A program made the translations under genes and the position numbers. From Pseudomonas fluorescens Q2-87 (GTDB lineage Bacteria > Pseudomonadota > Gammaproteobacteria > Pseudomonadales > Pseudomonadaceae): a DNA stretch of 64,000 nt. Below, piece after piece: positions 1 to 64,000 of this stretch. Positions within the stretch are counted from its first letter, which is position 1; each line of letters starts with the position of its first letter. The stretch spans positions 4,964,556-5,028,555 of the forward strand of contig NZ_CM001558.1 of NCBI RefSeq assembly GCF_000281895.1, given 5' to 3'. The notes under the pieces are model-generated. The model did no database searches. It saw only the letters and a program-made list of their open reading frames with translations, and was not told where the DNA came from.

Positions 1-45
1 CCACCTGCCCCATCTAAGACCCATACTCCATTGCGCAGGTGCCCC

Positions 46-2460
46 ATGAGCGACCAGCACTCTACTGAAGCCACGAACGATTACGCTGACTCCGAACACA
101 TCGAACACACCTCCTCCGGCACCGGCCTGGCCCTGCCCGGCCAGAACCTGCCGGACAAGGTCTACATCATCCCCATCCACAACCGCCCGTTCTTCCCGGC
201 CCAAGTGCTGCCGGTTATCGTCAATGAAGAACCGTGGGCCGAAACCCTGGAACTGGTGGCCAAGTCCGAACACCATTCCCTGGCGCTGTTTTTCATGGAC
301 ACGCCCCAGGAAGACCCGCGTCATTTCGATACCTCGGCGCTGCCGCTGTACGGCACGCTGGTCAAGGTCCATCACGCCAGCCGCGAAGGCGGCAAGCTGC
401 AATTCGTCGCCCAGGGCCTGACCCGCGTGCGGATCCGCACCTGGCTCAAGCACCATCGCCCTCCGTACCTGGTGGAAGTCGAATACCCGCACCAGCCGAG
501 CGAACCGACCGATGAGGTCAAGGCCTACGGCATGGCGTTGATCAATGCGATCAAGGAACTGCTGCCACTCAATCCGCTGTACAGCGAAGAGCTGAAGAAC
601 TACCTCAACCGCTTCAGCCCCAACGATCCATCGCCGCTGACCGATTTTGCCGCTGCACTCACTTCTGCCACCGGCAGCGAGTTGCAGGAAGTGCTCGACT
701 GCGTCCCGATGCTCAAGCGCATGGAAAAAGTCCTGCCGATGCTGCGTAAGGAAGTCGAAGTCGCGCGCCTGCAAAAAGAGATTTCTGCCGAGGTCAACAA
801 CAAGATTGGCGAACATCAGCGCCAATTCTTCCTCAAGGAGCAACTCAAGGTCATCCAGCAGGAACTGGGGCTGACCAAGGACGACCGCAGCGCCGATCTC
901 GAACAGTTCGAGCAGCGCCTGGAAGGCAAGGTGCTGTCGTCCCAGGCGCAGAAACGCATCGAAGAGGAAATGAACAAGCTGTCGATCCTGGAAACCGGCT
1001 CGCCGGAATACGCCGTCACCCGCAATTATCTGGATTGGGCGACCTCGGTGCCGTGGGGCGTGTATGGCCAGGACAAACTTGACCTCAAGCATGCGCGCAA
1101 GGTGCTCGATCAACACCACGCCGGGTTGGACGACATCAAGGACCGTATCCTCGAATTCCTTGCCGTCGGCGCCTATAAAGGCGAGATCAGCGGCTCCATC
1201 GTGCTGCTGGTGGGGCCGTCGGGCGTGGGCAAGACCAGCGTCGGCAAGTCCATCGCCGAATCCCTGGGGCGGCCGTTCTACCGATTCAGCGTCGGCGGCA
1301 TGCGCGACGAAGCCGAGATCAAGGGCCACCGGCGCACCTACATCGGCGCGCAGCCGGGCAAGTTGGTGCAGGCGCTCAAGGATGTCGAGGTCATGAACCC
1401 GGTGATCATGCTCGACGAGATCGACAAGATGGGCCAGAGCTACCAGGGCGACCCGGCTTCGGCACTGCTGGAGACCCTCGACCCGGAACAGAACGTCGAG
1501 TTTCTCGATCATTACCTGGACCTGCGCCTGGATCTGTCGAAAGTGCTCTTCGTCTGCACCGCCAACACCCTGGACTCTATTCCCGGCCCATTGCTGGACC
1601 GGATGGAAGTGATTCGCCTGTCGGGCTATATCACCGAAGAAAAAGTCGCCATCGCCAAGCGTCACTTATGGCCCAAGCAACTGGCCAAGGCCGGCGTGTC
1701 CAAAGGCAGCCTGACCATCAACGACAGCGCCCTCAAGGCACTGATCGACGGTTACGCCCGTGAGGCCGGCGTGCGACAACTGGAGAAACAGCTCGGCAAA
1801 CTGGTGCGCAAGGCGGTGATGAAGCTGATCGACGAGCCGAAAGCGGTGATCAAGCTTGGCCCCAAGGACCTCGAGGCTTCCCTGGGCAAACCGGTGTTCC
1901 GCAACGAGCAAGTGCTGTCCGGCGTCGGGGTGATTACCGGCCTGGCCTGGACCAGCATGGGTGGCGCGACCTTGCCGATCGAAGCGACACGCATCCACAC
2001 CCTCAACCGCGGCTTCAAGCTGACCGGCCAACTGGGCGAAGTGATGAAGGAGTCGGCGGAGATCGCCCACAGCTACGTCAGCTCGCACCTGAAGCAGTTT
2101 GGCGGCGACCCGAAGTTCTTTGACGAGGCGTTCGTTCACCTTCACGTACCGGAAGGCGCCACGCCCAAGGACGGCCCGAGCGCCGGGGTCACCATGGCCA
2201 GCGCCTTGCTGTCCCTTGCGCGCAACCAGCCGCCGAAAAAAGGCGTGGCCATGACCGGCGAACTGACCCTTACCGGGCATGTCCTGCCAATTGGTGGGGT
2301 GCGGGAGAAAGTCATCGCGGCGCGGCGGCAGAAAATCAACGAACTGATCCTGCCGGAAGCCAACCGGGGCAACTTCGAAGAACTGCCGGACTACCTCAAG
2401 GAAGGCGTGACGGTGCATTTTGCCAAGCGCTTTGCGGATGTGGCCAAGGTGTTGTTCTGA
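46..2460 (+). CDS. ATP-dependent Lon-type protease (second Lon, AsrA-like)
   Basis: This is a full-length Lon (endopeptidase La), a cytoplasmic hexameric protease that unfolds and degrades misfolded or regulatory proteins. The N-terminal substrate-binding domain fills roughly residues 45-240. Walker A GPSGVGKTS lies near residue 390 and Walker B VIMLDEIDKMG near 450. The proteolytic dyad is Ser about 712 (PKDGPSAGV) and Lys about 755 (EKVIAARRQ). The ATG at 46 is chosen over a TTG at 31 because it gives the MSDQ start. Of the Lon-like proteins in Pseudomonas it most resembles PA0779 (AsrA) rather than the lon beside clpX, a judgement supported by the peptidase-inhibitor gene next door. The promoter lies outside the window. 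Confidence 0.95.
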   Translation: MSDQHSTEATNDYADSEHIEHTSSGTGLALPGQNLPDKVYIIPIHNRPFFPAQVLPVIVNEEPWAETLELVAKSEHHSLALFFMDTPQEDPRHFDTSALPLYGTLVKVHHASREGGKLQFVAQGLTRVRIRTWLKHHRPPYLVEVEYPHQPSEPTDEVKAYGMALINAIKELLPLNPLYSEELKNYLNRFSPNDPSPLTDFAAALTSATGSELQEVLDCVPMLKRMEKVLPMLRKEVEVARLQKEISAEVNNKIGEHQRQFFLKEQLKVIQQELGLTKDDRSADLEQFEQRLEGKVLSSQAQKRIEEEMNKLSILETGSPEYAVTRNYLDWATSVPWGVYGQDKLDLKHARKVLDQHHAGLDDIKDRILEFLAVGAYKGEISGSIVLLVGPSGVGKTSVGKSIAESLGRPFYRFSVGGMRDEAEIKGHRRTYIGAQPGKLVQALKDVEVMNPVIMLDEIDKMGQSYQGDPASALLETLDPEQNVEFLDHYLDLRLDLSKVLFVCTANTLDSIPGPLLDRMEVIRLSGYITEEKVAIAKRHLWPKQLAKAGVSKGSLTINDSALKALIDGYAREAGVRQLEKQLGKLVRKAVMKLIDEPKAVIKLGPKDLEASLGKPVFRNEQVLSGVGVITGLAWTSMGGATLPIEATRIHTLNRGFKLTGQLGEVMKESAEIAHSYVSSHLKQFGGDPKFFDEAFVHLHVPEGATPKDGPSAGVTMASALLSLARNQPPKKGVAMTGELTLTGHVLPIGGVREKVIAARRQKINELILPEANRGNFEELPDYLKEGVTVHFAKRFADVAKVLF

Positions 2461-2485
2461 TCATCCCGTAGCGTCTGGACGGGCC

Positions 2486-2581
2486 TCATCGCGAGCAGGC
2501 TCGCTCCCACAGTGGATTTGTGTCGTTCCACAGAATGTGTGATCCACACCAACCCCGTGGGAGCGAGCCTGCTCGCGATGG
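2486..2581. repeat. REP doublet (REPIN), group TGTGGGAGCGAGC
   Basis: Two REP units in inverted orientation: ATCGCGAGCAGGCTCGCTCC on the left and the opposite strand of the same unit on the right, about 45 bases apart. This is the REPIN arrangement common between genes in P. fluorescens. It lies between lon and the inhibitor gene. Confidence 0.9.
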
Positions 2582-2668
2582 CGTTCTTAGCGTCAACGCC
2601 TGCCCATCTGACACACCCAGTAGCATCTTCGGTTATGCTCGCCGTTCGTCGTGAATGCCGGAGCCCGT

Positions 2669-3061
2669 ATGTCCCTCACCCGCCTGCTCGTCCCCTTCAG
2701 CCTCGCGCTGCTGAGCGCTTGCGCCACGCAACCGAAACACAACGTGACCGTGGAAAAACTCAGCCAGTGCCCGGTACGGCTCAATAATGGGCAAAATCTG
2801 ATCCTGAGCTTACCCAGCAACCCCACCACCGGTTATCGCTGGGCGATCCAGGATTCAGCGGGAGGCGTGTTGAAAGGCTTGGGACCAGAGGTATACCGCA
2901 ACCCGGAAGACGCCGGTATCGTCGGTGCCGCCGGGGTCTCGACCTGGCGCTTCCAGGCGTTTGCCGCCGGCACCGGCCGCCTGCGCCTCACCTATCAACA
3001 GCCCTGGGCACCGGAAGTGCCACCAGTGGAAACCTTCGATTGCGCCATTTCGGTGGATTAA
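2669..3061 (+). CDS. Chagasin-like cysteine peptidase inhibitor, MEROPS family I42, lipoprotein
   Basis: A 130-residue exported protein. Its signal peptide ends in the lipobox-like LLSACA, so it is probably a lipoprotein. The I42 (chagasin/ICP) signature is clear: NPTTGYRW in the first inhibitory loop, a G-containing middle loop followed by WRFQA, and a late RLTYQQPW loop. Family members inhibit papain-type cysteine peptidases by inserting three loops into the active site. ATG 2669 is preferred to an in-frame GTG at 2651 because it places the signal peptide correctly. In P. aeruginosa, as I recall, an icp gene also neighbours the AsrA-type lon, so the pairing looks old. The target peptidase cannot be told from the sequence. 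Confidence 0.85.
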   Translation: MSLTRLLVPFSLALLSACATQPKHNVTVEKLSQCPVRLNNGQNLILSLPSNPTTGYRWAIQDSAGGVLKGLGPEVYRNPEDAGIVGAAGVSTWRFQAFAAGTGRLRLTYQQPWAPEVPPVETFDCAISVD

Positions 3062-3125
3062 ATGTCGGATTGACTGTCCTCGAATTTCCCGCTGGCGCAC
3101 CATTACGTCGGGCTGAACCATCGCA

Positions 3126-3150
3126 ATCGCGAGCAGGCTCGCTCCCACAG
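3126..3150. repeat. Single REP unit
   Basis: One copy of the TGTGGGAGCGAGC-group REP palindrome in the gap before cmoA. No inverted partner is visible nearby. Confidence 0.8.
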
Positions 3151-3202
3151 GTTTTTTGGTTAAAATGCCGGCCTTTTCACCACCCATGCCGCTGGAACCG
3201 CC

Positions 3203-3946
3203 GTGAGCAAAGAGCCCGATCGCCTATTCGCCCAACCCCTGGCCCAAGTGCCTGACTTTGCCTTCAATGAGGACGTGGTGCGGGTGTTTCCGGACATGAT
3301 CAAGCGTTCGGTGCCGGGCTACCCGACCATTGTCGAGAACCTCGGAGTGCTCGCTGCGCAATTCGCCCAGCCCAACAGCGTGCTCTACGACCTGGGGTCG
3401 TCCCTGGGCGCTGTGACCCAGGCGCTGCGTCGCCATGTGCGCAGCGACGGCTGCCGCGTAATCGCTGTGGATAACTCGGCGGCCATGGTCGAGCGCTGCC
3501 GGGAATACCTCAACGGCCAGGACTCGATGTTCCAGGAATTGCTCCCCGTGGAAGTCATCGAAGGCGACATCCTCGCCCTGACTTTCCAGCCGGCCTCGGT
3601 GGTGGCGCTGAATTTCACCTTGCAATTCATCGCACCGGACCAGCGCACCGCACTGTTGAGCCGTATCCGTCAGGCCCTGTTGCCGGGCGGCGCGCTGATT
3701 CTTTCGGAGAAGCTGCGCTTCAACGATGCCCAGGAGCACGCGTTGCTCACCGAACTGCACGTGGCATTCAAGCGCGCCAACGGCTACAGCGAACTGGAAA
3801 TTGCCCAGAAACGCAGCGCCATCGAAAACGTCATGAAGCCTGACAGTCTCGAAGAACATCGCGAACGCCTGCTGGCCGCCGGGTTCTCGAAAGTCGTGCC
3901 GTGGTTCCAGTGTCTTAACTTCGCCTCGTTGATTGCCCTGCCATGA
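3203..3946 (+). CDS. cmoA: Carboxy-S-adenosyl-L-methionine synthase CmoA
   Basis: A 247-residue SAM-fold enzyme that makes carboxy-SAM from SAM and prephenate, the donor for the cmo5U34 wobble modification of tRNA. The nucleotide-binding motif [12 protein letters not shown] is at about residues 59-70 and the acidic loop [12 protein letters not shown] follows. Length matches the E. coli enzyme (247). The start is GTG with only a weak ribosome site, but the N-terminus (SKEPDRLF) fits the family. Its stop overlaps the cmoB start by four bases (ATGA), so the two genes are translationally coupled. Confidence 0.95.
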
Positions 3947-4899
3947 TCGATCTGTCTCCCCTCGCCCGCCATTTGGCCGGCACACCGTTGGCCGATTGGG
4001 CCACGACGCTACAGGCGCAACTCGACAGCAAAATGGAAAAGGGTCATGGCGACCTGGAGCGCTGGCAAAGCGCGCTCGATGCGCTGCCGGTGCTGCAACC
4101 GAGCGAAGTCGATCTGCTGGACGGCCTGACGCTCGACACCGATTGTTCCGACGAAAACCGGGCGCAAATGCGCGCCGCGTTGATGGGCCTGTCGCCATGG
4201 CGCAAAGGGCCGTTCGACCTGTTTGGCGTGCATGTGGACACTGAGTGGCGCTCGGATTGGAAATGGTCGCGCGTGGCGCCCCATCTGGATCTCAAGGGCA
4301 AGCGCATTCTCGATGTGGGCTGTGGCAATGGCTATTACATGTGGCGGATGCTCGGCGCCGGGGCCGACACCGTGATTGGCGTCGATCCGAACTGGCTGTT
4401 CTTCTGCCAGTTCCAGGCGGTACAACGCTACCTCGCGCAGCCCAACGCCTGGCACTTGCCGTTTCCGTTCGAGGCCTTGCCAGCAGAGCTGGAAGGGTTC
4501 GACACGGTGTTCTCCATGGGCGTGTTTTACCACCGCCGTTCACCGATCGAGCATTTGCTGGCGCTCAAGGATTGCCTGGTCAAGGGCGGCGAACTGGTGC
4601 TGGAAACCCTGGTGATCGAAGGTGACGAAAATCAGGTACTGGTACCAGAGGATCGTTATGCGCAGATGCGCAACGTCTGGTTCCTGCCCTCGGTCCCAGC
4701 CCTGGAACGCTGGCTGCGCCGCGCCGGGTTCAGCGATGTGCGTTGCGTGGACGTAAGCCTCACCACCGTGGAAGAACAGCGCAGCACCGAGTGGATGAAA
4801 TATCAGTCGCTCAGCGACTTCCTCGACCCCGACGACCACAGCAAAACCATCGAAGGACTGCCCGCGCCGATGCGGGCGGTGATTGTGGCGCGCAAATAA
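3943..4899 (+). CDS. cmoB: tRNA U34 carboxymethyltransferase CmoB
   Basis: Transfers the carboxymethyl group from carboxy-SAM to 5-hydroxyuridine at tRNA position 34, finishing cmo5U. The protein is 318 residues, near the usual 323. The SAM-binding motif [15 protein letters not shown] lies near residue 122, preceded by the family region WRSDWKW and followed by [12 protein letters not shown]. It overlaps cmoA by four bases, and the two genes form the expected two-step pathway. Confidence 0.96.
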
Positions 4900-4931
4900 A
4901 TAGCCCAAGCGCTCCCACAAGGCCTCAATGT

Positions 4932-5429
4932 TTAGTCTGCGGATTTGGCTCTTCGGGCCTTGAAGAACTCACTCAGCATCGCGCTGCACTCCTCGGCCAA
5001 CACCCCACCCTCGAATATCACTCGATGATTCAGGAACCCCTGGCTGAAAAAATCGCCCTGGCTCTGCACAATGCCGGCCTTTGGCTCCAGGGCACCGTAA
5101 ACCACACGGGCGATGCGCGAATGGACGATGAGGCCGGCGCACATGCTGCAGGGTTCCAGCGTCACATAAAGAGTGCTGCCGGGCAGGCGATAGTTGCTCA
5201 CGGCCTGGGCGGCGGCGCGGATAGCGACCATTTCCGCATGGGCGCTGGGGTCGTGGCCGCTGATCGGGCAGTTGAAGCCGCGTCCGATGATCTCGCCGTC
5301 CTGCACCAGCACCGCGCCCACCGGTACTTCGCCCAAGGCGGCGCCTTGTGCGGCAAGGGCCAATGCCTCGCGCATGAAATCCTGGTCACGGCTGCGGTCG
5401 ATGATCCGCGCGGGACGAATCTGGCGCAT
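4932..5429 (-). CDS. tadA: tRNA-specific adenosine deaminase TadA
   Basis: A zinc-dependent deaminase that converts A34 to inosine in the wobble position of tRNA-Arg(ACG). The 165-residue protein carries the cytidine-deaminase-fold motifs HAEMVAIRAA (zinc His and proton-shuttle Glu) and PCSMCAG (two zinc Cys). The start at 5429 (MRQIRPARII) is preferred to an upstream in-frame ATG at 5498 that lies inside the multicopper oxidase gene. The start overlaps the oxidase stop by one base (TGATG), implying coupled translation. Confidence 0.95.
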   Translation of the reverse strand: MRQIRPARIIDRSRDQDFMREALALAAQGAALGEVPVGAVLVQDGEIIGRGFNCPISGHDPSAHAEMVAIRAAAQAVSNYRLPGSTLYVTLEPCSMCAGLIVHSRIARVVYGALEPKAGIVQSQGDFFSQGFLNHRVIFEGGVLAEECSAMLSEFFKARRAKSAD

Positions 5430-6805
5430 CACGCCACCTCGATGGCGGCCATCAGGCCGGTTTCCATGTGGTCGATCACATGGCAATGGAACATCCATAC
5501 CCCAGGATTATCTGCCACCAATGCCACCTGCGCGCGCTCATTCTTGCCCAGCAGGTAGGTGTCGGTGAAATACGGCACGACTTTATGCCGGTTCGACGCG
5601 ATCACCTTGAAGCTCATGCCGTGCAAGTGGATCGGATGCTGGTACTGGGTCATGTTCTTCAATTCAAAAATGTAGCTCTGGCCTTTCTTCAGCGTAGCGA
5701 TTGGCCGGTCGGCGCAGGTCTTGTCGGTGATGTCCCAGGCTTTGCCATTGATCTGCCACAGGCTCGGCGGCTTGCCGTTATCGACATTGACCGACACCGA
5801 ACCGACCCATTCGAAATTGAAGTTGAGCTTCTCGGCATTGGCCAGGTCCGGCTCGGACACCGGATTGGGCGGCAGCGCCGGCGGCCATGGGCTCGGTGCA
5901 TCACTGTTAGGCACCGAACGCAGGGTCCCCAGGCGCACCGGACCGTTGCGCAGCGACAGCTCCTCGCCGGCGGGTGGGGCCTTGATCGCCAGGCAAATGC
6001 GCATCCCCGGGCCCAACCAGTATTCCTTGCCCAGCGGACGCGGCTCGATGGGGTTGCCGTCCAGCGCATAGATCTGCGCTTCGACGCCTGGAATGTTGAG
6101 ACGATAGGTCAACGTGTTGTCCAGGTTGAGCAGGCGCACCCGGGTGATCTGCCCGGCCGGCAAGTCGATCACCGCCTCCGGTACACCGTTGATGGTCGCC
6201 AGCCGCCCGGCCGTACCGCCACGGGCCGCTTCACGGGGGATACTGAACTCCACGAACTGGCCTTGCTCGTCCACATGCCAGCTCTTGAGGCTCAGGGTCT
6301 GCTCGTATTTGAAGCCGGTGGGCTCGCGCTCCTCGACGATCAGCGGCCCCACGAGGCCACGCCCGAGTTCTTCACTGCTGTTGACGTGAGGGTGGTACCA
6401 ATAGCTGCCGGCGTCCGGCACGCGGAATTTGTAATCGAAATACTCGCCTGGCAACACTGGCAATTGCGAGACATACGGCACGCCGTCCATTTCCAGCGGC
6501 AAACGGATCCCGTGCCAGTGAATGGTGGTGGCAACCGGCAGATGATTGATGAAGCGTACCCGCAACCACTCACCCTGGCGCACCCGCAGCTCGGTCCCAG
6601 GCGCCGACGGGCCGAATGCCCAGGCCTGGGTCTTGTGCCCGGCCACCAACTCGACGTCCAGCGGCGCGGCGATCAATTGGTAGTCATGACCGGCGTTGGA
6701 GTCGGCCATTTTCCCCAACCAATACCGCGACGCGCCCCCCGCCCCGACACCCACGACAACAAGACCAGCCAGGCCACCGAGTATTTGGCGACGGGTAAAA
6801 GACAT
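5429..6805 (-). CDS. Multicopper oxidase with Tat signal
   Basis: A 458-residue periplasmic copper oxidase that couples one-electron oxidation of a substrate (a metal ion such as Cu(I) or Fe(II), or a phenolic) to reduction of O2. The N-terminus TRRQILGGLAG is a Tat signal, allowing export folded with copper. The copper-binding motifs are all present in order: HWHGIRLP, YWYHPHV, HPIHLHG and MFHCHVIDHMETGLM. In the last, the position ten after the type 1 copper Cys is Leu, where CueO has Met, which in fungal laccases goes with a higher redox potential. Start 6805 is chosen because the Tat motif follows it directly. The homologue I recall beside tadA in P. aeruginosa is PA3768. The substrate is not deducible. 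Confidence 0.9.
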   Translation of the reverse strand: MSFTRRQILGGLAGLVVVGVGAGGASRYWLGKMADSNAGHDYQLIAAPLDVELVAGHKTQAWAFGPSAPGTELRVRQGEWLRVRFINHLPVATTIHWHGIRLPLEMDGVPYVSQLPVLPGEYFDYKFRVPDAGSYWYHPHVNSSEELGRGLVGPLIVEEREPTGFKYEQTLSLKSWHVDEQGQFVEFSIPREAARGGTAGRLATINGVPEAVIDLPAGQITRVRLLNLDNTLTYRLNIPGVEAQIYALDGNPIEPRPLGKEYWLGPGMRICLAIKAPPAGEELSLRNGPVRLGTLRSVPNSDAPSPWPPALPPNPVSEPDLANAEKLNFNFEWVGSVSVNVDNGKPPSLWQINGKAWDITDKTCADRPIATLKKGQSYIFELKNMTQYQHPIHLHGMSFKVIASNRHKVVPYFTDTYLLGKNERAQVALVADNPGVWMFHCHVIDHMETGLMAAIEVA

Positions 6806-6916
6806 GACGCAACCACCTATTGAATCCGCGGCGAACCGTTGGGCCCGCAAAAGGCGAATACGATACACCCGCAGATGAGAAACAGTAAGGCCAGCGAAAA
6901 TGAAAAAAACAAAATG

Positions 6917-6952
6917 AAAAAGCCCTGGGGAAGTTATCCACAGGGCCTTTTT
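6917..6952 (-). terminator. Rho-independent terminator
   Basis: A stem of AAAAGGCCCTG paired with CAGGGC and a T run on the minus strand, downstream of the gene ending at 6996. It is near-identical in design to the hairpin at 8706-8740. Confidence 0.75.
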
Positions 6953-6995
6953 GTGCACATCCAAGCGTCTCGGCGGAATCAGTTCCATCCGCGGG

Positions 6996-7388
6996 TTACG
7001 CCTGACTGCGCCGCGGCGTGAAGAACGCCAACGCTGCCGCCACGACAAACAACGCAGGCACATCGCCCACCAGATGGCCAACATGACTCGTCCCGTCCAT
7101 CTCGACGCCAAAGGACTGCACAGCCATGATCACACCGTGCACGATGCTCGACCACACGGTGAACCAGATCAGGCTCAAATGTTTCATCGGATCGCGCGAC
7201 GCCATCAGCAGGAACACGCCGAGTGTCGCGTAGATGCCGACGATCATCAGCGGATACTGGGAATGACCGCTGTGCCAAGCCCAGCCGGACGGCCACAGAA
7301 TCATCAGCGGCCAGATTGCAAGCACGGCGATCAGGCCTACGACGATCAAAACAATACGCAAGGCGGCGAGTCGTTGGGTGTCGTTCAT
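6996..7388 (-). CDS. DUF6632-type four-helix membrane protein
   Basis: A 130-residue inner-membrane protein with four hydrophobic stretches (about residues 9-30, 43-62, 71-92 and 104-122). The charged segment SRDPMKHLSLIWF between helices 2 and 3 and the HGVIMAVQ stretch in helix 3 resemble the DUF6632 family. Its function is unknown. It stands alone between terminator-bounded neighbours. Confidence 0.7.
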   Translation of the reverse strand: MNDTQRLAALRIVLIVVGLIAVLAIWPLMILWPSGWAWHSGHSQYPLMIVGIYATLGVFLLMASRDPMKHLSLIWFTVWSSIVHGVIMAVQSFGVEMDGTSHVGHLVGDVPALFVVAAALAFFTPRRSQA

Positions 7389-7605
7389 GGCAGGCTCCTA
7401 TTTGCGGCGTGATGATCGCCGTAGCCGGGCGCCAGTGAGTATAGGAGGCTTTCCAGAGATATACGCTATCAACCGGAACCGCCAGTCGACTTGACGGTAT
7501 TGGCTAAAGCCCTTACTACCCCCTCCGAACGAAACCAGGTTTTCCTCGCCCAGGCTCGCCCATAGCTTGGCACGTCCATATTGTCGGAATTCCACTCAGT
7601 GAATG

Positions 7606-8130
7606 TTACCCAACCAAAGCGTCCAGCTCTTTGAGGGCCATGTCAGGGAAGCGTCGGCCTTCTTTCGCAATGTTGACCTGCAAGGCCACCCGGGCCACAT
7701 CCAACACGCTTTTGGTGAGCGAATAGCTACCCCTGGCCTGCAGCCAAGTCAAAACGTCTGCCAAGTGCCAAATCGATGCACTCCCCTCATGCACGGGCGT
7801 CGGAAAGCTGCCTGGATGTGCCAACATCAACTTGCGCATGTTCTGCCGAGATACGCCTACGATCTCCGCTACGTCGGTCAGCCCAACCAGATCAGGAGCG
7901 ACCTCGATCAATCTGGCCGACGGCACCGCGCGCCGGACATCGGCCAAAGCGCTAAGCACGGCCTTAACCGCATCGGGAGCATCCCGAGTGAACTCAAGCG
8001 CCAGTCGTCCCGGCTGCCCGGTGCCTACCAAGGCATCGTCGCAGCCCGCTTCGCCCAGCCGTTCGACCAGTTCAGCCATGGCATCGCCATCGTCAGCGAG
8101 CTGATATTTCAACGTAAAGGTAAATTCCAT
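7606..8130 (-). CDS. Putative antitoxin with helix-turn-helix domain
   Basis: A 174-residue protein in two parts. The N-terminal half (about 1-85) is a beta-alpha domain starting MEFTFTLKYQL, which may be a degenerate HicB-like fold. The C-terminal half has a helix-turn-helix, VGLTDVAEIVGVSRQNMRKLM, ending in SIWHLADVLTWLQ, as in AlpA/MerR-like DNA-binding domains. It starts four bases after the stop of the HicA-like gene, so the toxin comes first in the operon, as in hicAB. I infer that it neutralises the toxin and represses the operon. Confidence 0.65.
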   Translation of the reverse strand: MEFTFTLKYQLADDGDAMAELVERLGEAGCDDALVGTGQPGRLALEFTRDAPDAVKAVLSALADVRRAVPSARLIEVAPDLVGLTDVAEIVGVSRQNMRKLMLAHPGSFPTPVHEGSASIWHLADVLTWLQARGSYSLTKSVLDVARVALQVNIAKEGRRFPDMALKELDALVG

Positions 8131-8134
8131 TGTT

Positions 8135-8410
8135 CTATTCCTTAGCATCGTAATCCGCATCGCGCCGATTGCGATGCGTCGAGCAGTTGTCTACAACGCG
8201 TCGCAACGCTCGCGCGTGGTTGCCAGGGCTTTTCGGGGTGCTCCATATCGATGTGATGCAGAACTCACCACAACGGCACTCCACATCTTTGTACGGGCAA
8301 TAAACCCGTCCCCATGCGTGGCCGCCACCTACCACAATGCGCCATCCGTGCCCTTCGGCATGCCTGAGCACTTCTTCGATTTCTTTCTTCGGGTGCGTTG
8401 GACGAATCAT
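8135..8410 (-). CDS. HicA-like mRNA interferase toxin (putative)
   Basis: A 91-residue protein with the HicA pattern: N-terminal helix KKEIEEVLRHAEGHGW, a strand, then the GGHAWG motif corresponding to the catalytic GSH of HicA, and a second strand with YCP. HicA toxins cleave mRNA. It differs from the classic family by a cysteine-rich middle (CPYKDVECRCGEFC) and a longer C-terminal helix. It is followed by the HTH antitoxin with a four-base gap. The assignment rests on the motif and operon layout. Confidence 0.65.
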   Translation of the reverse strand: MIRPTHPKKEIEEVLRHAEGHGWRIVVGGGHAWGRVYCPYKDVECRCGEFCITSIWSTPKSPGNHARALRRVVDNCSTHRNRRDADYDAKE

Positions 8411-8800
8411 CCGTGAACTCCAGTATTCGCATGACCCGCAGAGTTGTCAAATGACAACCAACCCTCCTTTCGAGCAGCCGAACCCGGCAGCGTCTCAAAA
8501 AGGCGAAATTGATTGGCACGTGACAAATCTCCGTTAACCATGCCGGTGAAATGCCCATAGGGTTGCGCCGATGATAAGCCCGTCCTGGTGCGCCTCAAGG
8601 CGGGTAATCGTAGCGAAAGGTGACGGCACCACTCTTCCCATCACTGTCACGGTATGCCATTGCGGTTGGAGGTCTGATGGAGCTTGGAATTGGCCAGCAA
8701 AAATGAAAAAAGCCCTGTGGGGGTTATCCACAGGGCTTTTGATCAAGGCAGGCGCCGGAGCCAATAACGACCGTCAGCGGTCCCGATTTTCAGGCCTGGA
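8411..8800. other. Intergenic region upstream of the toxin gene
   Basis: About 390 bases between the toxin start and the guaA stop. Apart from the guaA terminator at 8706-8740 I see no open frame with coding character, repeat or clear promoter. Confidence 0.5.
8706..8740 (-). terminator. Terminator of guaBA
   Basis: Near-perfect hairpin AAAAGCCCTGTGG / CCACAGGGCTTTT with a T run on the minus strand, 60 bases past the guaA stop. Confidence 0.85.
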
Positions 8801-10378
8801 TCATTCCCACTCAATCGTCGCCGGCGGCTTGCTCGACACGTCATACGTGACGCGGGAGATGCCTTCGATTTCGTTGATGATGCGCCCGGATACGGTCTCC
8901 AGCAGCTCGTACGGCAGGTGCGCCCAGCGAGCGGTCATGAAGTCGATGGTTTCCACGGCGCGCAGGGCCACGACCCAGGCGTAGCGACGGCCATCGCCGA
9001 CCACGCCGACGGATTTCACCGGTTGGAAGACGACGAACGCCTGGCTGACCTTGTGGTACCAGTCGGCCTTGCGCAGTTCTTCGATGAAGATGTGGTCGGC
9101 GCGACGCAGCAGGTCGGCGTATTCCTTTTTCACTTCACCGAGGATCCGCACGCCCAGGCCCGGGCCTGGGAATGGGTGACGGTAGACCATGTCATACGGC
9201 AGGCCCAGCTCAAGGCCGAGGCGGCGAACCTCGTCCTTGAACAGTTCGCGCAGCGGCTCGACCAGCTTGAGGTTCATTTCTTCCGGCAGGCCACCCACGT
9301 TGTGGTGGGACTTGATCACGTGGGCCTTGCCGCTCTTGGCACCGGCCGACTCGATCACGTCTGGGTAGATCGTGCCCTGGGCCAGGTATTTGATGTTGTC
9401 CAGCTTGCAGGATTCGGCATCGAACACGTCGATGAAGGTACGGCCGATGATCTTGCGTTTCTTCTCTGGGTCGGACTCGCCGGCCAGGTTGTTCAGGAAC
9501 TGCTCTTCGGCGTTGGCCCGGATCACTTTGACGCCCATGTTCTCGGCGAACATGGCCATTACTTGCTCGCCTTCGTGCAAGCGCAGCAGGCCGTTGTCGA
9601 CGAAGACGCAGGTCAGCTGATCGCCGATGGCCTTGTGCAGCAGCGCAGCGACCACCGAGGAGTCCACGCCACCGGACAGGCCCAGCAGCACGTTGTCGGT
9701 GCCAACCTGGGCGCGTACCTGGGCGATGGCGTCTTCAGCGATTTTCGACGGGGTCCACAGGGCTTCGCACTGGCAGATGTCGAGGATGAAGCGCGACAGG
9801 ATGCGGCCGCCCTGCTTGGTGTGGGTCACTTCAGGGTGGAACTGCACGCCGTAGTAGCGACGTTCATCACTGAACATCCCGGCAATCGGGCAGCTTGGGG
9901 TGCTGGCCAGGATGTGGAAGTCTTCCGGCATCTTGGTGACCTTGTCACCGTGGCTCATCCACACGTCGAGGCCGAACAGGCCGTCAGCGTCGATGTGGTC
10001 TTCGATACCGTCCAGCAGACGGCTCTTGCCGACGACATCAACGCGGGCATAACCGAACTCACGCAGTTCGGAGCCTTCGACCTTGCCGCCCAGCTGTTCA
10101 GCCATGGTCTGCATGCCGTAGCAGATACCGAAGACCGGCACGCCCAGGTCGAACACGGCTTGTGGGCAACGCGGGCTGTTGGCTTCGTGCACGGACTCAG
10201 GGCCGCCGGCGAGGATGACGCCTTTAGGCGCGAATTCGCGAATCGCTTCGTCATCCATGTCGAACGGATGCAATTCGCAATACACGCCGATTTCACGCAC
10301 GCGGCGGGCGATCAGTTGGGTGTACTGGGAACCAAAGTCGAGGATCAGGATGCGGTGAGCGTGAATGTCGAGGGCCAT
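8801..10378 (-). CDS. guaA: GMP synthase (glutamine-hydrolysing)
   Basis: Converts XMP to GMP with ATP and glutamine, the last step of guanylate synthesis. The 525-residue length equals the E. coli enzyme. The N-terminal class I glutamine amidotransferase has the nucleophile elbow FGICYGMQ and the His/Glu pair in YGVQFHPEV. The ATP pyrophosphatase domain has the P-loop [11 protein letters not shown], and the C-terminal dimerisation domain ends TIEWE as is typical. It lies 79 bases after guaB on the same strand and before a strong hairpin, so guaB-guaA is an operon. Confidence 0.98.
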
Positions 10379-10457
10379 GACTCATTCTCATGTAGTGAAT
10401 CAGAAACAACTCGGGGCTGAATGAACAGCCCCGGTGATTAACGTTTTGCTGGAAGCC

Positions 10458-12005
<1,548 letters not shown>

Positions 12006-12068
12006 CTATTATTGGCGGGCTGATTGACGGGGCTAATCACCTTACTTCTCATACAACACAGAACCCCT

Positions 12069-12160
12069 GTGGCGAGGGAGCTTGCTCCCGCTGGGCTGCG
12101 AAGCGGCCCCGGTTTTTGGCAGTTGCTGCGCAACCGAGCGGGAGCAAGCTCCCTCGCCAC
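12069..12160. repeat. REP doublet (REPIN), group GTGGCGAGGGAGC
   Basis: GTGGCGAGGGAGCTTGCTCC on the left and its inverse on the right, joined by a spacer whose own short palindrome (CTGCGAAGCGGCC) is typical of this group. It lies upstream of guaB. Confidence 0.9.
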
Positions 12161-12180
12161 GGGACCGCATGCCTCCTCAC

Positions 12181-12729
12181 CTACAACTCCACCTTCACCC
12201 AACTCACCGGCTGATCCAGCCAATCGGCGAATTCTTCGACAAAGTCCTGCTTGAACCCCGCCTCCAACCAGTTGTTGAAGATGAACCCCAGGTTGGAAAA
12301 CCCGCAAGGTTGAAGAAACAGGAAGCCATTGATGTCGTCTTCGTGCCCGCACTCGGGGCACGTGAAGTTGTCGGTGCGGGCCGGCATCCAGTCTTCCAGA
12401 CTTTCGAACAGCGCCTCGCCGACTTCCTTGCGGCACTCGGCACAGCCGGCTTCTTCGAGAAAGCCCTTGGCCGGCGTATAGATGCAGCGCTTGGTGATGA
12501 TCTCCAGGCCATTGATCGCCTCGCCGAACGGCAAGGCTTCGGGATGCAGGACCACCGCCTTCGCGCCGGGCGCAATGGCGTGAGCCATGCGATTGCCGGT
12601 GCGCCCACAAGTGGTCAGTTGTTCCTCGACAATGTTCTTGCGCACCAGCCAACGCACGATCGCCCGGGCCCGAGGCTCGTGGACAGGCAAGGTGGAAATT
12701 TTCGGAACGATGATGCTTTGCGAATTCAT
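12181..12729 (-). CDS. Conserved protein with zinc-ribbon-like cysteines
   Basis: A 182-residue soluble protein I recognise only as a conserved Pseudomonas protein (often mislabelled sugar ABC transporter ATPase; there is no Walker motif). Two CxxC pairs, CAEC at 96-99 and CPEC at 124-127, with CGHEDD after the second, suggest a zinc ribbon. The N-terminal region carries a winged-helix-like stretch (RARAIVRWLVRKNIVEE). No operon partner is evident. Confidence 0.7.
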   Translation of the reverse strand: MNSQSIIVPKISTLPVHEPRARAIVRWLVRKNIVEEQLTTCGRTGNRMAHAIAPGAKAVVLHPEALPFGEAINGLEIITKRCIYTPAKGFLEEAGCAECRKEVGEALFESLEDWMPARTDNFTCPECGHEDDINGFLFLQPCGFSNLGFIFNNWLEAGFKQDFVEEFADWLDQPVSWVKVEL

Positions 12730-12795
12730 GGCGAACCTGGATGTTCCCGTGCAGGGCTATTAATGGCCGGCAGCTTAATCCCTGGTCAAGCCAGG

Positions 12796-13563
12796 TCAAG
12801 CGCTCAGATAGCGCCCGATCAGGGCAATGCCGCTGGCGAGCACCAGCCAGGTCACCAATCGCACGAATGCCTCCCGCGACATCCGCATGGTCAGGCGACG
12901 GCCCACCCACAGTCCCAGCGCCATGGCCGGCAACAAACACAGCGCCAGTACCAACAAGGGTAGCTCGGCGTACACGCCCGCGATGATGAACAGGCTCAAG
13001 CGCACCACGGTGCTGCAACTGATTAGGGCACTTTGCGTGGCCCGCGCCGGTTCCTTGGGCAGGCGGCTGTTCAAGTAGATGGCATATAAAAAGCCGCCAC
13101 TGCCGAACAGCGCCCCGAACATGCCGCCCACCGTGCCCATCGGCAACGCCCAGAGGGATGACAGCTGTGCCGGTCGTTTTTTTATCAACAGGCTATAGAT
13201 TGCATAACTGCTGATGAACACGCCCATCAATAGCAACAACAGGTCGGACTTGAGGTTGAGCAGGAAAATCACCCCCAGTGTGCAACCCACCGCCATGCAC
13301 GGCAGCAACCGCAGCAGCTCGGGCCGGGATACGTCCCGACGCGACGGCAACAAATTGCCGAAGGCCGCGACGAAATCCAGCAGCACCAGCAGCGGGACGA
13401 TTTTCGACAATGGCATGAACAGCAGCAGAACCGGCGCGGCCACCAGCGCCGTGCCGAACCCGGCAATGCCAAACACAATGTAGGCCAGGGTAATGGCCAA
13501 GCCGATCACCAGCCACTCCGTGGGCGCGAATGCCCACTGGCCCAACCACGACAGAAGATTCAT
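12796..13563 (-). CDS. TauE/SafE family membrane permease
   Basis: A 255-residue inner-membrane protein of the TSUP family (sulfite, sulfonate or other organic anion export). About eight hydrophobic segments are visible. The first half has the family motif GIAGFGTALVAAPVLLLFMPL and the second the matching GTVGGMFGALFGSGGFLYA, the internal duplication typical of TauE. The start MNLLSWLGQW at 13563 is chosen over an upstream one that would add a charged, non-membrane leader. The substrate is unknown. Confidence 0.85.
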   Translation of the reverse strand: MNLLSWLGQWAFAPTEWLVIGLAITLAYIVFGIAGFGTALVAAPVLLLFMPLSKIVPLLVLLDFVAAFGNLLPSRRDVSRPELLRLLPCMAVGCTLGVIFLLNLKSDLLLLLMGVFISSYAIYSLLIKKRPAQLSSLWALPMGTVGGMFGALFGSGGFLYAIYLNSRLPKEPARATQSALISCSTVVRLSLFIIAGVYAELPLLVLALCLLPAMALGLWVGRRLTMRMSREAFVRLVTWLVLASGIALIGRYLSA

Positions 13564-13649
13564 CCGGCACTTCCTTGATGAGGAGAGCGGGGACTTTAGC
13601 CAGATGCAGGGGGTTACTTCCAGCACTTGTGGTCATAGACGTATCGCCT

Positions 13650-13731
13650 TCGCGAGCAAGCCCGCTCCCACAAGGGATATCAGCGATCTCAAGATTGATG
13701 CTGTACCTGTGGGAGCGGGCTTGCTCGCGAA
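13650..13731. repeat. REP doublet (REPIN), group TGTGGGAGCGGGC
   Basis: Inverted pair of CGCGAGCAAGCCCGCTCCCA units in the divergent gap between the TauE gene and xseA. Confidence 0.9.
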
Positions 13732-13819
13732 AGGGGAGACTCGGTCTGATAGGAAATGCACAGGGGGATTTGTCTGTACACATAGAGATTCAGCCACAAA
13801 TGCCCTTATCATGCCGCCC

Positions 13820-15199
13820 ATGATTAAAGATCCCTTTGCCCGACTGGGCCTGGACCGCGAGGTCCTGACTGTCAGCCAGCTCAACGGCCGCGCGCGGGTG
13901 TTGCTCGAGGACGTGTTCAGCAACATCTGGGTCGAGGGCGAGATCTCCAACCTTGCCCGCCCGGCCTCCGGCCACGTCTATTTCACCCTCAAGGACAGCG
14001 GCGCCCAGGTGCGTTGCGCGTTGTTCCGCCAGAACGCCGCACGGGTGCGCCAGGCCTTGAAAGACGGGTTGGCGGTGAAGGTACGCGGCAAGGTCTCGCT
14101 GTTCGAAGGCCGCGGCGACTATCAACTGATTCTCGACACCGTGGAGCCGGCAGGCGACGGCGCCCTGCGCCTGGCCTTCGATGCGTTGAAGGAAAAGCTC
14201 AGCGCAGAGGGCCTGTTCAGTGCCGAGCGCAAAGTGCCGCTGCCGGCCCATCCACAACGCATCGGCATCATCAGCTCGCCCACCGGCGCGGTGATCCGCG
14301 ACATCATCAGCGTGTTCCGCCGCCGCGCGCCGCAGATTTCCCTGACATTGATTCCTACCGCCGTGCAAGGCCGCGAAGCCACCGCGCAGATCGTCCGCGC
14401 CCTGAAGCTGGCGGACGCCCGGGGTTTCGATGCGCTGATCCTGGCCCGGGGCGGCGGTTCGCTGGAAGACTTGTGGTGCTTCAACGAAGAAGCCGTGGCC
14501 CGGGCGGTGGATGCCTGCGTCACGCCAATCGTCAGCGCTGTGGGCCATGAAACCGACGTATCCATCAGCGACTTTGTCGCCGACGTGCGCGCCCCCACCC
14601 CGTCCGCCGCCGCTGAACTGCTGGCACCGGACGCCGGCGATCTGGTGCGCCGGGTCGAGAGCCTGCATCGCCGACTGGTGATGCGCATGCGCGACCGCCT
14701 CATGCGCGATCAACTGCGCCTCGAAGGCCTGACTCGGCGCCTGCGTCATCCCGGCGAGCGCCTGCGCCAGCAAGCCCAGCGCCTCGACGACCTGGACATG
14801 CGCCTGCGTCGGGCCTTCGAGCGCAACCTCAATACCCGCCGCGAACGCCTGATCCGCCTGGAAACCCACCTGGCCGGGCAACATCCAGGCCGGCAACTGG
14901 CCCTGCTACGCCATCGCCTGGACAGCCTCGCCGAACGGCTGCCCCGGGCCATGCGCGAAGGCCTGAAAGCGCGGCGCGTGCAATTGCATAACCAAATGCA
15001 GACCCTGCACATCGTCAGCCCCCTGGCGACCCTTGGCCGGGGCTACAGCATTTTGCTCGACGAGCGTGGGCATGCGATCCGCAACGCGGGGCAAACCCAG
15101 ACCGGCCAGCGCCTGACCGCCAAGCTCGGCGAAGGTGAGCTGCTGGTACGGGTCGAAGATAACCACCTGACGCCGGTCACCCTTTCTCTACTGGATTGA
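13820..15199 (+). CDS. xseA: Exodeoxyribonuclease VII large subunit
   Basis: The 459-residue large subunit of exonuclease VII, which degrades single-stranded DNA in both directions. The OB-fold is at the N-terminus (VEGEISNLARPASGHVYFTLKD), then the catalytic domain with RIGIISSPTGAVIRD, ARGGGSLEDLWCFN and SAVGHETD, then a long coiled coil rich in Arg and Leu. Start 13820 (MIKDPFARLG) is preferred; an in-frame ATG three codons upstream is also possible. The small subunit xseB is not in this window. Confidence 0.97.
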   Translation: MIKDPFARLGLDREVLTVSQLNGRARVLLEDVFSNIWVEGEISNLARPASGHVYFTLKDSGAQVRCALFRQNAARVRQALKDGLAVKVRGKVSLFEGRGDYQLILDTVEPAGDGALRLAFDALKEKLSAEGLFSAERKVPLPAHPQRIGIISSPTGAVIRDIISVFRRRAPQISLTLIPTAVQGREATAQIVRALKLADARGFDALILARGGGSLEDLWCFNEEAVARAVDACVTPIVSAVGHETDVSISDFVADVRAPTPSAAAELLAPDAGDLVRRVESLHRRLVMRMRDRLMRDQLRLEGLTRRLRHPGERLRQQAQRLDDLDMRLRRAFERNLNTRRERLIRLETHLAGQHPGRQLALLRHRLDSLAERLPRAMREGLKARRVQLHNQMQTLHIVSPLATLGRGYSILLDERGHAIRNAGQTQTGQRLTAKLGEGELLVRVEDNHLTPVTLSLLD

Positions 15200-15202
15200 T
15201 TC

Positions 15203-16024
15203 ATGCCGCGATTTCTCGCTCCGTTGCTCCTGCTGTGCCTGACCTTCAACGCCCACGCCGACAGTTACATCAGCCGCCTGTTGAACAAACCGGTGCCCGG
15301 CGGCGTGGCCGTGGTGGACCTGGGCCGTGCGGCCCAGCCGCCAAAAGCCACCTACCAAGGCAAACCGGTGCTGGTGGTCAAGGAACAGGACAACTGGCTG
15401 GCAATCGTCGGCATTCCCCTGACGGTCCAGCCTGGCACCCAGCAAATCAGCAGCGGCGCAACGACCCAGCCATTCGTGGTCGGCTATAAAAAATACCCCG
15501 AGCAGCACATCACGCTGAAGGACAAACGCCAGGTCAACCCGAACCCGGCGGACCTCAAGCGCATCGACGCCGAACTGGCCGTGCAACTGAAGGCCTACCG
15601 CAGCTTCAGCCCAAACATTCCCAGCAACCTGCTGCTCGACAAACCGGTCAACGGCCCGCTGTCGAGCAAGTTCGGCGTGCGCCGGTTCTTCAACGGCGAA
15701 GAGCGCAACCCCCACGCCGGACTGGACTTCGCCGTGCCCGCGGGCACACCGATCAAGACCCCGGCAGCGGGCAAGGTGATCCTGATCGGTAATTATTTTT
15801 TCAACGGCAACACCGTGTTCGTCGACCATGGACAAGGCTTTATCAGCATGTTCTGCCACATGTCGAAGATTGACGTGAAGGTCGGCCAGCAACTGGCCCG
15901 AGGTACCGTGGTGGGCAAGGTCGGTTCCACGGGCCGGGCGACCGGGCCGCACATGCATTGGAACATCAGCCTGAACGATGCGCGGGTGGATCCGGCGATT
16001 TTTATCGGGGCGTTTCAACCCTGA
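15203..16024 (+). CDS. M23 family metallopeptidase (LytM domain), periplasmic
   Basis: A 273-residue exported protein with a cleavable signal peptide (residues 1-19, ending NAHA). A beta-rich N-terminal domain precedes a LytM/M23 domain with the zinc residues visible: H and D in PHAGLDFAV and the HxH of GPHMHWNISL. M23 peptidases cut peptidoglycan cross-bridges. All key residues are present, so it should be an active enzyme rather than an EnvC-like activator. It starts three bases after the xseA stop and is probably co-transcribed. Confidence 0.88.
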   Translation: MPRFLAPLLLLCLTFNAHADSYISRLLNKPVPGGVAVVDLGRAAQPPKATYQGKPVLVVKEQDNWLAIVGIPLTVQPGTQQISSGATTQPFVVGYKKYPEQHITLKDKRQVNPNPADLKRIDAELAVQLKAYRSFSPNIPSNLLLDKPVNGPLSSKFGVRRFFNGEERNPHAGLDFAVPAGTPIKTPAAGKVILIGNYFFNGNTVFVDHGQGFISMFCHMSKIDVKVGQQLARGTVVGKVGSTGRATGPHMHWNISLNDARVDPAIFIGAFQP

Positions 16025-16050
16025 GCTTTTGCGGTGAGGCTACCGGCCTC

Positions 16051-16134
16051 TTCGCGAGCAAGCCCGCTCCCACAGGTACAGCGTTGATTTTGAAATCGTC
16101 CACATTCCCCTGTGGGAGCGGGCTTGCTCGCGAA
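16051..16134. repeat. REP doublet (REPIN)
   Basis: Inverted pair of TTCGCGAGCAAGCCCGCTCC units after the M23 peptidase gene. Confidence 0.9.
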
Positions 16135-16313
16135 AGGGCCAGCGGCATCGGAACTCTTCGTCATGGATTGCCGAGTGACAAGCATCGACGCAATAAAACT
16201 ACAAATACCGCATAGTCACGCGATTAAATCTCGCAAGCTCGCCTAAAAGCAGAACTTCTCTCAATTTTTTCCGACTGCTTGCGATCCTCTTCCCGCGCGG
16301 TTAGGGTTGAAGC

Positions 16314-16391
16314 ATGAAAACCTCTCATACCCTCATTCAGCTTCGCCAGCACCGCAGTCTGTGCCTCGTCAGCGCACGACTGCCAGGCTGA
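16314..16391 (+). CDS. Candidate leader peptide upstream of leuA
   Basis: A 25-codon frame beginning MKTSHTLIQL and ending SARLPG, with an AGGG ribosome site 9-11 bases upstream. Five codons are Leu (two CTC, one CTT, two CTG), three of them in the stretch from residue 16 to 23. Downstream, at about 16437-16468, GGCCG and CGGCC can pair around a T5 run, next to an alternative short GGC/GCC pairing. The placement before leuA suggests translation-dependent attenuation, which is inference. It could instead be a chance small frame. Confidence 0.4.
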   Translation: MKTSHTLIQLRQHRSLCLVSARLPG

Positions 16392-16480
16392 ATCGCGGCA
16401 CCTCGTCCAGGCTGTAAGCCACCCCATTCGAACCACCGGCAGGCCGCCTTTTTCCGGCCACGACAATAAGGATTCCCCCG

Positions 16481-18160
16481 ATGAGCATGCTCAAAGACCC
16501 GTCTTCGAAATATCGCGCCTTCCCAACCATCAACCTGCCGGATCGCACCTGGCCGTCGAAGACCATCACCGCCGCGCCGATCTGGTGCAGTTCCGACCTG
16601 CGTGACGGCAACCAATCGCTGATCGAGCCGATGGACGCGGTGAAGAAGCTCCGTTTCTGGAAAACCCTCGTCGCGGTGGGCGTGAAAGAAATCGAAGCGT
16701 CGTTCCCAGCCGCTTCGCAGACTGACTTCGATTTCGTGCGCACCCTCATCGAAGAAGGCCACATCCCGGACGACACCACTATCCAAGTGCTGACCCAGGC
16801 CCGTGAAGACCTGATCGCCCGTACGTTCGAATCGCTGCGCGGTGCGAAAAAAGCCATCGTCCACCTTTATAACGCCACCTGCCCTTCGTTCCGCCGCATC
16901 GTGTTCAACCAGGACAAGGAAGGCGTGAAGGAAATCGCGGTGAACGCGGCCAAGCTGTTCGTCAAATACGCGGCGCAGCAGCCCGAAACCCAGTGGCAGT
17001 TCGAGTACTCGCCGGAAACCTTCAGCGCCACCGAACTGGAATTCGCCAAGGAAGTCTGCGACGCGGTGATTGAAGTCTGGAACCCGACGCCCGAGCGCAA
17101 GGTGATCCTCAACCTGCCGGCCACCGTGGAAGTCGCTACCCCGAACATCTATGCCGATCAGATCGAGTGGTTCCACCGCAACATCACCCGTCGTGACAGC
17201 GTGCTCATCAGCCTGCACACCCACAACGACCGTGGCACCGGTGTCGCTGCTACCGAACTGGGCCTGATGGCCGGCGCCGACCGCGTCGAAGGCTGCCTGT
17301 TCGGCAACGGCGAGCGCACCGGTAACGTCGACTTGGTGACCGTGGCGCTGAACCTCTACACCCAGGGCATCAATCCCGGGCTGGACTTTTCCGACATCGA
17401 CGGCGTGCGTAAAGTCGTCGAGGAATGCAACCAGATCCCGGTGCACCCGCGGCATCCGTACGTTGGTGACCTGGTCCACACCGCATTCTCCGGTTCGCAC
17501 CAGGACGCGATTCGCAAGGGCTTCTCCCAGCAGAAATCGGAAGGCCTGTGGGAAGTGCCGTACCTGCCAATCGACCCGGCCGACATCGGTCGCAGCTACG
17601 AGGCAGTGATTCGCGTCAACAGCCAGTCCGGCAAGGGTGGCATTGCCTACCTGCTGGAACAGGAATACGGCATCAGCCTGCCGCGTCGCATGCAAATCGA
17701 ATTCAGCCAGGTGGTGCAGCGCGAAACCGACCGCCTCGGCCTGGAAATGACTGCCCAGCAGATCCATGCCTTGCTGCAGCGCGAGTATCTGCAAGCCAAT
17801 ACCCCGTACGCGCTGGTCAGCCATCGCCTGCAGGAAGAAAACGGCAACAGCGCCGTGGAAGTGGAAGTCGCCAGCAAGGGCCAGGGCGAGACCAACCTGC
17901 ACTGGCGCGGCAAGGGCAACGGCGCGCTGGAGGCGCTGGTGGCCGGCCTGCCAATTCCGGTGGAGATCATGGATTATAACGAACACGCCATCGGCGCAGG
18001 TACCAACGCCAAGGCGGCGGCGTACATCGAACTGCGAGTCAACGGCGAGCGTGCGGTGCACGGCGTGGGCATCGATGAAAACATCACCACGGCGAGCTTC
18101 AAGGCGCTGTTCAGCGCGCTGAACCGCTCGCTGAGCCAGCCGGAAGCCAAAGCGGCTTGA
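16481..18160 (+). CDS. leuA: 2-isopropylmalate synthase
   Basis: Condenses acetyl-CoA and 2-oxoisovalerate, the first committed step of leucine synthesis. It is the long (559-residue) type II form found in Pseudomonas. The TIM-barrel catalytic domain has [13 protein letters not shown] near the N-terminus and the metal-binding HTHNDRGTG, followed by [11 protein letters not shown]. The C-terminal LeuA dimer domain for leucine feedback ends around [12 protein letters not shown] 16481 has AAGGA ten to fourteen bases upstream. A strong hairpin follows the gene. Confidence 0.97.
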
Positions 18161-18176
18161 TCCACGGCTAAAATGC

Positions 18177-18212
18177 AAAAGGCCTTGGGGTGTGAACCCT
18201 GGGGCCTTTTTG
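18177..18212 (+). terminator. Terminator of leuA
   Basis: AAAAGGCC-TTGGGG paired with CCCTGG-GGCCTTTTT, 17 bases past the leuA stop. Confidence 0.85.
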
Positions 18213-18247
18213 TTTGGCTGAATATTTATGCTGCCTGGTCCGGCCTC

Positions 18248-18322
18248 TTCGCGAGCAAGCTCGCTCCCACAGGGGATTTCTGGTGGACACAGACCCATTG
18301 TGGGAGCGAGCTCGCTCGCGAT
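18248..18322. repeat. REP doublet (REPIN)
   Basis: Inverted pair of TTCGCGAGCAAGCTCGCTCC units in the convergent gap after leuA. Confidence 0.9.
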
Positions 18323-18347
18323 AGCGATCTATCAGGCAGCGCAAACT

Positions 18348-18758
18348 TCAGGCATGGGTATCGATCGAAACGGTCATGGCCTGCAACAGTGCCCCTCGCA
18401 GGGTCATCAACGTCGCCTGGGTACCCATGATCTGATTTTGCAGAGCCATGGCCTGCTGGCTCTTTTGCTCCTCCGCCATCCGGCTGTTTTGAATCCGGGC
18501 CAACTGGGCCTGCTGCTGAGCCAATAACTTTTCGGTCTGCTCGATCTGTTTTTTCAGCTCATCGATGGTTTCTTTGTTGCTGCCGCCCGAACTGACACCC
18601 GTCGCTTCAGGAAGCTTGTCATCGTCTTTTTCTTCGGTGATACCCAACGATACCGTTGGGCTGGTAGCCGACGCGGGTGTCTCGGCGGCTCCCTTGAGCG
18701 AGATATTAGGGGACGATGGCAGGTAAGGGTTTAGGGTGGTTGCACTGATTGTGGTCAT
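18348..18758 (-). CDS. Hypothetical protein with C-terminal coiled coil
   Basis: A 136-residue protein I do not recognise. The first 60 residues are low-complexity, rich in Ser, Pro and Thr. Residues 60-125 form a clear heptad-type coiled coil (ETIDELKKQIEQTEKLLAQQ onwards), rich in Gln. There is no signal peptide or membrane segment. A good ribosome site (AGGAG) precedes the ATG, which supports a real gene. No partner gene is adjacent in the same direction. Confidence 0.7.
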   Translation of the reverse strand: MTTISATTLNPYLPSSPNISLKGAAETPASATSPTVSLGITEEKDDDKLPEATGVSSGGSNKETIDELKKQIEQTEKLLAQQQAQLARIQNSRMAEEQKSQQAMALQNQIMGTQATLMTLRGALLQAMTVSIDTHA

Positions 18759-18826
18759 ATGGACTCCTCCTTGGCTGACTGTTTATCGGCACACCCTAGC
18801 CCTTCTTGAGGGCTGAATCGTTTCAA

Positions 18827-19618
18827 TCAGATGAATTCGAAGCTGTCGGCATCCAGGTTCGCCGGAAACCGCGTGCGATACGCCGCCAGGTCCGCCGCAC
18901 TCAAACACACCGTGAACACACCGTCTGCCTCCCCGGCGCTGAGCAATGTCTCGCCCTGAAAATCCAGTACCTGGCTGTCACCGGTGTAGGCGAAGCCCTT
19001 GCCGTCGGTGCCGACGCGGTTCACCGCCGCCACGTAGCACAGGTTTTCGATGGCTCGGGCCGGCAGTAGCCGGTTCCAGTGCAGACGTCGCGCCCCGGGC
19101 CAGTTGGCGGTATAGAGCAACAGATCGGTGTCCTCCGCATCGCGGCTCCAGACCGGGAAGCGCAGGTCGTAGCAAATCAGCGGGCGGATTCGCCAGCCCT
19201 TGAGCTCGAACAACACCTGGCGCTCGCCTGGTGTGTAATGGTTATGCTCCCCCGCCATGCGAAACAGATGACGCTTGTCGTAATGCAGCACTTCACCGTC
19301 TGGCCGCGCCCAAAGCAGGCGATTGCGATGGCTGCCGTCAGCCGCCTGGATGATTACGCTGCCGGTGATTACCGCGTCCAGCTTCGCGGCCTGGGCCTTG
19401 AGCCATTGGCGTGTCGGGCCGTTTTCCGGCTCCGCCAGGGTCTGCGATTCCATGGAGAAACCGGTGGTGAACATTTCCGGCAGAACGATCAGGTCGGCCC
19501 CGCGTGCCTGCTCCAGCAGCGCTTCGAAATGTTCCAGGTTGGCCCGGCGGTCATGCCAGGCCAGGGTAGTCTGGATCAGGGCGACGTTAAGGTTGGGCAG
19601 CATACTCAGATCACGCAT
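18827..19618 (-). CDS. Omega-amidase-like carbon-nitrogen hydrolase
   Basis: A 263-residue nitrilase-superfamily enzyme. The catalytic Glu-Lys-Cys triad is visible: E in LPEMFTTGFS, K in YDKRHLF and C in ICYDLRFP. It resembles YafV/Nit2 omega-amidases, which hydrolyse alpha-ketoglutaramate or alpha-ketosuccinamate left by glutamine or asparagine transaminases. It overlaps the end of a transaminase gene of just that type by 13 bases. The start at 19618 has GGAG seven bases upstream; an internal ATG at 19603 is less well placed. Confidence 0.88.
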   Translation of the reverse strand: MRDLSMLPNLNVALIQTTLAWHDRRANLEHFEALLEQARGADLIVLPEMFTTGFSMESQTLAEPENGPTRQWLKAQAAKLDAVITGSVIIQAADGSHRNRLLWARPDGEVLHYDKRHLFRMAGEHNHYTPGERQVLFELKGWRIRPLICYDLRFPVWSRDAEDTDLLLYTANWPGARRLHWNRLLPARAIENLCYVAAVNRVGTDGKGFAYTGDSQVLDFQGETLLSAGEADGVFTVCLSAADLAAYRTRFPANLDADSFEFI

Positions 19619-20754
19619 AGTTTCTCCGCCGCTTCGCGCAGCGTCTCCTCACGCTTGGCAAAGCACAGGCGCACCAGGCACTGGCCCTGCGGTGGGTTCT
19701 GGTAGAAGACCGAGACCGGGATCGTCGCCACACCGTGCTCGCGGGTCATCCAGACCGCCATATCGACATCATTCAAGTCCGGACGGATTTGCGAGTAATC
19801 CACCAGTTGGAAATAGGTACCGGCCACCCGTGTGAAGCTGAACCGCGACGGGGCCAGCAGATCACAGAACAGGTCGCGCTTGGCCTGGTAGAAATCCGGC
19901 AGCGCCTCGACGTGCTCCGGATGCTCGGCCATGTAGTCGGCCAGGGCGTACTGCAACGGTGTCACACCGCAGAAGCTGACGTACTGGTGCACCTTGCGCA
20001 GTTCAGTCGTCAGGGCCGGCGGCGCCACCACGTAGCCGGTTTTCCAGCCGGTGACGTGATAGGTCTTGCCGAACGAACTGACCACGAAAGCCCGTCGATA
20101 CAGCTCCTCGTGGGCCAGCACGCTGGCATGGGACACGCCGTCAAACACCAAGTGTTCATAGACTTCGTCGCTGATCAGGTAGATGTCCCGGTCGCGAATC
20201 AGCGCCGCCAGTTGATCCAGTTCGGCATGGCTGATCAAGGCGCCGCTGGGGTTGTGCGGCGTGTTGAGGATGATCATGCGCGTGCGCGAGCTCAGGGCCT
20301 CACCGAGCTTTTGGAAATCGATGGCGAAATCACCCAGGCCCAGTTGCACATGCACGCAGCGCCCGCCGGCCAATTGCACCGCCGGCTCGTAGCTGTCATA
20401 GCAAGGGTCAAATACGATCACTTCGTCGCCGCTGTGCACCACCGCCGCGATGGCACAGAAAATCGCCTGGGTCGCGCCGGGCGTCACGGTGACTTCCTGA
20501 TCGGCATCAACCGTGGCGCCATAGCTACGGCTGATTTTCGCCGCGATCTGCTGACGCAGGGCCGGCAAACCGGTCATCGGCGAATACTGGTTATGGCCCT
20601 GGGCGATGTGCCGGCCAACCGCATCGCGCAGAGCCTGCGGGCCATCAAAATCGGGAAATCCCTGGGACAGGTTCAGCGCGCCGGTCTGCGCAGCGAGCTG
20701 GGACATCTGGGTGAAGATAGTAATGCCAACATTCGGCAACTTGCTGGTGATCAT
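19606..20754 (-). CDS. PLP-dependent aminotransferase (methionine/glutamine type, YbdL-like)
   Basis: A 382-residue fold-type I class I/II aminotransferase. Features include NLSQGFPDFDGP near the N-terminus, SDEVYEHLVFDG, and the PLP lysine in SSFGKTYHVTGWK. It most resembles YbdL and kynurenine/glutamine transaminase K, which use methionine or glutamine to aminate keto acids such as keto-methylthiobutyrate in methionine salvage. Pairing with an omega-amidase supports glutamine as the amino donor, since the amidase makes the reaction irreversible. Start 20754 (MITSKLPNVG) is chosen over an upstream ATG at 20820. Confidence 0.88.
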   Translation of the reverse strand: MITSKLPNVGITIFTQMSQLAAQTGALNLSQGFPDFDGPQALRDAVGRHIAQGHNQYSPMTGLPALRQQIAAKISRSYGATVDADQEVTVTPGATQAIFCAIAAVVHSGDEVIVFDPCYDSYEPAVQLAGGRCVHVQLGLGDFAIDFQKLGEALSSRTRMIILNTPHNPSGALISHAELDQLAALIRDRDIYLISDEVYEHLVFDGVSHASVLAHEELYRRAFVVSSFGKTYHVTGWKTGYVVAPPALTTELRKVHQYVSFCGVTPLQYALADYMAEHPEHVEALPDFYQAKRDLFCDLLAPSRFSFTRVAGTYFQLVDYSQIRPDLNDVDMAVWMTREHGVATIPVSVFYQNPPQGQCLVRLCFAKREETLREAAEKLCVI

Positions 20755-20828
20755 GCGGGGTTCCCTGCGCTGCACCCGGCTCTGGTGCGGCGCGGGAGAG
20801 ATCGAGGATAGCCCAATCACCGGGCATG

Positions 20829-20857
20829 AAAAAGGGTGCCACCAAGGGCACCCTTTT
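20829..20857 (-). terminator. Terminator downstream of der
   Basis: AAAAGGGTGCC paired with GGCACCCTTTT in the gap between der and the aminotransferase gene, both on the minus strand. Confidence 0.75.
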
Positions 20858-20874
20858 CATGTCGCCGAACGACC

Positions 20875-20998
20875 GTGGCGAGGGAGCTTGCTCCCGCTGG
20901 GCTGCGCAGCAGCCCCTGGGTTGTGCCTGATGCACTGCGGGGGCAGAGACATCTGGGGGGCGCTTCGCACCCCAGCGGGAGCAAGCTCCCTCGCCACA
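20875..20998. repeat. REP doublet (REPIN), group GTGGCGAGGGAGC
   Basis: GTGGCGAGGGAGCTTGCTCC and its inverse, with a longer spacer than usual, between the terminator and the der stop. Confidence 0.9.
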
Positions 20999-21024
20999 CA
21001 AGCTTGCGGGCAACAGGTATTGAA

Positions 21025-22497
21025 TCAGCGCTTGTCGCGGCGCTTCTTGTCGGCCTTCTTGTGGTGCGACATCAAGCGGCGCTTCTTGTTGACCTGGCGG
21101 TCGGTGAGCGTGTTCTTGTTGCCTTCGTACGGGTTCTCGCCGCCCTTGAATTCAATGCGGATCGGCGTGCCGACCAGCTTCAGGACGCGGCGATAAGTGT
21201 TTTCCAAGTAACGAACATACGACTTGGGCACCTTCTCGATCTGGTTACCGTGGATCACGATAATCGGCGGGTTGGCACCGCCCAAGTGGGCATAGCGCAG
21301 CTTGATCCGACGGTTGTTGACCATTGGTGGCGCGTGCTCGCCAACGGCGTCTTCCAGGATCTGGGTCAGGCGGTTGGTCGGCCAGCGGGTGACCGCCGAC
21401 TTGAACGAGTTCTGCACCGACGCGTAGAGGTTGCCCACGCCCGTGCCGTGCAGGGCCGAGATGAAGTGGATGTCGGCGAAGTCGACGAAGAACAGCCGGC
21501 GCTGCAATTCGACCTTCACGAAATCCCGCTCGCTCGGCGTCATGCCGTCCCACTTGTTGATCGCGATGACCAATGCACGACCGGCCTCCAGAGCGAAGCC
21601 CAGCAGGTTCAGGTCGTGGTCGACCACGCCCTCGCGGGCGTCCATCACGAAGATCACCACGTTGGCGTCTTTGATCGCCTGCAGGGTCTTGACCACGGAG
21701 AACTTTTCAACTTCTTCGTGGATCTTTCCGCGCTTACGCACACCGGCGGTGTCGATCAGCGTGTACTTCTCTTCGTTACGCTCGAAAGGAATGTAGATGC
21801 TGTCACGGGTGGTGCCGGGCTGGTCGTACACGATGACCCGGTCTTCGCCGAGCATGCGGTTGACCAACGTCGACTTGCCCACGTTCGGGCGGCCGATGAT
21901 CGCGATCTTGATCCCGTCCTTTTCGCTTGGGCCCGGAATGCGCTTGGCTTCCTCGCCTTCGGCAACGATCTCTTCTTCGCCGTCTTCCGGCTCTTCCGCG
22001 TCGTCTTTGGGGAAGCTCTCCAGAGCGATTTCCAGCATCTGGGTGATGCCACGCCCGTGGGCACCGGCGATCGGGATCGCCTGGCCCATGCCCAACGGTG
22101 CGAATTCGGCGCGAGCCATGTCCGGGTCGATGTTGTCGACCTTGTTGGCGACCACGTAGGAACGCTTGTTACGCTTGCGCAAATGCTCGGCGATCATCTG
22201 GTCGGCGGCGGTAAAACCGGCCTTGGCGTCTACCAGGAACAGCACCACATCGGCTTCTTCGATGGCAAGCAGCGACTGCTCGGCCATTTTTTCGTCCATG
22301 CCGTGTTCATCACCGGAGATGCCGCCGGTGTCGACCAGAATATAGGTACGCCCTTGCCACTTGGCCTCACCGTATTGGCGATCACGGGTCAGACCGGACA
22401 AGTCGCCGACAATGGCGTCGCGAGTCCTGGTCAGGCGGTTGAACAAGGTGGACTTGCCGACGTTCGGTCGGCCCACCAGGGCGATTACGGGAACCAT
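21025..22497 (-). CDS. der: Ribosome biogenesis GTPase Der (EngA)
   Basis: An essential GTPase for 50S subunit assembly. It has two tandem G domains: the first with [11 protein letters not shown] at residues 8-18 and DTGG, the second with [13 protein letters not shown] near 200 and DTAGVRKRG, followed by a KH-like C-terminal domain and a basic tail rich in Lys and Arg. The protein is 490 residues. The start at 22497 (MVPVIALVG) is the family start. A hairpin lies between bamB and der, so der may also have its own transcription. Confidence 0.97.
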
Positions 22498-22526
22498 GCG
22501 GCTCTCCACTTCGTTATTTCAGAAAA

Positions 22527-22553
22527 TACAAAAGCCGCTGCGAGGCAGCGGCT
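22527..22553 (-). terminator. Hairpin between bamB and der
   Basis: AGCCGCTGC-CTC-GCAGCGGCT followed by a T-rich stretch on the minus strand. It may stop or attenuate bamB operon transcription before der. Confidence 0.7.
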
Positions 22554-22630
22554 GGTGCTCGGGGCAGTCTGTGCAAGCCCTGCAAACCTTGTGAACAAGG
22601 CCGCTTGGGGGATTAGCCCCAAGCATAGTC

Positions 22631-23782
22631 TTACTTGATGGTCAGGGCTTCCAGTTTGCCGCTGTTGCCATATACATAAATCATGTTGCCCGCCACCAGC
22701 GGACGAGCCCGCAGGCCGTCGCTGTCGATGCGCTCGCGGCCGACGAAACGGCCGTCCACCTGACTGAGCAGGTGCAGGTAACCTTCCAGGTCACCCACTG
22801 CCACGTAGCTGGAAAACACTTCCGGGGCCGACAGTTGACGACGGGCCAGGGAGTCGTTGCTCCACAAAGCAGTAGTGGAGCGCTCGTCGACGCCTTCAAC
22901 CGTGCCCGAGGACAGGCTCACGTAGACGCTGCCAAAACCCTGGGCGACACCGGCGTAGCTGGACGCATCGCGCTGCCACAGCGGACGACCGCTTTCCAGG
23001 TCCAGCGCCGCGACGCGACCCTGGTAGCTGGCGACATACAGTGTACCGCCGGACAGCAACAGGCCGCCGTCGATGTCGACCACACGTTCCAGTTCCGAAC
23101 GACCTTGTGGGACCGCTACCCGTTGCTCCCAGACCGGTACGCCGTTAGAAATATCCAGGGCGACCACTTTACCGGTCGACAGGCCAGCCACCGCGAGGCG
23201 GTTGGTGACGATCGGCGCACTGGTGCCACGCAGGGTCAGTACCGCCGGGGTGCTGTCGTACAACCAGCGCTGATTGCCGGTGGCGGCATCCAGGCCGATC
23301 AGGCGGTCGTCCTGGGTCTGGACCACGACCACATCGCCATTGGTGGCTGGCGGTGCGAGGACTTCACTGGTCACGCGGGCGCGCCATTTCTCTTCACCGC
23401 TGCTTGCGTCCAGGGCGACGATCTCACCCTTGAGCGTGCCGATCATGACCAGCCCGTAACCCACGCCAACGGCGCCGGAAACAGGCAGTTCGAGATCTTT
23501 CTTCCACTTCACGTCGCCATTGCTGCGATCCATCGCCATGACCACGCCCGTGACGTCGCCTGCATAGATGGTGTCGCCATCAATAGCCGGCACCAGCATG
23601 TTGTAGGTTTCACCCTGGCCATCGCCAATGGAACGGCTCCACTGCTTCTGCAGCACGACTTCTTCTTTGAAGTCGGTCAGTTCGGCCGGAGGCAGTTCTT
23701 TTTTGCTGTTGCTGCTGCAACCCGCGGCCAGAATGGCCAGGGCCAGCAATGCTGCATGTTTCCAACGGATCACGTCACGCAT
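22631..23782 (-). CDS. bamB: Outer membrane assembly lipoprotein BamB
   Basis: A component of the BAM complex that inserts beta-barrel proteins into the outer membrane. The lipoprotein signal ends ILAAGC (Cys about 20). The rest is an eight-bladed PQQ-type beta-propeller, seen as repeats of the pattern GxVxALDxxxGxxxW (for example DRSNGDVKWKK and DLESGRPLWQRD). Start 23782 (MRDVIRWKH) overlaps the preceding gene by eight bases. The protein has 383 residues, as in Pseudomonas. Confidence 0.96.
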   Translation of the reverse strand: MRDVIRWKHAALLALAILAAGCSSNSKKELPPAELTDFKEEVVLQKQWSRSIGDGQGETYNMLVPAIDGDTIYAGDVTGVVMAMDRSNGDVKWKKDLELPVSGAVGVGYGLVMIGTLKGEIVALDASSGEEKWRARVTSEVLAPPATNGDVVVVQTQDDRLIGLDAATGNQRWLYDSTPAVLTLRGTSAPIVTNRLAVAGLSTGKVVALDISNGVPVWEQRVAVPQGRSELERVVDIDGGLLLSGGTLYVASYQGRVAALDLESGRPLWQRDASSYAGVAQGFGSVYVSLSSGTVEGVDERSTTALWSNDSLARRQLSAPEVFSSYVAVGDLEGYLHLLSQVDGRFVGRERIDSDGLRARPLVAGNMIYVYGNSGKLEALTIK

Positions 23783-24416
23783 CCCCTTTGGCCAGGTCGT
23801 CGAGCTTGATTTGCAGGCCACCGACCGCGGCTTCATCCGACAGCGCAGCCTTCGCTTTCTGGTAGGCCGCATGGGCCTCATCGGCGCGGCCCAGCTGTAC
23901 CAGCAGGTCGCCCTTGAGTTCTTCGCGGGTCGCCAGGAACGCCTTGTCGGCATCACCGTCGAGCAGCTTCAACGCGTCTTCGGTCTTGTTCTGAGCCGCC
24001 AACACCTGTGCCAGGCGCTGACGCGCCACTTCGCCCAAGGTTGGGTTGGCCGGCTTGTCGACGATGCCTTTGAGTTCGGTGGCCGCGTCATCCAGCTTGC
24101 CGCTATCCACCGCAACCTTGGCCACGAACAGGCGACCGTATTGCGCATAGGCGGTGCCGCCGAATTCCTTGTCGAGCTTGCCGGCCAGGTCCGCCACACG
24201 GGCAGCGTCAGGCTTGCCGTCGGGAGTCAGCGTGGTTTCCAGCAATTGCTGGTAAAGCGCCGAGGCGCCTTGCGACTGGCTGCTCTGGTATTTCTGGTAG
24301 GCCTGCCAGCCGAACACGATGACCAGCGCCAACAGGCCGCCAGTGACCAGCGGCTTGCCGTTGCGCGTCCACCAGTCCTTCAAATCCGCCAGCTGTTCAT
24401 CTTCGGTACTCGACAC
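23775..24416 (-). CDS. YfgM-like membrane-anchored TPR protein, ancillary SecYEG subunit
   Basis: A 213-residue protein with one N-terminal membrane segment (about residues 24-40, VTGGLLALVIVFGWQAY) and a periplasmic tetratricopeptide region. The family (DUF2133/YfgM) associates with PpiD and SecYEG and helps hand exported proteins to periplasmic chaperones. The order hisS-yfgM-bamB-der is the standard gammaproteobacterial one and confirms identity. Confidence 0.92.
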   Translation of the reverse strand: MSSTEDEQLADLKDWWTRNGKPLVTGGLLALVIVFGWQAYQKYQSSQSQGASALYQQLLETTLTPDGKPDAARVADLAGKLDKEFGGTAYAQYGRLFVAKVAVDSGKLDDAATELKGIVDKPANPTLGEVARQRLAQVLAAQNKTEDALKLLDGDADKAFLATREELKGDLLVQLGRADEAHAAYQKAKAALSDEAAVGGLQIKLDDLAKGDA

Positions 24417-24456
24417 CCCAATACTCCTTAATCGCTAAATCGGCTGTTCGACAGCT

Positions 24457-25746
24457 TCAACCCTGCACGACGCAGGTGGCCAGGTGTGCAGCAAGCACAT
24501 CCCAGGCAATACTTTGTTGTTCGCCCTGGCCACGCAGGGGTTTGAAACCTACCACTTGTTGGGCCAGTTCGTCGTCACCCAGGATCAGTGCGTACAGCGC
24601 ACCGCTCTTGTCGGCTTTCTTGAACTGGCTCTTGAAGCTTCCACCGCCGGCATTGATTTGCAGGCGCAGGTTGGGCAACTGGTCGCGGATCCGCTCGCTC
24701 AATGACAAGGCTGCCAGTTCGGCGGCCTCACCAAAAGCGCACAGGTAGACGTCGACTTGACGGGACAGCTCTTGCGGAACCTTGTCCAAGGCTTCGAGCA
24801 TCAACACCAGGCGCTCGATGCCCATGGCAAAGCCCACGCCTGGAGTCGGCTTGCCGCCCATCTGCTCCACCAGCCCGTCGTAACGGCCGCCGGCGCACAC
24901 AGTGCCCTGGGCACCGAGCTTGTCGGTGACCCATTCGAAAACAGTCTTGCTGTAGTAATCCAGGCCACGAACCAACTTGGGGTTGATCACGTAGGGAATG
25001 CCGACGGCATCCAGGCGCGCCTTCAACCCTTCGAAATGCGCGCGGGATTCGTCGTCGAGGTAGTCGGCCATTTTCGGGGCGTCGACCAGCACCGCTTGGG
25101 TGTCGGCATTCTTGGTGTCGAGCACGCGCAGTGGGTTGGTCTTCAGACGGCGCTGGCTGTCTTCGTCCAGCTTGTCCAGGTGCGCGGAGAGAAACTCCAC
25201 CAACGCTTCACGGTAGCGCCCACGGGATTCGCTGGTGCCCAGGCTGTTGAGCTCGAGCTTGACCGCATCGCGAAGACCCAGCTCGCCCCACAGGCGCCAG
25301 GTCATGACGATCAGCTCGGCATCGATGTCCGGGCCGTCGAGGTTGAACACTTCGAGACCGATCTGGTGGAACTGGCGATAACGGCCTTTCTGCGGGCGTT
25401 CGTGACGGAACATCGGGCCGACGTACCAGAGTTTCTGCACCTGGCCGCCGCCTGTGATGCCATGCTCGAGCACTGCACGCACGCAGGCCGCCGTGCCTTC
25501 AGGGCGCAGGGTCAGGGAGTCACCGTTGCGGTCGTCGAAGGTGTACATCTCCTTTTCGACGATGTCGGTCACTTCACCAATGGAGCGCTTGAACAGTTCG
25601 GTGAATTCGACGATGGGCATGCGGATCTGCCGGTAACCGTAGTTATCCAGCAAACGCGCCACGGTGCCTTCGAAATAGCGCCACAGGGGCGTCTGCTCGG
25701 GCAGGATGTCGTTCATGCCACGAATGGCTTGCAGAGACTTGCTCAC
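24457..25746 (-). CDS. hisS: Histidyl-tRNA synthetase
   Basis: A class II aminoacyl-tRNA synthetase of 429 residues. Class II motif 2 is seen around [17 protein letters not shown], the histidine-specific motifs [13 protein letters not shown] and ARYDGL-like [13 protein letters not shown] follow, and the C-terminal anticodon-binding domain is complete. It is 40 bases upstream of yfgM in the same operon. Confidence 0.98.
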
Positions 25747-25768
25747 AAAATTTCCTTAATTCGTTCGA

Positions 25769-26878
25769 TCAGCCGCGCGCGATGACCGCTGCGTCGGCTT
25801 CGACCTTTTCGGCCGCTTTCTGGCGGATCAGCCGTTCCAGCTCATCCACCAGATTGTCATTCGTCAGTTTCTGCGACGGCTTGCCGTCGATGTAAATCAG
25901 GTTCGGCGTACCGCCAGTCAGGCCAATATGGGCCTCCTTGGCTTCGCCCGGCCCGTTGACCACGCAACCGATCACCGCGACATCCAGCGGCACCAGCAGG
26001 TCCTCAAGGCGCCCTTCCAGCTCGTTCATGGTCTTGACCACATCGAAGTTCTGCCGCGAGCAGCTCGGGCAGGCGATGAAGTTGATCCCACGGGAACGCA
26101 GGTGCAGGGACTTGAGGATGTCGTAGCCGACTTTCACTTCCTCGACCGGATCAGCCGCCAACGAGATGCGGATGGTATCGCCAATCCCTTCGGCGAGCAG
26201 CATACCGAGGCCGACGGCAGATTTCACCGTACCCGAGCGCAACCCACCGGCTTCAGTGATGCCCAAGTGCAACGGCTGAACGATTTCCTTGGCCAACAGA
26301 CGGTAGGCTTCCACCGCCATGAACACGTCGGAAGCCTTCACGCTGACCTTGAAGTCCTGGAAATTCAGGCGTTCGAGGTGCTCGACGTGGCGCAGGGCCG
26401 ACTCTACCAGCGCCGCGGGGGTCGGTTCGCCGTATTTCTTTTGCAGGTCTTTTTCCAGGGAACCGGCGTTCACGCCGATACGGATCGGAATGCCCCGGTC
26501 ACGGGCGGCATCCACCACGGCGCGTACGCGGTCTTCGCGGCCGATGTTGCCCGGGTTGATACGCAGGCAATCTACACCCAGCTCGGCCACGCGCAAGGCA
26601 ATGCGATAGTCGAAGTGGATGTCGGCCACCAAGGGGACCTTGACCAATTGCTTGATCTTGCCGAACGCCTCGGCAGCGTCCATGTCCGGCACGGAAACCC
26701 GCACGATGTCGACACCGGCGGCTTCCAGGCGGTTGATCTGAGCGACCGTGGCGGCCACGTCGTTGGTGTCGCTGTTGGTCATGCTCTGCACAGCGATAGG
26801 CGCATCGCCGCCGACAGGCACGTTACCGACCCAGATCTTTCGGGATTCGCGACGCTTGATTGGAGATTCGCCGTGCAT
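25769..26878 (-). CDS. ispG: 4-hydroxy-3-methylbut-2-en-1-yl diphosphate synthase
   Basis: The [4Fe-4S] enzyme IspG (GcpE) of the MEP isoprenoid pathway, 369 residues. The N-terminal TIM barrel carries the substrate region [10 protein letters not shown] and RINPGNIG. The cluster cysteines are in ACPSCSR plus the later [10 protein letters not shown]. It lies 22 bases upstream of hisS. Confidence 0.97.
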
Positions 26879-26881
26879 GAC

Positions 26882-27910
26882 TTATTGACCCAACTTCAGG
26901 CGAGCGGTCTCGCCACTGGTGAACGGAGCGATGTCGACCGGCTGGCCGTTGTAGCTGACCTGCGCGCCCCGGGCGTAACCCAGGCGTACGGCAAATGGCG
27001 GCTTGCCATTGATGGTGGTGCTGTCGCCCTTGCGCTTGAGGCCACTGAACAGCACTTTGCCGTTGCCATCGGTGACCTGTGTCCAGCAGTCGGCAACAAA
27101 CTGAATCTGTACCTGGCCTTCACCCGCGACTGGCGCCGGAGCCGGAGCTGCAGGAGCGGCGGAGGCTGTCGGCGCGACTGGAGCGGCGTGGGTAGCAGGC
27201 GCAGCCGGCGCTGGTGTGCTCGGCGCGGCAGGTGCAGCGGCAATCGGTGCTCCGCCTGTGGCCGGGGCAGCTGGCGCGGTCGGCGCGGAAGCAGGAACAG
27301 CCGGCTCAGCGCCCCCTTCGGCGTCCGCATCGTCCTGGCCTTGAGGCAGCGCCAGCGCGGTTTCGCCTTCGGCCTGGCCTTCGACTACGGCCTGGTCTTC
27401 CGGCTCGTCCAGCGGATGAATCTGGGTAGTGCCGTCCGCGCCTTCGACTTCGACATGCTCAGGGTTCATGGCGACCGGCTCCTTGTTGCGCAAGGAAGCC
27501 TGGTCCTGCCACCAGACAAAACCGCCGCCAATCACACCGATCAGCAACAACAGGCTGACGATCCGCAAAATGGTGTGGGAAACCCGCACCGGCTCTTCGA
27601 TGCGACCCAGGCTGTGCACGCTGCTGCCTTGGGCGTCGGAACCGGTGTACTGGTCGAATTGCTGGACCAGGACGGTCTGGTCCATGCCAAGCAATTTGGC
27701 ATAGGCGCGGATGTAGCCCCGGGCGAAGGTATGCCCCGGCAGTTTATCGAACGCGCCCGCTTCCAGATTGCTCAGGGAAGTCACGGTGAGATTGAGCTTG
27801 AGGGCCACTTCGGCCAGCGACCAACCATTGCTTTCGCGGGCTTGACGCAGGGTCTCACCGGGGTTTACGCGAGTCGCTGCTACAACTTCGGGATGCGCCG
27901 CTTTCATCAT
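26882..27910 (-). CDS. rodZ: Cytoskeleton protein RodZ
   Basis: A bitopic membrane protein linking MreB filaments to the cell-wall elongation complex. It has an N-terminal HTH_25 domain (about residues 15-85, GETLRQARESNGWSLAEVAL), a membrane segment near 110-130 (LRIVSLLLLIGVIGGGFVWW), a long Ala/Pro-rich periplasmic linker (about 180-250) and the C-terminal DUF4115 beta domain. The linker is repetitive and prone to length change. Start and pilW stop overlap (ATGA), and an adjacent second ATG is equally possible. Confidence 0.95.
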   Translation of the reverse strand: MMKAAHPEVVAATRVNPGETLRQARESNGWSLAEVALKLNLTVTSLSNLEAGAFDKLPGHTFARGYIRAYAKLLGMDQTVLVQQFDQYTGSDAQGSSVHSLGRIEEPVRVSHTILRIVSLLLLIGVIGGGFVWWQDQASLRNKEPVAMNPEHVEVEGADGTTQIHPLDEPEDQAVVEGQAEGETALALPQGQDDADAEGGAEPAVPASAPTAPAAPATGGAPIAAAPAAPSTPAPAAPATHAAPVAPTASAAPAAPAPAPVAGEGQVQIQFVADCWTQVTDGNGKVLFSGLKRKGDSTTINGKPPFAVRLGYARGAQVSYNGQPVDIAPFTSGETARLKLGQ

Positions 27911-28665
27911 TGCTCCGACAGGTATTGCTGATATTCCGGCGTACCGGGATAGAGTCTTTTGAGTTGCAGGCCATAACTTGCAGCCTTGTCGCGATCTTCA
28001 AACACGTGTGCCAACCGAACACCGAGCAATAGACTACGTGCATTTTGCTCACTCAGCAGGCTAAAACGCTCGTAGTAGTCGCGCGCGGGCACATAATGCC
28101 TGTCTTCGTAAGACAACTCAGCCATTTCCAGCAAGGCTCGCGGTTGCTGACGGTTGAGCCGTAGTGCCTTTTCCAACTGCTGGCGCGCCAGGTCACGCTG
28201 GCCGAGCTGCGCAGCCGTCATGCCAAGGTTCTCGAAAACCCGCGAACGCTCAGGATAAAGGGTATCGGCGGCAGCCTGCTCGAAACGCTCGTAGGCGTCC
28301 TTGTAGCGTTTCTGCTCGAAAAGAAAACTGCCGTAGTTGTTCAGGATCCGTGCATCTTGCGGCCGACCGGACAGCGCCTTGCGAAAGTGCTCGTCGGCCA
28401 GCTCGGGTTCCATCTCCGCCTGGAACACCAACGCCAGGGCCGCGTTGGCATCCGGGTCGGAACTGTCCAGCTCCAGGGCTTTCTTGAGCGGGACCTTGGC
28501 CCGCTCGGTCATGCCCTGTTGCAGGTAGCCAATGCCCAATTGCACATAGGCCACACGTGCCTCGTCGCGCCCCTTGCTGGTCTTCATCGGGTTGTAGTCA
28601 CCCGACAGGACACAACCGGAACAAAGGCCGGCCAACAGCAAAACGAGCGCGAAGCGCAGGGACAT
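27907..28665 (-). CDS. pilF: Type IV pilus biogenesis/stability lipoprotein PilF (PilW)
   Basis: A 252-residue outer-membrane pilotin that delivers and multimerises the PilQ secretin. The lipoprotein signal ends GLCSGC and the mature part consists of about six TPR motifs (for example AYVQLGIGYLQQGMTERAK and RVFENLGMTAAQLGQ). It overlaps rodZ by four bases and follows rlmN by 12, as in other pseudomonads. Confidence 0.94.
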   Translation of the reverse strand: MSLRFALVLLLAGLCSGCVLSGDYNPMKTSKGRDEARVAYVQLGIGYLQQGMTERAKVPLKKALELDSSDPDANAALALVFQAEMEPELADEHFRKALSGRPQDARILNNYGSFLFEQKRYKDAYERFEQAAADTLYPERSRVFENLGMTAAQLGQRDLARQQLEKALRLNRQQPRALLEMAELSYEDRHYVPARDYYERFSLLSEQNARSLLLGVRLAHVFEDRDKAASYGLQLKRLYPGTPEYQQYLSEQ

Positions 28666-28677
28666 AGAGTTCCTCTC

Positions 28678-29826
28678 TTAGTGACTGTTCGCAGCGTTTT
28701 GCACCGCATCGTCGGAGGCGTTCAATTCACGCACGGCAATGTAGCGTTCGCTGCGACGGGTGCGATCCAGCACCTGTCCTACCAATTGGCCACATGCGGC
28801 ATCGATGTCTTCGCCGCGAGTGGTACGCACGGTGACGTTGAAGCCAGCGTGGTGAAGCTGATCCTGGAAGCGACGAATCGCGTTGTTGCTCGGACGCTCG
28901 TAGCCGGAATGCGGGAACGGGTTGAACGGGATCAGGTTGATCTTGCATGGGATATTCTTGAGCAGCTCAATCATCTCGACTGCATGCTCGACCTTGTCGT
29001 TCACATCCTTGAGCAAGGTGTACTCGATTGTCAGCACACGTTTTTCGCCCAGGGACGACATGTAGCGCTGGCACGACTCGAGCAGCATCTTAAGCGGATA
29101 CTTCTTGTTGATCGGCACCAATTGGTTACGCAATGCGTCATTGGGTGCGTGCAGCGACAACGCCAGGGAGACGTCGATGTGCTTGGCCAGCTCATCGATC
29201 ATCGGCACCACGCCCGAGGTGGACAAGGTCACCCGGCGCTTGGAGATGCCGTAGCCCAGGTCATCCATCATCAGGTGCATGGCCGCGATGACGTTGTCAA
29301 AGTTCAGCAGCGGCTCACCCATGCCCATCATCACCACGTTGGTGATGGCACGGTCGACGGTCGCCGGGACGCTGCCAAAGGATTTGTTGGCAATCCACAC
29401 TTGGCCGATCACTTCGGCGGCGGTGAGGTTGCTATTGAAGCCTTGCTTGCCGGTGGAGCAGAAACTGCAATCCAGGGCACAGCCTGCCTGGGACGAAACG
29501 CACAAGGTGCCGCGTTTGCCCTGGGGAATGTAGACGGTCTCGACGCAGCTGCCGGACGCCACGCGCACCACCCACTTACGGGTGCCGTCGCTGGAAATGT
29601 CCTGGCTGACCACTTCGGGGCCGCGAATCTCGGCAACAGCCTTGAGCTTTTCGCGCAGGGCCTTGCCGACATTCGTCATGGCGTCGAAGTCGTCGACGCC
29701 AAAGTGGTGAATCCATTTCATCACCTGACCGGCACGGAAACGCTTCTCCCCGATCGAGTCGAAGAATTTCTCCATTTCCGGCTGGGTCAGCCCCAGCAGA
29801 TTGGTTTTAACAGTCGATGTAGTCAT
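28678..29826 (-). CDS. rlmN: 23S rRNA A2503 / tRNA A37 methyltransferase RlmN
   Basis: A radical-SAM enzyme that methylates C2 of adenosine in 23S rRNA and some tRNAs. The 382-residue protein has the CxxxCxxC cluster motif in [11 protein letters not shown] and the downstream GMGEPLLN. The C-terminal Cys needed for the methyl-Cys mechanism is in [13 protein letters not shown]. Confidence 0.97.
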
Positions 29827-29854
29827 GGATTCACCTTCGCTCTTAAGCCAATGC

Positions 29855-30280
29855 TTAGCGAGCGGTTACTTCAGTAGCAGCGAAAAAGTAAGCGATTTCG
29901 CGAGCAGCAGCGGCTTCGGAGTCCGAACCGTGAACGGCGTTGGCGTCGATGGACTCGGCGAAGTCAGCACGGATGGTGCCGGCAGCAGCTTCTTTAGGGT
30001 TGGTAGCGCCCATCAGCTCACGGTTGCGAGCAATGGCGTTTTCGCCTTCCAGCACCTGAACGACAACCGGACCGGAAGTCATGAAAGCAACCAGTTCACC
30101 GAAGAAACCGCGCTCGCTGTGCTCAGCGTAGAAGCCTTCGGCTTCGGCCTTGGACAGTTGCTTCATTTTCGAAGCTACAACGCGCAGGCCAGCGTCTTCG
30201 AAGCGGGTAACGATCTTGCCGATCACGTTTTTAGCAACGGCGTCAGGCTTGATGATGGAGAAAGTACGTTGAACAGCCAT
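29855..30280 (-). CDS. ndk: Nucleoside diphosphate kinase
   Basis: A 141-residue kinase that equilibrates nucleoside tri- and diphosphates. It starts [15 protein letters not shown], and the phosphorylated active-site His lies in the NAVHGSDS motif near residue 115. It is 28 bases upstream of rlmN and downstream of the isc operon terminator. Confidence 0.98.
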
Positions 30281-30316
30281 GGTGTAACTCCAGAAACGGT
30301 AATTTGCGAAAAATTA

Positions 30317-30339
30317 AACCCGCGAATTATACGCGGGTT
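30317..30339 (-). terminator. Terminator of the isc operon
   Basis: AACCCGCG-TATAATT-CGCGGGTT followed by TAATTTTT on the minus strand, just after iscX. Confidence 0.8.
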
Positions 30340-30368
30340 CAGGGGTATTGCCTAACCTGCCAGGTCGA

Positions 30369-30569
30369 TCAGTCGATTTCGGCGATCCAGAGCGTCTGGA
30401 CCGCTTCCAAGACCTTCTCGCCACAACGGCCGGAGGCATTGTCGAAATCGGGTAGCTCCATGATCCAGCGCTGCAAATCGACAAAATTCACAGTCAGCGG
30501 ATTCACGTCCGGCTTCGCTTCGGCCAATTCTTCAGCGATGCGCTGTACATCATTCCAACCATAGCTCAT
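30369..30569 (-). CDS. iscX: Fe-S assembly protein IscX
   Basis: A 66-residue acidic protein that binds IscS and iron and tunes Fe-S cluster synthesis. The family start SYGWNDVQRIAEELAE and the late DNASGRCGEKVLEA are clear. The start at 30569 is chosen over an upstream one inside fdx. It is the last gene of the isc operon. Confidence 0.95.
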   Translation of the reverse strand: MSYGWNDVQRIAEELAEAKPDVNPLTVNFVDLQRWIMELPDFDNASGRCGEKVLEAVQTLWIAEID

Positions 30570-30582
30570 GACAGTGTCACCA

Positions 30583-30924
30583 TCAGTGCGGCGCTTCGGC
30601 CGCATGGTTAAGCGAATATTTCGGGATTTCGACGACGAGGTCTTCGGTGCCGACCTTGGCCTGGCAGGTCAGGCGCGATGTCGGCTCCAGGCCCCACGCC
30701 TTATCAAGATAGTCTTCTTCCAGCTCGTCGGCTTCGTTCAAAGAGTCGAAACCTTCGCGGATAACGCAGTGGCACGTGGTGCAGGCACAGACGCCGCCAC
30801 AGGCGCTCTCGATCTCGATGTGATTATCGTGGGCCACTTCGAGAATGGACTTGCCGGTTTCGGCCTCTACCACCATACCGTCCGGGCAGTGCTCGGCGTG
30901 TGGCAGAAAAATGATCTGCGGCAT
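30583..30924 (-). CDS. fdx: Isc-system [2Fe-2S] ferredoxin
   Basis: A 113-residue adrenodoxin-type ferredoxin that supplies electrons to IscU/IscS. Cluster cysteines are in CGGVCACTTCHC (C-x5-C-x2-C pattern) and the later RLTCQAKV. It lies between hscA and iscX. Confidence 0.97.
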   Translation of the reverse strand: MPQIIFLPHAEHCPDGMVVEAETGKSILEVAHDNHIEIESACGGVCACTTCHCVIREGFDSLNEADELEEDYLDKAWGLEPTSRLTCQAKVGTEDLVVEIPKYSLNHAAEAPH

Positions 30925-30927
30925 CAG

Positions 30928-32790
30928 TTATTCCTCGATTTCATTCAGGTTGCGCCCCGCCAGGGCGGATTTAACCGTCGAGTCCAGGCGGCGGGCAGCA
31001 AAGGCATCGGTGACCTGCGACAGACGCTTGGTCTGCTGCTCGATGGCATAACCATCGGTGCCTTTGATCAATTCGGACAATTCCTGCATCTGCAGCTCGA
31101 TGACCATGCGCTCTTCGGCGTCCAGCAATCGCTCGCCGTCGACTTCAAGGGCGCCTTGCACGGCTTCGATCAGGCGCTGGGCATCGACTTGCTGCTCACG
31201 CAGCACACGGGCCACCTTGTCGTCGCTGGCGTGCTGGAACGAATCCTTGAGCATCTTGGCGATTTCACCGTCGGTCAGGCCGTAGGACGGCTTGACCTGG
31301 ATGCTTGCCTCGACGCCCGAACCGAGCTCGCGGGCGGAGACATTGAGCAAGCCGTCGGCGTCGACCTGGAAGGTCACGCGGATCTTCGCCGCACCGGCGA
31401 CCATGGCCGGGATGCCGCGCAATTCGAAGCGCGCCAGGGAACGACAGTCACTGATCAGCTCACGCTCGCCTTGCAGCACGTGAATCATCATGGCCGACTG
31501 GCCGTCTTTATAGGTGGTGAAGTCTTGGGCGCGGGCAACGGGGATGGTGGTGTTGCGCGGGATCACCTTCTCCATCAGGCCGCCCATGGTTTCCAGACCC
31601 AAGGACAACGGAATCACGTCGAGCAGCAGCAGTTCGCCGCCCTCGCGCTTGTTGCCGGCCAGGGTATCGGCCTGGATCGCCGCGCCAATGGCGACCACCT
31701 GGTCCGGGTCGATTTCGGTCAGCGGCTGGCGACCAAAGGCTTCGGCAACAGCTTCACGAACGCGCGGCACACGGGTCGAACCGCCAACCATGACCACCGC
31801 TTTAACATCTTCGAGCTCAACGCCTGAATCACGTACCGCACGGCGGCAAGCCTTGAGGCTGCGGGCGACCATCGGCTCGATCAGCGCATCGAACGCTTCG
31901 CGCGTCAGTGAGGCTTTCCAATCACCGTAGGCCACTTCGACGGTCGCGGCATCGGTCAGCGCTTCCTTGGCGGCACAGGCGGTTTGCAGCAAGTGACGCT
32001 GGGCACCCGGATCGAGATCGGCGGACAGGCCCGCTTGTTCGATGATCCAGCCGGCAATGGCATGGTCGAAGTCATCGCCGCCCAGGGCGCTGTCGCCGCC
32101 GGTGGCCAGGACTTCGAAGACGCCGCCAGTCAGGCGCAGGATGGAAATATCGAAAGTACCGCCGCCCAGGTCGTAGATGGCAACCAGGCCTTCGGCGTGC
32201 TGGTCCAGGCCATACGCCACGGCAGCAGCGGTCGGCTCGTTGAGCAGGCGCAGTACATTGAGGCCGGCCAGCTTCGCCGCGTCCTTGGTGGCTTGACGCT
32301 GGGCATCGTCGAAATAGGCCGGGACGGTGATGACCGCGCCGACCAGTTCGCCACCCAATGCCGCTTCGGCGCGCTGACGCAAGACTTTGAGGATGTCTGC
32401 CGACACTTCCACCGGGCTTTTCGGGCCCTGGACGGTTTCGATGAACGGCATGTGGGATTCGCCGCCGACGAAGCGGTACGGCAGTTGCTCGCCCAATTGC
32501 TTGACGTCGGACAGACCACGACCCATCAAGCGCTTGACCGAGACAATGGTGTTCAACGGGTCGGTGGCGGCGGCCAGCTTGGCCGACTCGCCCACTTCGA
32601 CGCGATCGGCGTGATAGCGCACGGCGGACGGCAGGATCACCTGCCCGCGCTCATCGGCCAGCGGTTCGGAAAGACCGCTGCGCAAGGCAGCGACCAGGGA
32701 ATTGGTAGTACCCAAGTCGATCCCGACAGCCAGGCGACGCTGGTGCGGTTGTGGACTTTGGCCGGGTTCGGCGATCTGCAGTAGGGCCAT
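30928..32790 (-). CDS. hscA: Fe-S cluster chaperone HscA (Hsp70)
   Basis: A specialised Hsp70 of 620 residues that, with HscB, releases the cluster from IscU. It has [13 protein letters not shown] near the N-terminus, the phosphate loops of the nucleotide domain ([21 protein letters not shown]) and a complete substrate-binding domain. It is three bases upstream of fdx. Confidence 0.98.
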
Positions 32791-32840
32791 CGTAATCAGG
32801 ACTTATCTGTAATCAGGCGTGCGACCGGAGCGGCACTGGG

Positions 32841-33362
32841 TTAATCGTCGAGGCGCTCTTCGAGCTGGCGCACTTCGTAGGTGAGCTTGTCGAGGAACTG
32901 CATGCGCCGCATCAGGCGTTCGGCCTGTTCGCGTTGCGCGGCATCGTTCCAGCAGGCTGCGAAGCTTTCGTTCAGTTCTTGCTGGGCGTCTTTCAAGCGC
33001 CGCTTGAATACCGCGACACCGGCCAGGTCGGCGCTGTCCTGCAGGTCCTCGAGTTCTTCGCGCCATTGCATCTGCTGCAAAAGAAACTCGGGATCGTGGA
33101 CCGTGACCTCCAGAGGCAACTCATGACCGCTGATGGCGAGCAGGTAGCGCGCGCGCTTGGCCGGGTGCTTGAGTGTCTGGTAGGCCTCGTTGAGGTTCGC
33201 CGACTGCTCAAGCGCCCGCCGCTGCTCAGCTTCGGAGGCATCGGCAAAACGGTCCGGGTGGACACCACGGGCCAATTCCAGGTAACGCGCCGACAACTGG
33301 TCGAGGTCCAGCTGGAAAGCAGGCTGCAACTGGAACAACGCAAAATGACAAGGAGTACCCAC
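32841..33362 (-). CDS. hscB: Fe-S co-chaperone HscB (J-domain)
   Basis: A 173-residue co-chaperone. The N-terminal J-domain contains the HPD motif in [13 protein letters not shown] and the C-terminal three-helix domain binds IscU. The start is taken as the GTG at 33362 (read as [10 protein letters not shown]), with GGAG-like AAGGAGTAC complement context poor but a family-matching N-terminus; upstream codons would extend into iscA. Confidence 0.93.
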
Positions 33363-33370
33363 AAGCTGCC

Positions 33371-33694
33371 TCAGATGTTGAAGCTTTCGCCGCAGCCACA
33401 TTCACCGCGCACGTTGGGGTTGTTGAACTTGAAGCCTTCGTTCAACCCTTCCTTGACGAAATCCAGTTCAGTGCCGTCCAGGTACGTCAGGCTTTTCGGG
33501 TCGATGATCACTTTCTGACCATGACTTTCGAATACCTGATCGTCTTCGCCCACTTCGTCGACGAATTCCAGCACATAGGCAAGGCCAGAGCAGCCCGTGG
33601 TGCGAACACCCAGGCGGATACCCTCGCCCTTGCCGCGCCCTGCAAGGGAGCGCTGGATATGGTTAGCTGCCGCTTCTGTCATCTGGATAGCCAT
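33371..33694 (-). CDS. iscA: Fe-S assembly A-type carrier IscA
   Basis: A 107-residue carrier with the three conserved cysteines, in TTGCSGLAY and the C-terminal ECGCGESF. It transfers Fe-S clusters to [4Fe-4S] apoproteins. The gene sits in the canonical place between iscU and hscB. Confidence 0.97.
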
Positions 33695-33718
33695 GGAAAC
33701 TCCTTACCGTTACGCGGA

Positions 33719-34105
33719 TCAGATCAAGCCTTTCTTCTGCTTGTAATCGCGAACGGCAGCCTTGATGGCGTCTTCAGCGAGTACCGAGCAGTGGATCTTC
33801 ACTGGCGGCAGGGCCAGTTCTTCGGCCAGCTGGGTGTTCTTGATGGTTTCGGCTTCATCAAGGGTCTTGCCCTTCATCCACTCGGTGGCCAGGGAGCTGG
33901 ACGCAATGGCGGAACCGCAGCCGTAGGTCTTGAACTTGGCGTCTTCGATGATGCCTTGCTCGTTGACCTTGATCTGCAGGCGCATCACGTCGCCGCACGC
34001 CGGGGCGCCGACCATGCCGGTGCCGACATCAGGATCCTGCGCGTCCATCTTGCCGACGTTGCGCGGGTTCTCGTAGTGGTCGATGACCTTTTCGCTATAT
34101 GCCAT
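33719..34105 (-). CDS. iscU: Fe-S cluster scaffold IscU
   Basis: The 128-residue scaffold on which clusters are built. The three ligand cysteines occur in GAPACGDV, YGCGSAIASS and KIHCSVLAE, and LPPVK, the HscA recognition motif, precedes the last. Start 34105 (MAYSEKVIDHY) is the family start. Confidence 0.98.
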   Translation of the reverse strand: MAYSEKVIDHYENPRNVGKMDAQDPDVGTGMVGAPACGDVMRLQIKVNEQGIIEDAKFKTYGCGSAIASSSLATEWMKGKTLDEAETIKNTQLAEELALPPVKIHCSVLAEDAIKAAVRDYKQKKGLI

Positions 34106-34148
34106 TTGCTTCAATCCTCATCAGTGGAGTCGCTCTGGTGGCGACTTC

Positions 34149-35363
34149 TCAGTGCGCCGCCCATTCGATTTTCGAAATGTCGACGCCGTCTTTGTACATG
34201 TCCCACAGCGGCGACAGAGCGCGCAGCTTGGTAACGGCCTCGCAGACTTTCTGCGCGGCGTAATCGATTTCTTCTTCGGTGGTGAAGCGGCCGAAGGTGA
34301 AGCGGATCGAACTGTGCGCCAATTCGTCGTTGCGGCCCAGGGCGCGCAATACGTAGGAAGGCTCCAGCGATGCCGAGGTGCAGGCCGAACCGGACGACAC
34401 GGCCAGATCCTTGAGCGCCATGATCAGCGACTCGCCTTCAACGTAGTTGAAGCTCAGGTTCAGGTTGTGCGGTACGCGGGCGATCATGCTGCCGTTGACG
34501 TAGAGCTCTTCGAGGTGCTCGACCTGCTTGAAGAAACGGTCGCTCAAGGCCTTGATGCGCACGTTTTCGGCAGCCATGTCTTCCTTGGCTACGCGGAAGG
34601 CTTCGCCCATGCCGACGATCTGGTGGGTCGCCAGGGTGCCGGAGCGCATGCCACGTTCGTGACCGCCACCGTGCATGGTCGCTTCGATGCGAACACGCGG
34701 CTTGCGGCTCACGTACAGCGCGCCGATGCCTTTAGGGCCGTAGGTCTTGTGTGCCGAGAACGACATCAGGTCGACTTTGAGCTTGGACAGGTCGATGTCG
34801 ACCTTGCCAGTGGACTGGGCCGCATCGACGTGGAACAGGACGCCTTTGGAGCGGGTCAGCTCGCCAATGGCTTCGATGTCGTTGATGGTGCCGATTTCGT
34901 TGTTCACGTGCATGATCGAAACCAGGATCGTATCGTCGCGCAGCGCGGCTTCGATCATGGCTGGGGTGATCAGGCCGTCTTCGCCCGGCTCGATGTAGGT
35001 GACTTCGAAGCCTTCACGCTCCAGTTGGCGCATGGTGTCCAGGACAGCCTTGTGCTCGACCTTGGAGGTGATCAGGTGCTTGCCCTTGGTGTGGTAGAAG
35101 TGCGCGACACCCTTGATGGCCAGGTTGTCGGACTCGGTGGCACCAGAGGTCCAGACGATTTCACGCGGGTCGGCGTTGACCAGGTCAGCGACTTGGCGAC
35201 GCGCGTTTTCGACCGACTCTTCAGCCTTCCAGCCAAATACGTGGGAGCGGGACGCCGGGTTACCGAAGTTCCCGTCGACCAGCAGGCATTCGCTCATTTT
35301 TTGCGCGACACGCGGATCAACCGGGGTGGTCGCAGAGTAATCAAGGTAAATCGGCAATTTCAT
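34149..35363 (-). CDS. iscS: Cysteine desulfurase IscS
   Basis: A 404-residue PLP enzyme that takes sulfur from cysteine for clusters and tRNA thiolation. The PLP Lys is in [12 protein letters not shown] and the active-site Cys in [13 protein letters not shown]. Length equals E. coli IscS. Confidence 0.98.
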
Positions 35364-35413
35364 GGACTCTCTCCTAAATCAGGCTGGCTGGCGTTCCGCT
35401 TGCTCTGCGGCAG

Positions 35414-35905
35414 TCATTCGACGGCGGACGCTTCAATCTTGTCCAGGTGCGGCGCCTTGCTGTTGCAACGGCGCTGGTCCTGACGCTGGGCTACTTCTTG
35501 CACCTCACGGCGAGTTACAAGGTCAGCCAAGCTGATACCGCTCAGAAATTCGTGGATCTGCAGGCTGAGGTCGCACCACAAGTGGTGGGTCAGGCAAGTA
35601 TCGCCGCCATGGCAGTCGCCAAGGCCCTGGCATTTGGTCGCATCGACCGATTCGTTTACGGCATCGATCACCTGGGCGACCTGGATGCCCTGCATGTCAC
35701 GCGACAGCTGGTAGCCGCCACCGGGACCGCGAACGCTGGAGACCAGGTTGCTGCGGCGCAGCTTGGCGAACAGCTGTTCAAGGTAAGACAGGGAAATGCC
35801 CTGGCGCTCGGAGATATCGGCCAGGGACACCGGCCCGTGCTGCGCATGCAATGCAAGATCCAGCATCGCGGTCACGGCGTATCGGCCTTTTGTAGTCAGT
35901 CGCAT
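35414..35905 (-). CDS. iscR: Fe-S responsive regulator IscR
   Basis: A 163-residue Rrf2-family repressor that senses cluster status. It has a winged helix ([20 protein letters not shown]) and the three cluster cysteines in [13 protein letters not shown]. It heads the isc operon and, in its cluster-bound form, should repress it through the operator upstream. Start 35905 is the family start MRLTTKGRY. Confidence 0.97.
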
Positions 35906-35938
35906 GGACAATTACCACGGAGTTTCGGAATGGAGGCG

Positions 35939-35971
35939 AGTATGCAATTCCCGAGTATTTAAGTCAAGTAT
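35939..35971 (-). promoter_or_regulatory. isc promoter overlapped by a type 1 IscR site
   Basis: On the minus strand TTGACT (35962-35967) and CATACT (35939-35944) are 17 bases apart, a sigma-70 promoter. Positions 35947-35971 match the published type 1 IscR motif (ATASYYGACTRWWWYAGTCRRSTAT) at about 21 of 25 positions and cover the -35 box, which fits repression by [2Fe-2S]-IscR. Confidence 0.8.
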
Positions 35972-36066
35972 AAGACCTAGCGCATTACTCGGGTTTACCC
36001 GCGAAAGAGCGCGCGCATGATATCAAAGGTAGGCGACTAACGACCAGCTATACCGCGTTATCGTTC

Positions 36067-36159
36067 TTCGCGGGCAAGCCCGCTCCCACAGGGATCTCTG
36101 GCGAGAACACAACTCATGTACCACGCAGATCCAATGTGGGAGCGAGCTTGCTCGCGATG
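36067..36159. repeat. REP doublet (REPIN)
   Basis: Inverted pair: CGCGGGCAAGCCCGCTCCCA on the left and TGTGGGAGCGAGCTTGCTCG on the right, between cysE and iscR. Confidence 0.9.
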
Positions 36160-36173
36160 AGGCCAGCAGGGTT

Positions 36174-36950
36174 TCAGCTGGCCTGGCTTTCATCCTTGTC
36201 CTTCACACACGCAAAATCTTCCTCGCGCAGTTCAGGCAGGTCTTTGGCGCAGTAATTACTGCCCAAGTCCTTGAGGGCGCCGCACATCCCTTCCAGGCGC
36301 CCATCGACGGCCTGCAGGTGATCGAGCAATTGATTGATGGCGCGAGCGACCGGGTCGGGCATGTCTTCGCCAACACCGTAGGCATCGAAGCCGATTTTCT
36401 CGGCCATGGCCTTGCGCCGGGCGTCTTGCTCATCATCGGACTTGACAATGATTCGCCCCGGAATGCCCACCACGGTCGCGCCGGGCGGCACAGCCTTGGT
36501 GACCACAGCATTGGAACCGACTTTCGCCCCAGCGCCGACGGTGAACGGACCGAGCACCTTGGCGCCCGCGCCCACCACCACACCGTCTTCCAGGGTCGGG
36601 TGGCGCTTGCCTTTGTTCCAACTGGTGCCGCCGAGGGTCACGCCCTGGTACAGGGTCACGTCATCGCCAATTTCGGCGGTTTCTCCAATGACGATGCCCA
36701 TGCCGTGGTCGATGAAGAACCGACGACCGACCTTGGCGCCTGGATGAATCTCGATGCCGGTCAGCCAGCGACCGAAGTTCGAGACCAGCCGCGCCAGCCA
36801 CTTCCAGCCCATATTCCACAAGGCGCCAGACAGGCGATGGATCCAGATCGCGTGCATACCCGGATAGCAGGTCAGCACCTCAAAGGCATTGCGCGCCGCC
36901 GGGTCACGATGGAAAACGCTTTGGATATCTTCACGCAAACGTTCGAACAT
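36174..36950 (-). CDS. cysE: Serine O-acetyltransferase
   Basis: Makes O-acetylserine from serine and acetyl-CoA, the first step of cysteine synthesis. The 258-residue protein has an N-terminal helical domain ([18 protein letters not shown]) and a left-handed beta-helix of hexapeptide repeats, with catalytic-region motifs [17 protein letters not shown] and [16 protein letters not shown]. Being next to isc is sensible, because IscS consumes cysteine. Confidence 0.95.
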
Positions 36951-36951
36951 T

Positions 36952-37722
36952 TTATTTCTTCCGCTTAATCAGCTCGCCACGGGCCGCCTTCTGGGTTTCC
37001 GTGAGGATGCCGCGCAATATATTCATCTCCGCCCGGCTGACCGAGCTTCGTCCGTACAACCGACGCAGGCGCGCCATCAAATGTCGCGGCTTTTCCGGGT
37101 CGAGGAACTCGATGTCCACCAGGGTCTGCTCCAGGTGCTCAAAGAATCGCTCCAGTTCGTCCATGGTCGCCAGTGTCTCACTGCGCGGCGACGTGACCTC
37201 GGTTTTTTCGACCTTGCTGGGCTTGCCTTCGGCTGCCAGCCAGGCCATGCGCACTTCATAGCTCAACACCTGCACCGCCGCCCCGAGGTTCAAGGAACTG
37301 AACTCAGGGTCGGAAGGGATATGCACGTGAAAGTGACATCGCTGCAGCTCGTCGTTGGTCAGGCCGGAGTCTTCACGGCCGAACACCAGGGCAATCTCGA
37401 AGCCCTGCGCGGCCTCCTCGACCACTTTCGTGCCGCATTCGCGGGGGTCGAGCAGCGGCCAGGGGATGCGGCGGTCGCGGGCGCTGGTGCCAAGCACCAG
37501 GTTGCAACCCACCAGGGCGTCTTCCAAGGTGGCGACGACCTGAGCGTTGGCCAGGATGTCACCGGCGCCGGAGGCACGGGCGTCGGCTTCGTGATGGGGA
37601 AACAGGCGCGGTTCGACCAGCACCAGCCGCGACAAGCCCATGTTCTTCATGGCCCGCGCCGCTCCGCCGATGTTACCCGGATGGCTGGTATTGACCAGGA
37701 CGACACGAATGTTCTGCAACAA
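36952..37722 (-). CDS. trmJ: tRNA (Cm32/Um32) methyltransferase TrmJ
   Basis: A SPOUT methyltransferase that 2'-O-methylates position 32 of tRNA. The 256-residue protein begins [20 protein letters not shown] and has the SPOUT-knot region [11 protein letters not shown] followed by [19 protein letters not shown]. No ATG or GTG exists in frame at the family start; the best start is a TTG (37722 or the adjacent one at 37719), so translation is probably weak. It is one base from cysE and likely shares a transcript. Confidence 0.92.
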
Positions 37723-37866
37723 GGGAGGCGCTCTCGAACACGATAAAGGGAGCAAATCTTACATAAGCACCTACCGTTAAGCTATGAAAGCGAACACCAA
37801 CCTTCTCCTCGGAAAACTTTCTGATAGAATGCGCGGCTTTCTTTAACAACCTTAGGTGACACATCC

Positions 37867-38685
37867 ATGCAGCCCATGCTGAATATCGCGCTGCGCGCCG
37901 CCCGCAGCGCCAGTGAACTGATCTTCCGCTCCATCGAGCGCCTGGATACCATCAAGGTCGATGAAAAAGACGCCAAGGACTACGTGTCCGAGGTTGATCG
38001 CGCCGCCGAGCAAAAAATCGTCGACGCCCTGCGCAAGGCTTACCCGAACCACTCCATCCTCGGTGAAGAGACTGGCATGCACGCCGGTACCGGCATCGAA
38101 GGCGAAGAATACCTGTGGATCATCGATCCGCTGGACGGCACCACCAACTTCCTGCGCGGCATCCCTCACTTCGCTGTCAGCATCGCCTGCAAATACCGTG
38201 GTCGCCTGGAACACGCCGTTGTGCTGGACCCGGTTCGCCAGGAAGAATTCACCGCCAGTCGTGGCCGTGGCGCCCAGTTGAACGGTCGTCGCCTGCGCGT
38301 CAGCGGCCGTACCAGCCTGGACGGTGCCCTGCTGGGCACTGGCTTCCCGTTCCGTGATGACCAGATGGATAACCTGGACAACTACCTGGGCATGTTCCGC
38401 GCGCTGGTCGGCCAGACTGCCGGTATCCGCCGCGCCGGTGCCGCCAGCCTGGACTTGGCTTATGTGGCTGCGGGTCGTTTCGATGCGTTTTGGGAATCGG
38501 GCCTGTCCGAATGGGACATGGCTGCAGGCGCCCTGCTGATCCAGGAAGCCGGCGGTTTGGTGAGCGACTTCACCGGCGGTCACGACTTCCTTGAAAAGGG
38601 CCACATCGTTGCCGGCAACACCAAATGCTTCAAGGCTGTACTTACCGCCATCCAGCCCCATTTGCCGGCTTCGCTGAAGCGCTAA
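37867..38685 (+). CDS. suhB: Inositol-1-monophosphatase SuhB
   Basis: A 272-residue Mg-dependent phosphatase, also a component of the rRNA antitermination complex. The lithium-sensitive phosphatase motifs are present: GEETG, IDPLDGTTNFL and ISEWDMAAGAL-like SEWDMAAGALL. It is divergent from trmJ and followed by a strong terminator. Confidence 0.96.
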   Translation: MQPMLNIALRAARSASELIFRSIERLDTIKVDEKDAKDYVSEVDRAAEQKIVDALRKAYPNHSILGEETGMHAGTGIEGEEYLWIIDPLDGTTNFLRGIPHFAVSIACKYRGRLEHAVVLDPVRQEEFTASRGRGAQLNGRRLRVSGRTSLDGALLGTGFPFRDDQMDNLDNYLGMFRALVGQTAGIRRAGAASLDLAYVAAGRFDAFWESGLSEWDMAAGALLIQEAGGLVSDFTGGHDFLEKGHIVAGNTKCFKAVLTAIQPHLPASLKR

Positions 38686-38700
38686 GCAACTCGGCTACAG

Positions 38701-38728
38701 AAAAAGCACCTTTCGGGGTGCTTTTTTT
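38701..38728 (+). terminator. Terminator of suhB
   Basis: AAAAAGCACC-TTTC-GGGGTGCTTTTTTT directly after suhB. Confidence 0.85.
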
Positions 38729-38757
38729 ATGTCTGCGATTACACCATTGAACACCCG

Positions 38758-38849
38758 GTGGCGAGGGAGCTTGCTCCCGCTGGACTGCGCAGCGGCCCCA
38801 AGATTTTACGGTCGCTGCGCAACCGAGCGGGAGTAAGCTCCCTCGCCAC
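38758..38849. repeat. REP doublet (REPIN), group GTGGCGAGGGAGC
   Basis: GTGGCGAGGGAGCTTGCTCC and its inverse (with one change, GAGTAAGCTCC) in the convergent gap after suhB. Confidence 0.9.
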
Positions 38850-38892
38850 AATGGATTACATCCAAGAACATCGAGGCAAGCTGAACCCCCGC

Positions 38893-38918
38893 TTTCGCGG
38901 GCAAGCCCGCTCCCACAA
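38893..38918. repeat. Single REP unit
   Basis: One TTCGCGGGCAAGCCCGCTCC unit, of a different group from the REPIN 45 bases before it. Confidence 0.8.
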
Positions 38919-38949
38919 GGATGGGGGGGGATGTCCGAAATCCGGGCAC

Positions 38950-38976
38950 AAAAAAAGCACCCCGAAGGGTGCTTCT
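38950..38976 (-). terminator. Terminator of the glycine-zipper gene
   Basis: AAGCACCC-TTCG-GGGTGCTTTTTTT on the minus strand, just after the stop of the gene ending at 38991. Confidence 0.8.
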
Positions 38977-38990
38977 TCATACCAGCTGGA

Positions 38991-39539
38991 TCACTGAGCC
39001 GGTTCGTTCTGGCCCAGGATCAGTTGGCCTTCCTTGTTCACCGGGATTTGGTTGCCCGGGTCGCGGTCCATGCGGACCTTGCCTTCTTTGCCGTCGAGCA
39101 TGTAGCGAACGTCGTAGCCTACAACCTTGTCGCTGATGTCATTGACGGTGTTGCAGCGCGTTTGGGTCGTGGTGTAAGTGTCGCGCTCCTGCATCCCTTC
39201 CTGAATCTTGTTACCGGCATAACCGCCGCCGGCCGCACCCGCCACGGTGGCGATTTTCTTGCCGGTGCCGCCACCGACCTGGTTGCCCAACAGGCCACCG
39301 GCCAGGGCGCCGATCACGGTGCCGGCGATCTGGTGCTGGTCCTGGACTGGCTTCTGCCGGGTCACGGTAACGTCCTTGCACACTTCACGCGGGGTCTTGA
39401 TTTGGGTCTTGACCGGCTCCACGGCCAGTACTTGCGCAGACTCAGGGCCACTTTTTACCAAGCTGTAGGTGGCGACCGCACCACCGGCTGTTACACCGAC
39501 AGCACCCAATACCGCACCAACCAGCATCGATTTGTTCAC
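38991..39539 (-). CDS. Glycine-zipper 2TM domain envelope protein
   Basis: A 182-residue exported protein with an uncleaved or cleavable N-terminal hydrophobic helix (MLVGAVLGAVGVTAGGAVATY) and a glycine-zipper 2TM segment around residues 70-105 (GTVIGALAGGLLGNQVGGGT). This is the Rick_17kDa/SlyB-like surface-antigen domain. The C-terminal domain contains two Cys and the pattern VVGYDVRYMLDGKEGKVRMD. No lipobox is seen, unlike SlyB. It probably sits in the envelope; role unknown. Confidence 0.82.
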   Translation of the reverse strand: MNKSMLVGAVLGAVGVTAGGAVATYSLVKSGPESAQVLAVEPVKTQIKTPREVCKDVTVTRQKPVQDQHQIAGTVIGALAGGLLGNQVGGGTGKKIATVAGAAGGGYAGNKIQEGMQERDTYTTTQTRCNTVNDISDKVVGYDVRYMLDGKEGKVRMDRDPGNQIPVNKEGQLILGQNEPAQ

Positions 39540-39597
39540 TTGAACCTCCAGGGCATCACAAGCGGATTAATCCGCGCTTCTCCCAGCCTTGGAGCAT

Positions 39598-39630
39598 AAA
39601 AAAAGGCGCGAGTTCAACTCGCGCCTTTTC
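39598..39630 (-). terminator. Terminator of yajC-secD-secF
   Basis: AAAAGGCGCGAG-TTGAA-CTCGCGCCTTTTTTT on the minus strand, 27 bases beyond secF. Confidence 0.85.
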
Positions 39631-39656
39631 AGCAGTGACGGAAGGAGCAACAGGCC

Positions 39657-40571
39657 TTACGGACGGTCGTCCACCTCTGTCTCCACGGCTGCAGGAGGAA
39701 TCAGATCCTCAGTGCTCAGGTTCAGCCAGATCAACACAACGTTGGCGATATAGATCGACGAGTAGGTACCCGCCAATACACCGATGAACAGCGCGACGGA
39801 GAAGCCGAACAGGTTGTCGCCGCCAAAGAACAGCAGCGCCGCAATCGCCAGCAACGTGGAGATCGACGTCGCCATGGTCCGCAGCAGGGTCTGGGTGGTC
39901 GAGATGTTGATGTTCTCGATCAAGGACGCCTTGCGCAGCACACGGAAGTTCTCGCGCACCCGGTCGAACACCACGATGGTGTCGTTGAGCGAATAACCGA
40001 TGATCGCCAGCACCGCCGCCAGCACCGTCAAATCGAAGGTGATCTGGAAGAACGACAGGATGCCCACGGTCACGATCACGTCGTGGATCAGCGAAACGAT
40101 AGCGCCCACCGCGAACTTCCACTGAAAGCGGAAGGCCAGGTAGATCAGGATGCCACCCAGCGCCATCAGCATGCCGAGGCCGCCCTGGTCGCGCAGTTCT
40201 TCACCCACTTGCGGGCCGACGAACTCGACGCGCTTGACCTTCGCCGGGTTGTCGCCGCCAGCCTTCTGCAAGGCCTCGGCTACCTGGTGACCCAGCTGCG
40301 GGTCTTCACCCGGCATGCGCACCAGCAGGTCGGTGGTCGCACCGAAGCTCTGCACGATGGCATCGCTATAGCCCGAGGTCGCCAGCTGCTCACGCACCTT
40401 GGTGACATCGGCCGGACGCTCGTAGGTCAGCTCGATGAGCGTACCGCCGGTGAAGTCCAGGCCGTAGTTCAGGCCCTTGTGGAACCAGCTGAACAACGCC
40501 AGCACGGTAAGGAACAATGTGACGCCGAACGCAACGTTGCGAACGCCCATGAAGTTGATTGTACGTAACAT
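39657..40571 (-). CDS. secF: Protein translocase subunit SecF
   Basis: A 304-residue inner-membrane subunit of SecDF, which uses the proton gradient to pull exported proteins across. Six membrane segments are visible, with the SecF signature GLDFTGGTLIEL near the N-terminus and IGYSLNDTIVVFDRVREN in the middle. It is nine bases after secD. Confidence 0.97.
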   Translation of the reverse strand: MLRTINFMGVRNVAFGVTLFLTVLALFSWFHKGLNYGLDFTGGTLIELTYERPADVTKVREQLATSGYSDAIVQSFGATTDLLVRMPGEDPQLGHQVAEALQKAGGDNPAKVKRVEFVGPQVGEELRDQGGLGMLMALGGILIYLAFRFQWKFAVGAIVSLIHDVIVTVGILSFFQITFDLTVLAAVLAIIGYSLNDTIVVFDRVRENFRVLRKASLIENINISTTQTLLRTMATSISTLLAIAALLFFGGDNLFGFSVALFIGVLAGTYSSIYIANVVLIWLNLSTEDLIPPAAVETEVDDRP

Positions 40572-40580
40572 GGCAGCCCC

Positions 40581-42449
40581 TTAAATCCACAACTTCTTGA
40601 AGTCACGACCGCCAAAGATCAGGTTGACCATTGCGCGGGTCACCATGATGGCTGTGAACATCGAGGTAAAGATCCCGAGGGACATGGTCACTGCGAAGCC
40701 CTTGACCGGGCCGGTGCCCATGGCGAAGAGAATCCCGCCGACCAGCAACGTGGTCAGGTTGGCGTCGAGAATCGCGGTGAATGCCCGGCCGAAGCCTTCG
40801 TTGATCGCACGTTGAATCGTCATGCCCGCGGCGATCTCTTCACGTATCCGCGAGAAGATCAGCACGTTGGCGTCCACCGCCATACCCATGGTCAACACGA
40901 TACCGGCAATACCTGGCAGGGTCAGCGTAGCGCCCAGCAGCGACATCAGGGCCAGCAGCATCACCATGTTCACCGCCAGCGCGACGGTGGCGATGATGCC
41001 GAAGAAACGGTAGATGGCGATGATGAACAGCGAGACGAACAGCATGCCCCACAGCGATGCATCGATACCCTTGGTGATGTTGTCGGCACCCAGGCTCGGG
41101 CCGATGGTGCGCTCTTCAGCGAAGTACATCGGTGCAGCCAGGCCACCGGCACGCAGCAGCAGGGCCAGTTCCGAGGATTCACCCTGGCCGTTCAGGCCGG
41201 TGATGCGGAACTGACTGCCCAACGGCGACTGGATGGTCGCCAGGCTGATGATCTTCTTTTCTTCCTTGAAGGTCTGCACCGCGACGTCTTTCTCGACACC
41301 GTCGACCACTTGCTTGGTGTAGGTGGTAGTCGGCTTCTGCTCGATGAAGATCACCGCCATGCTGCGACCGACGTTGCTGCGCGTGGCGCGGCTCATCAGC
41401 TCGCCGCCGTGGCCGTCCAGGCGAATGTTCACCTGCGGACGACCCTGCTCATCGAAGCCGGCCTTGGCGTCGGTCACCTGGTCACCGGTGATGATCAGGC
41501 CGCGCTCGATCTGCGCCGCCGGGCGATTGCCCTCGCGGAACTCGAAGCTTTCGGTCGTGGCCTTGGAAGCACCCGGCTCAGCGCCGAGGCGGAATTCCAG
41601 GTTGGCAGTCTTGCCGAGGATACGCTTGGCTTCGGCGGTGTCTTGCACGCCTGGCAGCTCAACCACGATGCGGTTGGCGCCCTGGCGCTGCACGATTGGC
41701 TCGGCCACACCCAGCTCGTTGACGCGGTTACGCACCGTGGTCAAGTTCTGCTTGATGGAGTATTCACGGATTTCCGCCAGCTTGGCCGGGGTCATCGCCA
41801 GACGCAGCACCGCCTGACCATTGAGGTCGGCCGGCACAACATCGAAATCGTTGAAGTTCTTGCGGATCAGGCTGCGGGCCTGCTCGCGGGTATCGGTATC
41901 GCTGAAGCCCAGCTGGATGGCACCGTCGAGTTGCGGCAGGCTGCGATAACGCACGCGCTCTTTGCGCAACAGGCTCTTGACGTCGCCTTCGTAGACTTTC
42001 ATCCGCGCGTCGAGGGCTTTTTCCATGTCCACTTCCAGCAGGAAGTGCACACCGCCGGACAAGTCCAGGCCCAGCTTCATCGGGTGCGCGCCGAGCTTGC
42101 GCAGCCATTGCGGAGTGGTCTGGGCCAGGTTCAAGGCTACGACGTAATCGTCGCCCATGGTTTTGCGCACCACGTCCTTGGCCGGCAGCTGGTCTTCAGC
42201 CTTGGTCAGACGCAACAGGCCACCCTTGCCGTTTTCGGCGATGGTTGCAGCCTTGACGTCGATCCCGGCAGCCTTGAGCGCAGCGCTCGCACGATCCAGA
42301 TCGGCCTGGGTGACCGCCAGCGCAGTGCTTGCACCGCTGACCTGAATGGCCGGGTCATCCGGGTATAGATTGGGAGCGGAATAAATCAGACCGACCGCCA
42401 GCACCGCCAGGATCAGTACATATTTCCACAGAGGGTATTTGTTCAGCAT
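40581..42449 (-). CDS. secD: Protein translocase subunit SecD
   Basis: A 622-residue partner of SecF with a large periplasmic P1 domain after the first membrane helix, the motif GLDLSGGVHFLLEVD and the conserved transmembrane block GMAVDANVLIFSRIREE. The ATG at 42449 is preferred to an adjacent GTG. The order yajC-secD-secF is canonical. Confidence 0.97.
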   Translation of the reverse strand: MLNKYPLWKYVLILAVLAVGLIYSAPNLYPDDPAIQVSGASTALAVTQADLDRASAALKAAGIDVKAATIAENGKGGLLRLTKAEDQLPAKDVVRKTMGDDYVVALNLAQTTPQWLRKLGAHPMKLGLDLSGGVHFLLEVDMEKALDARMKVYEGDVKSLLRKERVRYRSLPQLDGAIQLGFSDTDTREQARSLIRKNFNDFDVVPADLNGQAVLRLAMTPAKLAEIREYSIKQNLTTVRNRVNELGVAEPIVQRQGANRIVVELPGVQDTAEAKRILGKTANLEFRLGAEPGASKATTESFEFREGNRPAAQIERGLIITGDQVTDAKAGFDEQGRPQVNIRLDGHGGELMSRATRSNVGRSMAVIFIEQKPTTTYTKQVVDGVEKDVAVQTFKEEKKIISLATIQSPLGSQFRITGLNGQGESSELALLLRAGGLAAPMYFAEERTIGPSLGADNITKGIDASLWGMLFVSLFIIAIYRFFGIIATVALAVNMVMLLALMSLLGATLTLPGIAGIVLTMGMAVDANVLIFSRIREEIAAGMTIQRAINEGFGRAFTAILDANLTTLLVGGILFAMGTGPVKGFAVTMSLGIFTSMFTAIMVTRAMVNLIFGGRDFKKLWI

Positions 42450-42514
42450 CACGCCGCCCGCTTATGACGCGGGGCGCCTTGCGCGCCCCGTCGATTGAAT
42501 AGAAGTTTGAAACC

Positions 42515-42853
42515 TTAGATCGCTTTCAGCGTGCCTTTTGGCAGCGTGGCCGCGATGGCGCCCTTCTGGAACTTCATTTCAACAGTGTCGGACACTTCCA
42601 GAACCACGAAGTCATCGGCCACTTTGGTGATCTTGCCCGCGATGCCGCCGGTGGTGACCACTTCGTCGCCCTTCTGCAGGCTGCCCAGCAGGTTTTTCTG
42701 CTCTTTGGCGCGCTTGGCCTGTGGACGCCAGATCATCAGGTAGAAGATGACCAGGAAGCCGACCAGGAAAATCCACTCGAAACCGCCGCCCATTGGGCCG
42801 GCAGCAGCAGGTGCAGCCGCGTCAGCCATGGCATTAGAGATAAAAAAGCTCAT
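42515..42853 (-). CDS. yajC: Sec translocon accessory protein YajC
   Basis: A 112-residue small membrane protein: one N-terminal helix (WIFLVGFLVIFYLMIWRPQ) followed by a cytoplasmic beta domain containing GDEVVTTGGIAGKITKV. It associates with SecDF. It leads the yajC-secD-secF operon. Confidence 0.96.
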   Translation of the reverse strand: MSFFISNAMADAAAPAAAGPMGGGFEWIFLVGFLVIFYLMIWRPQAKRAKEQKNLLGSLQKGDEVVTTGGIAGKITKVADDFVVLEVSDTVEMKFQKGAIAATLPKGTLKAI

Positions 42854-42897
42854 TTAGCACTCCAGTTGCAAGTATTGAATCTTAGGATCGGGAAAAC

Positions 42898-45077
<2,180 letters not shown>

Positions 45078-45143
45078 GATGGGGTTCGTCTAGCAGGGCC
45101 GGAAAGTCTAGCGGAATTATCAAAAATTCACCATGAAACGTGA

Positions 45144-45172
45144 TTGACCAACGGTAGGCACCTCTCTATACT
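45144..45172 (+). promoter_or_regulatory. Promoter of tRNA-Leu
   Basis: TTGACC, 17 bases, TATACT, ending 13 bases before the mature tRNA. A near-consensus sigma-70 promoter, divergent from queA. Confidence 0.85.
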
Positions 45173-45185
45173 TCGCCGCCATTGA

Positions 45186-45270
45186 GCCCTGATGGCGGAA
45201 TTGGTAGACGCGGCGGATTCAAAATCCGTTTTCGAAAGGAGTGGGAGTTCGAGTCTCCCTCGGGGCACCA
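45186..45270 (+). tRNA. tRNA-Leu, anticodon CAA
   Basis: An 85-base class II tRNA. The acceptor pairs GCCCTGA with TCGGGGC, the anticodon loop TTCAAAA gives CAA (45220-45222), a long variable arm follows, the T-loop is TTCGAGT and CCA is encoded. It reads UUG codons. Its 3' end faces the accessory region, a position typical of integration sites, but I found no second copy of the 3' end in the window. Confidence 0.97.
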
Positions 45271-45280
45271 TCTTAAAGAA

Positions 45281-45308
45281 AGACCTTGAAATTCAAGGTC
45301 TTTTTTTT
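45281..45308 (+). terminator. Terminator of tRNA-Leu
   Basis: GACCTTGAA/TTCAAGGTC hairpin followed by eight T. Confidence 0.9.
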
Positions 45309-45370
45309 CGCCTGCAGGAAAGTAGTTTTTCGCGGCTAACGCAGATCCCAACCAATCCCCCACCCGCTTT

Positions 45371-45556
45371 TGTGGTGGGGGGGATAAATCACCGCTCCCC
45401 TTTGTGGCGAGGGGATTTATCCCCGCTGGGCCGCGAAGCGGCCCCAGAATACCCAACCTCATGGTGAGGAAGAGCGAGTGGTAAGGAAGAACCTGGGAGC
45501 AAGGAAGAACCCGGGGCGAGGGAGCTTGCTCCCGCTTGAGCGCAAAGCGCTCACAA
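45371..45556. repeat. Cluster of REP-like units, including the GATTTATC group
   Basis: In the 375 bases after the tRNA there are REP-like units of a third group, GTGGCGAGGGGATTTATCCC with the side palindrome CCGCGAAGCGG (45413-45446), a decayed related copy before it (GGGGGATAAATCACC), and a GGGCGAGGGAGCTTGCTCCC unit (45513-45533). No open frame with coding character is seen here. Confidence 0.7.
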
Positions 45557-45644
45557 AAATGTCACAGCCCCCACCGATGCTCCGCCTTGCAACGCCCAGT
45601 TGACCCACCGCCCCTCCTCACCCGCTGACAAAGGACTTCACCCC

Positions 45645-45974
45645 ATGGAATTGCTACTGGAAACGGTCGCTCTTTACTCGCTGAAGCTGGCTTATGAGAC
45701 GGAGGGGCATAGTCCGATTCTGCGGGATGATCCGTTGATGGGCGGGTGTGATCGGGAGGTTTTTGGGTTGTTGGTGCGCAGAGAAGACATCCAAGCTATC
45801 CAGGCGAAAGTGCAGCACTGCTTGGACTTGGCGCTGGAGGCGATTGGGGGAAGCAATACGATCTTGGGGCGGGAACTGAGTCGCTTGGCGGCGGATTTCG
45901 GCGCTGCTCGGGCAATGAAGCAGCTTGACGCTCCCCTCATAGCACTTAGGGATTATCTAAAAGATATCCAATGA
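45645..45974 (+). CDS. Hypothetical protein, helical, 109 aa
   Basis: A small soluble protein (MELLLETVALYSLKLAYETE onwards) that I do not recognise. It has AAAGGA nine to fourteen bases before the ATG. It is largely alpha-helical by composition, with no motif, signal or membrane segment. It lies alone at the start of the accessory region. Confidence 0.55.
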   Translation: MELLLETVALYSLKLAYETEGHSPILRDDPLMGGCDREVFGLLVRREDIQAIQAKVQHCLDLALEAIGGSNTILGRELSRLAADFGAARAMKQLDAPLIALRDYLKDIQ

Positions 45975-46082
45975 GGAGAGGCCCATGGAGCTTCATGGGA
46001 GGCCGTCGCTTTCAATAACCTCCCAGGCCTCGCCAAACACAGGATTTCTGATCGTTCGGGCACGTAAAGAGTCGATCCCCAG

Positions 46083-46400
46083 TTACAAACCACTTACCGT
46101 AATGCAGAAAAGCAACTGAACATCGGCCATCGCGGACGTGGACTCGTATTCCTTTTGCGAAATACAAATAGTGTCCCTAGCCAAACGATACGCTTCCGAC
46201 GGATTGAGCTTTGAAGTATCGACACCTTGATGCAGGGACGAATGCCCTAACCTGCGGTCCGGGTAGCGCAGCCAACCTTCCCACCCCAACAGCGATGCTC
46301 CCGCTGACTCCAGAAGCTCCAATGCTTTCATCGCTTGCACGTAAGGAAGAACCAGTTCGTTCTGAGATGCGGATAGCTGTTGCAAATCTGTCAGTGTCAT
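46083..46400 (-). CDS. Hypothetical protein, possible orphan immunity-type protein
   Basis: A 105-residue soluble protein starting MTLTDLQQLSASQNELVL, with the central block LLGWEGWLRYPDRRLGHSSL and an acidic helical C-terminus. Start 46400 is preferred to 46544 because AGGA lies ten bases upstream and the 48 residues before it read like untranslated leader. I have an unconfirmed impression of similar small proteins beside polymorphic toxins in pseudomonads, so an orphan immunity role is possible; no toxin gene is adjacent except the broken gene at 46587. Confidence 0.5.
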   Translation of the reverse strand: MTLTDLQQLSASQNELVLPYVQAMKALELLESAGASLLGWEGWLRYPDRRLGHSSLHQGVDTSKLNPSEAYRLARDTICISQKEYESTSAMADVQLLFCITVSGL

Positions 46401-46586
46401 CTGAAATCCTAGAGGTAAAGAGACGGGGAGCGAAAAGGTTCCCAACCGCGCACCGCAAAGCAACGAGGACCTGTAACAATCTTCCACGGCGAAGACGAAC
46501 TCGTCGTCTGTCTGCGCGCCTAAACCGGATGCAAGCCATTTCATCCACAGCTCTTCTACGTAACCACGGAATGACTAAAAAATTGA

Positions 46587-47936
46587 AGGACTCAAATAGA
46601 TGTCAATTTCAATAGGGGATTTTTCTACCCTTACGTAAAATTTCTCCACGGCGCTGCCTACAACCTGCACCAGATCCTGGAAGGTCTTGGCGTCGTATCA
46701 TCGACCTTCACCGGGCGTAACGACGCCGGGCAAATCACCGGAACTTACTGGTCGCCCGATGAAGCCATGGTGATCACACTTGGCTATCTGATGATGCTGT
46801 CACTGCTGCTGATTCCCTTGCTGGCAGCAGCGGCCTTTACCGTGAGCAAAAAGCGAGGCGTGTTCATCTTCTTCGCGCTCTTGTTCCTACCCGGTGTGTT
46901 GAACTGCCTGGGCCTTTTCCCAATCATCAATTACCTGCCCATCCGTTACACCATCAACGGCGTTGGGAAGCTGGGCAGCGAAGTCGGGCTGATTCCCCTG
47001 TTGATGCTTTGCGCCCTCACCGGATGGGGTGTCATGGTTCTTGTTTATGACAACCTCAACCTCACCGAACGCTTCCGACAGCTCTAAGATCACTTCTGGT
47101 TTCCGCTGGCATTGGTCGCAGCGGTGTTCTTTGTGGCGGACAATGGCGCCAATGAAGACACCGCACTGCTGAAGGAGGCGACAGCGAGCATCCAGGACGC
47201 CAGCGCGTTCCTGTTGAGCCAAATCAGGCGCTACGATGATTACTGTAAGGCCAATGGCTTGGGTAGCCTGAAGTCGTGCCAGTGGAGCAGCGATTCACAG
47301 TGGACCTTTACTCACATCAAAGAAGGTGAAGCCAGCTACTTCATGGATTACGCACCGGACGACTCCAAAGGGTTCTACGCCGCGAATAGAAGAACCCTAA
47401 GCGATGAGGACGTGATCGCCATTCGCACAGAGATCAACGAGTACAACCAACGGCTGTGCCCCGTGAAGTACCTTTCTAATGCCATCTCGCGCTCATCGCC
47501 CCTCTCCAGCACCTGCGAGTACGTCCCCCGCGGCTATTGCTCGGTCAATCCTGATGGTCCGCCGGGACTTGTGGACAAAAATATCAGCAGCCACACCGTA
47601 GCCTTGGCCAGCGAATGCATCATTCCCTGGCTCGCCGGTGCCAAGCCTTCCTTGAAGCAGTTGTCGGCGCTAGTCAGCCAACATGACAAAGCCAAGAATC
47701 AGCGTTGGCTGTATTTCCTTGCTGTCGCTGTGGCGGTCGGAGCAAAAGTGGCCTTGGCGACTACCAAGCTGTGCTTGATTGATGCACGGTCTGCGGCTGA
47801 TAGGCGTCGCGTTCTTAGGGCTGCACGGTATCGGCTGGGACAGTGTTTCCGGGTACTGAGGCGCTTGCTGGTCGGTTTCGGCCAATTTGCATGGTTCGCT
47901 GCGACACGCGTATCCAAGCTTCTCAAACGGGGGTAA
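46587..47936 (+). pseudogene. Broken membrane-protein gene: no start and one in-frame TAA
   Basis: One reading frame runs from 46587 to 47936 with a single interruption, TAA at 47085-47087. Protein-like sequence continues on both sides without a frame change (NLTERFRQL, stop, DHFWFPLALVAAVFF). The codons from about 46620 (FYPYVKFLHGAAYNLHQIL) also look coding, but no ATG, GTG or TTG start with a ribosome site precedes them. The product would have three or four N-terminal membrane helices, a Cys-containing extracytoplasmic domain (six Cys in about 110 residues) and a last helix followed by a very basic tail. I do not recognise the family. The simplest reading is a 5'-truncated gene with a later nonsense change. 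Confidence 0.7.
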
Positions 47937-48019
47937 TACGGCGGGATCAACCTTCTACCGGTGACCGTTTCACCTAGCCATTGAGGAAAGGAGCAGCTCG
48001 TGAAGATTGCCCTGAATGC

Positions 48020-48346
48020 TCAAGTACACAGGTATGACGTCACCGCCTGCTCAAGCATGTCCACTAGCTCAGGATCCATGAAGCGATAGTCATCAGGAAT
48101 ATCCAGAACATGCAGCCGCTTGTGCTCAAGCAGCCGAGCGTACTCTGCCCGTAGACGATGCTCGTGCTTGCGCTCCATCACAAATATGACATCGGCCCAC
48201 CGGATATCCGCTGGGCCGATAGGCTTGCGTGCATTGGGGCTGGTGCCCGCCGAACGAGCACCGAAACCAGGGCGCCGACGCCAGATCGCCTCCCCGGTAG
48301 GGCTACGCCATTGGTTACGACTGCAAACGAACAGGAGATTAGTCAC
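48020..48346 (-). CDS. Low-molecular-weight protein tyrosine phosphatase-like protein
   Basis: A 108-residue protein with the phosphatase loop CSRNQWRSPT (C-x5-R-S) at residues 8-17, and a late DIPDDYRFMDPELV that could supply the general acid Asp. It is shorter than standard LMW-PTPs (about 150). Such short forms occur widely in accessory DNA and their substrate is unknown. It overlaps the preceding small gene by four bases, so the two are translationally coupled. Confidence 0.8.
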   Translation of the reverse strand: MTNLLFVCSRNQWRSPTGEAIWRRRPGFGARSAGTSPNARKPIGPADIRWADVIFVMERKHEHRLRAEYARLLEHKRLHVLDIPDDYRFMDPELVDMLEQAVTSYLCT

Positions 48347-48537
48347 TCTTGATCCAACAGATGGCGGGTGGTGCGGATGGGATAGCTCATACCGAGCTGA
48401 CGCGCTCGGTGCAGCTTGTCCGCACGGGTGTAGATCAGCTTCCAGTTCTTTTCTGGTTTGAAGTCCTGCGGGCTAATCGCTTCGCGCCCATTGTGCTTGC
48501 GCGATTGCGCGCGTCTCCAGCTACGGGTTCTTTCCAT
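48343..48537 (-). CDS. Small basic hypothetical protein, 64 aa
   Basis: A very basic protein starting MERTRSWRRAQSRKHNGREA, with no recognised domain. AGGA lies about eight bases before the ATG, and the stop overlaps the phosphatase start by four bases (ATGA), which supports expression. The basic character suggests nucleic acid binding, but that is inference. Its 5' leader contains the sequence complementary to the 16S 530 loop described under findings. Confidence 0.6.
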   Translation of the reverse strand: MERTRSWRRAQSRKHNGREAISPQDFKPEKNWKLIYTRADKLHRARQLGMSYPIRTTRHLLDQE

Positions 48538-48893
48538 GGTTGTTTCCTCGTGAGTACCGGGTTCAGCAGCCGCGGTAATACGAGGTGGTGGGATGGTAAG
48601 CGTGAATTGGGGTTGTGGCTAGTGTGGGCGGGTTTGGATAGAGGATCCTAACGGCTGTCGTTTCAGGATAAAGGTAAAGGAAACGGTGCCGATCTATTGC
48701 AAAATAAATAAATGCGCCCCCTCTTCTCTGCTCAGGGAGCCGTTTTATTCAGCTTTTCTCGCTCTGAAGTGAAGAGCAAGGGTCAACCAGCAATTTTCAA
48801 GCGCTTCTCCTCCCACCCAAAAGCCAATGAAAGGGGGTTGGAGACTAGCCTAAATTTGTATAGGATCGAAATATAATTGCAAAGGAGTGAATT
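48538..48893. other. Divergent intergenic region before the SIR2 gene
   Basis: About 355 bases in which GC-rich sequence turns AT-rich. It contains an 18-base match to 16S rRNA (48564-48581) and, near the right end, likely promoter elements for the SIR2 gene: TTGGAG, 17 bases, TAGGAT, and a separate TATAAT at 48870-48875. AAGGAG lies seven bases before the SIR2 ATG. No open frame of interest. Confidence 0.5.
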
Positions 48894-50393
48894 ATGTTCG
48901 AGCTTCCTGAAGGACCAACCCGCCAGCAGTTACTGGCCCACATTTCAGAATCAAGCATATATGGAAATTTATGCCTGTTCATAGGCGCGGGATTTTCTAA
49001 AGAACTAGTTGGTGAAGAGGCTCTTTCATGGGGGCAATTATTGCAGAAGGCTACAACAGAGCTTGAAATAGAATTTGATTTTGACAATCCCAATTTAATT
49101 GGCACGGGCTATCCGGAGATAGCCTCTTCTATTTGCCGAAAACATTCAGAAGCAAAAGGACTATCGATTACAAGCAGCATGTCTTCCTTGAAAGAAAAGG
49201 TTGCCGAGCTGACTTGCTGGTACCCAACGGATCAGAAAAAAACCGTATACGCTGACCATATTAGCAAATTGTCTCCCGCCTGGGTGATAACTACTAACTA
49301 CGATTTAGTCATAGAGAGTTTGCTGCCGGGCGAGTCCATTACAATCGGGCCGGATCAGCCACTGGTTTTCCCCAAGGGACGCACACCCGTCTATCATCTT
49401 CATGGCGTACGTACGTACCCGGATAAGATTGTACTTTGCCGTGAAGACTATACCGCACTGTTCAGGCCTAATGAATATCGCCAGATAAAGCTAGCTCTGA
49501 CACTAAAGGAATCTACAACAGTACTTTTAGGTTATGGACTAGGTGATGACAATGTTTTAACTGCTTTTGATTGGTCAAAAAATGTATTTGACGAAGTTAT
49601 CAAGAGCTACCCCAATGAGACTATTCAGATAGTTCGGGTTAACACTCCAAAAAGTGATCCTTACCGAGGATATAACGGAGCTACAATTTTAGAGGTTTCC
49701 GGCTTGGCAGGATTCTTCGAAGAGCTAATGCCAATTGTCGTCCAACGGAGACAATTTCAAGATGAATTAATTAGGAAGCTACATAGCATTCGCGATCTGA
49801 TGGTTAAATCTCCGCAAGACGCCGTAATTAATTTTATTGATGAGAAAAATTTCAGAGAAACAACGCTTTCATTTGTCAACAACAGCAATTATTCACCAAT
49901 AATCGATGGCTTTATACCTTTTTTTGAGAAGTGCATTGATAAAACTTTCGAAAGATCAGCTGGGTACGGCGCTTTTCAAGGCTACGCGCAGGGCTTGACT
50001 ATAGTACTTGATATTTTGGAAACCTATGGCGACGCCCATATGCCTCCGGCGCTATTTCATAAACTAGCACACGCGTTGAACAGACAAGCTCCATTCATTG
50101 GAAAAAAGAGCGGTCAGTCCCATGCAGCAGGTAAGACCTGGGATTACAGAAAAAACAATCTATCGAAACGGCAGTTACGAGAGCTAAAAATTTATGCACA
50201 AAGCAAAGGCTGGCATCATGTTGTTTTATTACTGAATCCCCTACTTACATCAGTAGAGGTGCTCGTCGCTCCCCCACTACCACCTCTATTATCGGGGGAA
50301 AGCGGCTCGATTACTGCACTTCCTAGTATAGCCTCACTCCAGGAGCCTCTTATTCCATTCACTCCGCCGCCTGCGAAATCAACATCCTCGTAA
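48894..50393 (+). CDS. SIR2-like (SIR2_2) domain protein, probable NADase of a defence module
   Basis: A 499-residue protein with an N-terminal SIR2-fold domain: GAGFS at residues 31-35 (NAD phosphate loop), TTNYD at 133-137, HLHG at 168-171 with the catalytic-type His170, and GYGLGDDN at 213-220. Proteins with this domain in phage-defence loci (DSR, Thoeris ThsA, SIR2-pAgo) deplete NAD+ on infection. Residues 290-450 are a helical domain of unknown type and the last 40 residues are Pro/Ser-rich. Codon use is AT-rich compared with the core. The next gene, 96 bases on, encodes a DUF2806-type protein, which I infer is its partner. Confidence 0.85.
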   Translation: MFELPEGPTRQQLLAHISESSIYGNLCLFIGAGFSKELVGEEALSWGQLLQKATTELEIEFDFDNPNLIGTGYPEIASSICRKHSEAKGLSITSSMSSLKEKVAELTCWYPTDQKKTVYADHISKLSPAWVITTNYDLVIESLLPGESITIGPDQPLVFPKGRTPVYHLHGVRTYPDKIVLCREDYTALFRPNEYRQIKLALTLKESTTVLLGYGLGDDNVLTAFDWSKNVFDEVIKSYPNETIQIVRVNTPKSDPYRGYNGATILEVSGLAGFFEELMPIVVQRRQFQDELIRKLHSIRDLMVKSPQDAVINFIDEKNFRETTLSFVNNSNYSPIIDGFIPFFEKCIDKTFERSAGYGAFQGYAQGLTIVLDILETYGDAHMPPALFHKLAHALNRQAPFIGKKSGQSHAAGKTWDYRKNNLSKRQLRELKIYAQSKGWHHVVLLLNPLLTSVEVLVAPPLPPLLSGESGSITALPSIASLQEPLIPFTPPPAKSTSS

Positions 50394-50489
50394 TCTCAGG
50401 CGCCTGTAGCACTAACTATCAAGGCGATATAAACCTAGACCTATCGAAATAACCATAAAAACATAGCAACTATATCTAAAGGATGCGAC

Positions 50490-51494
50490 ATGGAAATCCC
50501 GGGTGAAAAATTAATCATTCGAATATGGGAAACACTTTCAGAAAAAGGCATCGGTGCAATCTTTAGGCCGAGCCTAGTACGTCGCGAAGGGGTAGCGAAC
50601 ATCGAGGTTCGACGAGCTGAGATGTTGGTTTTGGCTCAAGCTGAACGCGAAGTGAAAGAAATCCAAAGTGGACATAAGGATCTATCTGATTTCTCTTTAA
50701 AAATAAGCTTCATGGAAAAGAAGGAAAATAATGATCTTCTAGTTCGTACGGAACCCACTCTAAATCTTGAAACGCTGGCGCACGCATCCGAAAAACAACA
50801 AATCATAAATGCCCTGAGAAAAGAGATTAATGTTACCAAAGCAGTTTTGCATGCTGAACAAGCCGTAATCGATGATGGACAAGAACCGCCCCTGAGCAAA
50901 GTTGACACGGATTGGTTATTTAGGTGGCGCGACTACGTGGGAGATGTTTCCTTAAATGACATGCAAGAGCTTTGGGGCAGACTGTTAGTCAGCGAGATTA
51001 AATCACCTGGGAGATACTCACTTCGGAGCCTCGACTTCTTAAGAAACTTATCTCCAACCGAGGCAAAACTAATTGAGCGGCTATCAAGCCTAGTGGTGGA
51101 GGGTTTAATCTGGGAAGGAGGAACGGTAGAGCTTATTACTTTTGATGAGCTGCTTGAGCTAGAGAACCTTGGAGTTCTGTCCGGTGTGAGCGCAGGCGGG
51201 CTAGTAAATAATACATCTACGCAAAAATCAAATGATGGATGGGTGCGCATTTTAAGAGCATCCAAGAAGTGTTTAGTCGCCAGGCATACTGAAAATAAAA
51301 TCATCAAACTACGCGGATACCGAGCAACAGCCCTTGGAGAGCAAATAATATCTGTAGGCCGATTGGACGACAACATCGAATATCTTCATAAAATTGGTAC
51401 GCACTTGGTTACGGAAGGGTTCAATGTAATGATTGCCGATTACACTGAGGATGGCACATCGACCTTTTATACAAATGGCGTAAAAATCGGGTAG
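50490..51494 (+). CDS. DUF2806 / TIGR03899-type protein
   Basis: A 334-residue protein. Residues 142-200 carry the family pattern WLFRWRDYVGDVSLNDMQEL then LWGRLLVSE, PGRYSLRSLDFLRNLSP and a helix, which I recognise as DUF2806. The N-terminal 130 residues are helical and charged. The C-terminal 130 form a mixed alpha/beta domain with no known motif. AAGGA lies a few bases before the ATG (spacing is slightly short). Family members appear in mobile and defence DNA, but their biochemical role is not established. Its position right after an SIR2 NADase-like gene suggests a sensor, regulator or inhibitor, by inference only. Confidence 0.7.
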   Translation: MEIPGEKLIIRIWETLSEKGIGAIFRPSLVRREGVANIEVRRAEMLVLAQAEREVKEIQSGHKDLSDFSLKISFMEKKENNDLLVRTEPTLNLETLAHASEKQQIINALRKEINVTKAVLHAEQAVIDDGQEPPLSKVDTDWLFRWRDYVGDVSLNDMQELWGRLLVSEIKSPGRYSLRSLDFLRNLSPTEAKLIERLSSLVVEGLIWEGGTVELITFDELLELENLGVLSGVSAGGLVNNTSTQKSNDGWVRILRASKKCLVARHTENKIIKLRGYRATALGEQIISVGRLDDNIEYLHKIGTHLVTEGFNVMIADYTEDGTSTFYTNGVKIG

Positions 51495-51608
51495 ACACCA
51501 TATAAAATTATAATAGAATCATCACCTCGCAAAAAAGACAAACTTACTGTCCAATAATAGACCCACCCGCCTCCCACTTAATTTAAACATCTTAATGAAG
51601 AGCAAATC

Positions 51609-52228
51609 ATGCGCCCAACAATCGGAATATCTCATATTAGCCAGATAGAGACCGCAATATTTGACGATTTCGCTTCAGAAATATCCCATCCGGCGTTAGT
51701 TTTTGATATTGAGACCAGACCAGCTCCGGCCCCCTATGCTGCAATAGAGTGGCTAGTCCCAACAACTATAATACTATTTATTGGAAAAGCATACTTCGAG
51801 GAATTTTTAAAGGAAATGGGAAAAGACCATTACCACATACTAAAAAATCCATACAACGATTAACCAAGAGAACATTAAACCAACCGAGGATCGAACCAAC
51901 GATCCTGAGTACACAGGGCAAATCCGATAAGAAAAATCCATACTCCATGGCTTTTTCTGTTGTAGCAGAAGGAAAAGACAACCACACCCTGAAGCTTTTA
52001 TTAGAAAAAAGTAATGGGAACTCTAATTACGACAAAACCATAGAAAAATTTATTGACTTTATCCGCGACTATCATTTAACTGAAAACTCGGCAGCTGAAA
52101 GCGAGATTACAAAAAGCGAATCGTCGAATGGAATAATTCTAGTTCATTTAAATTCAGAGACAAATAAAATTGAATGGCTCGATCCTCTACCAGCCGATGT
52201 CCGAGCCAGGTTAAACAAAAAAGAATGA
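51609..52228 (+). pseudogene. Small membrane protein gene with apparent one-base frameshift
   Basis: Two frames together read as one protein of about 206 residues. Frame 1 (51609-51863) gives MRPTIGISHISQIETAIF, a membrane segment WLVPTTIILFIGKAYF and ends after GKDHYHILKN. The frame used from 51842 on continues IQRLTKRTLNQPRIEPTIL to RARLNKKE at 52228. The switch falls in the A6 run at 51842-51847; seven A would restore a single frame. The cause may be a real mutation, phase variation, programmed slippage or a sequencing error. AAGAG-type ribosome site precedes the ATG. It follows the DUF2806 gene in the same direction and could be a third component. Confidence 0.65.
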
Positions 52229-52381
52229 CTTTTTTAATGAGCACATAAACCCTCAATAAATATGCTTTTTATTTTCGCTACTCCCTTACAACATTGAGCA
52301 GTGCAATTATGCATTAATTAAAAGTAGAAGGGGATTTAAAACTTCCTTTCTTAATCATTAAAACCTTTGGTGTAGGCCTGC

Positions 52382-53151
52382 TCAGCGGGATGCTTTACGC
52401 CGAGCCATAAAATCGATCAACTCTCTTACGACTGAGTCCGCCTGAGCATCCGAGCCTAGCTCTACTGCCCTAATCTCCTTACTTCTACCCCCTCATATGT
52501 CAATGGGACTAAACGCTTGTCCGCCTCTGCAGGCAACTCAGCGTGGTAAGTATCTCCGTCAACTTCAACAACAAAAGTTAGCCCTTTATAAATCACTACA
52601 AAATCAGGCTCGAGTCGATTATAAGTATTTCCTATCCGAACAAATACTGGAAGAGGTGCTACTGGAAGCCGAGCTTTAGTTAGTGCCTTGAAAAGCGTGA
52701 CTTCTGCTTGTGACCGAAAGAGTAGCCCCTGATGTTGCTGTGAGGCAATATTATCGCTACGCACTCTACCTTGGTTTGTTACCCCATCCCCCTTCACGTA
52801 ACGCATAGCCTCTTCACGCCACCCATATACCGCCTCCCCTACCCTAGGGGCAATAATTACTCCTTCTGAAGAGTCATTCGGAGTTGTGGAATAGAAAGGA
52901 ATAATCACCTCAGCTATAGAGGCTTCTGTTGCCTTACGCTCGTCGTCTGACATTGCATAGAAAAGTTGTACGGGTAGCGAAATTAAAAACTGCCAATAAT
53001 TAATCCCAAAATCCGAGCCTGATAGATCAACTTTGCAATCACCCGCGACGACCACGGCGATTGCGCGTGCGTCGCCCCGCATTTTCAGAGCATCGACCGC
53101 CGCAGCTGCTAGGTCTTCTGCGTTGAACGGGCTAAATACCATACCTTCCAC
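52382..53151 (-). pseudogene. PD-(D/E)XK-like nuclease gene with a C-terminal frameshift
   Basis: The uninterrupted part (53151 to 52462, 229 codons) has an unrecognised N-terminal domain and a C-terminal nuclease-like core: RSQAEVTLFKAL, then LEPDFVV and FVVEVDGDTYH, giving the E...D...ExD pattern of DUF559/Vsr-like nucleases. It stops after EGVEVRRLGQ, but with one extra base near 52480 the frame would continue through IRAVELGSDAQADSVVRELI to a stop at 52382, which is just the final helix such nucleases normally have. The gene is therefore probably damaged or misread at that point. It is AT-rich and may belong to a defence locus. Confidence 0.65.
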
Positions 53152-53573
53152 CTTATAGGAGCACGGCTGGACCCTGCCGAGCTCCAGCTATTGTTGAGCT
53201 TGTATGATTGCTTATATCGGTCAAAAAGCACAAGTACTCGATAGCGGAACCAGTCCAGAATTAGTTTTCGGGCGGCTGCAACTCGTCATGCCACAGCAAT
53301 CAACTAAGGATCTTGATCATTAACGGTTGAACTTAACAGCCAAGTTTGATAGTGGCACGACAGCCACTGCATATCGTGGAGCTTAACATCTGGAGCAATT
53401 CTTCATACATTAGGCAAAACAATAAGCTAGCAACGAGCCCCCCACACACTCAAATTTAACCACAACAACAAAACTAACAACCTTAGCAAACAAAAACTAG
53501 AACAGATTATTTTCAACCAAAGAAACAAATTCGATGCTTTTTAGGTTTCACATCCGAACCCTCGCGATCCGAC
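53152..53573. other. Intergenic region with one possible 39-codon frame
   Basis: About 420 bases, AT-rich in its right half. The only frame worth recording is 53204-53323 on the plus strand (MIAYIGQKAQVLDSGTSPEL onwards, 39 codons), without a convincing ribosome site; it may be a remnant or chance. No repeat or terminator is clear. Confidence 0.35.
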
Positions 53574-54608
53574 TTAAACAGTTTTGAACGATTTGAATAG
53601 CCTTTCAGGTACTAAGTACAGCTTCCCACGCGTCCGTGAAATTGCAACATAAAGTTTGTTTTTGGTCTGTGGAGGGAGTTCACCAAGCGAAAGTTTTTCG
53701 TAGTTCTTCCAATGAGTAGCACCCAGCACAACGCACACATCGTTATAGTGATCTAGCCCCTTACTTGCGCCCCAGTTGTTAGACACGCATCCGTATTTGT
53801 AATGCTCTTGATAGAACAGCTTTACGACGCTGGCGTCCGCGTGCACGGCATTAGCATCCGCTTGATTGGCCAGAGATATGATGTCCGTTTCATAGGTATA
53901 CTGTGACCGCATATCAATCCCCAGATTCGCACGGATAAAATCGCACACGGTCACGCCGCATCTCCAACTTCGACTCAATGTTTCTTTGTCGATGATGATA
54001 CCCGCCTTTTGAAAATGTCTTTCGTACTTTCCGATTTCAGCGTGTAGAGAGCTGTTCACATTTCCATCACGGCTAGTGTCGAAGGTATGCTGATAAAAAT
54101 CTCCCACAAACAGCATTTCAATCTTGGCTTTCGCCAACGCCATCAGCAGATTGAAGTCATGGCCTGCTAGGTCTTGAATCTCGTCGACATAAAATTCATC
54201 GTAAAAGCGCTCCATTCGCGCTATCACGTCAGGAATTGCCCCTGCGGACTCAACAAGCTTTGCTAAGCGGCCGTGATATAAGCTTCCGCTTTTACTAGCG
54301 TAGTAAGCCATATCATCGCGCTTGAGTTTCAATGTACGGGGGGGTGGTGTTCGAAAACTGATCCCTCGAGTTTCCAAGTGCACCTGCAGCAACGGGCGAT
54401 AGCAGAAGCTATGGAGGAATGTGAAATAACTTAGGAGATTTATGTTTTTGGGGACATGACCGAACCGTTTGATGATGCTATTACGCAAGTGCCGATAGTT
54501 GTTGTCCGTGTAGGTGACAATTAGTGCTCGTTTCTCTAAGCTCAGGCGGTGCACCAGCAAGGTTGTCTTACCTGATCCTGCTACAGCGAACATCACTCGT
54601 TTATCCAT
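53574..54608 (-). CDS. Small UvrD-like helicase, GajB-like
   Basis: A 344-residue SF1A helicase with every core motif: I VAGSGKTT (9-16), II VDEIQD (141-146), III FVGDFYQ (167-173), IV SRSWRC (212-217), V SKGLDH (282-287) and VI YVAISRTRGKLYL (320-332). It is much smaller than GajB (about 490) and PcrA/UvrD because the 1B and 2B insertions are nearly absent. It overlaps the end of the OLD nuclease gene by 16 bases, the arrangement of class 2 OLD or Gabija systems. I infer that it works with that nuclease in phage DNA sensing or degradation. Confidence 0.82.
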   Translation of the reverse strand: MDKRVMFAVAGSGKTTLLVHRLSLEKRALIVTYTDNNYRHLRNSIIKRFGHVPKNINLLSYFTFLHSFCYRPLLQVHLETRGISFRTPPPRTLKLKRDDMAYYASKSGSLYHGRLAKLVESAGAIPDVIARMERFYDEFYVDEIQDLAGHDFNLLMALAKAKIEMLFVGDFYQHTFDTSRDGNVNSSLHAEIGKYERHFQKAGIIIDKETLSRSWRCGVTVCDFIRANLGIDMRSQYTYETDIISLANQADANAVHADASVVKLFYQEHYKYGCVSNNWGASKGLDHYNDVCVVLGATHWKNYEKLSLGELPPQTKNKLYVAISRTRGKLYLVPERLFKSFKTV

Positions 54609-56155
54609 TTGATTGCCTCCACAATATAGGCTGGAACGGTGAGCTCACCGGGCTTGCCCTTGAGCAGCTCAAATGCAGCTTCTGCCTTGTTGGCTAGCAT
54701 GTATTCCAAGGGCGAAAGGGTTTTTCGTCCAGGCCCGAAAACAGTCTTGCAGGTTTCCACGTTATCGTTGTGCAATCCTATTTCGAAGGTTGAACGTTCA
54801 TCGTCTCTATCGGCAAAGACTTTGGCATTGTCCGAAGCGAAGTCGACGTAGTTTTCTACACAGTTTTTCTGATAGCTCTTGTCGTTGTCTCGTATGGCTG
54901 CGACTCGAACTCCAAGCAGGTTAGCGAGCTCCATGTACCTTTTGAAACTGGTGCCGCCAATAGAAATTATGTGGACATCATCGACATGCGGTAGACGCCC
55001 TTTTGTACATTGCTTATAGAACTCCTCCACAAGGATGAATTCGGCATCACCTTCAACCAAGATCACCTTCTTCGAAAGCGCGAACTCTAGAACATTATTG
55101 TCCGGAGCCTTCATGAAAAATTCTGCGGTCTCGGTTGATAGAGCTTTAAGTGAGCCAGCAACTGCGTTCGGGCCGATCAAAAGGGCATGCCGAAGATCAA
55201 GTCTTGAGCAAATATGGCTGCTGTGGGTTGCTATGAAAAGCTGTGTGCTTTCGTTCTCCGCTAGCTTGGCGACGAGTGCTTTCATGGATGAATGGCTGAG
55301 ATGGTTCTCAGGCTCCTCTAATAGCATTACATCTAAGCCTCCTTGTTTGTGCTTGCTCAGCGCAAACTCGGTCTTGATGAAACACTGCCGTCCCTTCCCG
55401 TGGTTCTCAAGCGGAATATTGTCTTCAGTAATAATTAGGTCGCTTTCCAAATTCGACCGGACGCTAGTACGTACGTCAAACTGATACGCAGGAAGGTCAG
55501 CGTTAAGCGCTGCCAGATGCTGTCCTGTAAACGCATGCTTACCTTGGCGATACAGATTTTCAAGCTTATAGCGGTCTTCCACGGGGGCGTTGAAAGCGTA
55601 CACAGCTCGGGTGTATTCACGAGATGCGTAGTCGCCATCGATACGTGAACCATCTAGCATCATGTGTTTAATGGGTCGGTTGAATGCTGCGTAGGGCCTG
55701 CCGGCGAACGTTTCAAACCGCACCGCGTAATATTCGAAAGGGAAGTTTGGTTGAGCGTCAGCCAAGATCACTTGTACAGCCTCGCCATACTCGACCATAA
55801 CCGCAAGGATCATGCGCAGACCGTCAGTCTGGCGCTGCTGGGCATTATTGGTTCCATAGAGGCCTTCGTCATCACCTTCCTCTAGGAAAACGTCGACTAT
55901 CAACTCAGGTAGGTTCTCCAGGCTCTTCTCCCCAGCAAGGAAGGTGTTCACCGAGTCCTTATTGAGCAGTGTTTCTGCCCCCAGAGCTTCAATGCGGTTG
56001 CGGCTCCCGCCTAGCGCGAGATCTAGAGCGAGCAAAATGCTGCTTTTTCCTGCCTCATTGTTGCCAATCAGAACATTCTTCCCAGGCTCGAAATCGAGTG
56101 TGAGTGTTTTGAATTTTTTAAAGTTCTGAATTACCACTTTCCTTATGGTGTGCAT
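54593..56155 (-). CDS. OLD-family ATPase/TOPRIM nuclease, GajA-like
   Basis: A 520-residue protein. The ABC-type ATPase has Walker A GNNEAGKSS (31-39), a signature-like GKGRQ (253-257), Walker B LLEEPENHL (278-286) and the switch His in ATHSSH (309-314). A C-terminal TOPRIM domain has LVEGDAE (366-372) and the acidic RDNDKS (422-427). OLD nucleases of class 2 are followed by a UvrD-like helicase, as here. In Gabija, GajA nicks DNA when nucleotide levels drop during phage replication and GajB supports it. Assignment to Gabija proper, rather than a related class 2 OLD pair, needs a profile search. Confidence 0.85.
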   Translation of the reverse strand: MHTIRKVVIQNFKKFKTLTLDFEPGKNVLIGNNEAGKSSILLALDLALGGSRNRIEALGAETLLNKDSVNTFLAGEKSLENLPELIVDVFLEEGDDEGLYGTNNAQQRQTDGLRMILAVMVEYGEAVQVILADAQPNFPFEYYAVRFETFAGRPYAAFNRPIKHMMLDGSRIDGDYASREYTRAVYAFNAPVEDRYKLENLYRQGKHAFTGQHLAALNADLPAYQFDVRTSVRSNLESDLIITEDNIPLENHGKGRQCFIKTEFALSKHKQGGLDVMLLEEPENHLSHSSMKALVAKLAENESTQLFIATHSSHICSRLDLRHALLIGPNAVAGSLKALSTETAEFFMKAPDNNVLEFALSKKVILVEGDAEFILVEEFYKQCTKGRLPHVDDVHIISIGGTSFKRYMELANLLGVRVAAIRDNDKSYQKNCVENYVDFASDNAKVFADRDDERSTFEIGLHNDNVETCKTVFGPGRKTLSPLEYMLANKAEAAFELLKGKPGELTVPAYIVEAIKWINE

Positions 56156-56333
56156 GCCGCTGAACTCCTATTACCAACGCGCCGAATGATCGACTGAGGT
56201 ATAGCAGCAAAACGCCACTGCTGCGTTATAGAAATTGTCATACCCCTGCTAGCAGATGAAAGCTCAGATGTATGAAACAGCATAGCTATTCGAGACCTAG
56301 GATTTATGGGAGCGTTAAGCGCCCTTCAAGCAC

Positions 56334-56366
56334 AAAAAAAAGGCCTTGCCGGGCAAGACCTTTTTT
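56334..56366 (-). terminator. Terminator of DUF6124 gene, copy 1
   Basis: AAAAGGCCTTGCC / GGGCAAGACCTTTT with A and T runs on both sides, so it could act in both directions. A related hairpin follows copy 2 at 63064. Confidence 0.8.
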
Positions 56367-56392
56367 AATCCGGGCGGCACGTAGCTGCAGCC

Positions 56393-56752
56393 CTACCTCA
56401 CCTCAACAATATCCAAAGCCCGATTCGCCAACAGCTCACTCACCTCAATCACCTGCAAAATCCCCAACGCAACATGCCGCCGCGACCCATCCAGATCAAA
56501 CGCCAAATCACTGATCATGGCATTCGCCGAAGCCAGGTTCTCACTGAGATTCGCAAGCAAACACTCAGAATCAACCTCTGGATCAATCCGAAAAATAGAG
56601 TCGGACTTGTCAGACGTTTCGCCCTTAGGCTTGGGTTTCAGGTAGTAATCCAACGCGCGGGTGGCAGCGTCGTCGAGCTTTTTGTTGCGGGCAGACTGGG
56701 CACGGGATGTGGGTTCGTCTGTAACTGGAGGATTCGGTGTAATTTTGACCAT
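56393..56752 (-). CDS. DUF6124 family protein, copy 1 (intact)
   Basis: A 119-residue Pseudomonas-type protein. A basic N-terminus (MVKITPNPPVTDEP) leads to KKLDDAATRALDYYLKPK and the conserved core VDSECLLANLSENLASANAM, ending in a helix LQVIEVSELLANRALD. Its function is unknown. A second, frameshifted copy lies at 63116-63476 with a shared upstream element, so the two derive from one duplication. Confidence 0.8.
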   Translation of the reverse strand: MVKITPNPPVTDEPTSRAQSARNKKLDDAATRALDYYLKPKPKGETSDKSDSIFRIDPEVDSECLLANLSENLASANAMISDLAFDLDGSRRHVALGILQVIEVSELLANRALDIVEVR

Positions 56753-56821
56753 GGTCTTAACTCTCTGGTTGAGGCCACGACCCGTTCGCTGCTAAACGAA
56801 TTGGGAGGCAGCTGTACGCAG

Positions 56822-56951
56822 GTTAGCAGACCGACGAGTTAAGAAATCGGCGCGTCCGAGGACGCCCTGCGCACAGCCACCATCAAGTGCAGGAATGGGG
56901 ATTCCTGTCTGATGGACGCGTTGTGCGACTTAACTCGGCGAGCTGCTAAAC
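56822..56951. repeat. Long imperfect palindrome with nested hairpins
   Basis: GTTAGCAG..CGACGAGTTAAG (56822-56843) pairs with CTTAACTCGGCGAG-CTGCTAAAC (56929-56951). Inside, GCGCGTCC pairs with GGACGCG, CCTGC with GCAGG, and CAGGAAT-GGGG-ATTCCTG forms a tight hairpin. The copy 2 region at 63476 lacks this stretch, and CTGCTAAAC occurs at both its edges (56788-56796 and 56943-56951), as after an insertion. Confidence 0.6.
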
Positions 56952-56955
56952 CCGA

Positions 56956-57050
56956 TCACTGACCATCAGTGACAGGTCCAAAACTACCGACGCAACCCAA
57001 GGCGCACAAGCCGGCGGATTCTGGCGTAGTTGTAGGCAAAGGCGCAAGGC
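56956..57050. repeat. Conserved upstream element of DUF6124, copy 1
   Basis: Begins with hairpin TCACTGACCATCAGTGA and continues through CAAACTACCGA-like sequence to GGCGTAGTTGTAGGCAAAGG. About 87 of 95 bases agree with 63528-63622, more than the genes themselves, which points to selection or recent conversion. Confidence 0.65.
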
Positions 57051-57163
57051 GCTGTGGCTTGGCGAGCCTTCGTCGCCGGTGTCTGTCGGTCTTTACTGAC
57101 AGATGCCATTCGACTGGGCCGAGCAGATGCTTGATGCCGTTCAGTTGAGGCTGTCGGAAGATC

Positions 57164-57228
57164 TGTGGCGAGGCGGTCATTGGAGGGGACTGCTTCGCAG
57201 TCCAGCGGGAGCAAGCTCCCTCGCCACG
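57164..57228. repeat. REP-like unit, partly decayed
   Basis: A complete AGCGGGAGCAAGCTCCCTCG unit at 57203-57226, preceded by a decayed left partner starting TGTGGCGAGGCGG. Confidence 0.75.
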
Positions 57229-57261
57229 TTGGTTTCCTGGATGGCATTGCGATTGGAGCCG

Positions 57262-57828
57262 CTAGGCACCCTCGCCCCTCTCCGACGACTCATCGCTGTG
57301 GACCACCACCAGCAACTGCGCTTGGACGTCGCCCACCGAACGCAGGCGATGGGGTTTCTGCGCATTGAAATGCAAGGCATCGCCACGGTTCAGCAGCACG
57401 CGTTCGTTCATGAAGTCCACTTCCACCTGGCCCTCGTGCACGAACAGGAACTCCTCTCCGGTGTGTTCCTTGAACGCGTGATGCGCGGTGAATTCGGCCG
57501 CTGGATAAAGGATGAAGGGCAGCAGGCTGCGCTCGGACACTTGGTGGGCCAATACCGCGTATTCGGAGCTGCCGCTGCTCGCCGCGAGGGATTGGCGGTC
57601 TTCGCTGCGCACCAGGCTGTAGCTGTCGAGGGAGACGCTTTCTTCGGAGAACAGCTCCTCGACTTTCACGCTCAGGGCCTTGGCGAGCTTGAGCGCCGTG
57701 GCGATGGAGGGGGTGCTCAAGCCCCGCTCCACCTTGGACAGGTAGCTCTTGGTCATCCCGGTTTTTTCGGCCAGGACGTCCAGTGTCATGCCGAGTTTTT
57801 TCCTGAGCAATTTCAAGCGAATGGACAT
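57262..57828 (-). CDS. XRE-family regulator with C-terminal cupin domain
   Basis: A 188-residue transcription factor. The helix-turn-helix is at residues 3-60 (RLKLLRKKLGMTLDVLAEKT, then SYLSKVERGLSTPS) and a cupin fold at about 105-180 (HTGEEFLFVHEGQVEV, FNAQKPHRLRS). This architecture typically senses a small metabolite. It is divergent from the aldolase operon, and a palindrome lies between them, so it probably controls that operon and itself. Start 57828 (MSIRLKLL) is preferred to one 17 codons upstream. Confidence 0.88.
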   Translation of the reverse strand: MSIRLKLLRKKLGMTLDVLAEKTGMTKSYLSKVERGLSTPSIATALKLAKALSVKVEELFSEESVSLDSYSLVRSEDRQSLAASSGSSEYAVLAHQVSERSLLPFILYPAAEFTAHHAFKEHTGEEFLFVHEGQVEVDFMNERVLLNRGDALHFNAQKPHRLRSVGDVQAQLLVVVHSDESSERGEGA

Positions 57829-57873
57829 AGGTAACCAACATTTCCAGAGAAACGGACAATCTGCGATTGCAAA

Positions 57874-57907
57874 TGACACTTTGTGTCATATAGTCTATTT
57901 AGTGTCA
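57874..57907. promoter_or_regulatory. Palindromic operator in the divergent promoter region
   Basis: TGACAC-TTT-GTGTCA (57874-57888) is a perfect 6+6 palindrome, and a half site AGTGTCAT follows at 57901. It lies in the gap between the XRE-cupin gene and the aldolase gene and is the likely binding site of that regulator. Confidence 0.7.
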
Positions 57908-57978
57908 TTAGCACCTTCCTTTCATAGCTTCCATGACGCGGATCAAGAACGGTCAAAGAGCGAATCAGGAGAACGGGT

Positions 57979-58761
57979 ATGAGCAAGACACTGGCGACGC
58001 CCAAGGACCAGTTGGTCCAGCATGCTGTTAATCAGATGCAGAAAACACTGCCGGATAATACGTGGACTGTACGACAAAAGCTGGCCCTGACCTGCCGCAT
58101 CCTGTTCGAGAACGGTCACGACTCAGGGCTGGCGGGGCAGATTACCGCGCGTGGGCCGCAACCTGGCACTTATTACACCCAGCAATTGGGCCTGGGCTTC
58201 GATGAAATCACCGCCGGCAACCTGTTGCTGGTCAATGAAGACCTTGAGGTGCTGGAGGGCCACGGCATGCCCAACCCGGCCAACCGCTTTCACACCTGGG
58301 TCTACCGCGCCCGGGCGGATGTGAATTGCATCATTCACACCCACCCGACCCACATCGCCGCGCTGTCGATGTTGGAAGTGCCACTGCAGATTTCCCACAT
58401 GGACCTCTGCCCGCTGTACGAAGACTGCGCCTTTCTGGAGGGCTGGCCGGGCGTGCCCGTTGGCAACGAGGAAGGCGAATTGATCGCCGGGGCCCTGGGT
58501 GACAAGCGCGCCATCCTGCTTTCTCACCACGGCCAGTTGTCCACCGGTGCCACCGTGGAAGAAGCCTGCAACATCGCTCAACTGATCGAACGCGCCGCGA
58601 AGCTGCAATTGCTGGCCATGGCCGCCGGCGAGGTGAAGCCGATCCTGCCTCACCTGGGTCGCGAAGCCCACGACTGGATCGCCCGCCCCAAGCGTCACGC
58701 GGCCGCTTTCAACTACTACGCCCGGCAGAACCTGCGTCAACACGCCGATTGCCTGAACTGA
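57979..58761 (+). CDS. Class II aldolase/adducin family protein
   Basis: A 260-residue cytoplasmic enzyme. The zinc histidines are in CIIHTHPTHIAAL and the third in LLSHHGQLST; the N-terminal region includes GLAGQITARGP. The family includes fuculose- and ribulose-phosphate aldolases and decarboxylases of sugar acids; I cannot name the substrate. It is followed after 19 bases by a DapA-like aldolase, so the pair may break down one hydroxy-keto compound. Start ATG with AGGAG ten bases upstream. Confidence 0.85.
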   Translation: MSKTLATPKDQLVQHAVNQMQKTLPDNTWTVRQKLALTCRILFENGHDSGLAGQITARGPQPGTYYTQQLGLGFDEITAGNLLLVNEDLEVLEGHGMPNPANRFHTWVYRARADVNCIIHTHPTHIAALSMLEVPLQISHMDLCPLYEDCAFLEGWPGVPVGNEEGELIAGALGDKRAILLSHHGQLSTGATVEEACNIAQLIERAAKLQLLAMAAGEVKPILPHLGREAHDWIARPKRHAAAFNYYARQNLRQHADCLN

Positions 58762-58780
58762 ACCCATTAGGAGCGACGCC

Positions 58781-59668
58781 ATGTCTACCCCCAACATCCA
58801 CGGCATCATCGGCTACACCGTCACGCCCTTCTCCACCGACGGCCAGGGCTTGGACCTGGACGCACTGGGCCGGTCCATCGACTGTCTGATCGACAGCGGC
58901 GTGCATGCCATCGCGCCCCTGGGCAGCACCGGCGAAGGCGCCTACCTGAGCGACGCCGAGTGGGACCAGGTCAGCGAGTTCAGTATTGCCCGCGTCGCCG
59001 GCCGGGTGCCGACCGTGGTCAGCGTGTCGGACCTGACCACCGCCAAGGCGGTGCGCCGTGCGCGTTTTGCCCAGGCGAAGGGCGCCGATGTCGTGATGGT
59101 GTTGCCGGCCTCGTACTGGAAACTGAGCGAGGCGGAAATCCTGGCGCACTACCAAGCCATCGGTGCGAGCATCGACCTGCCCATCATGCTGTACAACAAC
59201 CCCGCCACCAGCGGCATCGACATGCCGGTGGAGCTGATCCTGCGGATTTTCAACGCGGTGGATAACGTCACCATGGTCAAGGAAAGCACCGGCGACATTC
59301 AGCGCATGCACAAGCTGCAATTGCTGGGCGAGGGCCAGGTGCCGTTCTACAACGGTTGCAACCCACTGGCGCTGGAAGCCTTCGCGGCCGGCGCCAAGGG
59401 TTGGTGCACCGCCGCGTCGAACCTGATCCCGCAGCTCAACCTCGACCTTTACGCAGCCGTGCTGGCAAACGATCTGAGCCTGGCCCGGGCGTTGTTCTAT
59501 CGTCAATTGCCGCTGCTGGATTTCATCCTCAAGGGCGGTTTGCCCGCCACCACCAAGGCCGGCTTGCGCATTCTTGGCCTGGAAGTCGGCGATCCGCGCC
59601 TGCCGGTGTTCCCGCTGGATGACGCCCGTAACAAGCAACTGCAGACGATGTTGAAACAACTGCTCTGA
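58781..59668 (+). CDS. DapA-like aldolase (dihydrodipicolinate synthase family)
   Basis: A 295-residue TIM-barrel lyase. It has the family motifs GSTGEGAYLSDAEW, the Tyr in PIMLYNNPA and the Schiff-base Lys in MVKESTGDIQR. As it sits with a class II aldolase and a private regulator rather than biosynthetic genes, it is probably a catabolic N-acetylneuraminate-lyase-type or keto-sugar-acid aldolase and not DapA. AGGAG is seven bases before the ATG. Confidence 0.88.
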   Translation: MSTPNIHGIIGYTVTPFSTDGQGLDLDALGRSIDCLIDSGVHAIAPLGSTGEGAYLSDAEWDQVSEFSIARVAGRVPTVVSVSDLTTAKAVRRARFAQAKGADVVMVLPASYWKLSEAEILAHYQAIGASIDLPIMLYNNPATSGIDMPVELILRIFNAVDNVTMVKESTGDIQRMHKLQLLGEGQVPFYNGCNPLALEAFAAGAKGWCTAASNLIPQLNLDLYAAVLANDLSLARALFYRQLPLLDFILKGGLPATTKAGLRILGLEVGDPRLPVFPLDDARNKQLQTMLKQLL

Positions 59669-59751
59669 TTTGCGAAGGGCGCTGTGTTCTAACTTTGCGA
59701 CGGACAGGTGGTGCCCTAACCTGTCCGGTCGCGCCATTGGGGCCACTTGAG

Positions 59752-60018
59752 ATGAAGACCTATCAACCGTTGAACTGCGACCTGCATGATTACCTTGAGA
59801 TTGCCTGCCTGTACGGCTACACGCTGGACATCGAACTGACTGACGGCCAACGCCTGACAGCCCGCGCGATCACCACGCGCACCGCCTCCACCCGGGAGGA
59901 GTTTTTTGACGTGGAAACTGCGGACGGTCGCCTGGAGATTCGCCTCGATCAGTTATTGGCGATTAGGCCGCAGGATCATAACGCCCGGTTTGGCCGGGTT
60001 GTGCTGGCGAGTGGGTAA
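59752..60018 (+). CDS. Rho-binding antiterminator (Rof/YaeO family)
   Basis: An 88-residue protein with the Rof signature: YQPLNCDLHDYLEIACLYG at the N-terminus and a small beta-barrel with FFDVETADGRLEIRLDQLLA. Rof binds the Rho hexamer and blocks RNA loading. The start is the ATG at 59752 with a GAG-type ribosome site; an upstream in-frame start would extend into the intergenic hairpin-like region. Confidence 0.85.
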   Translation: MKTYQPLNCDLHDYLEIACLYGYTLDIELTDGQRLTARAITTRTASTREEFFDVETADGRLEIRLDQLLAIRPQDHNARFGRVVLASG

Positions 60019-60036
60019 TCCGTTCAGACGCGCCCC

Positions 60037-60267
60037 TCAACGCTCTGTCCCAAACAACTTGTCGGCAAGCTGCCGACCTCGCTCCAACCCTTCAGTCGTC
60101 AACCAGATCGATTTGTTCCTGTTTACCGGATTGCTGATGAGGCCTTGTTCATGCAATCGGTTCATGACCTCGAAGTCGAAACCTTTCCAGGCGTTGCCGT
60201 CGTCGGAGCTGAAGGCTGCCAACAAGGCAAGCACAGCTTCCTCTATCAACTTGTCGTCGTAATCCAT
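60037..60267 (-). CDS. DUF6429 family protein
   Basis: A 76-residue protein: MDYDDKLIEEAVLALLAAFS, then FDFEVMNRLHEQGLISNP and KSIWLTTEGLERGRQLADKL. It reads as a compact winged-helix-like domain, matching DUF6429, common in pseudomonads. Function unknown. Start 60267 is preferred over upstream in-frame starts. Confidence 0.75.
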   Translation of the reverse strand: MDYDDKLIEEAVLALLAAFSSDDGNAWKGFDFEVMNRLHEQGLISNPVNRNKSIWLTTEGLERGRQLADKLFGTER

Positions 60268-60464
60268 GGTCGCTACTCCACTCGTGCTTAGCTGGTAACG
60301 CCGAATCAACATCAACGTCCCTTGACTCCTATCTGATCAAAGATAAGCAGAGAGTTCAGCTATCTGGCGCAAGGGGATTGTTCCATGACGGCACGGGTTC
60401 ATGAGATCCAACTGAGAGTGCCTAGGTCGGCACCGCCTCACCCACTTGGTCCAGCGCCAATGGT

Positions 60465-60698
60465 TCACGCCCCATACCGGCCCCGGCTAAAAAACAGTGC
60501 CGCTCCAATGCCAATTGCACTGGTCGAGACGATACCCAGGTCAAAACCGGCGATGAAAGACGGCAGCGCAAAAATACTCGCGAACCCCAGGGCGACCAGG
60601 GCAATGCCTAGCCATTTCCTGAGGCTGTAGGATTTCATATAGAAAAACAACAGCAGGAACACTGCGTACGCCAATGCGTATAGGCCATATTCGTTCAT
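60465..60698 (-). CDS. Small membrane protein, 77 aa
   Basis: A hypothetical protein with two or three hydrophobic helices (about residues 4-20, 28-50 and 55-70). It begins five bases after the stop of the gene at 60703, so the two are probably co-expressed. No family recognised. Confidence 0.6.
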   Translation of the reverse strand: MNEYGLYALAYAVFLLLFFYMKSYSLRKWLGIALVALGFASIFALPSFIAGFDLGIVSTSAIGIGAALFFSRGRYGA

Positions 60699-60702
60699 CG
60701 TC

Positions 60703-61194
60703 CTAGCCGCCCTGAGTCTTGATGATCATGGAGGATCCGGAGTGTTGCGGACCGATGCCACCGCTGACCTGCGCATCCAGACTGACGATGACATCACCGG
60801 CGTGGTAGGTCGGCAACTTGCCTAGCGTGAACTCGCGGACGGCCCATCCCACAGGGATGACTGCGGCGGGCATGAACTTACCTGCCGCTGCGGCGAAAAC
60901 ACCGCTGGTGAGGTTGGCGATACTCATTCGTTGGGCGTTGAGTAAATCCCCCTGCTGCCGGGTCAAGGGTTTGGAGATCCCGACCATCATTTGGCAGGGT
61001 AAATCCTTGGCAAGCATCTTGTCGTAGAGCTCTACCACCCGGTTGCTCACTTCATAGTGGGCGGCTTTAGCTTCACCAAAATGCAGCTCCCTGAGGCTAC
61101 CCCGTTCATCGGCTGACAAGGTGAAGCGCGATACGCTGAAGATAATTCCATGGCTGCTGGAAAACTGTCCGTTTTCAAATTTCAATGCTCGCAT
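60703..61194 (-). CDS. Hypothetical protein, 163 aa
   Basis: Not recognised. Residues 1-30 look beta-rich, 40-90 helical (KAAHYEVSNRVVELYDKML), and 95-125 form a glycine/alanine-rich hydrophobic stretch (GVFAAAAGKFMPAAVIPVGW) that could contact a membrane. It shares an operon with the small membrane protein downstream. Confidence 0.6.
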   Translation of the reverse strand: MRALKFENGQFSSSHGIIFSVSRFTLSADERGSLRELHFGEAKAAHYEVSNRVVELYDKMLAKDLPCQMMVGISKPLTRQQGDLLNAQRMSIANLTSGVFAAAAGKFMPAAVIPVGWAVREFTLGKLPTYHAGDVIVSLDAQVSGGIGPQHSGSSMIIKTQGG

Positions 61195-61636
61195 CCTTAT
61201 CGAGTCTGGAAAGACGGGGAGTTTGTCTTAGCTGATGGGCTTTTCGCAATGGACGTCGGCACCGCCTCACAGGCCTGCTCCTATGCCATCCGGCGCAAGA
61301 TGACAGCCGCCCGCCCAGATCGCCGCCCCAGGTCTCATTGAACCCCTCAAAAATGGGCTGCTGAGCTCCCCTTTACGGCTGAATGACATTTTCCCCAGCG
61401 TGGCCTACCTCACCTCAACAATTTGCGTAAACAAACACCTTCAACTAGGTTGAGATCAAGAGAAATCGTTCGCTTCGAACACTAGGTGACACACATACCT
61501 GAAAACCGCCTTGATCGGTTGTTATGAATCAGTAGTTCCGTGGCACTGCCCATCAGGATTAATAAAGCCTTATTTACAAAGGCAGGGCCATGTAACTTGA
61601 TTTTATGGAATTTTTCACAACAAGGAGTAGTTAAGT
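61195..61636. other. Intergenic region before the beta-trefoil gene
   Basis: About 440 bases. Frames here are short and lack ribosome sites. The last 200 bases are AT-rich and probably hold the promoter of the next gene, but I see no strong consensus. Confidence 0.4.
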
Positions 61637-63037
61637 ATGACCTGGGGAAGAATGAAAGTACGTAATGCCTGTCCGTTTCCGGTAACCTTCTACGCACTTG
61701 CAGGCCCTACGCTTGAACTGGCTGCCAACGATACACAAACGGCTCATGCTTGTTTAATTTGGTTTTCTACAAGGGTTAAAGGCCCCGGAGATGCTATCAA
61801 TCTTAGCCAGTGGGAACAGTTCTCTGGTGATTATGTACAACAACTCGATGATTTGGGATTCGACTCCGCGGACTGGGAGGAAGGAGGAAGCGGAGCGGCT
61901 GCCGGTTCAATTTTGGGCTGGGCCGTATCACAGCTATCGGGAATATTTAAGGTAAAGAACACCAACCCCGACGCCGACGCTTATTTTGGTGCAAAAAAAG
62001 AAGGGGTCTACGGCAGCTCGGACTTGGTTGTTTACGCGACGCTCGACCCAATATACAAGTTGGATCATAGCCATAAAATCTGGTATCTACATCTTGAGCA
62101 TGACAAGGGTCAGATCACGCCTCCTTACAACTCTGAGCCGCTGTATGTCAAGCCGAATCTGTCTGCCTATGCGGACACTATGTTTGTCCGCGCCTGCAAT
62201 TCATCTGGGTACTTGTCCGCGACTCCAGACAAAGAAGGCGTTGAGATTTTGGATCACTCCGAGCCCTACAACCCATTGGAATATCCTTCCTATTGGTCTA
62301 TTCAGCCAGAACACGGCAACGATACTAGAGAAATAAAGATACTGAATGTCTATGCGCAAAAATGGCTGACAGATTACTCCTCAAGCAACAACAAAGTCGG
62401 TTTGTATCCGTTAGGGTATGCGGACTATGAGGACCAACATTGGGACATTACGGAAATAAGTAAGAATCCGGAGGTGGTCACGATAAAAAACAGTGCCACC
62501 GGCCTGAACCTTTTTGCCAACAACAATGCTGGCATTGGCGTCTATAATCCAGACTATCCCGACCAACATTTCACTATACAGACGTTCACTGTCAACGCAG
62601 AAAACATTCCTGAGGGGGTGACCTTTAGGATTATGAATGCGCAAACAGGAAAATATATTACCATCAGCGACGCAGGAAAAGCCTATATCGCGGACACCGA
62701 CCAAAACAACCAACTATTTTATATAAAAAACCTTGATGGGGATCTGAAAATATGCAGCGTCGCGTATAACTCATACCTCACTTTTTATTGGAACGACAAC
62801 GACAGTGAATTGGCCACCTGTTCAATGGAATACAATGCTTACGAGCATAGCCCCGACCAGGTATGGGAATTCAGCACCGACCCTGAACTCGCCGGCGTGT
62901 ATATAAAGAACAAACTGGGCATCCAAAAAGGCATGCCTAACCTTTATTACAATACCAATGGCGTGTTCGGCTTATACTCTGGTAGCTTTCCAGATCAGCT
63001 TTGGGTCTTTCAGCTAGAAACAACCGATCCCTCTTAA
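61637..63037 (+). CDS. Beta-trefoil (ricin-like repeat) protein
   Basis: A 466-residue protein with no signal peptide. The C-terminal half carries repeats spaced 43-52 residues apart with a QxW/QxF core: DQHWDI near 267, DQHFTI near 310, NQLFYI near 356, DQVWEF near 408 and DQLWVF near 455. Each is preceded by a hydrophobic IKN/LYNxNG type strand. This is the beta-trefoil lectin pattern. The N-terminal 150 residues (VRNACPFPVTFYALAGP onwards) are unrecognised. AAGGAG lies nine bases before the ATG. The lack of a signal suggests intracellular use, lysis or a non-classical route; a toxin or lectin role is inference. Confidence 0.7.
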   Translation: MTWGRMKVRNACPFPVTFYALAGPTLELAANDTQTAHACLIWFSTRVKGPGDAINLSQWEQFSGDYVQQLDDLGFDSADWEEGGSGAAAGSILGWAVSQLSGIFKVKNTNPDADAYFGAKKEGVYGSSDLVVYATLDPIYKLDHSHKIWYLHLEHDKGQITPPYNSEPLYVKPNLSAYADTMFVRACNSSGYLSATPDKEGVEILDHSEPYNPLEYPSYWSIQPEHGNDTREIKILNVYAQKWLTDYSSSNNKVGLYPLGYADYEDQHWDITEISKNPEVVTIKNSATGLNLFANNNAGIGVYNPDYPDQHFTIQTFTVNAENIPEGVTFRIMNAQTGKYITISDAGKAYIADTDQNNQLFYIKNLDGDLKICSVAYNSYLTFYWNDNDSELATCSMEYNAYEHSPDQVWEFSTDPELAGVYIKNKLGIQKGMPNLYYNTNGVFGLYSGSFPDQLWVFQLETTDPS

Positions 63038-63063
63038 AGAAGCAAAACAGAGGGATTTATTTG

Positions 63064-63093
63064 AAAAAAGGTCTTGTTAAGCAAGACCTTTTT
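63064..63093. terminator. Bidirectional terminator
   Basis: AAAAAAGGTCTTG-TTAA-GCAAGACCTTTTT between the beta-trefoil gene and the convergent DUF6124 copy 2. Confidence 0.85.
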
Positions 63094-63115
63094 ATTTTAC
63101 AACGGCAGCTGAGCG

Positions 63116-63476
63116 CTACCTCACCACAACAATATCCAGCGTCCGATTCGCCAACAGCTCACTCAACTCAATCACCTGCAAAATCCTCAACGCCACATGC
63201 CGCCGCGGTCCTTCAAGATCAAACGCCAAATCACTGATCATCGCGTTTGCCGAAGCCAAGCTCTCACTGAGATTCGCAAGCAAACATTCAGAATCAACAT
63301 CAGCAGCAATGCGGAAAATGGTGTTGGGATTGTCAGACGTTTCGCTTTTAGGCTTCAACTTCAAATAGAAATCCAAAGCTCGCGTGGCAGCGTCGTCGAT
63401 TTTTTTTGTTGCGGGCGGACTGGGAGCGGAAGACGTGTTCGTCTGTATCAGGAGGATTCGGAGTAACTTTCGCCAT
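63116..63476 (-). pseudogene. DUF6124 family gene, copy 2, frameshifted
   Basis: Closely related to the intact copy at 56393. It starts at 63476 (MAKVTPNPPDTDE) and runs in frame to SARNKK, then an A8 run (T8 on the plus strand, 63400-63407) shifts the frame; seven A would give KKIDDAATRALDFYLK as in copy 1. The rest to 63116 is intact (VDSECLLANLSESLASANAM). Either a homopolymer mutation, a switchable tract or a read error. Confidence 0.75.
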
Positions 63477-63814
63477 CTACTTAGGTTCCTGTAAGTGATG
63501 CTGAAGCCATCTCGCGACTAAACCCAATCACTGATGAGCAGTGACAGGTCCCAAACTACCGATGCAGCCCGAGGCGAACAAGCCGGCGGATTCTGGCGTA
63601 GTTGTAGGCAAAGGCGCAAGGCGACGTCGGCTGGCGAATTGCGGTTGCCCAATGACTGACAGCCCCATCTGACGTTTTAATTGCTCCGCCCCTCAACATC
63701 CAGCCCTACCTATATTCAGGAAACCGGAACGACCACTCCAAGAAACCTCCTACATCGCGCCCCTCTCTTCCCGCGTTAGCGTCTGTACCGCACTCACTGG
63801 ACGAGACTCACGAC
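63477..63814. other. Intergenic region with second copy of the conserved element
   Basis: Contains the element copy at 63528-63622. The remaining 190 bases before the bacteriocin start show no clear promoter or coding frame. Confidence 0.5.
63528..63622. repeat. Conserved upstream element of DUF6124, copy 2
   Basis: Hairpin TCACTGATGAGCAGTGA followed by the same sequence as 56956-57050 with few changes. The hairpin loop differs from copy 1 while the stem is kept. Confidence 0.65.
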
Positions 63815-64000
63815 GTGGCGACACGCAAAAAAGACATCCCTCAGGTCCGAAACCCATCCGGTGGTGACGGGCACTACGTCACTTATCGGGACATGAACGC
63901 CAGCGAACTGGCCGAGCGCGACGCCCGGCAGCGGGCTTATGAAGCCATGCTTGCCCGGCAGGCAGCCTACGAACAAGCGCGCTGGGCCACAGTGGATAGC
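63815..64000 (+). CDS. S-type bacteriocin-like gene, 5' part only
   Basis: A GTG-started frame open to the window edge (62 codons). It reads VATRKKDIPQVRNPSGGDGH, then YVTYRDMNASELAERDARQ and a helix rich in Ala, Arg and Gln. I recognise this as the N-terminus of S-type pyocin/colicin-like proteins of fluorescent pseudomonads. The killing domain and immunity gene would lie beyond 64000. The ribosome site is weak (ACGAGA), and no PrtN-type box was recognised upstream. Confidence 0.6.
   Translation, partial: MATRKKDIPQVRNPSGGDGHYVTYRDMNASELAERDARQRAYEAMLARQAAYEQARWATVDS

Follow-up and report, generated by a model that had tools for sequence, protein, structure and literature searches.

Adjacent SIR2 and DUF2806 genes in a Pseudomonas fluorescens defence cassette have solitary relatives in a common prophage cargo slot

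We analyzed a 64,000-nucleotide stretch of Pseudomonas fluorescens Q2-87 DNA (the window; G000:C1:4964556-5028555, in a 6.37 Mb single-contig genome). DNA homology to the relative G010 ends at position 48725 and resumes at 56391, with ~1.0 kb of small genes in G010 instead. For G035, homology ends at the same position and resumes at 56160, and a PARIS-like pair lies in between (AriA, E 1.6e-28; AriB, E 1e-9). These breaks identify 48726 to 56159-56390 as an exchangeable defence cassette, which holds a SIR2 gene, a DUF2806 gene, a split gene, a gene for a 229-aa protein, and Gabija (Table 1). The first two genes have a G+C content of 0.437 and 0.439, against ~0.60 in most of the window, in keeping with their description in an earlier note on this DNA as AT-rich genes in a GC-rich core.

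Table 1 Features of the cassette, with positions in the window and the evidence for each.
Feature	Position	Strand	Evidence
Chromosomal defence cassette	48726..56390	.	Comparison with G010 and G035
SIR2_2-domain protein, 499 aa	48894..50393	+	ORF; Pfam SIR2_2; AF2 model
DUF2806 protein, 334 aa	50490..51494	+	ORF; Pfam DUF2806 E 2.2e-22; AF2 model
N-terminal part of split gene, 84 aa, one hydrophobic segment	51609..51863	+	ORF, relatives' profile, Kyte-Doolittle
C-terminal part of split gene within overlapping other-frame ORF, 159 aa	51749..52228	+	ORF, relatives' profile
229-aa protein, family unassigned	52462..53151	-	ORF
GajB-type UvrD-like helicase (Gabija)	53574..54608	-	PADLOC GajB E 2.1e-47
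GajA, ATPase + OLD-like TOPRIM (Gabija)	54593..56155	-	PADLOC GajA E 1.6e-106; Pfam OLD-like_TOPRIM E 7e-17

The SIR2 protein consists of a SIR2 NADase-like domain (residues ~7-288), a helical C-terminal part (~271-451), and a Pro/Ala-rich variable tail (~452-499), at the start of which lies a hydrophobic stretch (443-461, best 19-residue Kyte-Doolittle mean 1.70). It matches Pfam SIR2_2 above the cut-off (E 2.2e-17), and the four NAD-site motifs from which a SIR2 fold had first been proposed were all located: GAGFS (31-35), TTNYD (133-137), HLHG (168-171), and GYGLGDDN (213-220). The AF2 model matches ThsA and DSR2, which places the SIR2 fold close to theirs. N135 and H170 align with the catalytic Asn and His of DSR2 (N133 and H171) and are invariant across 34 aligned SIR2 sequences; the C-terminal tail is missing from the more distant rows of that alignment. 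The close relatives P0083-P0086 carry Pro/Ala-rich tails of differing length that begin at about residue 450. By its fold class and conserved catalytic residues the product is NADase-like, and it would presumably hydrolyze NAD+.

The protein differs from the SIR2 proteins of described systems. DSR2 has ~1000 aa, whereas the window protein has ~450 aa plus its variable tail, and with 499 aa and a DSR2 sequence match confined to the SIR2 region it was not assigned to DSR2. The match to PADLOC Dsr1 (E 1.7e-7) is confined to residues 20-222. Matches of the model to ThsA, in which a C-terminal SLOG domain is expected, reach only ~4-293, and in the full-length model the C-terminal part is helical. 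An assignment to Thoeris was not supported, as ten neighbouring ORFs scanned with Pfam showed no TIR domain and hence no ThsB. All PADLOC matches are partial and fall in the SIR2 region, even the best one, to the candidate PDC-S25 (E 2.7e-20, residues 27-222 of 499).

The DUF2806 ORF follows the SIR2 ORF in the same direction after 96 bases, as first described. Its product has long N-terminal helices, a helical core (DUF2806 match at 110-203), and an alpha/beta C-terminal part (AF2 model, mean pLDDT 78), and it belongs to PF10987 (80.4 bits, cut-off 24.5). PADLOC returned nothing for this protein, and TIGR03899 scored 74.4 bits, under its curated cut-off of 155.65. A weak common core with Abi_alpha (PF14337) was seen in Pfam (E 0.018 at 156-201, below the cut-off) and in hhalign against only four Abi_alpha sequences (E 0.0026, ending in the same region). 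However, the N- and C-terminal parts are unmatched, and an Abi_alpha identity was rejected at 15.5 bits against a cut-off of 29 and an hhalign probability of 11%.

GajA and GajB are adjacent, as in Gabija, so the Gabija-like pair that the earlier note had placed next to these genes is real; the pair is on the opposite strand, however, and the split gene and the 229-aa gene separate it from DUF2806. No match to the 229-aa protein was found in Pfam, PADLOC, or NCBIfam. An E-P-D...E-V-D pattern, picked out by eye, suggests a PD-(D/E)XK-type nuclease, and the protein may be a Gabija accessory or the product of another cargo gene.

Relatives of both genes were found at one position in lambda-like Pseudomonas prophages. 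The DUF2806 gene adjoins and converges on a CI-type repressor gene in 14 of the 78 strong DUF2806 loci, a set that includes the window and counts some sites twice. The same repressor-side position is taken by the close SIR2 relative in G116, by the SIR2 genes of the viral loci L145 and L146, and in G016 by a distant SIR2 gene beside a diverged repressor (33% identity). We delimited this slot by two anchors, the CI-type repressor and a conserved early gene opposite (L156:5233-8370 is one example), which gave 76 distinct slots once 11 duplicates were dropped. Five of them are empty (283-287 bp), 12 contain DUF2806 and four SIR2, in each case as the sole cargo ORF of at least 120 aa, and none of the 76 contains both. 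PADLOC-matching cargo is present in 42 of the 76. The relatives thus share their slot with known defence genes, and some slots are empty, as in a prophage defence hotspot. The window copies lie outside such a slot, with its flanks absent, and the DNA identity of the pair to the nearest prophage copies is only ~66-70%, so that descent from the slot stays conjecture.

Slot counts are biased wherever DUF2806 or SIR2 served as bait for some of the loci; the unbiased set comes from a repressor scan, in which the best 80 of 182 places, less 14 without the second anchor and two duplicates, left 64 slots (60 rows plus L159, L190, L205, and L222, which are among the 11 duplicates and stand for repressor-anchored slots). 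In this set, drawn from the best 80 of 182 places, five slots are empty and 59 filled, and the cargo-cluster representative matches PADLOC at E<=1e-5 in 42 of the 59, although several of these matches are to candidate families or of partial length and not to proven systems. They comprise Septu components (9), AbiC-like (7), NACHT/PDC-S60-like (5), PDC-S21 (4), PDC-S20 (4), PDC-M34B-like (3), and PDC-S28 (2), with CBASS, DRT5, Lamassu, NsnA/GmrSD-like, NsnB-like, PDC-M36A-like, PDC-S49-like, and a weak PDC-S31 once each. The other filled slots contain DUF2806 (3) or SIR2 (1), both rare, or cargo without a match (12), and one was unscanned. The 38 cargo clusters comprise ORFs of at least 80 aa on the cargo strand only; for 30 of them a representative was scanned with PADLOC and Pfam, members other than the representatives being unscanned. 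The DUF2806 and SIR2 clusters are represented by the window proteins, and the scan leaves out two short-ORF clusters, the two L189 singletons, the L199 middle gene, and the L212 second gene. Cargo of the 12 repressor-anchored slots without a match includes a HIT-domain gene pair, a DUF4062 protein, and a peptidase C92-like protein, and further new defence genes may be among it.

As a control, the 287 ORFs of at least 100 aa on either side of the slot were grouped into 35 clusters, the representatives of which matched 54 PADLOC families at E<=1e-5. The flank families among the matches listed (25 of the 54) are DNA methyltransferase models without exception, and 2 of the 35 members match each one. 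Since the flanks also match PADLOC, this control of enrichment is only partial.

We then compared the distribution of the two genes. A profile search of contigs gave 125 DUF2806 loci (45 viral loci and the best 80 of 96 genome loci), none of which has a SIR2 relative in its flanks, and none of the six viral SIR2 loci is flanked by DUF2806; flanks extended up to 10 kb on each side, often less, and many end at contig ends, so that a partner could be missed. A SIR2 match occurs in 17 of 298 Pseudomonas genomes, of which G116 and that of the window alone have a close one, and DUF2806 occurs at E<=1e-20 in seven of 398; the only genome on both lists is that of the window (G000). This context survey leaves out P0082-P0086, the SIR2 relatives nearest in sequence (77-90%), and other strains of the window's species. 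The earlier note had joined the two genes in one module and had made that claim depend on their being neighbours in other genomes. Because they are not neighbours in the other genomes examined (0/125 and 0/6, both genes in G000 alone) and their relatives are solitary, the claim fails; like the earlier note, the literature searched offers no named SIR2 + DUF2806 system.

A two-gene system limited to a narrow Pseudomonas lineage, in which DUF2806 would sense infection or restrain SIR2 and SIR2 would deplete NAD+, might nevertheless explain the adjacency of the genes on the same strand, their 96-base gap, and their similar G+C content. No terminator-like site was found between them on the + strand, and co-transcription is possible given this arrangement. 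Comparison of the SIR2 and DUF2806 profiles found no resemblance, a result that is neutral as to partnership. However, relatives of each gene stand alone in one and the same slot, in related phages, and of the genomes searched the window's alone has both, which makes such a system unlikely.

The slots have a regular architecture. Between the cargo end and the repressor match the median distance is 17 bp (range -15 to 102), and between the cargo start and the next anchor it is 338 bp (157 to 606). The final 285 bp before this anchor align in 76/76 slots, the empty ones included, are largely conserved, and contain, by eye, a small early gene that runs on the same strand as the anchor (L023 is an example). 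Within this stretch, the 110 bp nearest the cargo bear a repeated element: GTTGAT/ATCAAC occurs 1.95 times per sequence, compared with 0.08 in shuffles, and in the CI-cro intergenic region 2.96 times, compared with 0.14. The strict palindrome ATCAAC-N5-GTTGAT is present in 30 of the 76 slots and in 74 of the 76 CI-cro regions, always with a spacing of 5, although 2-12 was permitted. By analogy with OL and OR of lambda, this suggests a shared operator at the slot and CI-cro, where the repressor is predicted to bind, and repressor control of the slot cargo is possible. Near the window genes there is no such palindrome, only a single ATCAAC at 50378 and another at 52416.

The position of the relatives beside the repressor, and the palindrome common to slot and CI-cro, could also mean that the cargo is tied to lysogeny and that these are prophage-type accessory genes with a non-defence role, in lysogeny control or host fitness, the SIR2 protein being a protein deacylase. 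Some SIR2 relatives do carry the source-given name NAD-dependent protein deacylase. We regard this explanation as unlikely.

The third gene begins 114 bases past DUF2806 on the same strand, and a profile built from five relatives matches it in two overlapping frames. As these relatives (P0203-P0207) are unbroken proteins of 199-220 aa that span both parts, the gene is either frame-broken in the window, by mutation or a sequencing error, or read by slippage. P0202 in the protein database corresponds to the last 93 aa of the second ORF. The third gene was thus not confirmed as the small one-helix membrane protein described earlier: the hydrophobic segment (best 19-residue Kyte-Doolittle mean 1.44, lower than that of the SIR2 stretch at 443-461) is in the first ORF, whereas the frame ending at 52228 has none (0.45). 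The family is found in 2 of 298 Pseudomonas genomes and at one viral locus. In the flanks examined, its relatives in viral L246 and in G269, the latter close to the end of a contig, have neither SIR2 nor DUF2806. A three-gene module with a membrane-tethered NADase, as the earlier note proposed, would suit the closeness, strand, and hydrophobic first part of the third gene, but such a tether is unlikely and the module very improbable, because the gene is split here and the only two other relatives located lack both SIR2 and DUF2806 in the flanks examined. In L246 (6857-8615) the family member lies 7 bases past a PDC-M04A-type gene and adjoins an integrase-like gene; the PDC-M04A-type gene may be the real partner of this family.

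Defence cargo adjoining the CI repressor of prophages is already known from lambda rexAB, BstA (PMC8585504, citing Degnan 2007), and P. putida RexABpp (PMC12894663), according to the sections consulted. In those cases the cargo is downstream of the repressor, with which it is presumably or reportedly co-transcribed, whereas the Pseudomonas slot cargo is convergent with CI. The P2/P4 and Vibrio cI-integrase prophage hotspots, in the parts of PMC9122126 consulted, likewise contain exchangeable defence systems, but in other phages and other slots; the term DUF2806 is absent from the main text of that paper. Neither such a slot nor DUF2806 appears in the sections consulted of PMC12629846 and PMC13182921, and DUF2806 is not among the newly validated domains in the consulted text, as distinct from the tables, of PMC13092281. 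In the literature searched, from which subscription journals are mostly missing, the term DUF2806 occurs in two papers, both on resistant E. coli by their titles; we found no account of this slot in Pseudomonas, or of a defence role for DUF2806.

We therefore consider it fairly probable that SIR2 and DUF2806 are two independent single-gene anti-phage genes, each from a family that serves as one-gene cargo of temperate phages, stacked with Gabija in a swappable cassette. This reading builds directly on the genes, the fold class, the SIR2 catalytic residues, the solitary relatives, the common prophage slot, and its defence content; from these we infer defence activity, NAD+ hydrolysis, triggers, and a stacking that is mere juxtaposition. 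A phage cue would act upon the helical C-terminal part of the SIR2 protein, the SIR2 domain would then hydrolyze NAD+, and the infected cell would halt before phage release, as in DSR2/ThsA. Much more tentatively, DUF2806 might be of the abortive-infection type, arresting the cell once it senses infection. We are evenly divided on a more specific proposal, in which DUF2806 would be an undescribed one-gene defence family, carried as exchangeable cargo in a slot that is wired to the repressor through the common operator element, with expression following the lysogenic state, and the 450-aa SIR2 family a second, compact system of one gene, an NADase equipped with a helical sensor.

These results correct the module call, in that adjacency within one defence cassette does not make a system. 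They also provide a lead, an anchored Pseudomonas prophage slot with cargo mostly matching known or candidate defence, of which the remaining families, DUF2806 included, are candidate single-gene defences. The 450-aa SIR2 family could serve as a small model of SIR2 NADase activation.

DUF2806 genes are not confined to lambda-like Pseudomonas phages and also occur on plasmids and in phages of other types. A second group (L050, L114-L121, and L125), without SIR2, has neighbours that look P2-like by eye (ogr-like, portal, terminase, replication). Distant DUF2806 proteins are common on conjugative plasmids (304 plasmid records), for example L283, an E. coli IncX4 plasmid; among the matches listed, the enterobacterial plasmid proteins show ~30% identity across ~40% of the query. 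A DUF2806 gene interrupted by an mcr-1.1 cassette is described in the part of PMC8221240 consulted. Within the window, a further AT-rich stretch lies at 61000-63100, with a 466-aa ORF at 61637-63037.
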